From Labyrinthula sp. Ha (Eukaryota > Sar > Bigyra > Labyrinthulida > Labyrinthulaceae): DNA of 64,000 nucleotides. Positions within the stretch are counted from its first letter, which is position 1; each line of letters opens with the position of its first letter. Both the position numbers and the translations under genes were made by a program. Location: assembly GCA_015227615.1 (NCBI GenBank), contig JAALGZ010000061.1:89398-153397 (forward strand), in the 5' to 3' direction. The notes beneath the pieces were generated by a model that worked only from the letters and a program-made list of their open reading frames with translations, searched no databases and was not told the origin of the DNA. This document shows, piece by piece, positions 1-64,000 of this stretch.

Positions 1-2
1 AG

Positions 3-731
3 CTAAAATTGGGTGATGAAATAATTCAGGAAGAAAACTCCGTTCAATTAACAGTGGCTGATCTCTTACTATTGGGTGAGGAAAGTGGTGGACCAGGAAT
101 ATCCTTGTTTAGACTACTCTTGATTGGGGAAAAAGAACAAGGGTTTAGTTTGGTTCGTTTGTTTTTGCTTAGTGAAGAAAATGATGAATCGACATCTCCA
201 AGTTTGTTACGCATTGGTTTAACTACGTTGCGAGCAGTCTTTACTGGGATTAATCAACCAAAAAGAAGGATTTCAAATTGGAGCGAGAATTTGAAAGAAA
301 TGGGAGAAATTATACTAAGTTCACAGAAAAAGACACTTCCCAAGAGTTTCTCTGGTCTTACAAAGTTTGTAAAGGACTCTATCTCTACGGGATTAAGTCA
401 GTATGGACAACTAATTTCTATTCTGTTGACTGTCTCGCAAAGGAGTAAGGAATTTAATCAACTCTGGAAGGCTCAATTTTTAAATGTGAGTTCTGAATTG
501 GATAAAATTCATGCCAGGGTGAAAAATGAAGATTCTAACTGGAAGAAAATGACCCCAATTTTATCTTCACTGGCTAAAGACTTGGCTAATCAGAATTGGT
601 TGTCTGTTATTAGTCAGATTCCATCGCTTGCTTTGGCAACAGCAGACTTAATTCGAGATTATTCAGAAAGAGCAGTTAAATTAAGAAAAAATGGCCGCAA
701 AAAAGAAGAAAAAAGCCAAAACAAAGAGTAA
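3..731 (+). CDS. 3' part of an unidentified protein gene (5' end outside window)
   Basis: The frame is open from base 3 to the TAA at 729-731, giving about 242 residues. No upstream stop or start is visible, so the gene begins left of the window. The N-terminal part shows a loose repeat of Leu-rich segments ending in Gly/Ser-Glu-Glu (LLLLGEES, LLLIGEKE, LFLLSEEN), which look like amphipathic or membrane-adjacent helices. The rest is helical and polar, ending in a Lys/Arg-rich tail. I do not recognise the family. Its last 41 nt overlap the first exon of the next gene, which is read in the +1 frame. I found no 28-31 nt GT-AG intron that would join the two frames, so they look like separate overlapping genes. 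Confidence 0.6.
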   Translation, partial: LKLGDEIIQEENSVQLTVADLLLLGEESGGPGISLFRLLLIGEKEQGFSLVRLFLLSEENDESTSPSLLRIGLTTLRAVFTGINQPKRRISNWSENLKEMGEIILSSQKKTLPKSFSGLTKFVKDSISTGLSQYGQLISILLTVSQRSKEFNQLWKAQFLNVSSELDKIHARVKNEDSNWKKMTPILSSLAKDLANQNWLSVISQIPSLALATADLIRDYSERAVKLRKNGRKKEEKSQNKE

Positions 732-1159
732 GAAGGGCAAGAAAGGTAAAAAAGTCAAGCAAATTGAGGAAAGACCACCCACCCCACCACTAGAACAGCA
801 AAAGGTTTCTGTATCGTTCAAAGTACCAGTCTTTGTTCTTTTTCCTTGTAGATTCAAGGATGGTCATATAGTTCATTTAAAGAAGAACTTGCTCTAGGAA
901 CAAATGTGAATGAAATTAAAGTACACTCGTGAAGTCTTTTATACACTAGGATTTCTTAATTCAGTTGCATGGACCGATTAGAAACCTAGTGGTTTGTAAA
1001 GGAGCATTTAAACCACAAAACGAGTTGAATAATTCAAAAGAAACTTTGATTGATCTTGGGGCAAATAATCCGGAAAAAGAACCTAAATTTACTTACAACT
1101 TTGAAGTTGCTCCAATGCATTCATCCCCAATGTTGTTAATTCCACCGAAAATTTACTGA
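691..1159 (+). CDS. Small Lys-rich protein with ubiquitin-like fold, 3 exons
   Basis: Exons are 691-822, 852-920 and 950-1159, separated by two 29-nt GT-AG introns (823-851 and 921-949). Together they give 136 residues. The ATG at 691 follows an in-frame TAA (682-684) and an A-rich context, so this start is firm. The first 25 residues are almost all Lys/Ala/Gly, followed by a Pro-rich hinge. From about residue 38 the spacing resembles a beta-grasp, ubiquitin-like domain: a first strand (VSVSFK), a segment like TNVNEIKDFL, then HG, then a TLIDLG loop and a final PMLL strand. Removing the introns is what makes this domain continuous. The function is unknown. Similar Lys-rich plus ubiquitin-like layouts occur in some flagellar proteins, but that is only a hint. 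The TGA stop at 1157-1159 touches the stop of the convergent GCLC gene. Confidence 0.75.
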
Positions 1160-3199
1160 TTAACTATCTAAAAACGCGGGAGTTTCGTCAAAACCTCTTT
1201 TCTCCGTAACCAGATGTTCTTTTGGTGTTTGTTTATATTTTGCAATCAATTCTAAAATTACCGCACATTCTTCCTTTTTAAAACTTTCATCTCCATCCTC
1301 AAAATCACTTCTAAAACTAGCCCCTCTTAATTTTCTTCTTTGTCCTTTCTGTTTATCTTGATCTGGTCTATATTTACCCATCAACCCTTCATCAAACTCT
1401 TTTTCTTTTGTAATCTTATCACAATAAGTAACTAAATCATATTCTATCTCTTTCGAAACATATAGATCATTTTTATACTGCTCATGACCTTCTACAAAAT
1501 CACGAATAAATCTTGCAGTAGTTTTAATTTTCCCTCTTGCTCTATCTAAAAGAAAGTTTAAATATTTTTCCAGAGTTTCTACTGTTTTTTCATCTGCATC
1601 AATAATATCTAAATATGCGTAAATTAAAGGAAATAATCCTGGAAATTCACCTTTTCCACCTAAAATATCCAAAATAGTCATTTCTTCATAATAATCTCCT
1701 TCCTTATTTTCTTCTTCATCTCCACAATATTCTGAAAGAACAACTAATTCTTTACGAAAGAAAAACTTTTGTTTCAAAATACTATCTTTTTCATGTGCTC
1801 TTTCCATATTTTCATCTACTTTAGATATAGGAATGTATAAATTTAACCCAAAGAATAAAATAACTCTTGAAATTAATACTATTGCAACTGTATAAGCAGC
1901 ATTTTCAAAATCTGTTAGTTGAATTTCCATTGTACGAAATTCAACTCTCCAACCAATACTATTTTCTTCTTCATAAGGTGGTGGTTTCCATCTAACACTT
2001 TGCCAATTTGTAGATTGAATATTTTCAAAGTGTTCTGTTGTTTTTTTATCATCTAAATCAACTCGATCACCAAAAATTACAAGTGGATCTCTAGTAAATA
2101 AATGTGCAATATGAGTACTCAATATTTCATCTTTTATACCCTGATTTACAATTTCATAAACTTTTTTATTTATTGGTGGATTTGTATCATTATATTCTTT
2201 TAAATTGTTTTTCAAATTATCCGATTCTGAAATATATAAAGAAATTCCAGCATATCTAGATTTTTCTTGCTTATACTTTCCACGAAACTTCTCTCGTTGT
2301 TCAATTTCCCCAATTTCAAATCGAGTTCTGCAATCTACAGATGAAGAAATAACATTCCATCTTGCATCTCTTTCAGTCAAAGTTCCTTTAAAAATTGGAG
2401 AAGCTGCAGAAAGAGAGAGAAAAATTGGTCCAAGAACTGCTAATTGATCATATAAATATCTTGATTCTTTTAAATCCCGTGCTTGAAATGTAACTTGCAA
2501 ACAACAACAACCCATCCCAAAACCCATGGCATCCATCTCGACATTTTTCTCGTTACTTAAAGGAACTTTAATATCTACATTTCTACCTCTTCTTTTTCTT
2601 ATATTTCTTACAAGAGTTGCAAATCTTGGATGAGGATTAATTATTTCATCTGGAAGATATTTAGAGTTTGCTATTTTTCCTTCAAGGTTATTCCAGTTCG
2701 GTACAAATTCAGGACATCCCATTCTCGGCCAAACTGCAAGACTACTGATTGAAACATTTGGGCCTTCTTCTGCTAAAACACTCTCCAAAGATTTTCTTCT
2801 AAGTTTTAATCTTTCTTCTAGTGAAACTAAGTTATCAGTTTGATCATCAAAAGGTGCAGATGGTGTACTCTCAATCATCCAATTTCCCCATTCAGGATGC
2901 CAGATAACATTTTTAGCTGTGTTTGATAGTTTTTCAAGGATATTTTTCGCATTCAAATGTAGTTGCACTAAATTTTTATCCTTAAAAGCGTTGAATAGGT
3001 GAAATTCAACTTCATCACCCCATTTTAACGCGTCATTTCTTCGATTCTTAACTTTATTGAAGACCTCCACGAACTAAGATTTAGTAAAAATGAATGAATA
3101 TACCTGAAATGCTCCATGTTCGATAATATATTCGAGAATTTTGTAATACTCTTCGGTATCTTGCCACTCTAAGGGTTCGCCGACTCCAAGGAAACCCAT
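1160..3199 (-). CDS. GCLC: Glutamate-cysteine ligase catalytic subunit, 2 exons
   Basis: This enzyme joins glutamate and cysteine with ATP, the first and limiting step of glutathione synthesis, in the cytosol. Exon 1 is 3199-3104 and exon 2 is 3073-1160, with a 30-nt intron (3103-3074) holding a TACTAAAT branch-like site. The spliced product is 669 residues, against 637 for human GCLC. The start MGFLGVGEPLEW aligns with the animal N-terminus (MGLLSQGSPLSW), which fixes the ATG at 3199. Family blocks run in order: KWGDEVEF (49-56), the signature MDAMGFGMGCCC (212-223), a LSAASPIFKGT block, FENIQSTNW, and a GWRVEFRTME...DFENAAY block. The C-terminal roughly 75 residues are a charged extension with little family similarity. 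It is close to the animal/fungal type, not the plant/bacterial type. Its TAA directly abuts the stop of the convergent upstream gene. Confidence 0.97.
3074..3103 (-). other. 30-nt intron of GCLC
   Basis: Donor GTATAT, branch-like TACTAAAT, acceptor CTTAG. Excision joins residues HGAFQ to FVEVFNKV, matching the HGILQFLHIY region of animal GCLC. This is the best-supported example of the window's ultrashort introns. Confidence 0.92.
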
Positions 3200-6100
3200 C
3201 CAGATATTTATTTCCTTTCGTTTTTAATTTTCCCGAGAATGGTAATTCTATATTGTGTTTTTTCGGAATAATTATATGAGCATGTTTTTTCCGATTATCC
3301 GAATCCGGGCAAACGAAAGAAATTTCGCGGAAACATTCAGGAATATCCAAATGTTCCTTCTAGAAAAAAATATACCAACTATGGACACAGTACTATAACT
3401 AGCGGCACTGCCTAGCCAGATAGTCTATTTCATGGGAGTTTAATCATAACCTGGTTAGAAGATTGCGTCGCAATATATTACCGAAGAGAAACGAAATATA
3501 CTACTTATATATATGACTTAAATTGTTTCTCATTTTCTGCCTTCCAATCTTCGTTCCCAAGTCTCAATTTTGTTCCCAATTTTCCTTCATTCTTAATCCA
3601 GTGCATCATAATTATTACTAACAAACTTTGTGTGACTTTCTTCGCCTTAACTTCCGTCTCCTTCAACTACTCACAATTTAAATCTCGTCTTTCTATCGTT
3701 TTTCCATTCAGAAACATTCGCAAGATATTTAGGAAATTGTATTTCCCCATTTATTTTTAGATATATAAGTGTCTAAAATGATCCTGTTTTCCTGGTTGGA
3801 ATGTGTTCATTAAGGATAATATATGGCGGATTGAATCAAATTTTAAATGCAGGAAGTGTCATCTAAAGCTAAAAAGTGATACATCTCACATTAATCACCT
3901 GCTTCTTTTTCACCGTACGCTTGAAAAAATTTAAGCTTTGTAAGCACAGGCGGCCCATAAAGCTAAAATAAGATTTATATTCTGTCCCCGAGAAAAAAAA
4001 TCCGGTTGAATTTCGTTCACTTATTTCAAGCAAAAGGTTTCAAGAATTTATGGTGTTTTTAATTCTTGTCTCGGAGTATTGCATTGCTTTAAGTGATAGT
4101 TCCACATTAACAAATATTTTATTCCTCTTTGTTAGTATAAGCTTCTTGGTTGTATACATGAAACTCTTAAGAATTTTCATAGTATATAAAAATTTGTTTG
4201 ATATAATTATTCCTTGTCTTCAATTATGTTTTATTTTTTTTGGTTTCTTCTTATTCTCTTGATCGACGATGTTGGAACTCCCCAGACTTTCTGTATATAA
4301 TTGCTATTTTGATAGAACCTATGCAACCATGTTAAACTATTGGGAAAACTTTCCTGAACAAGTTTAATAATTCTGTATTTACTTAATAATGCTACTGACA
4401 AAAATATATTGAAATTTAAAGTAGTATTAAGCAGATATAAATAGCAGCTAATACTATCAAAATATATATATTTAACTTTTTTTCTTTAGTATCGGCATCA
4501 ACGGTAGCCTATTCAGTTTCTCATTTAAAAATTTTCTCAGACCTGTTATTTCAACATCATAACTTGTTTGTGAGTATGACATATTCAAGAATAGCTATAA
4601 AGCTTTTCCAGGCAAATTTATATTGAAGACGGATCATAGTTTTACCTAAACAGTCTATTGCAACGAGGCTTGGCTATTAAACTTCAATCTAGTTCATTGG
4701 AACTGATTCATCTCACTCAAGGCCGGGTCAACATTTCTGTAGTTGCTAATTTTATCTTAGTTGTCCGTAATTAATTCTAGTATATCTGTGGTCTGAAGTT
4801 AATTCTATATTTCCCCTATTATTACCACCTGAAGTTTTTGCACTTGCAGCATGTTGAAATAGGATCTTTCAGTTCATCTCACCCTAGCGTCCTGAGTTTT
4901 TTATATGGCTTTAAAATACACATGTTTCAAACGAAAAAATGCCTAATAATATATCTTCGGAGTTTTCTTCTGTCCACTATCTGTCAATGGTAGATGTTGC
5001 CGTTACCTTGCATATGTTGTCCTTACGGTATAATATCTATAAGACCGGTTTACTACCCTTTGGCATATACAGTGAACATCAGTTTATGAACTATTTCATA
5101 ATTAATATTTATTATAGGCATATATGGGACCATTAATACAAACTTTTTTATCCATTTGATCGAGATCATTCTATATTGTCTGACAAGAAGGAAGAAACTT
5201 TGTCTAAACTACATTTTCATCTTATTGTTTCTATTATAAAATATGAAAAAAATATTGCTCTATAGAATACATCCTGGAGCTATTGTATGTAATAGAAATA
5301 TATTTATTAAGAATATCCGTACCTATTGAAACATCGGCCTATTAGAATCATTGAGATCTCATATTTCAACTACCTATGCTTAATTGTGTGCCTCCTTTTT
5401 ATTACTTAAGTAGCCGATCTAGAATCTGTAACGGAACAGCATTAAAAGGGCAATTATTTTTGTAGCAGCTTAAGAAACTTGTTTAAGATCTCTCTTAGAT
5501 AATTTAGGCATAGATATTGCTTTCTTCTGAATTTTGGATATTCATGGGGTATGTGATGCATATATGATAACCTTATGCATTTATACTTTGGTTCACCATT
5601 GAGAGATCTTATTTAATGTATTTTTTGTATTGTCATGAGTTAGGGGAAAGAATGTCCTTTGTTTTCCTTTCAAATATTTTTGAAACGTAGACCATTTTTC
5701 AATATTAATATGTATGGGAATACCTGCATCATCATTACTTAGTTTAGTTTGTTCCAATAATGTTCTTTGATTGGGGATAATTTTTTCAGGTTACACTACT
5801 AAGATATATTACTAGGGCTAATTTCTTAATCCTTAGAAATAAAAAATTCTTAGATAATAGTATCCATTGGTCAAGAGAATATCGGCCAGCTATGTTTTCT
5901 ATTACTTATGGTATGAAAAAATACAAGCATAAAGACATAGTTTGCTAATTTAATTCGTAAGTTTCATTAATCTTCTTAAGACTATTTAGCTTGATTCCTA
6001 TTCTTTTCTTCTAAAATAACAAATGCAATATAAAATCAAGTTTCGATTGCATTTTCTTATCCTCTTGTAATTAAAGTTCTGTATTCTTATTCTTTCTCAA

Positions 6101-9100
6101 CTACTCACAGGTTCGAATAACATTATTGTATCATTCCATTGTATATTACAATATTTGTTAAACATATTTAGATAATGGAAACAGAGCGGATAATTCTTTG
6201 CAATATTAAGAATATATCCTTTCTAGCACTCACATTGCTTTCAGAAACTATGGAGATATGCTCTTTATAAGATTAATTTAAATCCTGGGTATTTATGCAG
6301 TATAATTTACCTTTTAACTTTGGTTTCATGTACTTCTCATACCCTTGCTATGTTACTAGGAATTTCTTGTTAAATCCAGTTTTCGTACTATTGTTTTCTT
6401 ATTTTCGTTATGAGTTAATCATTAATATCATAGAGTAAATTTAATATTGTACTAATTCCATTTTTTTGTAAAAGTTGTATAAAAAATTAAAATGGAACCA
6501 GCTAATATTATTAATCTTGAATTACATCCACCATCTTGTTAGTATTTATGGTTTGTAGCTGACAATGTCTAAAATTCGTTAATTTTTTAGCAGTGATAAT
6601 TCTAGCTTAAAGTGGCTACCAGTTTCTTCCAGAGTTTCCTTGTGTTCTTCAATTAAGAACTTCATATGAATATGGTTTATATAATAGTAGTTTTTTAAAG
6701 AGGATAACCATATTTTTAACAATTTAAATCTTTTAAGAATGTATGTATCTTTTTAGTGTCATGTCTTAATTTTAGGCTGAACCCTAGCTCTTGGTGGTTT
6801 AATCCCAATTCTAAAATACACAACAGCAAAATCAGAATACACAAATACATGAACTGTTCATAATTGTTATGTAATTCTAAGGCTACTCTACATTACCGTT
6901 TCATAATAACACATAATTCGAAAGTATGATGGTGTATATGAATCTAAAGAGTGTACAAATATATATTACTAATACGATGGAAAGCGGTTCCCGATTCGGT
7001 TTTATATTCTTTTTCCTAGATGCAGCTTTATAGTCAATCAAACTACTGGTATATTTATTTAGACAAAAAAAAACGATTTTATCTATATTTTGAAGAAATC
7101 CATTAATTTTGATTGTGAAAAGTATACCGCTACAATACGAATTTATTGCAGATTTTCAGTTATGTTATATGCTCATCAGTTTCATCGATTTTCTAGAACT
7201 GAGAATAAGGATATTCTATCCCTGTGTATATGTCATTAGACAATTATTTGGCGCAAGAAATAAGGGAAAAAGAAATAACCTTTTTGCTAGAGCATTTCAA
7301 AATATGAAAATAATAACCCAAGAGATCTTTCTAGTTGAGAACATATGCATGTAGAAAATGTATAATATCCACGAAATAGCAGCTTCACGCATGAACTTCA
7401 GGGATATCTTATAAATTTGTTTTTACTATATTGAATTCTTTACTCAAATACATCTAAAAATGTATTTAGATAGGAGTAAGTGAACATCATTTCGCTTGCA
7501 TCTACTCTTTGGAAAGTTATCAATGATAGTTCTTATGTGTTATCTCCTGAAAATGAAGACGAAAAAATTTAGAGTTTTATTAGTAATTATTACAACAATG
7601 AATAATTTTATGGGACTTAAAGAGGATATATCTAATACCCTGAGATAAAACACAAAAGGAATGAGAAGGGGGAAGAGCGGGAATATGAATTGTAAGAGTG
7701 AAGATCCCAGAAAATCATACTTGAGTTGACTCCGATATATTCCACAAAATGATAATCTTTTATATTTCATCAAACTTAAATTGAAATTAATATAGATACC
7801 ATTTTTATGATGTTAATTTGATTTTAACTTTTAATTGAGTATTTTTTCTTTTCACACAACAGCAGAGTAATCTATACCAAGCAATCCCAAGCATTCAAAG
7901 AGATAGAACGATGTTATAAACAATAGGGAAACCGAACTATGTCATTCATAGTCTTATACAATGTTTTTCGAAAAAGTATATTCTGGGTTAAAAAAGAGTC
8001 CATATTAACTTATAGATGTACTAACACTTAAATTATCCCAGGTGTAACAAGGATTGTTTAGTAGAAAATTCAGCTTTAAACGACAAATCTTGATGTTATT
8101 AAATTTACACCGATACCTATAACTTACAATTTAATAAATGCGAAATACTTTTCTCATAAAGCAGCAAGCATTAATTAATCATATTATTTTAATTGCTAAA
8201 TATTGTGCAGAAGCTATCTTAACCCTTAATAAAACCATTAGGACCAGAAGAATTTTAAACAAGAAAAAAATGCCAATCAAACATTTTAACTGATAGATGA
8301 AGACAAGAATCAACACAATAATATCATATTCATTTATCGCTTAATGGTTATTTCGAAATAGCCGTCATATTTTTGAGAATATTTTTGGCCCTTTCTTTCA
8401 GGTATGTAAATCCTCAGGTTTTAAAAATTCTCGAGTTTGGTTAATAAATTGAAGCCTTTTACTTTCAACGTTTATTTTCAGTCAAACTTTAGGTAATTGT
8501 ATTTGAAATTATCCTCTTTGCAATTAATTTAGGCTAAAATCTTGGATGTCAAGGAATTTCGCTATTACGTACTACTGAGTTCTACAGATACTAATATCCT
8601 CTTGCTAAGTGATTTGATAAGTAATCTATGGTATCTGCAGGTTTAAAAAGTTTGTTGAATAGAATAAAAGACTTTCATGTGTTTACCATATGTTGTTTAT
8701 GGTCGGTTATTTTTGTATTTTATTTCCTGTTCCTTAATATTTTAAGGCCAGATATTGAATCTTTAAAACTGAGATACTCGTACCAATATTTAAACTATGT
8801 TATTTCTTTCAAAATTACTCTATAATAATCCTTTGGGTATTGTGACACATACCTCTATATGTTCAACACTTATCCTCGATTTTTGTTCTATTTCTCGTAG
8901 TGTTTGTTTTACGTTTCCACTTCATCACTTTTATTTCAATGCTGTAATACATCGGATATGATTTGTCATTCCTAGACAGGACCGATAGAAATTGATGAAC
9001 TGGTTTTCCTCTTAGTTATCCTATTAAAGGTCAATATTATTGGTCCTTCCACTAAAACAATTTCTCAAAATTATAATATTAGAACGAACAAAGGAACTTG

Positions 9101-10544
9101 AAAAGGCAGCCTAGCATAAAAACACAGAGGCGTCAATCTACGATTGGTTTTATTAATTTTTAGCTCTATGAAGCTTATAGAGTACTTCAAGCTAAACTTA
9201 CGCTGTATGAACTTTTTTCAATGCAGCGAGCAAATTTGGTAAATTTAAAGACGCCAGCTATGATGATGTAGATTTTCAAGATGGAGTTAATTGTGCTGGT
9301 GATAGATCTGTTGATAACAGAGTTGGATAAATGCCGAGGTTAACGCAATTGAGTATGCTGAGCTGCAATAGATTTGAATCATAGTGGCTCAAAACAATTT
9401 TCTGTAGGGTAGGAGGTGGATCAGTAGAATTATTTTTTTGGTACAACAGGGTTGGTACTGAATCTCTTCATATGTTAATAAGATATTTATATTTCATAGA
9501 AAACATTAAGCTTTAAAATATCATTGGGGTTTAGCACAAACCTGTGTTTTCCCAATTTAGGTAGTTAAATTCATTGCTCTCTAAACTGCCATTTTCTCAC
9601 GTCAAAGCTCCAAAATTAAACCTTTACACACACCAAAGTACTTTTGTTTAAAACTGGAGAAGAATCTAAACGAGTTCTTACATTTATCGATTACTGAGTG
9701 ATAAAGGAGGATCCAATCACGGGGTGTATCTTTTTAGACACAAAGGAGGCGATATGAAAGGTTCTCCGCTATGGTAGGGTAATAGAGCTTCATTCATAAT
9801 ATCTCTTTAACCTTTTCTATTTACCTTGTTCCTTCTGGTGTACATCATCATGTATTTAATCCTCATCTACATTCTGTCCATGTATAGATTAATATTAGAG
9901 TTTAACTTTTTAGTTTATGTTTTTTGTATTGGTATTATTATTATGATAGGTCTTCCATAAGCTAACTTATAAAAAAACGATTTACAAAATTGTTGTACCG
10001 AGTAAGTCAATACAATGGAAGATTTTCATGCCAACATAACCGAAATATCTTGGATGTTTTTATATAAAACCTTGTGCTATGTTATCTATTATTTATTCTG
10101 AAATGGAAGAAAGTTCACAATATTCAGTTTACGAATAAACGAGTTTTGTTCACAAGAAATACTTGAATAGTTTATCAGTATTGTTATGTGAGATTTGATA
10201 TCTTCTTGGGTCGCTTATTTCTTTTACCAATATATGTATTAAGAAGTAGGTTGTATGAATATGCTGAAGCTCGAGTCGTGATATTTCGTGATACGTAGTT
10301 TGACACGTCATTCTAACTCCGGTATTTTGCTAATATAGTTTGAAATAATAACGGTTAGTGGCAGTTTTAAGTCATAAAAAAAGCATTGTTATAAAAAGTC
10401 AATTTATTTTATTCTTCTACTGAAGTCTACGGCTATTTATCTCTACTGTATTCTACTGAAATCTGTTTACTTTGAAAACTTCTTGAAGATCCTGGTAGCG
10501 CTCGTCTTTTTTACATATATACAAGGACGGAAAAACCTCAACAG
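3200..10544. other. Gene-poor AT-rich spacer
   Basis: The first 150 nt upstream of GCLC are less AT-rich and hold a minus-strand 89-codon reading frame (3350-3081) that overlaps GCLC exon 1 out of frame. It could be leader or uORF sequence. The rest shows short chance frames and A/T runs only. One stretch at 9225-9430 is richer in G and C and reads on the plus strand as coding-like sequence with stops, but I cannot assign it. No tRNA, repeat array or recognisable protein was seen. Confidence 0.5.
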
Positions 10545-11477
10545 AATTAATAAATCAATATCAAAAAGTTTTAATAATACAAATTTAAAACTGAAAAGCT
10601 ATTCAAGTAATCATAGATATTTAAAATTAACTCATATTCTTAAGGAAGAGAATACATTCTCATTTTCTCAATAGAGAAGACTTGATACTTTCAAATAACT
10701 CAAGATAATAGCATTTAAGAAAATGATTAACAAATTTGACTAAAAAAACTATTATACACAAAAAAATATTCTCCAAAAAATAATTTAAATATTTTAAATA
10801 GTAGAAACAAAAGAAGAGTTTTTTTGTCTTTTAATGAATTGGGTTAAAAATATATTAAAAATATTCATACAAAGATAACTATTTTTTTTAACTTAACATT
10901 TCTCTAGAAAAGTTTAAAATTGGCACCTCATAAATATTCACCAAAATATATTTATATATTATCCAAATGAAAAACATACTCATAAATATAATATTCAATA
11001 TCTCAGAAACTAAGTTTAAGGAAAGAATGCAGTCATTAAAGAATATTTCTCTTGTATTAAAAAATTACATTGTTGATAAACTTTTCTGTAAACTAATCTC
11101 AGCATCATTTTATTCTTAATGAAACTGAGGAAAAGAATAAAACACTTAAAGAGAATCTATTGCGAAACTAGAATGTCTTCTTTTGAAAATCTATTGTTAA
11201 CATAGAATATTGGGTTAAATGCTTCTATAGTTTTTCTCCTATTTATAAGTAAGATCTAGAAAAAAAAGGAAAAAACCTAAAAAGTTTTTGGAGTGCTTCA
11301 ACTGAAAGCGGAAAACCCTGGATAGAATAGCTTGTCTTTAAGTTTAAGAGTGTTCGAAGTAAACAAATAATTGGAAACAGAAACGAAAAAGGAGCTAAAA
11401 GAATAATACATTCGTAAATAGCAAGTTGTATGCTATTTTTTAGTATATAATCACTTCATATCTACATACTCAAAAAA

Positions 11478-13993
11478 TCATCGAGAGAATCTTTCTCTTT
11501 TTTCTTGTTCAAGTATATTTTTCTCTTCGACCATATCTTGAATTCGAATCCAAAGTAAACTATTTATTCTATAGCCAAGATAATTAAAAACTAGTTTACT
11601 TTCTGTTTTCAAATAAATATCCAAAATAATATCAGGTGCAAAAATAAACCTAGCAAATGCTTTGAACACAAATGACTCTTTGATATCAACTTCTTCTAAA
11701 AACCAACAGATAATTCTTGTGAAAGCAACTAAACTTATTGGATGTCCAAAATTAATTTCTCTTCTGTTTCCATTAAGAAAATTAAACCTCGAATCTTTTA
11801 CTTCAGGAAGTAATTCTGGAACAATAAAACTGTTTTTTTCTCTTGGATAAACAAATAGAATTAAACTATGTAAAGCTAAGCTTAAAACATATTCTCTTTC
11901 ATTTTTTGTGTATTGTTTTAATAAAACTTCAAATAAGTCTTTTCTTAATATTCCAAAATCAATATATTTTCTATAATTTGAAAATACTTTTTTATTTGTT
12001 CTAAAAGCAAGTTGATGAAAACTTTCATCACGAATAAAACTTCCCAGAGCTTGAGCTAAAAAAGAAGGTGCAAAAAATATAAAATTTTCACTTTCAGATA
12101 AATTTATATCTTTGAAATAAGAAATTATTCCTTCTTCAGAATATATTTCTAACATTTCTTCCATTTCCTCTTCAGAAAAGTTACATTTTTTTGCTTTTAG
12201 TTTAAACTTTTCAAGTGTCATATAATTTGATTCTTCACGACAATTATCCAAAAATAATACATAAACAGATTTGATCAATATACTTCGATCTGATAGGTTA
12301 TCTTTGTTCATTAACTTCTCTTTTATTTCATTCTCACGACTCTTCTTAGAATTAATGGCGTTTTCAACAGGAAAAAAAATAGTTTCTTTATCTTCAAAAA
12401 GATTTAAATTCCCAGAAAGTTCAGAAATAAAGGATTCAAACAAAGAAATTACACTCTCAAGGTTTTTATTTTTCTTTAAGAAAGTATTTAAAAACGTTCC
12501 AATAAATGAAATTGGTGCTTTTGGAGTATTTCTTAAAATACTTTCGCACCAAAATTTAAGTCTAAGTAAATCTTTTTCTTTTAACTTTGTCAAATTAAAA
12601 ACAACTAAATAAATAGCTTTTTTATTCATAAAAATATGATGAACTGAAGAAAAAACTTCTTGTCCACCAAAATCATAAACACGTAAAAAAGAATCATAAG
12701 TTCTAAAATCCGAAGACACATAAGTTGTATATTGTTCAACAAAACTTTTCTCTCTTACAGTTCTCGTAATCAACTCATCTTCAAAATCTATGTTATATCT
12801 TGACTCTTCTTGAACTACATTTCCAATACTATATTGAATTTTCAACATATTCTTTACTCTTTGAACGGTCAGATTATATTTTGCAAGTGGTTTAAACTTA
12901 TTGTAAGAGTCAACTTGAAATATTTGATAATCTTCCAAGACTAAAGTAGATTGAGTTTCTTTTTGAAAACTTTTTCCAGATAAGTTTCTTAATAAAGAAG
13001 TTTTTCCAGTTCTTCCATCACCTAAAAATAAAACTAAATTGAATAAAATACCCAAAAGAATAAGTGGAACTTCTTTTAACGAACTTTTTTTCTCATATTG
13101 ACTTTGTAAAGCAGAATGAACAAGTTTTTTTAACATTTTACTCTTTCCTTTAAGTTCAATAAAACTTTGATAAATTTTAAGACCAATTATAGAAGGATGT
13201 GAATCAACTATTTCTTGTAACTCAATAATATTTTCTTCTTTTAGCTTTTTGGATTGGCGAGATCCAGAATATAATAAAATCTTTATTATTTTATTAGTTT
13301 TCAAGTAGTTTTTAATAGCTGAAATAATAACTTTATTTTGAACATCTTCTTCAATACTAAAAACTCAATATTCTAATAAGAAATACCGTATTTTTAAAAT
13401 TGTTTTATTAAAAGATAAACTTTTAAATGCATTTAATATATATATATTTCACTGAGTTTGTTTTTATATAGACTAAATAATAATATAAAATATTTTTACT
13501 CTATATCTTTTACATTGATTGATTTCAATAAACTGCAAAAGGAACTCACTTCAGGAATATTACAAAACTTTAACCTAAACTAAACATATAACAAAAATAT
13601 ACTGCAATCTATTCAGTTTCAAGATATTAAGTTGTTGAAGATTTTCATCACTGAATCTGCAATGCCAAAAACTAAAGTCAAGAAAACAAAATAAAATACT
13701 TGAGTACTTTCACAGCTGGAAAACAAAGAAAAAATCTTAAAAATATGGATTTAACAGCATCAAAGGGACAATATTCAAACCTAACATAAAGATAAAAGAA
13801 GATAGAATACAATATAATAGAAACTTCTTTATCTGGTTGGAACCCTTTGACAAACTCTGTTATCTCCCTATTAAACTGGTTTGGGTATCTACGATACTGT
13901 CCCCTTTGAATAATGTAGATACTTAAGATACCATTCAAATTTAAAGAATGCTTAATTATCTCTTTCTTCATATTTTTGTTTAATTGATTTCAT
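11478..13993 (-). pseudogene. LRR-ROC-COR gene, copy 1, probably inactive
   Basis: This is the paralogue of the gene at 35258-37800, with the same seven-exon layout: 13993-13932, 13903-13700, 13671-13603, 13574-13500, 13472-13387, 13356-13052 and 13021-11478. Two lesions are visible. Exon 1 has an in-frame TAA at 13954-13952. Exon 5 is 86 nt instead of 84, because an AT run gained two bases, giving a stop at 13435-13433. Exons 2 and 3 are shorter than in copy 2 by 12 and 9 nt but stay in frame. The last intron is 30 nt, so the frame reads through it, making a deceptive 608-codon open frame from TTG at 13304. Walker A (GDGRTGKTSLL) and DFGGQE are intact. An alternative ATG at 13971 bypasses the first stop if intron 1 is retained, but the exon 5 shift remains. 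A shortened ROC-COR product cannot be excluded. Confidence 0.8.
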
Positions 13994-13997
13994 TTTG

Positions 13998-14070
13998 TTT
14001 GTTTGTTTTTGTTATTTTAGTACATAAATTAATTGCCCAAAATATTTTGTTTGTGTAAAAATAATCATTG
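13998..14070 (-). promoter_or_regulatory. Conserved 5' block upstream of ROCO copy 1
   Basis: About 65-70 nt immediately upstream of the start codon are almost identical to 37809-37881 in front of copy 2, although the surrounding sequence has diverged. On the minus strand it contains GGGCAATTAATTTATGTACT followed by a C/A-rich leader. It is a plausible core promoter/5' UTR shared by both copies, by comparison only. Confidence 0.45.
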
Positions 14071-14101
14071 AAAAAAACCAAATAATTTAATATAAATATA
14101 T

Positions 14102-14176
14102 TTCTATATAAATAAACTAATAGATATATAATCTATTTTAAATATATTACAAAGTATTGAAACAAAATAAAAGAAT
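14102..14176. repeat. Left degenerate direct repeat flanking the 7.6-kb insert
   Basis: It aligns without gaps to 21741-21815, matching at 57 of 75 positions by hand count. Of the 18 differences, 16 have A or T here and G or C in the right copy, so this copy has drifted toward AT. It starts 26 nt after block A similarity ends. Confidence 0.55.
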
Positions 14177-15440
14177 CCCCACAATATTCAGAAATGAGAA
14201 CCCTGTTCCTGGAGTAAACACACATCTTCCCATTTTAGGAAAGGTCTCTTTGGTTCGAAAACAGGTATGGTAAATTCATCTCCGATTACAGATTCATCCC
14301 AATAGAAATAAAATTTGATCGAATGTTATTCTTTCTTGAAAATGAATCAATCTCTTTAACGAAAGGATATAGGGCATCTAAAGCGTAATAAAAAGCTTCT
14401 GACTTAGTTGAAGAAGGAGTAGCATAATTTCTAAGTATTTAAATAAATCTGTTCCGATCGACTTCATTAAAAGTATCACCGTAAGCAAATTTAGGAGAAC
14501 TTATTCTTTCAAGGACTAAACAAGTTGCTCACGAAAGTTCCAAGAAGTGTCCAAGGCTCTTGGATAGTTCACCATGTCTAGTGTATTTAGCTCAGAAAAG
14601 ATAATCGATAAGATAAAACGTCTCCTGAAAAGTCCAGTTGAAAACACGACAATAGCAGTAAGAAATAACCCAGACATATGAATGGGTACTAAAAGGGTTG
14701 TTAGATAGTTGTAGTTTAAGCTTGCTAAAGTCAACAAACGAAAAAGTAGGGTATTTGAGAAATACGCCAGGTGTGGGGTTTTTACTTCCAACAGCTCAAG
14801 GAGAATCCATAGAGGTCACTTGAAATATACTATTCTACACTCTTGGTTTATAAAATTCGAGGTTAAGCATGTCACAAATATAAATCATCTTGCATGGCGG
14901 TTCAAAGTAAACGGTAGCCTCACTTCTTTCAATAATAAATTTATTACCTCCTGAATATTTCAATATCATTTTCCTTTTCGCTTCGACTTCCATGTAAACA
15001 AGTTGAACTTGATCGGCAAGTAACAAAATTAGTAGACTATTTCCATAATGCTGGAAACGAGTTTGTAAATATTCTGTGTGGTCTAAAGAAATGTTCTCTT
15101 TGAAGGGTGGTGTTATAATCATAAAAAAACGAACTTAAAGTATTTCAAATCTCATCATTTGAATATAAAGGGCGGTGTATGTTGTCTAACAGCAATTCGC
15201 TCTCTTATTTCATATCTGTGACATTCTTCGTAAAAAGGTTCATCGAATCTTTCAGTTCCTGTACCGAATGGATATTCTTCTCCGCAAAAAACTGCTTTAC
15301 TTCCGGTTCAAGTGCTTGTGGGATTAATAAGTTTAACTGTTTCAAGTCATCTAAGGATCGAAATATGGAATCTTGATCTGTTCATCGTCATACTGTTCAA
15401 TCTACTGCATGAAAAGCTGTAAAATATGTTCCTGCTCCAA
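14170..15440 (-). pseudogene. Decayed coding sequence, family not identified
   Basis: Read on the minus strand, several coding-like stretches follow each other in shifting frames. One at about 15.44-15.19 kb contains LIPQALEPEVKQFF and FAEKNIHSVQELKDSM. One at 15122-14835 contains LLILLLADQVQLVYMEVEA. Another is at 14791-14516, and one at about 14.40-14.17 kb contains FYYALDALYPFVKEID and FTIPVFEPKRPFLKWED. They are split by in-frame TAG/TAA and frameshifts. The hydrophobic strand after a Gly-Asn-Ser faintly recalls a broken P-loop NTPase such as the RHS/Crinkler type, but that is weak. Two short reading frames upstream (16496-16281 and 17153-16743) may be other pieces of the same or the next relic. 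Confidence 0.4.
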
Positions 15441-16742
15441 CATCGTATTACAAGAGCCAGGAAGATTCTAGTGAAATTCCTTGATCTTAGAATATCTAAA
15501 TAAGAATTGTCTTACATGGCCTATTTTGAACTTTAATCCATATAACAATTCAATAGCCTGCAGATTTAGGAGGCATTGTAGCTGTATAGAGATCTGTTGC
15601 TTGCTTCTGAAAGGCAAAACCTTAGTTTTTAACTAGTCTGTGTAGCATTCATATTCAAACTTCAAGATCAATAACTTCAACACCAAACTCTTCTCAGCGT
15701 ACGAACCCAATATGTTGCTTTCTGGGAGCTTATCAACTTGCTTTAGTTTAGTGAACCTAAGTTAGATATAATTTAAATTTAAATTTCTTCTTAGATTTTT
15801 CTTCGTGTCGTATTTCCTTTTGTCAATATTCTCTATTAGAACCAGCAAGTGTAATCTATAGCCTGTGTCAGTTACTTCCGGCTCTACGCATCTCCTAACC
15901 AGAATAGGCAAATCCTTGCATATCATCTCAAAATTTTATAACGTATTCTCGTTAGCGTCATATCCTAGTCATTTGACACGAAATTCGTATTGTGTTTTAA
16001 CCCCTCTGAAAAACGATTGCTTATAAATTTCGTGGTTTCTAAAGAATGGAAATTGTGCATAAAGAGCGCTTTCAACTTCTTATTACCCAATATCTTTCTA
16101 TCTAAACACCACCATAAGCAGTTTCAGTGTAATACTTTTTTCCCGCTAAAAATTCTACAGAATAAACGCAATTCAATATGATATCCAAAATTTGGTATGT
16201 ATTCAACCAGATTAAACTCGTCTTTTCCGGAGCGATGTGGCTTTATTCTTCTTAAAAAAGAAATTATCTCCAACATTGGACTAAATGATAAGGTTGTGGT
16301 TTATGTCATTTATCTTTTTTTCTGGTTTTTCCTTACATAGCACCATGATGTAGATTTTTGAGTGTAACTCTTCTAAATAAACTGATAATTTCTCTACTTC
16401 TTTCAAGAACTCTTCCACACAATTTGACACAAATATTTTGGCACTTAAATAGATGACAAAATGCTTAGAGTCTTTGAGACATAAAGGCTCCCTCATCTTG
16501 AAGTAAACAAATAGTTTGTTGGGGTGGAGTTTAATCTCCGTTCCATAGGCTTATTATTAGCAAGATATGTGACCATTGGTAAATAATTGAGCCGTTTTGT
16601 ATCTTGTAGTCGAACTAGGAGACTAAGCTTCAAATGAACCGATTATCCTTGAATTAATCGTTTGAAAAGATCCATGTATCCAAAGCAAGTATATTATCGA
16701 GAAACTCTGAGAAAATCTCGTTGTCTTAAAAAACTATGCCAT

Positions 16743-19595
16743 TCATTCGTTTGAAAAATGTGAACCTCTGTGTCTTAGATCGAGAAACAAGTGCAGTATC
16801 AGGACATTAGCTCTCCAAGATAACAACGCGACAACCATTCTACTTGCTGTTTTAACTTCAGAGAAAGTCATCTGTACATTTCTACCTGTTGAATCTGGAA
16901 AGACTAAAGTATATCCCATAGAGTTAATATATAAATAATCAGCTATGAAAATTTTTGCGGATATTCGGGTCAATTTCTTTATATCGGAAGGTTGTGCGAT
17001 TAGTCTTGGAGATATTTTGCAATAAAGGCGTTTTCTTCTTAATCTTGTTAGGAGCTTATTGAGATTTCGTTTGAAAAGTCCACGAAAATATACTTCTGAT
17101 AAGAATTTCTTCTCGGCTTCTTTGCTGAGATGACCTCTTTGGGCATGATTCACTATAATATACCTAACAATCAGATTATTAGATATTACGTACTTGTGCC
17201 TAGAATAGAAGAAACCTCAGATTAAATTGCATTTTTTTTTTCTAAATTCCCTAGGTAACCAACTTTGAGAATTCATTATTTCCTTTTAATCGAAATGTTT
17301 CCATTTTTCGATTATAAAAAGACGATAAACATGAAATATACTCCCCAACAAAAAGATTTTCTAACGCATAACAATTTGTATCGGTGACTTATTTACAGGG
17401 TTCTAATACATTGTCGCTTGAACTTCTAGAAATTGTCATTAAACTGCTTCATCTAACTTTAAACCTTCGTAAAAAGGTTTCTTTGTTGTTATTAGCCTCT
17501 TCTTCTATATCGGAGACGCAGTATTCTTTCCTGGTTATAAAATCTCCTTTTTCGGGTATTTCTTTCACATGATCAAGTCTCTCCATGAAGTTAGTAGGAT
17601 TCCCCCAAAACGGGGAGCTTCTTCAAAATACTCACTATCTAATTCAGTATTATTTAAATCTAAAACCACCGAAAATCAAGCTCCTGAATCTAAGGAAAGT
17701 TTATCCATATTCTAAACAAATTTCTAACGAAGTTGTCCCTGCTGCTAACGTGTAACATTGTCATACCCCTGATTGTGGAATGATCGCCCAATGATAAAGG
17801 CAATTTCAAAATAACATTTTTTTCTTGGTATTAATAACTGAAAATAATTAACGATGATCTGTGCCAATACAAGCACCGCCACTGTGTATGCGTAAAACAA
17901 AGCCTGTGCGGTCAAAAACTTAGACAATATAATAAATTTTCTTTTTGGCTATACACCACCTTAGTTCAAAAAGAAAACAAGAACCTAAAATTAACACCAT
18001 CGATTTAGACTTTAATTCCCTTGTGTCATTGGCAATCATATCCATTTTTTTTAAAGAAATAGTCAATGACCAAACTTATCTGCTTGAATCAGCGAATAAT
18101 AAGATAGGTTTATGGCTATCGTATGTTTCCAAAGAAAGTCTTTTAGATACCTCTACAATTACTTCTTTTAATCGAAAGTAAGTTTTATCTAGCACATATA
18201 TCCAGACCATTTCTTCCTTTTCTTGTTGAGTGTGAATAAACCTTTTGCTTTTAACATTAGCTAAGTCCACAAAAGGTTTTCTGTTAGTGTCAGCTGTAGA
18301 ATGTTCTGCAAAAGCCATTTTGCCAGTTGAATAATCTGAGCTGCCTCAAAATGATAAACAGGCTCCATTATCCATAAAATTTTATCAAAAAAATCGGATG
18401 AAACTTCCATAACTCATATTTTATTTTTCATCTGTACCATATAGTGTGTTGTGCACCGAGATTTCATTTTCTTAAGTTACAATGAACCCTCTTGTTGTTA
18501 GTTCTTTTCAACTCAACTTTAATAATTTTTTTATAAATCAGAAAGTATTGTTGCATAGACCAACAGGTCATCAAGTCGTGCAACAACTCCATTAGTCTTT
18601 GCAGTTAAATATTTATGCTCCTCTCCGCAAATAATTTCATTTACCACACTATCAAAGAACAATGCAGATGGATTCTTCCAACTCATTGGAGTACCTAGGA
18701 TAGTGTATGCCCCATCGCGTGTTGCCAATGTAAAAATATTCCTATATCTGTGATTGTTCGGTAAGAAATCAAATCCGCTTAGAACATCAAATGTAGTATA
18801 AAAAGATGAAATTTTGATATAAAGAAGTTTTAGGTACAGGTTCCATAAATTTAACAAATATTTGATCGCAATGTGGTTTTACCTTATTAAGTTGCTGACC
18901 ATTCACAATATATTAAATATTTTTTCTAATTTCCAAGCTTCCTGTTCTTGTAACGACATTTCGGGGCAACTTCCATGAAACTTAATATTCATTCCCATCA
19001 CCAATACGGGATATCCCAAAATGTGGCTCTTGGCTCTAGCAGCACATCTCCTTTTGATCAGGGATTCAAATTTCAACTCAAGTATTTTTTCCTCTTCTTT
19101 TGTTTCGTGATACTAGTTTCATCTCAGAATGAGATGATCTTTTGATATGTTTACGTACACATGGATTTAACTACTTATTTTTGCATTAAACTCTTTGACA
19201 CCCCATAAAACTTGTCCATCAATAAAAATTCTCTTAAAAACTTCCTTTTAAGATAAATTGAAGGTACTCTCCACCAGTTTTTCTTCAATAACTCGAACTA
19301 GAGACTCTTTCTCGGTATTTTATGTAAGCTCACATTCGCCTAATCTAATTTTGATAAATTCCTCTGTAATATTACCAACCATCCTTTGCACCATAAATTG
19401 TTTGATTTCTTAATGCAAAAGGTCATGCTCTAACTTATGCAATTATTTATCCAAAACATCTTCGATAGGGATCGGGTCTATTTCTCCAACCAAATTATAG
19501 CTTAAAGGTTTCTTGTATCTAGATACTGATTGTAAACCGCCTTTTACTTCACAAACTGGTTCGGGTACCATCTTACTCATAGCTTTGAGGACATA
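16743..19595 (-). pseudogene. Decayed large gene, possible P-loop NTPase relic
   Basis: From about 19.6 kb downward the minus strand keeps a coding-like frame for hundreds of bases, broken mostly by TAA where glutamine would fit (for example between LVGEIDPIPIEDVLDK and LHKLEHDLLH). The next readable stretch, ending near 18.90 kb, contains ILGYPVLVMGMNIKFHG. The open frame 18857-18531 contains YTILGTPMSWKNPSALFF, which resembles a degenerate GTPxxxxK Walker A as in RHS/Crinkler ATPases. The frame 18318-18076 and the frame 17153-16743 (ending near VQMTFSEVK) follow in order. The total span is roughly 950 codons. The assignment is inference from one motif, and no product is expected. Confidence 0.4.
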
Positions 19596-19599
19596 ATTA

Positions 19600-21740
19600 T
19601 ATAATGTAAAACCAATCAAATGTGAAAATTTATCTTTCTGACATCTGAAATTTGGCTATTTTCCTCTTTCTTTACAAAAACAAAGAACCAGCTATCATAA
19701 TGTAAGAAAACCAGTATATGTTCTTTTTTTCTTTAGCGTTAGAGATGGTATGTATTCTTGAAGCGAATAGACTCAGAGATCAAGAACACAGTAAATTATA
19801 ACTATCTCGCCATCTTTAGAGCCTATTCAAAATAACTTTAAAGTAAAGTACCAAAATAGTACTCATCTTAGTGCTAGAGGAGTATATATGACCGTTCTTC
19901 AATAAGAAATATATGTATTGACACAAGGAGGAACATGATGTGACGGATACAGAATCTTGTTTGGTTTTTCTCAACCTCTTATTGTTACTTTTCTAAGTAG
20001 TTTTCAATGTATTCAGTCCATACCGACATTAGAACAGTTCAACACCTTTCCTGATAATTTACATGCACTAAACGGCGATATCAATACAAAAGACCTTATG
20101 CTTGCCCAAGTTAAAATTAATACCTTCTGTGAAAACTTTTATATTCCCGTTATCACTTTTAGGATAGGAATTAATTTTCCACCAATGATCTTCACTTTTT
20201 ATTTACCTGAGCTCCTCTTATTTTTATAGTAAACTTTTCATTAACTGGGTGCTGGAAACCCCTCTTCGTACTCCAGTATCCTCAATACTCTATATAATTT
20301 AATATTCATTAGAGCAGAAATTCATCAGAATCAAAATTATATTCTGGCTTAAAGCACCGATCTTTTCTATTTTTTTTCATTATATATTTTTTTGCTTACT
20401 TGGGTTATTAGTTCTATGCCCAGAAACTTGTCTAGTTTTTGAATGTACTTTTAGGTCTCCTTTATTATTTATATGTGTCGACGTAATTCTGGAAAGATTA
20501 ATATGTTTAACTCCAAGTAAAAGTTCCTAAAACTCAACATTTAATACGAAAGGGAAATTCTTCAGCATAACTTTTACTCATCTTTTGCTATGTTGATCCT
20601 TACCTCTATTCAGGAATCTTAAGATTGTCTACACGTTATCGAAAAACAAATAAATCTGCTTCTCTGTCGTCAAATGCCTTTAAGATCATTATAATTCTTC
20701 TGCTATAATTTCCAAACACCCTTTTCTATTTATATGACTAAACCTTTAAATATTTTTTATATCTGTAGATTGTGTAGGAATTACGTATATCAAATCCCCT
20801 GTGACGCAAATTCAAAGTCATACTTTTGGCATGCAAGACCTGAATATTTAGGCTTGGGACATTTATACTAAAATGTTCAAAGTCATGTAAAAGTCTATAA
20901 TCACCTCTTTGCTAAGTTTTTCAGCTTTGTTATGAGTCTAAATTATATCAAAATCACACCTTTAGGCCCACTCTCCGTCACAACATGGAAATTGTAGTCA
21001 TATTTGTAAACACCTTTATTGGTCTTCTTATCAATATAACTGCTCTTCTCCTTTCTGACCATGGTTCCAAAGAGCTATAACTCGTGTAAATTCTTTTATT
21101 GTTTTTGTCTTTCATTAAACCATTGTCCTCCTTGATTATATATATTCATAATTGCCTGGATTCTGTACATACTTCAAAGTTTTAGGATTTTCCATATCTT
21201 CATAGGCATCTACTTAATTTCAAATTCTATCACTATTCTTTTTTCCATTCGACTTTTCTGTCAATAAAATCTTTTCAATATTTTCATTTTCCTTTTTTCT
21301 TCTTATAATAACCTTTTGTAGTCAATCTTTTACTTCTCTTGACTATTCAAAGCATTCATAAGCTCGGGCTTAGAAACCTGCCGATTTGAAATCTCCTTCT
21401 CCCATCGCCAAAGACATGTTCTCTCTTTCTTTGATTCCTTAACATTTTGTACATAGCTGTCATTTTAACTAAGTAATGTAAATTGATGGGTTCCGTAGCC
21501 CTGTGTGAGTGCTTTCTTTCGTTTTAGTTTATTTCCATAGACCTGGCTTGATCCCCAGAAACGTTTTTTTCCTTCATTCGAATCTGGTTTATTTTTCAGA
21601 GGTACGTTTCGGCCGCGCGCTTGGATTTATATTTGCACATGAGCTCTCTGTAATCTAGCAGCATTATCTGAATAATACATTCCTGTAATTATTGTAATAA
21701 ATTCTTCAATATGTGTATTAAATTATCAACGTATTTATTA
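19600..21740 (-). other. Decayed sequence with possible transposase relic
   Basis: Most of this stretch is AT-rich with short frames. On the minus strand 21440-20940 reads as a continuous frame with scattered stops, including NKGVYKYDYNFHVVTESG near 21.0 kb. That pattern is reminiscent of the central part of DDE-type transposases, and a further stretch near 20.8 kb contains YVIPTQSTDIKN. I cannot name a family from this. Together with its neighbours it makes up the block present only in the first copy of the duplication. Confidence 0.25.
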
Positions 21741-21815
21741 TTCTATGCCAAGAAACCTATAGATATGTAGTCTCTGTTAACTATGTTATGCGGTATTGAA
21801 ACCAAATAAGAGAAT
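21741..21815. repeat. Right degenerate direct repeat flanking the 7.6-kb insert
   Basis: Ungapped partner of 14102-14176. It ends about 45 nt before sequence shared with the second copy resumes (21861). No equivalent is present at the A'-B' junction near 37.89 kb, so the intervening block looks inserted in copy 1 and not deleted from copy 2. Confidence 0.55.
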
Positions 21816-22560
21816 GATATAAAATCAAACAATCGAAAATTGGTCTGGGAGCTCACTAAAATAATTCAATTAAACATTATTATTGTTGAGTATTGAGTAC
21901 ATCTAGTTCTCAATTAAACTTATTTTTCTTTCACTACTACTATTTTTTCTTGGTCTTTTCAAACTATTGTAAAATTCTTCTATCGATTACTTAAGGATTA
22001 AAAAACTCATGAAAAACTATATTCAGTAATCTACAGTTCGTGTTCGATCATTGTTAAAACTATATTTCACCAAACCACATCATCACTTTTTCCCTCTTCC
22101 GTTACCTTCCAATATTATATTACCACCGATTCATCCAATTATCAATAATATTCACTTTCTATAAATACAACTGATTTTAATCAAATATTAATTTACACGA
22201 ACCACTTATTGCCCACAAGAGCCTCGCTTGGCTCTCAACAAAGGTTCGGTTATCCCTCACTCACTCAACTTACTCCTGTTACTATATTTCATTTACTAGA
22301 GGTCAGAACACCAGGTCTTTCTCATACATTTACAAACCAAAACTAACTTATTTCAATATGTAACGTTAAAGTTAATAAAAAATATCATCATAATTTACAC
22401 GAAACTAATATTAAAAAGTCTCTAAGCATTTGGTATTTCATTGATTACTGTATTCTAAGGGGCTCGAAAACGAGATATTTCTGAGTAGGGTAGGATTTCA
22501 TTTATTCCTAACTTGTCAAGAAGGAATTTTTTTATCTCTATTCTTTTTTATTTCTTAATT

Positions 22561-22582
22561 ATATACATATATATATATATAT
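22561..22582. repeat. AT microsatellite
   Basis: An imperfect (AT)n run precedes the conserved part of block B. The second copy has only a short remnant here (about 38120-38140), so its length differs between copies. Confidence 0.8.
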
Positions 22583-22683
22583 TTACCTAAGCTAGTCGAG
22601 TTATAATATATACTAAGTATCCGAAACGTATTGATCATTTTGTATTTAAATATATATTTATGAAATATTCAAAATTCTAGCTT

Positions 22684-22905
22684 TTATCTTGCCCATCCCA
22701 TTGTACCAAATTTTCTAACGTGTATTTTTTTATAGCTTTTTTAAACATAACAAGAGAGACGGGTTTTGTAATCAAATCTGCAGGATTATTAGATTAGAAT
22801 TTAATGGAAATTCCATGGAAGTACCAATTGAGTCCGAGGATCTAATTTTCACGAGCCTGTGATCTTTCACATACTCTCTACAGTGAAACAATTATTGTAT
22901 TTATG
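22684..22905 (-). mobile_element. Ty1/copia RNase H C-terminus, decayed
   Basis: The minus strand reads HCREYVKDHRLVKIRSSD, then after a small frame disruption NNPADLITKPVSLVMFKK. These match the end of copia-type polyproteins (REYV.D...., then NPADILTKPL). An in-frame TAA sits just before the NNPAD motif, where a sense codon is expected. Upstream pol (23.0-24.5 kb, minus) is too degraded for confident motifs, although a KKQ-like stretch near 23.0 kb fits. LTRs were not recognised. Confidence 0.8.
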
Positions 22906-25650
22906 TTACTTCCATTAGCAGGTGTTTTTGTTCAGCATGTTCACTCTGGTTCAAATAACATCTTGTTTCTTAGTGAATCTTGAGTTTGGTTTCCCAAAGC
23001 CAAACCAAGAATTGAAAGAAAACAACAATCACCACTGTGAATGTCAATTAAATACCAGTTGAGGTGATCCAGTAGTCCAAATGCAATATGATATACATCC
23101 AGATGATTATTTATGTATTATTAGATGTTTTCCGGTGTTATTTCACCAAGATTTGTATTTCCAGCCATATATTTTTCTTTCAACGTAGTTCTGTATACAT
23201 CCAATCTCCAAAAGGTCCATTATGAATCCAACGGAAAATATCTACTCCGCTTATTGACATTCACATTGCTTATTTTTTATTCAAGTGAGACTTATTGTTT
23301 AGGTTTTGGCACGTTCTGGCCAAGGCATTGCGAACCAGATTATTTCCATGCTAACATTTTCTCGATGTTTCATCCAGGCTTCAGTGGACCACTCATTGTT
23401 TGGTTACCACAGCTCCAGATTAAATGTTGGTATTGGAGAGATTTACCTTGCTAACATTGTATCTTGATTTTTTTTCTTTGCAGCTGCCTGGTGCTTTCCC
23501 TCGGTGTACAGAGAATTTGAAGCCAGTTGGGGTGTTCGATGATAGGATAGAGCATTCAACTCTCATTCCGGGTGGTGTGGTGGGATGAGTGAGACAAGGT
23601 TTCTTTGGTTCGGAGCACTGCTAGTGGACGGGGGTTCACTGTGCTGATTTCCAGGCTAAGTTGAGAATCTATATGGTTGAAATTTAGCTTGAAAGTTTAT
23701 GGCCAGGAGGCACTGGTTTGTCGTGTTGTTCCAGATGCTCTACAACCGAGCTTTATTGTAGTGCTTGTCACAGTGATTATTGTTTCTTTCACGGCTTGAA
23801 GTTATATGCCTTCTCAATTCTTTCTTTCCTTAATTTTTTCTTCCTTTTGTTGTGCTAATGGTTTACAATCTCTGTTGTATTTGGGAGCAATATTTTTTCT
23901 AAAACTCTTCCATTTCTATTATTTCTTGGAGATCTCTGTGCTTGTTGCTAGTGTCTTTCCATTTTCTCTTCGCCTAATAGTTTTCATCACCTTTAATAAT
24001 TATTAATCTCTTCTTGTTCAATATATTCTCTACATCACCTCGCAATATTTTTTGCTACTTTCCCATATTATCTGACTGGTAGTCCACTGTGTGTTGTATG
24101 CGCGGTTTCTAAAACACGTTTTCTGTTGTTTCTTGACTAGATCTTAACAGCTAGGATATTTTCGCTCACTCTGTATATGTTAGTTACGTTTCAAAAGGCC
24201 TTCCGATGCATAAATAATACTACATCAGTGAGGTTAGAGTTTTTCTGACGTAAACCACCTTTTTTTATTATGCTTGGCATATTTGTTTTCTTTGTCGAGT
24301 CTTTCGATACCTTTATATCCAACTACTCGAAGTAAAATAAGTAGGGACAAGAATATGTATTGAGCTTTACTATTGTAGAGAGTTTATATTGAACAAGATC
24401 ATCTAAATTGAATGATAGTTCGTACACGCTCACTTTTTGTCAGCTCACAAGATCTGGGAGTCACTGGAGGCGGGGATATAATTTAACCTTAGATTCATGA
24501 AACAACTTGTGCCATCTATTATTTATCTAAAACTTTTTGAATTGTTCTTAATTTTGAATTTTTGGAACAAAAAGTATTTTGCCAAAATCTATTTGTATAA
24601 TATTGATTATTAAAAAATCTAGTTGTTGAATACAATAAACATTGATACAAAATATGACATACTTTAGTTTCATTATATCGATTGATCCCTTACAAAAAGC
24701 TCAAAAACTTGAGCTTCTAAAATAGATAAGTTAAAAAGAAAAGAAATTTTGGCTACATATAAGTGATAATTTAACCCTTAGCTTATGCGATGATAGCTAA
24801 AGGTATAGAATTAGTATAGTGTCGTATTACTAAGCTTTAAGTTGATTAGAAATATAAAAGAGGAATAAGAATTCGGTTGCACAAATTGACCATATTCTGA
24901 TTCTATAAATTGTTAAAATATAAATGGAGAGAATATAGTTAAGCAAAGTTCGTTATAGCTATTATTTACACAGAATATAAGGTACATCTAGTTTCTATTG
25001 TTATTTGACTTGATATCCCTGGGACTATTCCTAGATATTATTACTTTGATGTTATGAAAAGGTTATGGTAATCTAAATAAAATGATTTTTTTAAATTTTA
25101 TGATGAAGCTAAACTAGTTGCGTTAAGTCCATTATACACATTTTCAAGAAACTCCAGCATAACAAGATAAAAGTTATTCTAAGAGCAAGTATGTAAGGAA
25201 GTATTTAAAAAACTAGAATCAATTTGAGGAACAAGCACCCTAATTGATATAACCTGGTTAAAAACAAAAAACCCTAAAATTTATACATCCTTCATGAGTA
25301 AAACTCTGGTAAGAGTTAATTCGCTTGCTAAGTTCACTATTGTGATATTCAATATTTTCAATCAAAATTTGAATTCGGGATTTCATCATGTTTTCAGACT
25401 TTTCAAGAGATATAAATTTGCAAGAAATTAAACATTAAAATGTTTCAGGTTCAAAAACAAAGGATTAGAACTCCGTTTAATGTTACTGAAATCATTGGAG
25501 GTACTTTTCTCCGATAATAAACCAAACTTTATTCCGTACGGCTGGATCTGTATTGATATGCGCATAAATCTTATCTCACAATGTTGAAACTAGTGCAAAA
25601 TGATTTTATTATATTAGTATTTGAGTAATAATTAATTTTATACTTAGAAA

Positions 25651-28600
25651 AACACTAACTTAACATTATTAAGAAGTTAAATAATATATAAAAGGTACAT
25701 AAATTAGATTAACACACGAGATACGTGATAAGACTATTTTTTTAAAGTAACAATTCCTGTTAGCCTCTTACACCAAATTATTTTGTTACAAAACAGGAAA
25801 GAAAATAAAAAAAACAAAAGCCTAGTAACAATATAAACAAGTACGTTAAAATAAATCAACTCTTATAGAACTTTTTGAAAGAAATAAAAACATATTCTGG
25901 TAATATCTAGAATATGCCTATATCGAATATACAATTCTGTGATGGGTTTCCAATACGAGTCATATTCGGTTGTCACTGGTGCATTTCAATTTCATTTCTG
26001 AACCATATATTGTAATTTATTCATAGAAAATATTATTAGCAGAACTATTACTAAGGAAAAATATGAAAATTCAAACGATAAAATCAAAAACTTTGATATT
26101 TGCTATTTTTTAATTCTTGCTATTAGCTAAATGATATTTGGCATGTAAAATTCAGGGATCATATACTCCTAGATATTGTTTAAAAATTCAATTGTTAATT
26201 TTATTGCGTCTAAGACTATAAAGGTTCGGGGAAATGGTAAAACTAGATAAAAGCGGCAAAAGGGGGATAAACTTGATGAACCATGTTTCTGGCTATTAAT
26301 TTTATATTCAAATCGCAGGTACCCTTTGAAACTCCATATATGAAAAAAAAAACAGAAATTGAAAAAAAAATAAACCAATTTTTCATTTATTTTAGCTCTG
26401 AAACTTTGTTTTGTACAATATAGTTTCTTAATAAGAATTAGACCTTTAAACTGTAAATGTGATATTTCTACCTTTAAATAGTATTAATCACCTGATTTTT
26501 AGACATCTTAGCAGAGATTTATTTAATTTTTACTGCTTCATAATTTATATATACGTAAAACAAGTTCATTTATACTACTTTAGATGTTAAAGTAAGCTAT
26601 TTAATCAAAGCTAGTCAACATATTCATAGGAGGGGAAAGTCTACAATAAAGTCCCACTACCATCTACTTACTTTTCTTAAACTAATTGATAACTAAAATC
26701 TCGCTTAGACTTTTTTCAGTGATAATCTGTTATTTGGTTTCATTTTATGCCCTAGAAACCTTTTTTAACATTGGTAACTGAGTGAGTGTGCAAAATGCGC
26801 ATAGGCATCATAACTACAAAATAGTGGTTCTAGCTGAATGCACAGTGCTCTTCAGAGACAAGAGAGATATGAGTTAGTAAGAAAATAACACACATACTTT
26901 GACTTTCCAATGAGAGAGAACTTGGATAAGCTTATTCTATCGGGAGTTAAAACGATCGGAAAGAATTGTAAGGGTTACAAAGTGTTAGAAAGTACTGATA
27001 TTGTCATATTGTCAAGAAAAAATGAACCATATGTCGAGATTTCTAAATTTGGATCGCGATAATAATAAAATAAGATTAAAATTCTCAAGAAGGTTTCAAT
27101 ATTGATCAACGGAAATTCATAATCCTTGGTATTTAATTTTATATATCAGGATAGCAGTAAAATTCTACCCCTAGTAATGACAAAGATGCAATGATTGACG
27201 CATTAAATTGTATTTTAACTTTTAAGAAGGCTTAATAAACCTGGTATATATATCAATGAAGAGGAGATTATAGAGGTGCATTCTAAATTTACACCTAAGC
27301 AAAACTCTTGTGACCATAGCACTATATCTCTAAAGAAAACTTTGCAACTCAGAACATCCTGATTAATTATTTTCTATTAAAGTTCACTTAATTTCATCTG
27401 GATGTAGCGAAAATAATTACTGTATTCACTGTTAATGAATTACCAAGTAAAAATAATCCCATTTTCCCCTGAGTTCTTACTATTATCCTATGATAGTTAA
27501 ACTCTTAAAAAATAAAGTGATCAAAGTACCAAATTCACTCCTTTAAGCATACAACGCGGGTCTTTTCCCTACCCTTTATGGTCCTACAAAAATGTGGTTA
27601 TATTTTTTAACCTTAGTTATTTATTATGTTCTAGATAATTCTTGGTTTTAAGGACTTAATAATTTATAATTCCATAAATTCATTGAAAACAAAACTATGA
27701 TTTACAGATTCATGAAAATATTTAGTATAGATTTATAATCATCTGACTACATTTGAAATATTGGGGGAATTTATAATATGGAACCTTACGTTATGCTTAG
27801 ATCTTAAGTTTATCGAAATATATCTACAAAATATATGTAATATATTAATGCACGCCGGGGTTGTTGGTACGCCTTTGAGAAAGTTTACTCAGAATGGTAT
27901 ATATTTAAAGTTCATCAAATACCTCATCAAATTTTATGCTGGCGGCAGCTATTCTTACTTATCTAAATTTCTTGTATGCCACCATTATAAATGAGATAGT
28001 TATAAACTGCAAGTATTTGATAAAATCACTAAATTTTCTGAATTGGACCTCAATAGAAAATTACAGGATTGTATGACTTATTTAAATGCCCGTAAAATCC
28101 TTCCTATTAGAATCCAAACTGCATCTAAGAGCATATAAAACCCGCTCCCTCAAGCTTTTGTGGAACTATATCATTAGTTAGTTCGGTATCTCTGTTTCAT
28201 GTGTATCCCAACCACAACAAAGGAATAGATAGTGTGGAAACAACTTTGTAAGCATAGCTATAGATGACTTTGAGTCTTTTAAAGTCACTTCTTTGAATAA
28301 TTCCTAATATTTTTAATATAGTAATCTCTTTGCAAAATATGATCAAATACCACTGTCGATTTAAGTTTGAACTTTTGTATCTACATCCACTACAATTTAA
28401 AATTTTGCTAGCAGATATCATGCTAAACAATATGAACCTTTATTTTTTATGTTACCGAATACATTTATGACTATCCTTGATAAAATCTCTTGATAACGTA
28501 TTTTCATATAGACTCTCGTTTGATGAAAATAACAACAACCTTCCAGTTGGAACTACACCATCAACTCGCCATTATACATTTCATTCTGGAAGATTATGAA

Positions 28601-31600
28601 ATTGTTTGACTCAGATATATATGTGGTTTTTGATTTTTCCAAAAATATACTGGGATCTCGGAAATCTAAATTATGATAAACAAATGCGTTGCTTTTATTA
28701 AAGATATTGATGGTTTCTAGATTATTCTCTATAGTATCAAAAAGAGTATATATAGTAGTTTTTCTTTAAAAAGCAACTATTATTAGACAGTTTCAATATT
28801 TCTAATTTATCTTTGGATAATTATTATTGTTACATACTAGTTTTCAGAATTCAATATAGGAGTAGTACACATGGAGTATATATCTATACTGTTATAGTCT
28901 TCTTATTTATACATTACTATTTTAGTCTTTTTTTTTCTTTTCTTAGCTTCTTTGATTCTCAGCAGTCCACCATTGGAAGTAATAAACAAGATAATATTTG
29001 AAGCCTACCGGTTAATCTTCAGACAAAATATGAATCTTAAACCTGGATATTTAAACTCTGTATTTTATCAGGATTCATACGTGATATTTTTAAAAGTTCT
29101 GAAACCCCTTAGAAACTAATTATACCTGTATCTAGATACCCCGCATGTTCCTGTTTACTTAATTATTGATATATCAAGACCATTCTTTCTATACCTATTG
29201 GCAACGGTCATTATATATGTTTGTGTCTTACATTTGATGCATATTTTACAAACTTGAGAATACGTATTCAGCTCAGTTTGGTTTTCAAGAAGTTTTTCTA
29301 CTTATTTTGCTGTAAGCGCAACTCAAATTATACTCCCCAGTCATAGCTCTTGTAGTCTTCGCATTCATGTTTCATTTTCTGGCACTATCACAATAACTAC
29401 AATTTGAATTATATAAGTTATTGACTCGACCCGAATAGAAAGTTATATATATATATATATATATATTTATAAATATGGCCCTTAATCATTTAAAATTGAT
29501 TTCCATGTGCTAGGCAGGTCATATCCGATTTAATTTTATTGGTTAAACATTCTGTTCTAAGTTGGTACTACTTTTAAAGACAGATTATTCTAAATATCTA
29601 GATTAAGTTTTAACATAGTTAAAATTGCTTCTACTATGTGTTAACTTTAATTTATGCTATTATCTGAGAAAATATTTTAAAAACATGGTTAATTAGAAAT
29701 TCTTACCTTCTTTTTAGTATGCCAACAAAAATGGTTCTTGTTAGTAGATTTGACTTTTGCAAATATTTATTTATTGTTTGTTCTCCAATAAATTGTAGTG
29801 AAGAACTTTCAATGTCAAATAATTTTAAATTATTCTTTCATGTAATAACCCACAGATGTCACTAATATTATTTTCGATTTTATAGCCCTCAACTATTATA
29901 ATAAGCACAATTAGCAAGGGCTCCATAGTTTTTAATTTTGTATCGACTATTTCAAAGAACCTATGATGAAGTAAAAAGCTAGAATACTACTTGATTAAAC
30001 TGCAAAATTTATTTTCACCTATAACACACACATGCTACGAGCGCTACTCCATGTTACTTAGTTTAAATAAAAAATTATTTTTTTTTTATATTCAAAATAA
30101 ATTAATACTGTAGTTTAATTTTTCTGAAAAAAAGACCCAACAATACTTGGGGGTGTTAATCATAATTTATAATGCTCTCTTTTTATTGTGATACTCTTAT
30201 CTTCTGGTATACTGATTCCTTAATTTATTGCTTACGGTGCACTAAATTCCAAAAGCTTTTTCCAGAGTAATATATTATACTAAAAGTTTCAAAGAACTTT
30301 AAACATTTATCTAAATCAATGGCACATTTTACACTATCTGAAGGGTATCTTAGAAGGTTTATTGATCATATTATGTAATTTTCTGATATCTTAATCGACA
30401 TACTCATGGACTGTCATTGAGTTATAAATTTCATTCCCGTCACTTTATTTTGATGATTTTAGTCCCTAGCACATTTGTTCTCAGCTTTTAAACCTATCTC
30501 TTTTATACAGAGATCACAGAATATTTTCGCGGAAGTTACCTAAAACTTATTATTACTATTAAAAACTTTCATTGTCATGTGTGGTTTCCAAACAACTCCA
30601 ATACATATTTTATATTTAATGATAATTTTTTAGCACATTTATATGACGAAGAAGTGAAACATTTAGCATTGTCCCATAATTAGTTGTTGCCATAATCTCA
30701 TTGGTTTATTTTAATAATTTGGTTTTTATTTACGATCAATGTCGTTCGAAGAATGAAAATATTGGTATTTAGCGGAGAATAGACGAAAAATATACAATAA
30801 AAAACCCACATTCGGGCATCTGATTTAGAAAGAGTAATTTATTTTTAATAACTACGATCAAATTTTACAATATTTTGGATATTGTGTTATTTTTTTAGAA
30901 AGCTAGCTCTAGATTTCATTTTATATAGATCCACTAATTCTGGCTGTACAACTTATTTAATAAATTAAATTAGTAAATTGAGAATAGAATTTCTGACAAA
31001 TGCTAATTAATGGAAATTTAAAACTAGAACTCTGTGTTGCGGAATGTATACAGGAACTATTCCACGAGCTCTGTATGAAACTCTTTTTTTTACATCGGCT
31101 GAATATTTAGTTTTGCGTGCTCAAGGTTCCTAATATAATTAGTTGTATGCATAATGTACTCTAATTACTTAATTATTTTGACCTCACATAAAGTAACAAT
31201 AAAAAACGGCAAGTATATAATTTATAATGAGCTCATATTCCTCACACCTCCAAGCTTTAAAACTATAGTTAGATGAAACGACTTTTCCCTTGGTCTAGCG
31301 TAATATGAGTTTTCATATTTTACATAACACAGTACTAGTAACATAACTTAATATAAATGGCTCTCTTTCTTTCCAAAAATATGTTCATATCACCCAGAAC
31401 ACTCTGTATTATCTGAATTGGGCAGTAGAATTTCCTTAAATGTTATAACTAATTGTAGCTTGTTAATTGTGTCCACATGAATAAAAATGGTTATACTAAA
31501 AACATAATTCCGACGCTATGGCTTCTGTGTAAGAACTTCTAACAAAGTCAAGTATTTATATTGTGAATACTGGTTGGATTAAGTCAATTGTGCAAAAACT

Positions 31601-34316
31601 AGCTCAAATTTATTAATACTCGCCAATGATTCTAGTTGGATGAAGTAAAAGAAGATCACAAAAAGTATATGTGTTGAGAAGTACTCAGTTTAGGAAGAAC
31701 TACTTTATATTTGCAGAAGAATTCCCCCCTAGTTATAGAAAACAATTTTTTATTGCATAACTTTTTTCTTCACACCAGTTCCCGGTCGAGAATTTATTAA
31801 TTAAGGGAATATTCGATGACAAAGAAACATTAATTATTGCTAAAATGTTTATTCAAACTTTTATGAGTTGAAATCCTCATTGATGATTAGATATAGGTTA
31901 AGATTTGTTGGAACTTAGTCAAAGACATTATGAACATCTACCTGTACTTGTGTATGAAACAACGCTTTGTATAAAGTAGAAGACATTATTAGAGCACTCG
32001 GTTAAGCATACAGAATTTTTTGATTTAAGAAAAACAATTAATTTTTTGTAACAAAAATTGTGTTTAAAGAGGATTATTATCAGTACATTTTTATTTCTCC
32101 GGTACCTTTGCTATATCTAGATTAGAAAAAAAAATCAAGTATTATACTTCTTTACCATTATTAGATAGATAATTTAGGAGCAATATCTACAAGAAATACA
32201 CGAATGCTATTTCCGAATCGATTTTGCCCATGTATTCATTTTCTATCCTAAGCACAGCATAGCAAAGCCATATATCACGCTCTTATTAACGCATATTTTA
32301 CTTTTGAAGCTTCTTGAATTCATTTTGGTAGCCGTTGGTTTTTTGATGAAACTAAGTGGTAAGAAGCAAACATACTTTCAGCTATATGCTTTTCGATATG
32401 GAGATTATTATTTGGAACTAAATAGAGTCGTGTATAATTTGTACCTAGTTCTACTAACATGAACCCATTATTGATGAGTTGGAAACGAAATGGGGATGCA
32501 GTTATTGCTCCACTAAAAAATGTAGCTGAGGGGCTAACACACAGTCCTTCTGATCATGTTAGAACTTAAAAGAAACAAGGTTTCATCACTCACTATTCAG
32601 TAGCTACCGCTCAACACAACGGAGCTTCCTATTTCTTTACTAAGTGGTTACGATTGTTTGTTGCGTTATTCCGACAAAATTACATTTTGCACCATTTAGC
32701 AAACCGAGGCTTCAGCCGCCGCAGAGACAGAATTAAGCCAAATTTTCTGAATTGTCACATCTTAAGCTCGAATATATTCATAGTTAGACAATTAATCAAA
32801 ATCTATAGATTATTGCACAGTGGATGTGCCCATAAATTTTTGTAGATATGCTCTATATGGATCTTTCGAGGAAGCAAACATAGTTTTTTCTTAAATTTGT
32901 ACTAATTAGATACTCTAAAACCTTGTTTAAAGTTTAGAAAAAGTACTAACTAAAAAAGTACATTTAGTTTGTCTTAAAAACTCACACAAATTGCCAAACA
33001 GCTTATATCAAAATTTTATGTGGTAAATAAATGTGAGATTATCATAATTATGATGTAAAAATTAAAGTTCACATAAAAATAATATTGGGCAATCAAAAAA
33101 AGAAAAATATTCAGCCTATGTCAGTAAATAAAAAAAAAATAACTCTACGGGAACAAGGAAATAAAAGGACATGTTGTTATATTTTTTATATATTTTATTT
33201 CAGCTTTTCTCTCTAGCCAGTATGTTATATTCTGTTGTAGTTGAAAAATAGGTTTTCAGTTTGCGTTTGAAGTTGACACAAACTTGAAATCTATCCCCAG
33301 TGGTTGCTATACTAGATATTAAGTGGGTAGGTTCCAGATAACAAACGTGGAAAATGCTGTGAATTTATATGAGTCGCCATTGTATCCCAGAGAACTGTTA
33401 CCTGTCTAAGTTGCTAGTTTCATCTGAAACCTAACTTGGGAGGTTTTTTCTGAACTATGCTACCATCTGTAACTGCTGTGTTTTCCCCATGTAGAAAAAT
33501 TGGTTTTACTTTTCCTCGATACTGGTAACGGAATATCGGCATATCGGTATGGACGCTATGTTTAGTTATCGTTTTTGAGATAACCGTTGAAGTAATAAGA
33601 AGAAGTTCTTAAGTTATAAAAATTGTGTAAAAATAAAGAGAAAGAAAAGGTTAACCCATTGTTTGACAGTTCAGATCTAGACACTGATTATAAACCACAT
33701 GTTGTTTGGTTATACATTATACTCAATACGTAAGACGTAACACACAACTTCCAAAAAATATTGGATTTTTTCGTCCCGTAGATTTTTCAAGATGGGAACT
33801 TGTGCACTTGATAACAGAACAGTAATATATATATATATATAACGTTGTAAAGAAAATAAATAATATAATTCCAGTGAACAATGTAAATAAAAGTTAGAAT
33901 CTCAACTGAAGTTCATCCTTTTCTTTTTCAATACACAATCAACTTTTAAGCGGTTCATCATTCACAGTTTTTATTAATGATGCCTATGGGAATATCACTA
34001 ATATAGTTCTAAAAAGGAAAAACCTATGTTAAATACTACACAATAAAACAAGCCGCATAGTTTTTTGGCACTGAAGCCATTTTCATATATCATGTTTTTA
34101 AATATCCTTTATAAATAAATTGTTGAACCAATTCTTCTTGAACAAAAACTAAATTTTAAAAAGCATAAGTTGTGAAAAAGAGTTCCGCTTGGCTCCAATA
34201 GAGGATTGATTATTTCTCGCCTACGTAAACTATTTCCTTTTTTAATTTTCAGGTACTAAGGCTCAGAACATCTGCTACAAAATAAACAATCTTTGCTCAA
34301 CAATAGTTTACTAGTA
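25651..34316. other. Gene-poor AT-rich spacer between the two duplicated copies
   Basis: No reading frame longer than about 80 codons looks like a protein. An (AT)n run lies at 29442-29469 and another at 33823-33841. A less AT-rich patch at about 32440-32860 contains CG-containing words absent nearby and may be a very old insert, but I could not assign it. The right end (34150-34316) has a CGCTTGGCTC-containing segment that also occurs near 22.22 kb. Confidence 0.5.
29442..29469. repeat. AT microsatellite
   Basis: Uninterrupted alternating A/T of about 26 nt. Confidence 0.85.
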
Positions 34317-35257
34317 TTGATAAATCAATATCAAAGGGTTTTAATAATACAAATTTAAAACTGAAAAGGTATTCAAGTAATCATAGATATTTAAAATTGA
34401 CATATAGTTCTTCTTAAGGAAGAAAATATTTTATCATTGTTTTCATTGAGAAGACTCGATACTTTCAAATAACTCAAGATAATAGCATTTAAGAAAATGA
34501 TTAACAAATTTGACTAAAAGCACTAATATATACAAAAAAATATTCTCTAAAGAATGATTCAAATATATTAAATAGTAGAAGCAGAAGAAGAAATTTTTTT
34601 GTCTTTAATGAATTGGGTTAAACACATTTAAAAAAATATTCAAACACAGATAATAATGTTTTTGTAAACTAAATGTTTCATTAGAAAAGTTCAAAATTGG
34701 CACCTCATAAATATTCACCAAAATATTTTTATATATTATCTAAATGAAAAATATACTGATAAATATAATATTCAATATCTCAGAAACTAAGTTTAAGGAA
34801 AGAATGCAGTCATTAAAGAATATTTCTCTTGTATTAAAGAATTATATTGTTGATAAAGTTTTCTGTAAACTAATCGCAGCACCATTTTATTCTTAATGAA
34901 AATGAGGATAAGAATAAAATACTTAAAGAGAATCTACTGCGAAACTAGATTGTCTTTTTCTCTTGAAAATCAATTGTTAAAATAGAATATTAGGTTAAAT
35001 GCTTCTATAGTTTTTCTCCTATTTATAAGTAAGATCTAGAAAAAAAAGGAAAAAACCTAAAAAGTTTTTGGAGTGCTTCAACTGAAAGCGGAAAACCCTG
35101 GATAGAATAGCTTGTCTTTAAGTTTAAGAGTGTTCGAAGTAAACAAATAATTGGAAACAGAAACGAAAAAGGAGTTAAAAGAATAATACATTCGTAAATA
35201 GCAAGTTGTATGCTATTTTTTAGTAAATAATCACTTCATATCTACATACTCAAAAAA

Positions 35258-37800
35258 TCATCGAGAGAATCTTTCTCTTTTTTCTTGTTCAAGTATATTT
35301 TTCTCTTCGACCATATCTTGAATTCGAATCCAAAGTAAACTATTTATTCTATAGCCAAGATAATTAAAAACTAGTTTACTTTCTGTTTTCAAATAAATAT
35401 CCAAAATAATATCAGGTGCAAAAATAAACCTAGCAAATGCTTTGAACACAAATGACTCTTTGATATCAACTTCTTCTAAAAACCAACAGATAATTCTTGT
35501 GAAAGCAACTAAACTTATTGGATGTCCAAAATTAATTTCTCTTCTGTTTCCATTAAGAAAATTAAACCTCGAATCTTTTACTTCAGGAAGTAATTCTGGA
35601 ACAATAAAACTGTTTTTTTCTCTTGGATAAACAAATAGAATTAAACTATGTAAAGCTAAGCTTAAAACATATTCTCTTTCATTTTTTGTGTATTGTTTTA
35701 ATAAAACTTCAAATAAGTCTTTTCTTAATATTCCAAAATCAATATATTTTCTATAATTTGAAAATACTTTTTTATTTGTTCTAAAAGCAAGTTGATGAAA
35801 ACTTTCATCACGAATAAAACTTCCCAGAGCTTGAGCTAAAAAAGAAGGTGCAAAAAATATAAAATTTTCACTTTCAGATAAATTTATATCTTTGAAATAA
35901 GAAATTATTCCTTCTTCAGAATATATTTCTAACATTTCTTCCATTTCCTCTTCAGAAAAGTTACATTTTTTTGCTTTTAGTTTAAACTTTTCAAGTGTCA
36001 TATAATTTGATTCTTCACGACAATTATCCAAAAATAATACATAAACAGATTTGATCAATATACTTCGATCTGATAGGTTATCTTTGTTCATTAACTTCTC
36101 TTTTATTTCATTCTCACGACTCTTCTTAGAATTAATGGCGTTTTCAACAGGAAAAAAAATAGTTTCTTTATCTTCAAAAAGATTTAAATTCCCAGAAAGT
36201 TCAGAAATAAAGGATTCAAACAAAGAAATTACACTCTCAAGGTTTTTATTTTTCTTTAAGAAAGTATTTAAAAACGTTCCAATAAATGAAATTGGTGCTT
36301 TTGGAGTATTTCTTAAAATACTTTCGCACCAAAATTTAAGTCTAAGTAAATCTTTTTCTTTTAACTTTGTCAAATTAAAAACAACTAAATAAATAGCTTT
36401 TTTATTCATAAAAATATGATGAACTGAAGAAAAAACTTCTTGTCCACCAAAATCATAAACACGTAAAAAAGAATCATAAGTTCTAAAATCCGAAGACACA
36501 TAAGTTGTATATTGTTCAACAAAACTTTTCTCTCTTACAGTTCTCGTAATCAACTCATCTTCAAAATCTATGTTATATCTTGACTTTTCTTGAACTTCAT
36601 CTTGAATAAAATAATAAATATGCAACATATTCTTTACTCTTTGCACACTTAGATCATATTTTGTAAGTGGTTCAAACTTATTCCAAATGTGGTTAACTTG
36701 AAATATTTGATAATCTTCCAAAACTAAAGTAGATTGTGTTTCTTTTTGAAAAGTCTTTCCTGTCAAATTTCTTAATAATGAAGTTTTTCCAGTTCTTCCA
36801 TCACCTAAGAAATAAGACTAAACTGAATAAAATACCCAAAAGAATAAGTGGAACTTCTTTTAACGAACTTTTTTTCTCATATTGACTTTGTAAAGCAGAA
36901 TGAACAAGTTCTTTTAACATTTTACTCTTTCCTTTAAGTTCAATAAAACTTTGATAAATTTTAAGACCAATTATAGAAGGATGTGAATCAACTATTTCTT
37001 GTAACTCAATAATATTTTCTTCTTTTAGCTTTTTGGATTGGCGAGATCCAGAATATAATAAAATCTTTATTATTTTATTAGTTTTCAAGTAGTTTTTAAT
37101 AGCTGAAATAATAACTTTATTTTGAACATCTTCTTCAATACTAAAAACTCAATATTCTAATAAGAAATACTCTATTTTTAAAATTGTTTTATTAAAACAT
37201 AAATTTTTAAATATATTTGATATATATTTTGCACTGAATTTGTTTTCATATAGTCTAAATAATAATATAAAATATTTTTACTTTATATCTTTTACACTGA
37301 TTGATTTCAATAAACTGCAAAAAGAACTCACTTCAGGAATATTACAGTACTCAAACCTAAACTAAAAATATAAAAAAATACATACTTCAACATATTCAGT
37401 TTCAAGATTTTGATTTGTTTAAAGTTCTTAAAGTTGTCATCACTGAATGTGCAACTCAAAAAACTAAAGTAAAGAAAAGATAATAAAATACTTGAGTTTT
37501 TTCAAAGCTGGAAAACAAAGGATAAATCTAATAAAAATAGATTCAACAGCATCAACAGGACAATCTTTAAACCTAACATAAGAATAAAAGAAGATTGAAT
37601 ACTTTATAATAGAAACTTCTTTATCTGGTTGGAACCCTTTTACAAACTCTTTTATCTCCGTTTTGAACTGGTTTGGGTTTATTGGGTTTCCATATGCATC
37701 GCGTTCCCTTTGAATAATTTAGTTACTTAAGATACCATTCAATAATAAAGTCTGTTTTATAATCTCTTTCTTCATATTCTTGTTGTATTGATTTCATCAT
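35258..37800 (-). CDS. LRR-ROC-COR (ROCO family) protein, 7 exons
   Basis: Exons are 37800-37736, 37707-37492, 37463-37386, 37356-37282, 37254-37171, 37140-36836 and 36804-35258. The six introns are 28, 28, 29, 27, 30 and 31 nt, all GTA...AG. The spliced frame is unbroken and gives 789 residues. Residues about 20-270 form leucine-rich repeats (ALKKL, QIKILKLN, CNIPEVSSFCSLLKSI). A ROC GTPase domain follows: Walker A GDGRTGKTSL at 275-284, switch motif DFGGQE at 392-397, and a G4-like FIGTFLN. COR fills the rest to 789. No kinase or WD40 follows. ROCO proteins are GTP-regulated dimeric switches, and the LRRs usually sense a ligand or partner. The last intron splits the first Gly of Walker A. 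Without splicing it looks like a frameshift. A second ATG lies at 37797. Confidence 0.88.
36805..36835 (-). other. 31-nt intron inside the Walker A glycine codon
   Basis: Donor GTATTTTATT, acceptor TTTCTTAG. Excision joins LILLG to DGRTGKT in frame. The matching intron in copy 1 (13022-13051) is 30 nt and so does not break the frame, which hides it. Confidence 0.85.
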
Positions 37801-37808
37801 TTTTTTAT

Positions 37809-37881
37809 TTGTTTGTTTTTGTTATTTTAGTACATAAATTAATTGCCCAAAATATTTTGTTTGTGTAAAAATAATTATTGA
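37809..37881 (-). promoter_or_regulatory. Conserved 5' block upstream of ROCO copy 2
   Basis: Near-identical to 13998-14070, directly upstream of the ATG at 37800. It contains GGGCAATTAATTTATGTACT and an A/C-rich leader on the minus strand. A role as promoter/leader is inferred from conservation against a diverged background. Confidence 0.45.
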
Positions 37882-37892
37882 AAAACCAAGTT

Positions 37893-40800
37893 ATTGAATT
37901 AAATTAAATAAACATTGTTATTGTTGGAACAGTAACGTTAATAAGAAAATATCAATTTGATTAACACAAAACTAATATTAAAAAGTCTCTAAAAATTGCT
38001 ATTTCAACGATTATTGTATTATAAGGGGTCCGGAAACGAAATATTGTTGATTAGGAATGGGATTCAATTTTTTAATACTTCATCAATAAGAAATTTTAAT
38101 CTTTACTCTTCTTCATTTTTTAAATCTATATATCTGTATTTACCTAAGCTAGTCGAGTTATAATATATACTAAGTATCCGAAACGTATTGATCATTTTGT
38201 ATTTAAATATATATTTATGAAATATTCAAAATTCTAGCTTTTCTTTTGCCCATCCCATTGTACTTAATTTTCTAACTTGTATTTTTTATAGCTTTTCTAA
38301 ACATAACAAGAGAGACGGGTTTTGTAATCAAATCTGCAGGATTATTAGATTAGAATTTAATGGAAGTTCCGTGGAAGTGCCAATTGAGTCCGAGGATCTA
38401 ATTTTCACGAGCCTGTGATCTTTCACATTCTCTCTATAGTGAAACAATTATTGTATTTATGTTACTTCCATTAGCAGGTATTTTTTTTCGACATCATCGC
38501 TTTGGTGCAAATAGCATCTTGTTGCTTCGTGAATCTTGAGTTTGAATTTCCACATTCCAATTTAGAATCGAAAGAAAATAACAATCACAACCGATAAAGT
38601 CAATTAGTTACCAGTTAAGGTGACTCCGTAGTCCAAATGTAGTATAATATAGATCCAGATGTTTATTTATGTTTTATTAGATTTTTTGCCGGTGTTATCT
38701 CACCAAGATTTATAGTTCCAGCTATGTTTCTCTCTTTCAACGTAGTTCTGTGTACATCCAAGCTCCAAAAGGTCCATTATGAATCCAACGGAAAATATCT
38801 ACTCCACTTATTGACGTTCACGTTGCTTATTTTTTATTCAAGTGAGACTTATTGTTTAGGTTTTTAAACGCTCTGACAAAGATTTTGCAATCCAGATTAT
38901 TCTCAGGATATGATTTCTTCGATGTTTCATCCAGGCTTCAGAAGATTAGCCATTGTTTAAATACCACATTTACTTGCTAGATTCTGGTATTAGAAAGACC
39001 TATCTTGATACTACTACATCTTCTTTTTTTCTTTGCAGCTGCCTAGTGTTTTTTCGGTGTGCAGGGAATTTCAAGCCAGTTGGGGTGTTTGATAATAGGA
39101 GAGAGCAACCAACTCTTACGCTCTTCGATGTGGTGGAATGTGTGGGATAAGGTTCATTTGGTTCGGAGCACTGTCAGTAGTTGGGAGATTTACTGTGTTG
39201 TTTTTTAGGTTATGATCAAGATCCATAAGGTTGAAGCTGAGTTTGGAAGTTCATGATCAGCAGGCACTAGCTTGTCGTGTAATTCCATATGTTCTACAAC
39301 CGTGCTTCGCTTTAGTGCTTGTTCCATTAGTTAGTGCTTCTTTGACGGCTTGTAATTACATGCCCTCTGGGTCGTTCCTTTCTTTTTTTTCTTGACTTGT
39401 GCTTGTGGTTTACAATGTCTGCCGCATTTTTTAGCTATATTTTTTCTAACATTCTTCATTTTTTGTTATTTCTTGGGAATTTCTGCGCTTTTGCATATGT
39501 CTTTCCATGTTCACTTGACCTGAGAGTTTCAATTACCTTCAATAATTATTAATCTCTTGTGTCACTATTCTTGCTACATCATCTCGCAATATTCCTGCTA
39601 GTTTTACATATTCAAAGCCGGTGGTTTACTGTGGGGTATGTAAACATTTTCTAAAATAAGTTTCTATTGTTTCTTTATCTGATCTTATTAGCTAAAATAT
39701 GGTCAATCACTCTATAGGTGTTGGATACACTTTAAAAGGGCTTCTAATATATAAATATTGCTACCTCTGTAAAAGTGGAGTTTGTTTCTAAGGCAAATCG
39801 CCTTCCTTTTCCGTTCTGGTTGGATTTTTTGTTCTCTTTCTCAAGTCTTTCAGTAGCTTTCTGTCCAAATTCTTAAAGTGAGATCATAGAGGATGGAAGC
39901 TTTTAATTGAGTTTTACTATTTTAAGGAGTTTGTATTGAACAAGATCACCGACATTAAACGAGAGTACTTGGACGCTTACTTTTCGTGGGCTCGCAAGAT
40001 CTGGGAGTCACTGGAGGCGCGGAGTTAATGTAACCTCGGACTCAGAAACAACTTGTGTATTTTATTATTTATTTAAATATTTTTTAATCGTTTTTATTTT
40101 TGAATTTTTGTAACAAAAAGATTTTTTTCAAAATCAATTTGTATAATATTGATTATTGGAAAAAAACTAGTTGCTGAATACAATAAACATTGATGTCAAA
40201 TATTGTATGGCTTAGTTTCATTATATCGATTGATCCCTTACAAAAAGCCCTAAAACTTGAGCTCTTAAAATAGATAAGCTAAAAAAACAGAGTTTAGCTA
40301 CATATAAGTGATGATTTAACCCTTTATTCATGCGGTGATAACTAACGGTATAGAAATAGAATAGCGTTGAATTACTAAATTTTAAGTTGATTAGAAATAT
40401 AAAAGAGGAATAAGAATTCGGTTGCACAAATTGACCATATTCTGATTCTATAAATTGTTAAAATATAAATGGAGAGAATATAGTTAAGCAAAGTTCGTTA
40501 TAGCTATTATTTACACAGAATATAAGGCACATCTAGTTTTTACTGTTATTTGACTTGATATCCCTGGAACTATACCTAGTTATTGTTACTTTGATGTTCT
40601 GAAAATGTTATGATAAACTAAGGAAAACAATATTTTTTATAAGCTTTATGATGAAATTTAACTAGCTGCGTTAAGCTCATTATACGAATTTTGTCAAGAA
40701 AATTTAACGTAAAAAGATAAATGGTAATCTAAGATCAAGTATGTAAGTGGGTATTTAGAAACTTTAATCGGTTTGAGGAACAAAATCACTACTTTACATA

Positions 40801-41190
40801 GCCGTACAGAAAACAAAGAAAAACTTTTAATTTATATGTTCTCTGTAAGTCAAATCCTGCTAAGAGTTAATTATTTTGTTAAGTTCGCTCTCTTGACATC
40901 CAATATTTTCAATCAAACATTAGAATCTAAGATTTTAAATTCTCAGATTTCTTAAGAGATATAAATTTATAGAAAATTGGATAAAATCATATTACACGGC
41001 CTGAAAGAAGATAAAAGAGTTTTATTTAGTGTTATTGACATCACCAGATGTGGTTGCATACAAAGAGTAACCAAATCGTACTTAGTACACATATATCTGT
41101 ATTGGTTTATACACATATTATTGCTCATAATATTGAAACTAGTGCAAAGTGGTTCTATTATATCTACATTTGACTTGAAGAACAAATTTC
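37893..41190. repeat. Segmental duplication block B' (copy 2)
   Basis: Counterpart of 21861-25650, adjacent to A'. It carries the same copia remnant. Similarity fades after the GAAACTAGTGCAAA segment near 41.15 kb, which is the right limit of the duplication. Confidence 0.9.
38238..38462 (-). mobile_element. Ty1/copia RNase H C-terminus, decayed (second copy)
   Basis: The minus strand shows HYRENVKDH and NNPADLITKPVSL, as in block B. The same in-frame TAA before NNPAD is present, so the element was already dead before the duplication or was homogenised afterwards. Confidence 0.8.
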
Positions 41191-43912
41191 TATTGAGAAA
41201 TGTACTAAATGTTTTTTTGTTAAATAAGAAAAACTTCAGATAATTCCCGAAATAAATCAAGCTAAAATAAATAATAGTTTTCCTTTACTTGTCAAACTAA
41301 TAGGATTATAAAGCGGAATCATAAATGGAATAAAAACTTCAAAATATTACAACTTAGAATAATGATGACAAAGAAAAATAAGGTCCACGTAGTTATTTCA
41401 CAGGGTTTAGTATATTTTAATCCTTAATGTTCAAACTTGGCTAAATTTTACATTTTTTACTAAGAGGCTTTAATACTTTTTATCTAAATGAAGCAGTAAT
41501 TTTCCTGTTTTTGAAACTAATAAATACCAAAAGGTTTAATTCTGTTATATGAAATCTTACTTTTCTAAAGATTAAATCTTATGAAAAAAAAACAATTTTG
41601 CAGCACCATACTCTCCACTTCGAGATAAAAAATGCTGCAAAATTGAATTGTTGAAATTGTATTCTTTCAATGAGTACATTACTGAGGACATAACGATGAA
41701 GATAAATTCAACAAAAGATATCGCTTCCTGGAAATATACTGATTATCTCAATGGCTTCTATGATTTCAAATCATGGATGAATGTTATTGGCTTGAGCTTG
41801 TCAAATTCAAATATAATTTTAACTTAGCTATAAAATGAGAGTTTTTAACCCTAATAGTAAAAAAATCTATTTCTCTAAACTTTGGGGTAGAGAAAAGCAA
41901 ACCTTTTAATTCCGAGAGGGTGAAATGAAACTTGATCTAAATTGTCATATCAAAGTATCTTAAACGATAAATATTAAAAATCTAGTTTCAGAGAAATTCT
42001 CATCAAATATAGATATATTAAATACTTCCTAAATGTTTAATAGTTAATGAGTAGCTGCCTAAGAACCAATTTATAGATAAGTATCTATTCCATCAGTATT
42101 CTTGCTGCTTCTAGAAGCCAGGTATACTTAAGCACTTTTATATTTATAAGCCTTTTGACCACCAAAACATTGTCTTCACTGGTCTTAACTATAATTAGTA
42201 TTATCATTGTCTCAGATGATAATCTAATAGAATAGCTAGTTTATCTCTGTGTATGCAAAATATTATATTTTCATTGATTTTTTTGTGATATTATAATAAT
42301 TACGGCAATTGCCACAAATTTCTGTCAATTTGGCGTAAATTTCTACAACGAAGCTCTAATTACTTAGAAACCAGCAAAATATTACACCGTATTTTGATAT
42401 TCTAAAATAATAGTTTTGAAGATTAATACGCCTTACTAATAGAATCAAGAGTAGAGTGAAAACAGGGAAACCTTAGTCTGAAATAATAAACAAAGATGAT
42501 TTTGACAGGAAATGTAGTCATTCATTAAATTCTAATATACCATGAGCGACATTTTAAACACCTGATACATAAAATAAGAACCCTGTGTATTTTAAATATC
42601 TTTCAATTGAAGAACAAAATTTATTATATCTCTTAGATAATATTCGTGACCAAGTTTGCTAATGTTTTAAGGAATCAATTGCTATATATATATATATATA
42701 TTATGTCTTACAAACATGATACTTTCTTTGATAGAAACATTTTCCAACTATTAAAAAAATTTCTTTGATGCCATGATCTTAATGTAGAATTCTGTTGAGA
42801 TCTAAATTTTCTCCATTCTATATACTAGGAAAATTTTGGGTGTTAATTCTAAGAGCATTTCCTATTAGGCAATATCCTATTTAATTTCAAAGGTAGTTTG
42901 CTGGGTTTAATTTCATTTCTTAAATCTATTACTAGAATATTTATTGCCAATCTTTTTTCTCAGTTTCAAGAAGAAGATTCGCAATCTAAACATCATGATA
43001 AGATTCTACCACGGATTACAAGTTGTTGATCAACTCAGTAACTCTACTATATACATTTATTTGTACATAATTTTTAATAGACCTGCTTTGATACAACTAA
43101 GTGTTTAAGATAAGGTCCCTAATCTTGAGGTAACTATCATATTAATATGGAACAAAATAAATTTTAAAGTGTTGCACCAATAAACCCGTTCTCTCCTCTT
43201 ATTTAGTTCAATCTTCTTATTTTGACTACCTAGGCAAGGGTTTTTAATTTATTTTCCATTCCTTTTATGCCCATAGCTTGTTGAAACTAATCCCGAATTA
43301 ATCGGCATAAATAATAAAAGTATCTGTTAATTGTGCTCGAACTTATATCATGATATAGTTTTAAAATCAAGTTAAATTTTAGTTTAATAGTTTTAGGCTT
43401 TGAGTTTGCCTCAAATATGTAGTAAAAGAATTTAGTGAAAATATTTATTAGAGTAAAATGTTAAGATACAAATTTTTTCTTTCCAGAAGAAACCCTTTCC
43501 TGTCTATATGATTTCTATTGGTTCATATATTCAAACGTGAGAGGTTTAAATAATAAATTCTCAAAACTAGCTTGAAGTCTTTTTCTCTATTCTCAAAAAC
43601 TGTTAGCTTATGTTTTAAAATTTTTAATATTAAATTCAACTATTTTGATTTTCTTTTCTGTGACTTGCCATTGTATTTTATACCCCTATATATGAAGAGT
43701 TTTTGACTAGTCAAAAAGTAGTTTACGAATTTTAAAAAAGCTCAGAACTTGCGAAAATTGAATTTAAAGTTTGTTACCATATGTATAAAATAATTTCACG
43801 GATATTTTGTGTTTTTTGTAAGAAATAAATATCTGCAAAGCAAAAATTAAATTTTTTGTTACTATTTATATTTCTAGAAATTTTTTGGATACAATATTAG
43901 ATAGTTTAAGGA

Positions 43913-43938
43913 ATATATACATATATATATATATATAA
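43913..43938. repeat. AT microsatellite
   Basis: Alternating A/T run with one C interruption. Confidence 0.8.
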
Positions 43939-46721
43939 TTTCAAATCCTACATATTTCTCTAACAATATTAGTTTAAACCTTTGGAAAATTTAACCCTTT
44001 AAGCTTCTGTTAATTATTCGTAGTGTTTCTTCTTAAAACTTATTTGTGTAAGTATGAATAAACTTATGAAACAGAGGAGGTACTGGAGCCCAAATTTATT
44101 GTTTCATCGATAATTTATTTGTTGCTAATTAAGAGACATAAAAGTTTTTAACCAAACATTTATAACAGATATATATTTAACTTAAAGAAATATATCTGTC
44201 ATTTTCATCGCTTAAAATTAGTTACTACATCAATAAAGTATATTTACTATTTATCTACTTGTCACTGCAGAATATTCAATCTCATAGCTCACATGTCTTT
44301 TTTTGCATAAAAGACTGCTTATAATTTTTTTACTACATGCTTTCTTTATTTAACTTTTAAAGATATGGTTACTAACATTTTCCCCAAGTTTTTATCATTA
44401 ATTCATGATTATGTCTTCATTAATGCAGGCCTTATACTTGCGTAGTCAATGTTATCCTCATATATAAGCTATCATATGCTAGAAGTTTACCATGTTTCTA
44501 TTAGTTATGACTTCACATGTAAATATCAAGGTCATTTCTGAAGGAATAAAATCCCCAGTAGCTTAAAATATGTTTCAAATAGATGATTTCAAATTTTTCT
44601 ACAATATTGATTATTGTTGTGAATCGGACAACTCATTAGACTAGAATTCTGATACTTGACTATGCCCAAGAATGCTACATACAATAGCATGAATCTGTAG
44701 GAAACGGAGTTTAACTTGCGCTTCTCAATAAAAATTAGGTATGTGGTCCTTTAAAGATAAAAATCCATATATTTATGTTTAATTTATTTTTTTCTTCTAC
44801 CAAGAATGAAAATTTTGCATTTATATATATGAGATAACAGCTTTGGTATATACTTTGTTTATAATGTAGTTTAAGAGTAGTAAGCGTATTTGGCTAATAC
44901 TATAAGGTATATTACTTAACAAAAATTTATTTTCCAAGTATTGGATTTGGAAAAAACTATCTTCATTAAGCAAATCAAATAAAATTAATAAATATATTGT
45001 CCGATAGTAACATTCAGAATAGTAAAAAGTTATTAATCACTTTGTCTTCTTATATATATATATTAATATGTCGCTAATTTGCTTATAGTTAAGTTAATAT
45101 AAATTAATGGCTGTGAGGTAAAACTATTCCAATTATGTTTATTAGAGTTTCTATCTATTTTTATATATTCTTCATTATCCTGTGTATTATGCGGTTTATT
45201 TGTGTCATATTTGGTATCCAAAACATTCTTGTTGTAGTGATTATAAAAAAATATTCTTAGGTCTCATTGGGTAGTTAATTACTTAAATACAGTTAAATAC
45301 CATAGAAATTACTGGATGATAAAATTAAAGTATCCAAGAACACAAAGAAACTCTTTTGACTGATTATGTAACTAGCTTATTCTGGTACAGTATTCTCGTA
45401 CCTCTGTTTGTGTAAGATAAGAGAAATTATATGATTGTTTGCAAATTATAGCGAGGTTAAGCCCTGATAACATATATAAGTGGTTAGTTAAAATTTGGTT
45501 TAAATTATTTTTTTAATATCAAAATAAAAACCATGTTTCAAAATTCCGATAATTTACTTATTATTTAATTTAAATTAATACTCAAAATTAATGTTCTACC
45601 ACAAACTGCTTTACTTATTTAGAATAAATAAGAATAAATTATATTATTATTATTCCTAGAGTTTTTTTTTCTACTCTTATTAGATTTAATTTAGTTTTTT
45701 TCTCTTTTATTGAACAATTTAATCTTATTTCAAAGAAATAATGGTGCTTGCAACTATAACCTGTCTGTTTTTAGGTTTCAATGATATGTCTCTTTTGGGT
45801 AATATATATTGAAGACCAAATTGATGCAAGTCTAGAAAAAATTACCCGTGTAAAATTATTCTAACTACCTGTCTGGTAATTTAATTTGATTAAAAAGAGA
45901 GATATGAGTAATTTGCTATTCTATTTCTATCGAAATTTTTTATCTTCTTTGTCACTCCGAATTATATATGATGATGACACCTCGTTAACTATTATTCTTA
46001 ATTTAGTGGTGGTTAGTGATGGATATATCACCACTCTATTGGAACAAAAAGCATCGTCTTTTTTTGTTTGTTAGCCGCCTTAAAAAATAATAAAATTTTT
46101 ATTTCAGATTTGCATGCTTCTAATAATGTCTGATGTTACTTTAAAAAGAAAAATCTTGTTACAAAAAAATTTTCATCAATATATTATAATAAAGTCACAG
46201 AAAAGAAAATATTAGACATATTGAACATATTTAATCGGCAGTTTTATTATGATGCAATTATTAAACCTATGTGTATTTGCATAAGGCAATGTATTTTCTC
46301 AGATATTTAAAATGTATACTCTTTTTTTAGTTTTAAATTGAGTTCCATATTTTAGGCAAAAGATTAATGTAATAGTTTATACTCCCTAGTTTCCTCCCCA
46401 ATGTCTAGAAAACCCTTATCGCTTTCCCCAAATATTATGATTATATGGTTCTAACAATTTATAATTTAAGGTAAAGCTTAATTATTCACAAACTAATCCA
46501 AGATGGTTCTTCAGCCTAATTTCATTATTTTAGTTTCTTAAGGAAATTATTATGTATGAGAGCAAATGTATTACCTTGGTATAACCATTTATTTATGTGC
46601 TAGAAGTATAGTGTTCAGCATTGTCACATATTTCTCATATAGAATGTTGTATTTTTGATTCCATAGTAAGATTAAAAAATTTTGACAGTATTCTAAAATG
46701 TTTGTATGCATAAAATAATGT

Positions 46722-46749
46722 ATCTCTCTCTCTCTATATATATATATTA
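46722..46749. repeat. Compound (TC)n(TA)n microsatellite
   Basis: A TC run passes directly into a TA run. Confidence 0.85.
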
Positions 46750-49597
46750 TCACCTCTAAATATTGGATTTCTCTCTCTAAAAATCTGAGCTAGAGCACTT
46801 TTTTTGTATCTGTGTAGCCAGATTTTTCTACCTTGGATTCAAGATATTTTTTTCTTAAAGAAAATAGGTTATAGCTCTTGCCTTGTTTTTTTAGAATTTT
46901 TCATCTCTTAGATACGTATTCTGTAAAGAATTTATTATTATTCCTTTTATTCAAATAACAAGCAATTCATGGATCAAAATCAATGAAGAAGCAACGGATT
47001 AAATGTATGCAAGATTACTATATAGTGAATAGTATTAATTACTTCATGACAAACATAATGTAAGAATTTTACCTTAATATATTTTAAAACATCCTTGAGG
47101 GCACAAATTATTTTTTCTCTAAAATATACTTTTTAATTTCCATTCCAGTTATGATAAATGATTTCTAATCACTATTTCTTTTTGGCTATCATGAATATTG
47201 GCAGGACTAAACTACACAAATTCTACATAACCTGTTTTCTTGTATTTTGTGGTATGTTACACAGATGGATATCATCTTACAGAAATTGGGAAAAAATATT
47301 GAGTGCAAAGAGCGAACTTGAAGCTAACATAAATGTTAATAAGAAACTGTGCTCAAAATAACTCTTAATATAATCAACTAAACCAGAGGATAATTCATAT
47401 GAAGATTAAAATATGCTCTGCTACAATGTGATCCCAATATCGGTCGCATTACTATAACCGTTTCTTTAGTGTAATTAATAATCTGAATTATATTCCAAAG
47501 ATCTTACCTTTAACTAAGTCATACGTAATATCTGAAACCCTGAATGCAAAATCTAAAGCTTATACTTTCCCTAAGTACTTAAGCAAAGGAGTCTGTATCA
47601 GAAATGGTAGTCCAAGTTTGAATAGCTTCTACCTATTTTATGATAAGTTAAGTATTGAATATGATTTTACGATGAATATATAGCAACATAATATAGCATG
47701 TAAATAAAATTGAAGGAACTATTTGCTATGCGTAGCAATTACAAAATATATCAGGTACATTGAAATATATAATACAATTACTCTATACAGTATTAAAGTT
47801 CGTTTCAACAACCCATGACTTTAACTGATAAAGTTTATTATTTTCAAATTATTCAAGTTGAAATTGGTTATTTGTACAGTATGAAGCTTTCGGTATAGGT
47901 CTTAAGAATTTTGTTGTGTGGGACCAAATGAAAGCTACTTTAGTTAAACTAAAATTTTTCCTTATAAATAACTCCTAAAATTTATGTTAAAGTGGCATTG
48001 GACCATATTGTTAGTTTATACTTCAAAGAATAAATATCTTATCTTATCTTAGTTTTTTTTATTTACTTTTAAATTAACCTAGAATCTGGTTACTTGATAA
48101 GATGCAGATATCTATACGATAAGCTTCCGTCCCTGAAAGATAAACTTGAATAAGAAACTAATAATATAATCTTTAAAAGCTAAGATAAAGCTACTCAGAG
48201 ACTTTATTTGATTCTTACATACTACTATATCATAATTTAACATTAGCTTCTATTCAATATTTCAATTATTCATTACATCAAAGATAAGAAAATATAAATT
48301 TTTAAACGACGTGTATCTCAATAAGTAGTAGGAATTAAAAAAAAAGGTATTTATATCAATTTAAATACCAAGACTTTTATCCAACTTTAGATATTTTTCT
48401 TACTACTTACAAGTTCTTTGGAAAATTTCCTTCTCACAAATAAAGAAAATATGAAAACTAAATCTAACTATTCGTGGGAAATTTGACGACACTTTCAGAT
48501 ATCTCTATAACTAGATCTCATCAAGCTAAATAATAAGTTTCATAAACTCAATTGTTAACACAGTAACTCCAAGATATCGATCTACTGGCTGTACCAAGCA
48601 GGGGATCACATGGTAACACAACCTGTCAATTATGGCTAGAAGAGGTTTTACTGAAATTTTACCCTGAGATGGCTACCAGGCAGGAACACAAAACAAAAAA
48701 AAATAATAATTCGTAGTCTAATTTTCCTTAAAGAGTAAATTAAAATATTTTAATTAGAATAGATAATACACTGGTATTAATACACACAAAAGGAAGCATA
48801 CTAATTAGGAAATATGTGTATTAGTTCACTTTTAACCTTTTCTAGTTATTTATATTCACATATACATAATTTTATCTCGGTAGAGTGGGTTTTATTGCCA
48901 TATTAATATTTTAAAATTACAATTTTTGAGTCTGTGAATAATAATAAAAGTATTTTAACTGTGAAAATATTTGATGAAGATAGAGGTTTTCACTGTATAA
49001 AACCTGGCGATACAAGATCTATGTCTTCAATTTGATTTCCATTCGTTGTTTTGATCTTCACATGTCGACATCATTTAATATGCTCTCCCTAATCTTCAAA
49101 TTTGAACTGAACTCAAGAATAATTAGAGATGCGGATTTATCGGACATAGAACCAATGCTACTCTTAATCTAAATAACATAATATCAAGTTACAAGTTTCT
49201 TAATTCCGAACAATATTATTAAAATTTTCATGAGAATATTTATGATTTCTATTATGAACATAGCCTGGTTAAAAAGCTGTTTTAGAATAGATGTTTTAAA
49301 TTCATATTTAATACTAAAAAATCGCAAGGGCATTAAGAAATATAAACCATAATATTATAGATATTATTTTTTTTCCTTTTTCTTGATTGATAAATAGTAT
49401 TCTCACACTGAAATAAGGTGTGTTATATATATTGATATTCTGGATTATTTGATATATTGAATATTTTCTTAAAATAGAATTCTATGAATATATATATACA
49501 CGTTTTTATTTATGTGCTCGAATACCATGTCACTAAAATTATTCTTAAGTTATTCAATATCTGAGGTTATTACTTTTTTTGGTGGAGACGCTATATT

Positions 49598-49618
49598 TAT
49601 ATATATATATATATATAT
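49598..49618. repeat. AT microsatellite
   Basis: Alternating A/T run. Confidence 0.8.
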
Positions 49619-52309
49619 TTAGCTCTCAAGGTTTTATGTTCTCGAATAGAAATCACTCTCTAGCTCTTATCGTAAACGACAGCTAAGGTCTCTTGATCAC
49701 GTATCCGTGATATAATCCGTTATATCCGACCCCATGTTATACTCTTACACCAAAGGTTCTTTTTTCTTTCCACGTTTCCCCAAATATTGAACTATATATT
49801 CACTAATATAACTAATAATTTTATGGATCTCACCGTTTGTTTATTGTTTTAGTGATATGCTCTACCTACAACCATAAAATGGCTAGTCAGTTATTCATAT
49901 CGTGAAACGGTGTTATATATCTGTTTCAGGAGCTATTTTTGAAGTTATTCTCCCAGGATTATCTAGAATTTTTTTCTAGTTCATCAATAAGAGTACCTAT
50001 TTTGAGTTGAATCGCCTGGAGTTTTGGTATATTTTTAAATATTTCTTCAACAGTGTTAGTGGACTCTTTGAGACTTTGCTGTAAAATTAAGTTGGGACAC
50101 ATTAAAATTTCCAACCATTTTATTATATCTTTTAATTGTATATTATTTATTTTCCAACCAATGCTGTTATTACTTTCCTATTTTCTTCTGGCAATAAAAT
50201 ATTTCGGGGTTGAAGATTAGTTGGACATGTGTTTGAAGATGGTCACTGCTCCCTTTTGAAAGTTTTTAAGTTAATGCTAATGTCATATTTAAAGTTTTTA
50301 TAAACTATGTTCTAATTGGCAATAATTATTTAATTTCTGAGTTATATTTATATTAGTTTTTTGGTAGAGTTTATTCAGAAAATTGAGTTTCTCTTGCGCG
50401 TTGAGATGTAATTATTCATTATATTTATACAGATCATACTTACAAAATCTCTAACAAGTAGCATTGCTTTCAATTTCCTTCGGAGAATTATTTCAAAAAT
50501 TTCCAAGTAAAAACTAATGTAGTTTCTTTTTTATTCAATCACAAGTCCTATCTTAATAATCCAAATGCTCTTTCATTAGATCTGTATGATTTTGTTCTCA
50601 TTCTTCTACGAGAATGGGTTCATTTTATTGCCCCTGCTCAAACTAAGGTATTTTTTTTTTAATTTTCGATTGCCCAAATATTCTTATTGTTGAATGAAAA
50701 ATTGATTCAAATCTTTATACCAGATTTTTTTTATTTATAAGACCTGAAATAAGGCACGAATCTTCAAAATAACCTCCTCCAAATGGTCTTCATTTAGTTG
50801 CAATAAAGAATATTCTTCTTTTCCTAGTTTGGTAAATAGTATTTTGTTCTTCGAATTAATCAATAGATATTATTTTTTATTTACTGAGGCAAGGAAATAA
50901 TTTTAGCAAGAGGTAGAAATTGAATTCGCTATGGCGTGATGGGTTTACTATTAATAAGAGGACCTGAGATTAATGGTTTTATTCGCATATACACAACCCA
51001 GCTTGAAATGGTCTTAAAAAATATGGGGGAATAAATGAGAGTCTTTTTAAAGTAACAGAAACTCTGAAAAGGTTTCTCCTGTAAAATATAATTGGTTTCA
51101 AAGTTTAACTGCAATGGTGATCTAACATACATAACAGATAGGACAAGAAAAGCTTACCATAAAAATTACAATTATTAAAGAATTATTAATATTCTTCCTG
51201 AAATTACTTATCTTAATTCGATTTAATAGGAAATTAAAATTTTCTAAGGTTTCATTCCTATTCTTAATAGAGTTTGTAATCTCATGGTATCAATATGTTT
51301 CTTTACCTAAATTTAGCTTCAGTGAGAATTACCAAATAACTATCTAGCAGAAAATAAGTTGAAAAGATTAAAAAAAAAGAAAGTTATCATTATACAAGTA
51401 AAAATTCTCTCTCTTGTTTAAGCTTCTCTGTTCATTGTTTAGTCCATTGTGTTTTATTATTATATCAGCAAAATACCCAGGAATGTTCAAAGCATTAGAG
51501 AACACTCACTAACCCCACTAAGAACTTTACTAAGAAAAATGTATTCTGTTTTCACCAAGTATAAATACCCTTTTTTAAGATACTCTTTCTCTATTTACTA
51601 ATATGTAAAAAATGATTGGATCTTGGCTGCGACACCGCACTTTGGAGCCTTTCTTGAGAGAAAAACTGCTGTTGGTAGATATTATTGGAAACTTGAAAAA
51701 GGTTATATAGTAAAATCATTCTGAACAGCACAATAGAATCCTACAGTGAGAGTACATTCGATCTAGGATATATATAATATTCTCGATTCTTTTTGTCCAA
51801 GCGTTGGACCTTATTAAATAGTTTGTTGTATCTATCTTTTCCAGTATAGAAGGAAATCTTGAGATTAATTATAGAGTTTTGTTTCACAAATTTTACTTTT
51901 TATAAAAACGCAAATACTTCTTGGTAAAATTGGGCTGTTATAATTTAGTAATTAAGTGCTATATTACAAGAGAGACAGTAACCCGCGTACCAACTCATAA
52001 AGATATCTAGGAAAATAGTACGGTTCCAAGCAGCAAGCATGGAAATAATATGAAACAAAATAAACCCTACCCTCAATTCATCAAAGCTCTCAGTATCAAT
52101 GGAATACCTTTTATATATCAACATATCATTGGATATATTTTCTACCTATTCTAACCAATTGTTTTCGAGAAAGAAAAACAAGCTGCTTCAATTGCCCAAA
52201 ATATATTTTACGAATACTATCGAATAAGAAAAAGCAGCTAGCTGTCCGATTCAGACAGATTAATAAATTAAACGGAAACCGCACTTTTAAAGCAAAAAGA
52301 GTTGAGAAA

Positions 52310-53809
52310 ATGGAACGACGATTTTCAGGCAATCTTTATAACTTTGCAACGGAGGAGGCAGATCATCGAATGACTCAAATGGGGCAAGAAGAAGAAGCTC
52401 GGAAAGAGAGGGAAAGGTAACTTCTTTTGTTAGTCTTGATGTTTCTAGGCAAACGAGAGCTGAAGCAGAAAGAAGACAGATTGAGGAAGCGCAGGCAATG
52501 AGGTTGAAATTAGATAAGCAGAGACAAGAGCAACGACAAAAGGAGGAAATGGAGCGATTCCAGAAGGAAAAAGAGCGAAAGAATGAAGAGTTTGCGCAGA
52601 AAGTAGCTCAGTTAGATGCCAGCTTGAAGGATTTCGAAGCACAGCAAAGCCAAGTTCTTAATGAAAAACTTATTGCTTCATCAGCAGCTCGAGAAGAAGA
52701 AGATGAATTAAGAAAAGGTTTAGAGAAAATCATTCTAGAAGAAAATGAAATTTTAGAAAAAAAACAGGCACAAAATATCCGTTTAAAAAATTATGAAGAA
52801 CGCGTGAAAAACGAAGTTCAGGTATTTAATCAAAGAGAAGAACATATTAATGCTCAAATTATTAAACTGAAAGCTGAAAGGAAACACGTTCAGATGGAGA
52901 TGATGAAATTATTGAATGCAAAACCTCCAACTATTGGGTATCCAGGTCAAACCCCAGCTTCATCCTCGCCTTATTTTGCTGCTCCGGGACAGAATACTCC
53001 CGCTGTAGCTCCACTTTATGGAAACTCAACTCAAACTGTACCAGCATCTGCTCCTAATTATGGAAATCAAGGGCAGAATGTTCCTCCTTCAGCACCTACT
53101 TACACAAGTCCCGTTCAAAATGTTCCTGTACAGACTCCTTTGTACCATAATGCAACGCAAGTTAGATATAATCCGACTCCAACTTATAATCAAGCACCTG
53201 TTCAAGCAAATTCTGGTGGATATCTGAATAGTACATATGCCACAAACCAAGGTGGGCAAAGTTCAGCACAAACAAGTTTGGATGAACAATTGGCAACACT
53301 ACAGAATTATTTGAATCAAGGAATTCTTACTCCTGGTGAATATGAAGATGCTAAAGCTAAGGCAATTGAAGACAGCAAGAATCAGCAAACAGCTGTTGTA
53401 CCCACAACAGTATTTTTCCTTTGCTTTACTTATTTTATAGAGTTTTGGTCAACAGCCGAATGCCCAAGTTTCTATTGTTCCAGCAGGATTTCAGCAGCCA
53501 GCTCCCGTTCAGAATCAACAAAATGGGGTTCAGGACCAATTAAGACAGTTGGATGAGTTTCTTCAACAAGGGGTTTTGACGCCTGAAGATTACAACGACG
53601 CAAAAGCAAAAGTTTTAGAGGATGCGAAGAACTCGGGATCAGGACAGCAGGTATCTAATCCAGGACAGCAGCAAGTTAAGGTTGTAATCCCACAGGGGTT
53701 TGCGCCTGGAATGCAGATGCAAATAAATTATGCGGGAAAAGCGTTTGCTGTTGTTGTTCCGCCGAATCATTATCCTGGAATGTCTTTTCACGCGAATGTT
53801 CCTTTGTAA
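52310..53809 (+). CDS. Coiled-coil protein with two SHOCT-like modules, 3 exons
   Basis: Exons are 52310-52416, 52449-53409 and 53441-53809, with introns of 32 and 31 nt. The product is 478 residues. Residues about 25-165 are a highly charged Glu/Arg/Lys/Gln coiled coil. Residues about 175-300 are a low-complexity Pro/Gln/Asn/Tyr linker with repeated P-x-Y-x-N-x-x-Q-like units. A SHOCT-like module (LQNYLNQGILTPGEYEDAKA, about 313-344) is followed by a second (LDEFLQQGVLTPEDYNDAKA, about 387-419). The end (435-478) has two VxxPxxxxPGM repeats (VVIPQGFAPGMQ, VVVPPNHYPGMS), a motif seen in many protist proteins. SHOCT modules are short helical hairpins linked to oligomerisation or membrane association. 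The second intron lies between the two modules, which fits module duplication. The cellular role is unknown; a scaffold at vesicles or membranes is a guess. Confidence 0.88.
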
Positions 53810-56479
53810 GAGTTATTGTTTTGGGTTAGCTATTTTTCTGTAGAGTTAATTTTAATGGTTTCGTATAGTTCTTATATTGATAAAACATCATATGGTATTG
53901 GTTCACTAGCTTTGCAATACAGAACTATAAGATTTGATGCTTTAGGTAGCAAAATTAATCTTGGAGATTGTTTTTCTAACCCACCATAACACAAATTTAA
54001 GAAAAGCAAGCACACAAATGTTTCCAATTAAGTGTTCTAAAGCAGGTGCGCTATCATAAACATTTTCTTATTTCATGAAAGGTTATTATTATATCTTCTT
54101 AAGATTCAAGAATAGTTCTTCTCTTGAAATTAACTCATTATCACTTTGTGCATATAGACCGAAACTCGCAGGTTCTTTAGAATTATCACACGTACGCTTA
54201 GTATTCAGCAACGTAGTTTTTGAGCAAAAATTTTAGGTCAGCATTGTTTCTCCAAGTCCTAGAGATTAGCAACAACTCCCGTGGACAAGTTTCATGTCAT
54301 TCTTAGAGTTAGTTTACAACATGGGCTATATCATCTCTCTTACATTGTTTATATTATCTAAGTGATTTAAGTGCCAGAGTCTTGTGGTAAGATCTATTTT
54401 TTCGCGTATATGGATTTGGTTCAAAACATATATGAGGCGTTGATATGCTGGTCCCGGAAATAAGAACACTCTACAGTAAAAAAGTTAATTGTCAGTGAGA
54501 AACAAATTAAATGCTTTGGAGGTTTATTTGTGAATCTTGGTTATAATATTATCACTAAACAGAGATTGAATTACCTTCTTAGTTCAACAACAGTAATTGC
54601 GATATCCTCGTTTTTCAAGTGCGTAGTTCATGTCTTGAGATATCCTTTTTGGGAAAGTCAATATTTAGAGTAAGAGTGTGATACTAGGAATATTAAGTTC
54701 CCCGAATTTTTACTGGAATGCTGATAGCTTCATATCTCTTGATTGAAATTTTCCCCATGTGAACCTTTAGTCAACACCTTGAATCTGATTCGCTAGAATC
54801 TGTTGATGGCATTAGTTGATTGGATAGAAAATACACTGCGAAAATTTCTTCAGTCTTTAGATTTTCTAAAGTATTGAGCTAATATAAGTTAAAATTGATA
54901 AGAGTTTAATTATTAAGTAGATAATATTTTGCCAGTCCTGTTGAGGCTTTAGAAATTGATTCCGACAAAGAAAATAGTAACAATTGTGATAGATAAGATA
55001 TTAAAGTTGTTATGGCGATGATTTTTTGTTGCCCTTAAATTCTTTGTGTAAGTAACAGTCTAAGTAGACATCCAGCAATTTTCGTACAAGAATTAACACC
55101 CAGAAGGGACGATTCTTATGTTAGAGAGGGATGCATGGTTGTTGGAAGAGAAATCCAAAAACGTTGGGACGTATGTTTCTTGAATTTTCATGGATTTTTT
55201 GATAAGTGAATCGATCTAAGGATTAAGTTTATTTGATAGTTATATATGAGTAGTTTCAAGAATGTGATTTTTTAGAATAGGGGAATCTGATTGGATGGTA
55301 TGCTATGACATGAAGAGCCATAGTAACGAGAAAACAACAGAAATGAGAATAAAAAGGCAAGAGATTTATATACTAAGAAGGATAAGGTTCTGGCTTTACA
55401 GAATCAGTGAAACTTTAATATCATAAGCAAAGTGACTCTAAATACACTTGTTGAACCTAAGTAGTCCGAAGTTTTCAATACCGAGCTGATCCACAAGATG
55501 GAAATGTTGCTAAGGGTTCAAGTCTTGGTGTTCAGAACTTTGCTCAAGGGTAGGAGGAAGTGGAGCTGATATAACAGTTGAAGAGTAGCGACCTTTTATA
55601 TATATGTGCATACATTTGTATATCGTGTGTAGTCGCGAACTTATGATCCATGGTTGCAGAAGCTGCGTAGAAGATGAGATTGATAGATCTGTGATCGAGT
55701 TCTTTTCCGTGATTTTTTTGAAGGCGAGGGACATTTATTTTAATGCTATATGATTACAGACTAATTTCTACTATATCTTGTGTAGATGTTGAGAATTCCG
55801 AATCTATGCTTATTTTTCTTTCTGAATCATCTTCAAGGAGCCAATGCTGTTTTCAGCTACAGTGATTCTTCCCTTAAGTAAGATTAATTGATCACTTTGG
55901 TTGAGACTTATTGTAGACAATTTCATGCTTCTGGATAGCTGGTTTATCTGCTTTCTAATACCTTTATCTTACAAGCTTTAACACCCGGAGCAGAATATAA
56001 TCTTAAAAATGAAGAGCCTTTAATGATACATTCCTCTTTTTCGACGGTGATTTTGTTTTTTTTTTCAAGATTAGTTGCAGCTTTTATAACATTTTTTGTA
56101 TCATGAATACGGAGAAATGTGTTTTGAAACAGTACATCCAGTTCTTGAAAGTTTCATTCGGAAATATTGCAAAATTATCATGTCATGAATGCGCCCGAGA
56201 TTTGTTCTTAAATATTGCTTAGTTTGTATTCATTTAAAGATTAACCTCTCTATTATCGCCATTATTGCAGATATTTAATTTTACTTTTTATAGCTTAACC
56301 CGGACGCAGCTCTTGTAAATAACAAGATCATTTAAAAACGTCTTTAGTTTCAAAGTACCTGTAACAAAGGTTTTAGGTTAATTTAATGGCTTGCTCCAAT
56401 ACAGGCTGGTAAGGCATTAAAAGGACTTGTATTTTCCTTATAACGAAACTGATTAAATTCATTTTCATTTTATTTATTC
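53810..56479. other. Spacer downstream of the SHOCT gene
   Basis: No gene recognised. The left end should hold the 3' UTR of the preceding gene. The right end (about 56.2-56.48 kb) may be the unreadable C-terminal part of the LINE relic on the minus strand. Confidence 0.45.
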
Positions 56480-57265
56480 TTAGATGTGCCATACGTAAAT
56501 TCTCTCAAATAAATTGCTAAGGAAGCTGAGTATATTCCATCATTCACAAAACAGACAAAGATCATCTGCAAATGCCATGATACTATTAGAGTAAAAGTTG
56601 CATGACTGGGGGGTTCCATTGCAAAAATTTTAATAATTTTTGCTAAGGGTCAATTCCAGACAATTATAAATAATGTTAAACTGAATAAATCACCCTGGAA
56701 AATACAACTATTAATGATATATCTGTCGTTTATATATTTCCTAACTATATTTCAACACTGGCGCATTGATAAAAACAGAAGACAATATGTAAAAAATGGA
56801 TAGTAAATTGGTTTCTCCAAGAGATGCATTGAGAAATGAATGGATCACTGAGTCAAAATTTTGCCTAAAACCCATGAGTGAGCAAAGAAGCTTGCTACTG
56901 CTGAGTTGATTTACTGTGCAATCGTCAAGTAGAATGTGTAATTTGTTGTATATTCCAGTAATATTCTTTTAAGTGTAGCTCAAAAAGAAAAATATCTTTT
57001 GAACAACATATTAGAGTCTATAATTTATTACCTCTATAAGTGATTTATAGATTTTCTTGAGAAGTAAAATAGATCTTTGGGTACTAAGCAGTTGGCGATT
57101 GTCTTCATAAATTAAAAGATTAATTTTTTTAGGGAATTTGACGAGCTCTTTATTGTAAAGCATTTGTGCCCCAACAATAGTTCTTATGTAGTTTATTAAA
57201 TGTGCTCTTTGGGGTTCGGAATGCTTTTTAAAACTTCATAGGGATTGGAGCCGGGCCTTGAAGCT
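56480..57265 (-). mobile_element. Non-LTR retrotransposon (LINE) reverse transcriptase relic
   Basis: On the minus strand the RT blocks appear in the right order but in different frames. First is RPGSNPYEVLKSIPN near 57.25 kb (family: KAPGxDGIPYEVLK). Then come LYNKELVKFPKK and NRQLLSTQRSILLLKKIYK at about 57.17-57.04 kb (family: ...DRxxxxNYRPISLLNxIYK). QGDLFSLTLF follows at about 56697 (family: QGDPLSPLLF), and MAFADDLCLF at about 56578-56550, the catalytic FADD. Frameshifts and stops make it dead. Further up on the same strand, at about 58.00-57.93 kb, KIIILGNLGFY could be a worn GDFN motif of an AP endonuclease domain, weakly. The clade is not determined. Confidence 0.8.
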
Positions 57266-59025
57266 CTAAGGTTTTGTAGCAGTTTTATACTTACACCTAG
57301 CTCCTCATCATTTGTTGAATGAACTTAGGTACTGTATTCGGCTTCAGGTACCAATATCTTTCCATGATTCCTTCATTGTTAAAGGAGTTGATGGTTATCG
57401 GTACAAAACTCTATGCACATTATCATTCATTCTATCTCATGTGTTCCAGTGTTGGGAACTTTGTAACTTTGGAAATGATTTCCTCATTTTTCCACCTATC
57501 AAATTGGGAAGTTTTTATGCTGAACCAACATTGTTTTTTGTTTAAAAGAAATTTGTTTGAAGAATCTGAACGTGAAATCAATTGATGTAGTCTTTGAGAG
57601 TGCTGTTTTAAATCAATTTCTTGACCAGGTTCTTTCCTTTAGCGGTTAGTTTATTCTCGAGTTAGTGGCGTATCTCAAACAGGTTTTCACTTCTGCACAA
57701 CATTTACTTGAGTAACCTAGGAGCACCTGTTAGATGGTTGCTAGTTTCGACCACTTTAGGAACTAGTATAATCTTTCTTGTATCATAATATCTTGCTCTT
57801 CCATCATTCTAGCAATTACACGAAAGTATAACCATTCCTAATTCAAGCTAAAGTCGTATTCTAGCCCAATAAATCTTGAAAGTAGTCAATAGTTTGAAAA
57901 AGTCGCCTTAGTTCCAGAAGTTTCGGCTGGTGTAATTAGATGAAGGGACTTTGGTGACTGTACGTAAAACCCTAAGTTTCCAAGGATGATGATCTTAGCT
58001 AGTACTGTTATGAACTTGGAAATCAAGTTATTTCTTTATTTAGAACGAGTCTATTTAGATAATTAGTATCGTTTATTTGTTATGACAAAATCTATTGCTG
58101 AGCGTCTTACGGAAACCTGATTTTTCATATAGTAAGTAGTATAATTTTTAGGTTTCCTTGTTTCCGATGTGAAATTTTAGTTTAGATTAGCTAAGTCGAT
58201 CTTCTTTAGAAACTCCTTTAACTATTTTCCATGTCTTCTTGATCTTGCTCTTAAATCGAAAATTCCCTCGTTCGTACATCATTAAACTTTAGTTGTGAGT
58301 AAGAGTCACGGAAGATTAAGAGGAAATCCTTCTTTTAGAGATAGACAGATTTTTGAAAGTAAGAAAGGAGTCTATTACAAGGTTTTAGAAGTTTTACAGA
58401 GCTCTTTTCGTAGATATTGATATACTATTGCTTTTTGTTTAACTTATTTAACCTAGAGTTCTATCAATATCAAACACGAGTTGAGTGTGTTTTTCCAAGT
58501 TTTATTCCTGGAATATTGCTAAAATATTTTTTTCTTTTTGTCTAAGGCTTAACGATTAGACATATCGCTAGCGAACAAATTCAAATAGAATAATTTCGCT
58601 TGTGAAGGAATTATGCTGCATTAGTTCCAACTTGCAGCAGTCGAAGGACTGTTACATGGGAAGTAAATGCGTAGATCTCAACCAGTGCAAGGTTACAGAT
58701 TTGAATGGGATTAATATCCACTCTTGTAATTATCATTGAACTTGTGTCTTCTTGACTAGAGGATGCTGGTTAGTGCTCTGACTTGCATCTCTTGTCATAT
58801 CGTTTTTCTTGTTTCCAAAATTTTCTCTACCCAAATTATTTTGTGGACGAAAAAACCTAAACAATGAATTTTCCTTTCGGTTCCAATAAAAAATACTACT
58901 AAATTACGTTAATGCCATATTGTTATGTATTCACATTCTCAATGTAGCCGTTGCGCTAACGTTGAAATAAACGGAACAACAACTTGAAGATCTGACTTGA
59001 AAAAGGAAGACGAGAAAAAGAGGAT
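57266..59025. other. Spacer between the LINE relic and the SH3-FKBP gene
   Basis: Possible LINE endonuclease remains on the minus strand near 57.9-58.0 kb. The rest is unassigned. The last 60-80 nt before 59026 are purine-rich and probably the leader of the next gene. Confidence 0.4.
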
Positions 59026-60856
59026 ATGGAAGCAATCGCAATCCACAGGTAATACAATTTTTATTACTGATTGACTAGATTTATCGCTATTCAAAAAGGA
59101 GACCTAACCTTTGCTAAAGGAGATAAAATTGTTGTGCTGGAAAAACTTGTATGTTTAATCTCGTGTTCTTAATCTACAGGAAGAAGAAGGATGGTGGTTT
59201 GGTAAAACTGAGGATGGAAAACAAGGAATATTCCCTTATAATCGAGTTAAAATAACTGAAAGCCAGCCAAAGGAAAGCCGTAAAATACTGGGTGCAACAG
59301 TACACGCTTTAGAATCTGGTTCCTTTGAAATAAACGTAATTCTGGGCTCTAACAAAAGGATAAAACAAGAGAAAGATCTATGGGCTGTAAAGACATTATC
59401 TACGGTAGTGAGGTGTAAAATTAGTTTATTAACTCCTGATTGGGCTCTTCATTTACCAGTGAAGAAGAAGTTCTTGCCTGAAAGAGAGGAAAATGTGAAT
59501 AATATAATTCAGGACGTTTTAAAACAAAAAGAAAATGAGGATACCTTTTTATATTGGTTAGATCCAGCTGAAGCTTCAAAGCATGGAATAGGGGAAACTG
59601 AATTAAATCAGTTTATGTCTATGTTCAAAAGATTTAGTACAGCAAGTCCTATGCCCGGAAATGATGGAATACAGTTGGCACAAGTTACCTTTGAGTGGTT
59701 TGCAAGAGATAAAGAAGAGATGTCTGCGTTGGTGGGTGAGTTTGTTGAAATTATATCTGTTGATATTGCGTTTAAAGGATGGTCTACGGTAAAAAATGTA
59801 GTTGGAAAAGAAGGTTTGATTCCAAGTAATTATTACAATTTGATTGAGGATCACAAGGTTAAAGATGATTTTTTTAAAGGAGGGAATAATCTGTTGCGTC
59901 GATTACCTACTCTAAACCCTCCAGAAGAAAAGCTACCGAATCAGAGCACAATGAAATCGCAAACTGATCAAAATTATGAAGTCCAAGAGGATCAAAGAGC
60001 CATGAGTTCTATTAAGAATGTTTCAGTAGGAAAACCAAAACCAAGGAAAAGACAAAAATATTTGCGGTTTGCTTTGAATAGTGTTGAAAAGTTTGAAGAA
60101 CTGTTTGAGACACATTTTGCCATAGATTTTTGGGAAAAAGCTGTTCAAGCACAGTCAGCATCAACTCCAAAGAATATGGATACGGTCACCTTGAATTTTA
60201 ATGCCTTCATATTTGAACCCCAAAAGCAAAGTATACTTGAATTTCTATCTAGTGATGTACTTTTGGATAATCTAGAGCTAAAAGCTGGAGAAAAAGCTGA
60301 AAATACTATTACTAGTGGGAAGCCTTTAGTTTTTCAAGTAGGCACAGATGCAGTGATTGACGGATTAGACAGAGCTGTGAAGATGATGCACGTTGGAGAT
60401 TCCTTAAGGGTTGTTCTGGGACCGAGATTAGCTTACTCAGACATTGGAGCAAGACCAATTATTCCTCCGAATGCCATTTTGTTGTATGATTTATACCTTG
60501 TAGATATTCAGCCGAGAAATGAACTAAAAGTTGCGCTTAGACCAAATGTGCTGCCAATGGGAATTATGAAGTCAGTTATTATGGAAAGGTTACCCAACCA
60601 TAATGGACAGAAACCAAAAAAGCGAGGAAAACAAAAAGCAACTGTTAGAGAGTTTAAGGGATATTTTAGTTACCCGGAGTTGTTAAAGATAATAGAAAAG
60701 CAGGAATTTGATCAATATGGAATATTACCTGGAATCATAGAAGAATATTTACGGAAAGATGAGTTTAAGAAGGTATTTGGAATGACGTTTGAAAAGTTTT
60801 CAAAGTTAAGTCCTAAGCAGAAAGATCAGCGCAGAAAGAAGGCGAACTTGTGGTAG
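59026..60856 (+). CDS. SH3-SH3-FKBP-villin headpiece multidomain protein, 3 exons
   Basis: Exons are 59026-59048, 59079-59148 and 59180-60856, with introns of 30 and 31 nt. The product is 589 residues. The first two introns fall inside SH3 domain 1, which is only complete after splicing: residues 2-55, ending GDLTFAKGDKIVV, GWWFGKTEDGKQG and IFPYNRV. SH3 domain 2 is about 197-254 (VTFEWFARDKEEMS to GLIPSNYYNLIE). An FKBP-type fold is about 363-474 (VFQVG...VIDGLDRAVKMMHVGD...LAYSDIGARPIIPPNAI). The FKBP tryptophan is Leu and the YTG/FDSS strands are altered, so isomerase activity is doubtful. Residues about 524-589 match a villin headpiece (FSYPELLK, YLRKDEFKKVFGMTFEKF). Known roles suggest a cortical actin adaptor: the headpiece binds F-actin and the SH3 domains bind Pro-rich partners. 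I know of no named protein with this order. Confidence 0.9.
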
Positions 60857-61634
60857 TGCTTAAATTGTTAAGTTTATTTTTTTTCTTATATATGTTTTAT
60901 AAGTTAGAACTTTGAAAAGAATTTTAGACAAAGGTTTTATGTTTCACAGTTTTGTTCTATAATTTTTCTACGTTGCGAAAATATCATGCCAACATTTCCT
61001 TATTTGAGTTACTCGTGAAAATTAAATTCAGATTTTTTCCTTCATCTGGACCAATTTGGAAAATTAGAACGTATAACTAAATCTGCAGTATTTTATTTTT
61101 CTTTTTCAAATTTTCATGCTTCCTCTATTATTTCATATAGCAGCCCCCACTAAGTGCTCCAAACATGAGGTTTTTTTGGATCTACCACTCCGCTGAAATG
61201 ATATTTTAGTCTCTTGAGAATAATTAACTATGTCCAATAGGCCAAGGATTGCTGGAGACATAACTTAGAGTTCTAGAGAAAAGGTTATAATTTATATTCA
61301 TCCATGTCCTCCCTTGTTGTAACTGAAGCTTTACATTTTGTGAATTGAGTTTCGGGTAACCCTTCCTATTTCATATCACATCATGGAGTTGAGCGTTCCT
61401 GTGGAAACTTCAAATAAATTGCAGCTTGTTTCAAACACAGGGTTGCGTTGATCTTTAATAATTTATTTTGTTCTCGAACTAAAGTAAAAGCTTGAAGAAC
61501 ATTATGGCACAGGTAAAATTCAGAGACAAGTTGCAAATTTGAAAATTCTGGAGTAAGAAAGACCATGACAATAGGTTTGTTAAATCGAGAAAAATATAAT
61601 TCGATATTAACTATTATGGAATAAAATTAGAGTC
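60857..61634. other. Convergent 3' spacer
   Basis: It lies between two convergent genes and should contain both 3' UTRs. A 61-codon minus-strand frame (61566-61381) has no recognisable features and no support as a gene. Confidence 0.5.
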
Positions 61635-64000
61635 CTAAAGACGAAACATCCTGAGGAGCCTCATTGTGTTCGAACCAAGGGTTGGGGATTTGGTTGGTGA
61701 AGCTGTTGGTGTAAATGTTGGCGAGCTAGTTGGTGTAGATGTGGGCACTGCAGTAGGGCTTCCCGTGGGCGTTAATGTTGGTGACTCCGTCGGTGTTTCT
61801 GTTGGTGTTGCAGTAGGGGAAGACGTAGGAGCCGCAGTCGGACTGGCAGTAGGAGATCCCGTCGGGCTCGCAGTTGGTGATGTGGTAGGAGATGCTGTTG
61901 GACTTACAGTAGGTGAAACAGTTGGACTCATAGTTGGAGATGTAGTTGGTGATGTTGTGGGTGAGACAGTAGGTGAAACAGTTGGACTAACAGTCGGAGA
62001 TGTAGTTGGTGATGTGGTAGGAGATGCTGTTGGACTTACAGTAGGTGAAACAGTTGGACTCATAGTCGGAGATGTAGTTGGTGATGTTGTGGGAGATGCT
62101 GTTGGACTTGCAGTAGGTGAAACAGTTGGACTAACAGTCGGAGATGTAGTTGGTGATGTTGTGGGTGAAACAGTAGGTGAAACAGTTGGACTAACAGTCG
62201 GAGATGTAGTTGGTGATGTGGTAGGAGATGCTGTTGGACTTACAGTAGGTGAAACAGTTGGACTCATAGTTGGAGATGTAGTTGGTGATGTTGTAGGAGA
62301 TGCTGTTGGACTTACAGTAGGTGAAACAGTTGGACTCATAGTTGGAGATGTAGTTGGTGATGTTGTGGGTGAAACAGTTGGACTAACAGTCGGAGATGTA
62401 GTTGGCGATGTGGTAGGAGATGCTGTTGGACTTACAGTAGGTGAAACAGTTGGACTCATAGTTGGTGATGTGGTAGGAGATGCTGTTGGACTTACAGTAG
62501 GTGAAACAGTTGGACTAATAGTCGGAGATGTAGTTGGTGATGTTGTAGGAGATGCTGTTGGACTTACAGTAGGTGAAACAGTTGGACTCATAGTTGGTGA
62601 TGTGGTAGGAGATGCTGTTGGACTTACAGTAGGTGAAACAGTTGGACTCATAGTTGGAGATGTAGTTGGTGATGTTGTAGGTGAGACAGTAGGTGAAACA
62701 GTAGGTGAAACAGTTGGACTCATAGTTGGAGATGTAGTTGGTGATGTTGTGGGTGAGACAGTAGGTGAAACAGTTGGACTAATAGTCGGAGATGTAGTTG
62801 GCGATGTGGTAGGAGATGCTGTTGGACTTACAGTAGGTGAAACAGTTGGACTAACAGTCGGAGATGTAGTTGGCGATGTGGTAGGAGATGCTGTTGGACT
62901 TACAGTAGGTGAAACAGTTGGACTCATAGTTGGTGATGTTGTAGGTGAGACAGTAGGTGAAACAGTTGGACTCATAGTTGGAGATGTAGTTGGTGATGTT
63001 GTAGGTGAAACAGTAGGTGAAACAGTTGGACTCATAGTTGGAGATGTAGTTGGAGATGTAGTTGGTGATGTTGTAGGTGAGACAGTAGGTGAAACAGTTG
63101 GACTCATAGTTGGAGATGTAGTTGGTGATGTTGTGGGTGAAACAGTTGGACTAACAGTCGGAGATGTAGTTGGCGATGTGGTAGGAGATGCTGTTGGACT
63201 TACAGTAGGTGAAACAGTTGGACTCATAGTTGGTGATGTGGTAGGAGATGCTGTTGGACTTACAGTAGGTGAAACAGTTGGACTCATAGTTGGAGATGTA
63301 GTTGGTGATGTTGTGGGTGAAACAGTAGGTGAAACAGTTGGACTAACAGTCGGAGATGTAGTTGGCGATGTGGTAGGAGATGCTGTTGGACTTACAGTAG
63401 GTGAAACAGTTGGACTAACAGTCGGAGATGTAGTTGGCGATGTGGTAGGAGATGCTGTTGGACTTACAGTAGGTGAAACAGTTGGACTCATAGTTGGAGA
63501 TGTAGTTGGTGATGTTGTGGGTGAAACAGTAGGTGAAACAGTTGGACTAACAGTCGGAGATGTAGTTGGTGATGTGGTAGGAGATGCTGTTGGACTTACA
63601 GTAGGTGAAACAGTTGGACTCATAGTTGGAGATGTAGTTGGTGATGTTGTAGGAGATGCTGTTGGACTTACAGTAGGTGAAACAGTTGGACTCATAGTTG
63701 GAGATGTAGTTGGTGATGTTGTAGGTGAGACAGTAGGTGAAACAGTTGGACTCATAGTTGGAGATGTAGTTGGTGATGTTGTGGGTGAAACAGTTGGACT
63801 AACAGTCGGAGATGTAGTTGGCGATGTGGTAGGAGATGCTGTTGGACTTACAGTAGGTGAAACAGTTGGACTCATAGTTGGAGATGTAGTTGGTGATGTT
63901 GTGGGTGAGACAGTAGGTGAAACAGTTGGACTAATAGTCGGAGATGTAGTTGGTGATGTTGTAGGAGATGCTGTTGGACTTACAGTAGGTGAAACAGTTG
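61635..64000 (-). CDS. Ser-Pro-Thr tetrapeptide repeat protein (C-terminal part)
   Basis: The frame is open from the right edge to the TAG at 61637-61635, about 788 residues visible; the N-terminus lies outside the window. Almost all of it is SPTx with x = V, A, T, M or I. Towards the C-terminus the units become varied ([15 protein letters not shown] and similar), and the protein ends [17 protein letters not shown] with no membrane anchor or GPI signal visible. Such mucin-like repeats are usually secreted or at the cell surface, and the Ser/Thr beside Pro are typical sites for O-glycosylation. The visible part cannot show a signal peptide. It is convergent with the SH3-FKBP gene. Confidence 0.9.
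61855..64000 (-). repeat. 72-nt higher-order repeat inside the SPT gene
   Basis: The basic unit is 12 nt (SPTx). Six units in fixed order (V, V, A, T, T, M) form a 72-nt block that recurs with the same synonymous codons at each position. Shorter variants lack the A unit or one T unit, or carry I or V in place of M. This shows unequal exchange at the level of whole blocks. The array continues past the window edge. Confidence 0.92.

Follow-up and report, generated by a model that had tools for sequence, protein, structure and literature searches.

The window analyzed here is a 64,000-nucleotide stretch of contig C112, and the gene under study occupies positions 59026..60856 of its forward strand. 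The gene opens with an ATG at 59026, closes with a stop codon at 60854-60856 and comprises 589 codons once both introns are removed; we refer to its protein as the window copy. Its exons, introns and protein regions, with residues (aa) numbered along the spliced product, are as follows.

59026..59048, forward strand: exon 1, with the start codon and the first strand of the first SH3 domain (SH3-1); the intron position is common to the C1 and C121 paralogs
59049..59078, forward strand: intron 1, 30 nt, GT..AG, phase 2; same place and phase in three of five paralogs
59079..59148, forward strand: exon 2, middle part of SH3-1
59149..59179, forward strand: intron 2, 31 nt, GT..AG, phase 0; conserved in position and phase in all five paralogs
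59180..60856, forward strand: exon 3, a single open frame that begins midway through SH3-1 and ends at the stop codon
59026..59251, forward strand: SH3-1, aa 1-55, spanning both introns; Pfam SH3_1/SH3_9 from aa 4-5 to 50-55
59282..59575, forward strand: degenerate PX-like region, aa ~66-163, flanked by the two SH3 domains and identified by alignment with the corresponding PX-like part of the paralogs
59675..59851, forward strand: second SH3 domain (SH3-2), aa ~197-255; second Pfam SH3 stretch, with limits set by eye from a five-protein alignment
60068..60517, forward strand: FKBP-type domain with an altered cleft, aa ~328-477; Pfam FKBP_C at 398-471
60647..60853, forward strand: villin-headpiece-like domain with replacements at actin-face residues, aa 521-589; Pfam VHP at 554-589

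Splicing the sequence reproduced exactly the gene model of a first-pass annotation of this DNA, which had placed introns at 59049-59078 and 59149-59179 and predicted a 589-residue product. Without splicing, the reading meets in-frame stops inside intron 1 and has its frame broken by intron 2, and exon 3 alone runs stop-free for 558 codons, an outcome with a probability of ~4e-21 at this base composition. Pfam searches of the spliced product, which the annotation had proposed as a check, returned SH3 twice, FKBP_C and, at borderline strength, the villin headpiece (VHP); the spliced frame and these domains together support its view of a single multi-domain, apparently adaptor-like protein. The possibility that the SH3 exons and the FKBP/headpiece part belong to separate mRNAs can be addressed in part from the exon structure. 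Given that all residues after the 31st lie in exon 3, SH3-2, FKBP and headpiece would share one mRNA as long as this exon is not divided, leaving only the first 31 residues outside it.

Searching the 153 contigs (50.8 Mb) of the assembly to which the window belongs with the protein sequence recovered four more multi-module loci, on contigs C132, C1, C121 and C46, with gene models of 657, 507, 591 and 579 residues, respectively. By Pfam, all five proteins are comprised of SH3 - middle region - SH3 - FKBP, and a headpiece is found at the end of the window copy and the C132 protein only. The four paralogs are 24-26% identical to the window protein over 490-679 aligned columns, and C132 and C46 share 38-39% identity. 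The gene structure follows from comparison of the five genes, all of which have a phase-0 intron just 5' of the W-W pair of SH3-1 (31 nt in the window gene, 77 in C132, 78 in C1, 30 in C121 and 103 in C46), and three of which have a phase-2 intron near codon 7-10 (window 30, C1 28 and C121 94 nt). Six of the ten modeled introns are 28-31 nt long. We infer the intron ends from splice sites picked by eye, the frame break at intron 2 being forced in each gene. In the five-protein tree, branches are long, the window copy sits on a long branch (1.54) and the join of C112w, the window copy, with C1 is flagged as possibly false.

These paralogs do not support the earlier impression of a one-off fusion, as they repeat the architecture and define a family of genes in which an FKBP fold is joined to SH3/PX-like scaffolding and a headpiece is added in two members. 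That unrelated exons were joined by an error of the gene model or the assembly, for which nothing speaks except the odd combination of modules, is barely conceivable, given that one exon holds all but the first 31 residues and that the order SH3 - middle - SH3 - FKBP recurs at four loci on four other contigs. The combination is a new one of known modules. The first-pass annotation could not match it to a named protein, and no report of an SH3 - PX-like - SH3 - FKBP - headpiece architecture was found in the open-licence PMC literature among the matches listed. Searches with short exact peptide patterns, which detect close relatives only, returned no relatives of the C132 protein in viral contigs or prokaryote genomes, and none of the five-protein alignment in viral contigs. 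The family accounts for five of the genome's FKBP loci, with FKBP matches in at least 12 stretches of the genome, and its intact, worn and absent headpieces provide a natural comparison of the role of each module.

The two SH3 domains read earlier from the translation are recovered by Pfam SH3_1, which matches the window copy in two stretches at 71.3 bits (cut-off 22.9); C132, C1, C121 and C46 score 84.6, 61.9, 66.7 and 70.9 bits, respectively, and with SH3_9 the window copy's 54.6 bits is the lowest among the five. The first Trp of the SH3-1 W-W pair and the SH3-2 Trp are retained in all five proteins. The ligand pocket of SH3 domains comprises the first Tyr of the ALYDY motif, a Trp, a Pro and the Tyr of the NYV motif, positions occupied in the window copy by H, W, P and R in SH3-1 and by F, W, P and Y in SH3-2. 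Given the changes of the ALYDY Tyr to His and the NYV Tyr to Arg, the binding of SH3-1 may be weak.

The region between the SH3 domains was overlooked by the first-pass annotation, which listed SH3, SH3, FKBP and headpiece as the only modules. Pfam PX finds no match in the window copy at E<=1 and none in the C1 and C121 proteins, scores 13.1 bits in C46, and gives two values for C132, 20.2 bits with the protein, below the cut-off of 21.6, and 24.4 bits, above it, when the genome is scanned. A profile of the five regions matched seven PDB sequences at E<=5, all with E values of 0.045-1.3; five are BEM3, a designed CISK-PX and sorting nexins 25, 16 and 27, and the other two are chains from a single entry labelled only 'cellular trafficking protein'. 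The C132 region alone matched three at E<=5, Nischarin (0.34), a NEDD4-like ligase (0.72) and sorting nexin 16 (0.97). The ligase match lends no support to a PX identity. When six further PX stretches of the genome were combined into a profile for comparison by hhalign, the family region gave 57%, the full-length family alignment 19% (placed on the same region) and the window copy plus C1 16%. In the alignment, the (R/K)RY motif before the conserved Phe is missing from all five family members; it is present in six of ten other PX stretches of this genome (ten of 15 matches). The conserved Phe itself is kept by the other four members and lost from the window copy, and a PxxP motif occurs in the region in C132 and C46. 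We call the middle region PX-like, its PX identity appearing weak on these comparisons.

SH3 and PX or PX-like modules are also combined in p47phox/NoxO1, Tks4/5 and yeast Bem1, which are non-enzymatic organizers, as the present family also appears to be. The family resembles such scaffolds in the PxxP of the C132 and C46 PX-like regions and differs from them in its SH3-PX-SH3 order, its extra FKBP and headpiece, and its weak PX lacking (R/K)RY. An NADPH-oxidase organizer of the p47phox/Bem1 kind, whose SH3 and PX modules would assemble an oxidase or polarity complex, is another reading, as the two module types occur together and the genome scan holds four NAD_binding_6 matches, two of them in 1039- and 1040-aa frames on contig C79. 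We nevertheless attach very little probability to it, as NAD_binding_6 is not confined to NADPH oxidases and so is unspecific for them, neither PB1 nor p47_phox_C was found by Pfam in the window copy (E<=1) or the four paralogs (E<=5), and we know of no counterpart of the FKBP or headpiece in organizers of this type. The main text of a paper on PX architectures (PMC2837644) names neither FKBP nor villin.

The FKBP_C match of the window copy reaches 52.7 bits (cut-off 21.1), compared with 61.8 in C132, 48.7 in C1 and 33.7 in C121, and the best PDB match of the FKBP part is wheat FKBP (3jym; whole-sequence E 3.1e-18, best single stretch 8.7e-6). The cleft of an active FKBP isomerase is formed by Y26, F36, D37, F46, W59, Y82 and F99. 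In an alignment to FKBP12, the window copy has F, F, L, L, L, Y and Y at these positions. The altered active-site positions noticed earlier are thereby located and prove to be a family trait, with D37 replaced by L/A, R42 by S/Q, W59 by L and H87 by A/N/S in all five proteins. Y82 is retained in all five and Y26 in four, being Phe in the window copy, and the loop after residue 35 is longer in the family, which leaves the alignment place of R42 unsure. Compared with FKBP-type PPIases, the window copy shares the fold, framework residues and Y82, and differs at D37, R42 and H87 and in the lengthened loop. Passages of PMC3949516 report Leu, Ile or Met at position 59 in 14 of 22 human FKBP domains, so that W59L alone tells little, and also that some FKBP domains are inactive. 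With D37, R42 and H87 all replaced and the loop lengthened, the usual isomerase chemistry appears unlikely, and the replacement of D37, R42, W59 and H87 throughout the family suggests that non-catalytic binding is the likely activity.

At the C-terminus, VHP scores 25.7 bits in the whole window protein, under the cut-off of 27, and 31.5 bits in the genome scan, over it; the C132 protein scores 33.8 bits. Scored with a model trained on three further headpiece-like stretches of this genome, the window copy reached 16.3 bits, a value attained by none of 2000 shuffles of the protein, the best of which scored 9.0. Searched alone, the headpiece matched 25 PDB sequences at E<=1, led by ABLIM2, villin and dematin (E 0.0014-0.01), with two weak matches (E 0.24 and 0.97) to unrelated proteins. 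Structure prediction of the 558-aa frame alone gave a mean pLDDT of 32.4 and a pTM of 0.19, with residues 1-524 below 50, and only the last ~28 residues, within the headpiece, averaged pLDDT 65-75 and were helical. No gelsolin or LIM repeats, as found beside villin and ABLIM headpieces, were detected by Pfam in the window copy.

The window copy shares F47, F51 and F58 of the headpiece core with villin, dematin and ABLIM, and differs from them at W64, K65 and L69. The earlier description of a headpiece with a preserved core (KKVFGMTFEKF) therefore holds for the domain and its folding core but not for the actin-binding face. A role of W64 and K65 (villin numbering) in headpiece actin binding is described in a passage of PMC2879411. 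Under ungapped numbering, which is one choice of alignment, the window headpiece has W64 replaced by K, K65 by Q and L69 by R, keeps K71 and L75, and has R at K70 and another aromatic, W, at F76; a gapped phmmer alignment to villin places W64 opposite Q, K65 opposite K and L69 opposite R. The C132 headpiece (ungapped) retains W64, K65, L69, K70 and K71, such that the W64 cap and K65/K71 crown read K, Q, K in the window copy versus W, K, K in C132. The coupling of the window copy to F-actin proposed by the first-pass annotation is not supported by this comparison, as W64 and L69 are replaced in both alignments and K65 in the ungapped one; its F-actin binding appears doubtful, and an F-actin adaptor role would fit C132 better.

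It is thus unlikely, in our estimation, that the window copy is itself an active cytoskeletal adaptor whose headpiece binds F-actin and whose FKBP domain binds prolyl peptides. The sequence backs a headpiece fold, K71 and L75 are kept alongside the R at K70 and W at F76, and K65 is also kept under the gapped alignment, but the remaining actin-face replacements, and those of FKBP D37, R42 and H87, argue against both activities. Counted by hand on the five-protein tree, two independent gains of the headpiece cost 2 changes and an ancestral headpiece 3 losses. The window headpiece is identical to that of C132 at 16/68 positions and to a headpiece on contig C73 at 22/67, C132 being no closer. The C-terminus of C1, RSFKGF, has four residues identical to REFKGY of the window copy, which hints that it may be the remnant of a lost headpiece, in a match too short to count. 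The C73 headpiece (L001:1297-1611, forward strand; 41.1 bits) keeps W64, and its short frame has a Ser-rich frame upstream. Contig C64 carries a TPR-repeat protein (L028:1382-2932, forward strand) with a headpiece-like end that scores 17.9 bits with VHP, under the cut-off, and is without W64.

These replacements could also be read as decay, the window copy being a paralog on its way to a pseudogene. Its scores lie below those of C132 throughout (SH3_1 71.3 versus 84.6, FKBP_C 52.7 versus 61.8, VHP 25.7 versus 33.8 bits, and PX none versus 20.2), and its branch is long, at 1.54. However, its SH3_1 score of 71.3 exceeds those of C1 (61.9), C121 (66.7) and C46 (70.9), and its FKBP_C score of 52.7 those of C1 (48.7) and C121 (33.7). 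Moreover, 558 codons remain open in one exon (~4e-21), both GT..AG introns are intact, and the SH3 Trp and Pro and FKBP framework residues are kept. We give decay only a slim chance, and the long open frame and clean introns favor a diverged, working gene.

On balance we incline, without great assurance, to read the window gene as encoding a diverged, non-enzymatic scaffold or adaptor of a five-member SH3 - PX-like - SH3 - FKBP family, with weak or no direct binding to F-actin. Having kept the SH3 Trps and the FKBP fold and lost the actin face and most of the PX signature, the window copy is probably a diverged protein-binding scaffold. In the binding activities and cellular role that we infer from the domains, paralogs and residue replacements, the SH3 domains would hold proline-rich partners, the PX-like region would serve as a membrane-proximal or intramolecular SH3-docking module and not as a classical PI3P reader, and the FKBP fold would offer a surface for binding proteins and lack normal isomerase chemistry. 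In the C132 paralog, the headpiece may anchor the assembled partners to F-actin, which the window copy would bind directly only weakly or not at all.

An FKBP protein with a cytoskeletal connection offers a further comparison. FKBP15/WAFL has a WH1-like domain N-terminal to its FKBP and, to our knowledge, no SH3, PX or headpiece; unlike FKBP15/WAFL, none of the five proteins has a Pfam match to WH1. FKBP15/WAFL belongs to the endosomal actin system, and a passage of PMC4024763 calls its role there unclear.

The identity of the host bears on where such a family might act. Contig C99 holds a 1497-aa frame with two FabA dehydratase regions and PfaD (572 bits), that is, DH-DH-PfaD in one frame, and a PDB search with part of this frame returned seven sequences, bacterial-type FabA dehydratases and a fatty-acid synthase DH chain. 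We take this DH-DH-ER arrangement to be subunit C of the labyrinthulomycete PUFA synthase, and the gene suggests a labyrinthulomycete host, a single-celled eukaryote that is probably thraustochytrid-like. A photosynthetic host was rejected, as the genome search returned no LHC match. The ectoplasmic net of labyrinthulomycetes is actin-based and poorly known, and if the host is of this group, the family supplies candidates for its components. A more specific version, which we regard as quite improbable, would have a labyrinthulomycete-specific scaffold family organize the actin of the ectoplasmic net or of the net's membrane organelle; C132 would be its actin-anchored member, and the window copy would compete for the same partners without binding actin. 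The main text of an Aurantiochytrium ectoplasmic-net proteome (PMC12221091) mentions no FKBP, SH3, villin, gelsolin, PX domain or peptidyl-prolyl.

Several other frames were observed in the window and elsewhere in the assembly. On the reverse strand of the window, positions 61635-63998 hold a frame of Ser-Pro-Thr repeats, at least 787 aa long and with repeat periods including 60, 132 and 204 nt, which runs off the end of contig C112 at the last base of the window. Also on the reverse strand, frames at 11481-13364 and 35261-36817 have Roc and COR-A matches (Roco-like) and are mutually similar by eye, and 1163-3073 matches glutamate-cysteine ligase at 504.8 bits. The 1039- and 1040-aa NAD_binding_6 frames of contig C79 (L031 and L032) have equal scores, lie ~320 kb apart and may reflect a recent duplication. 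On contig C1, a series of frames (L029:1810-6000, forward strand) resembles a retroelement by eye; its locus was recovered because it weakly matches residues 512-574 of the window copy (E 0.26).
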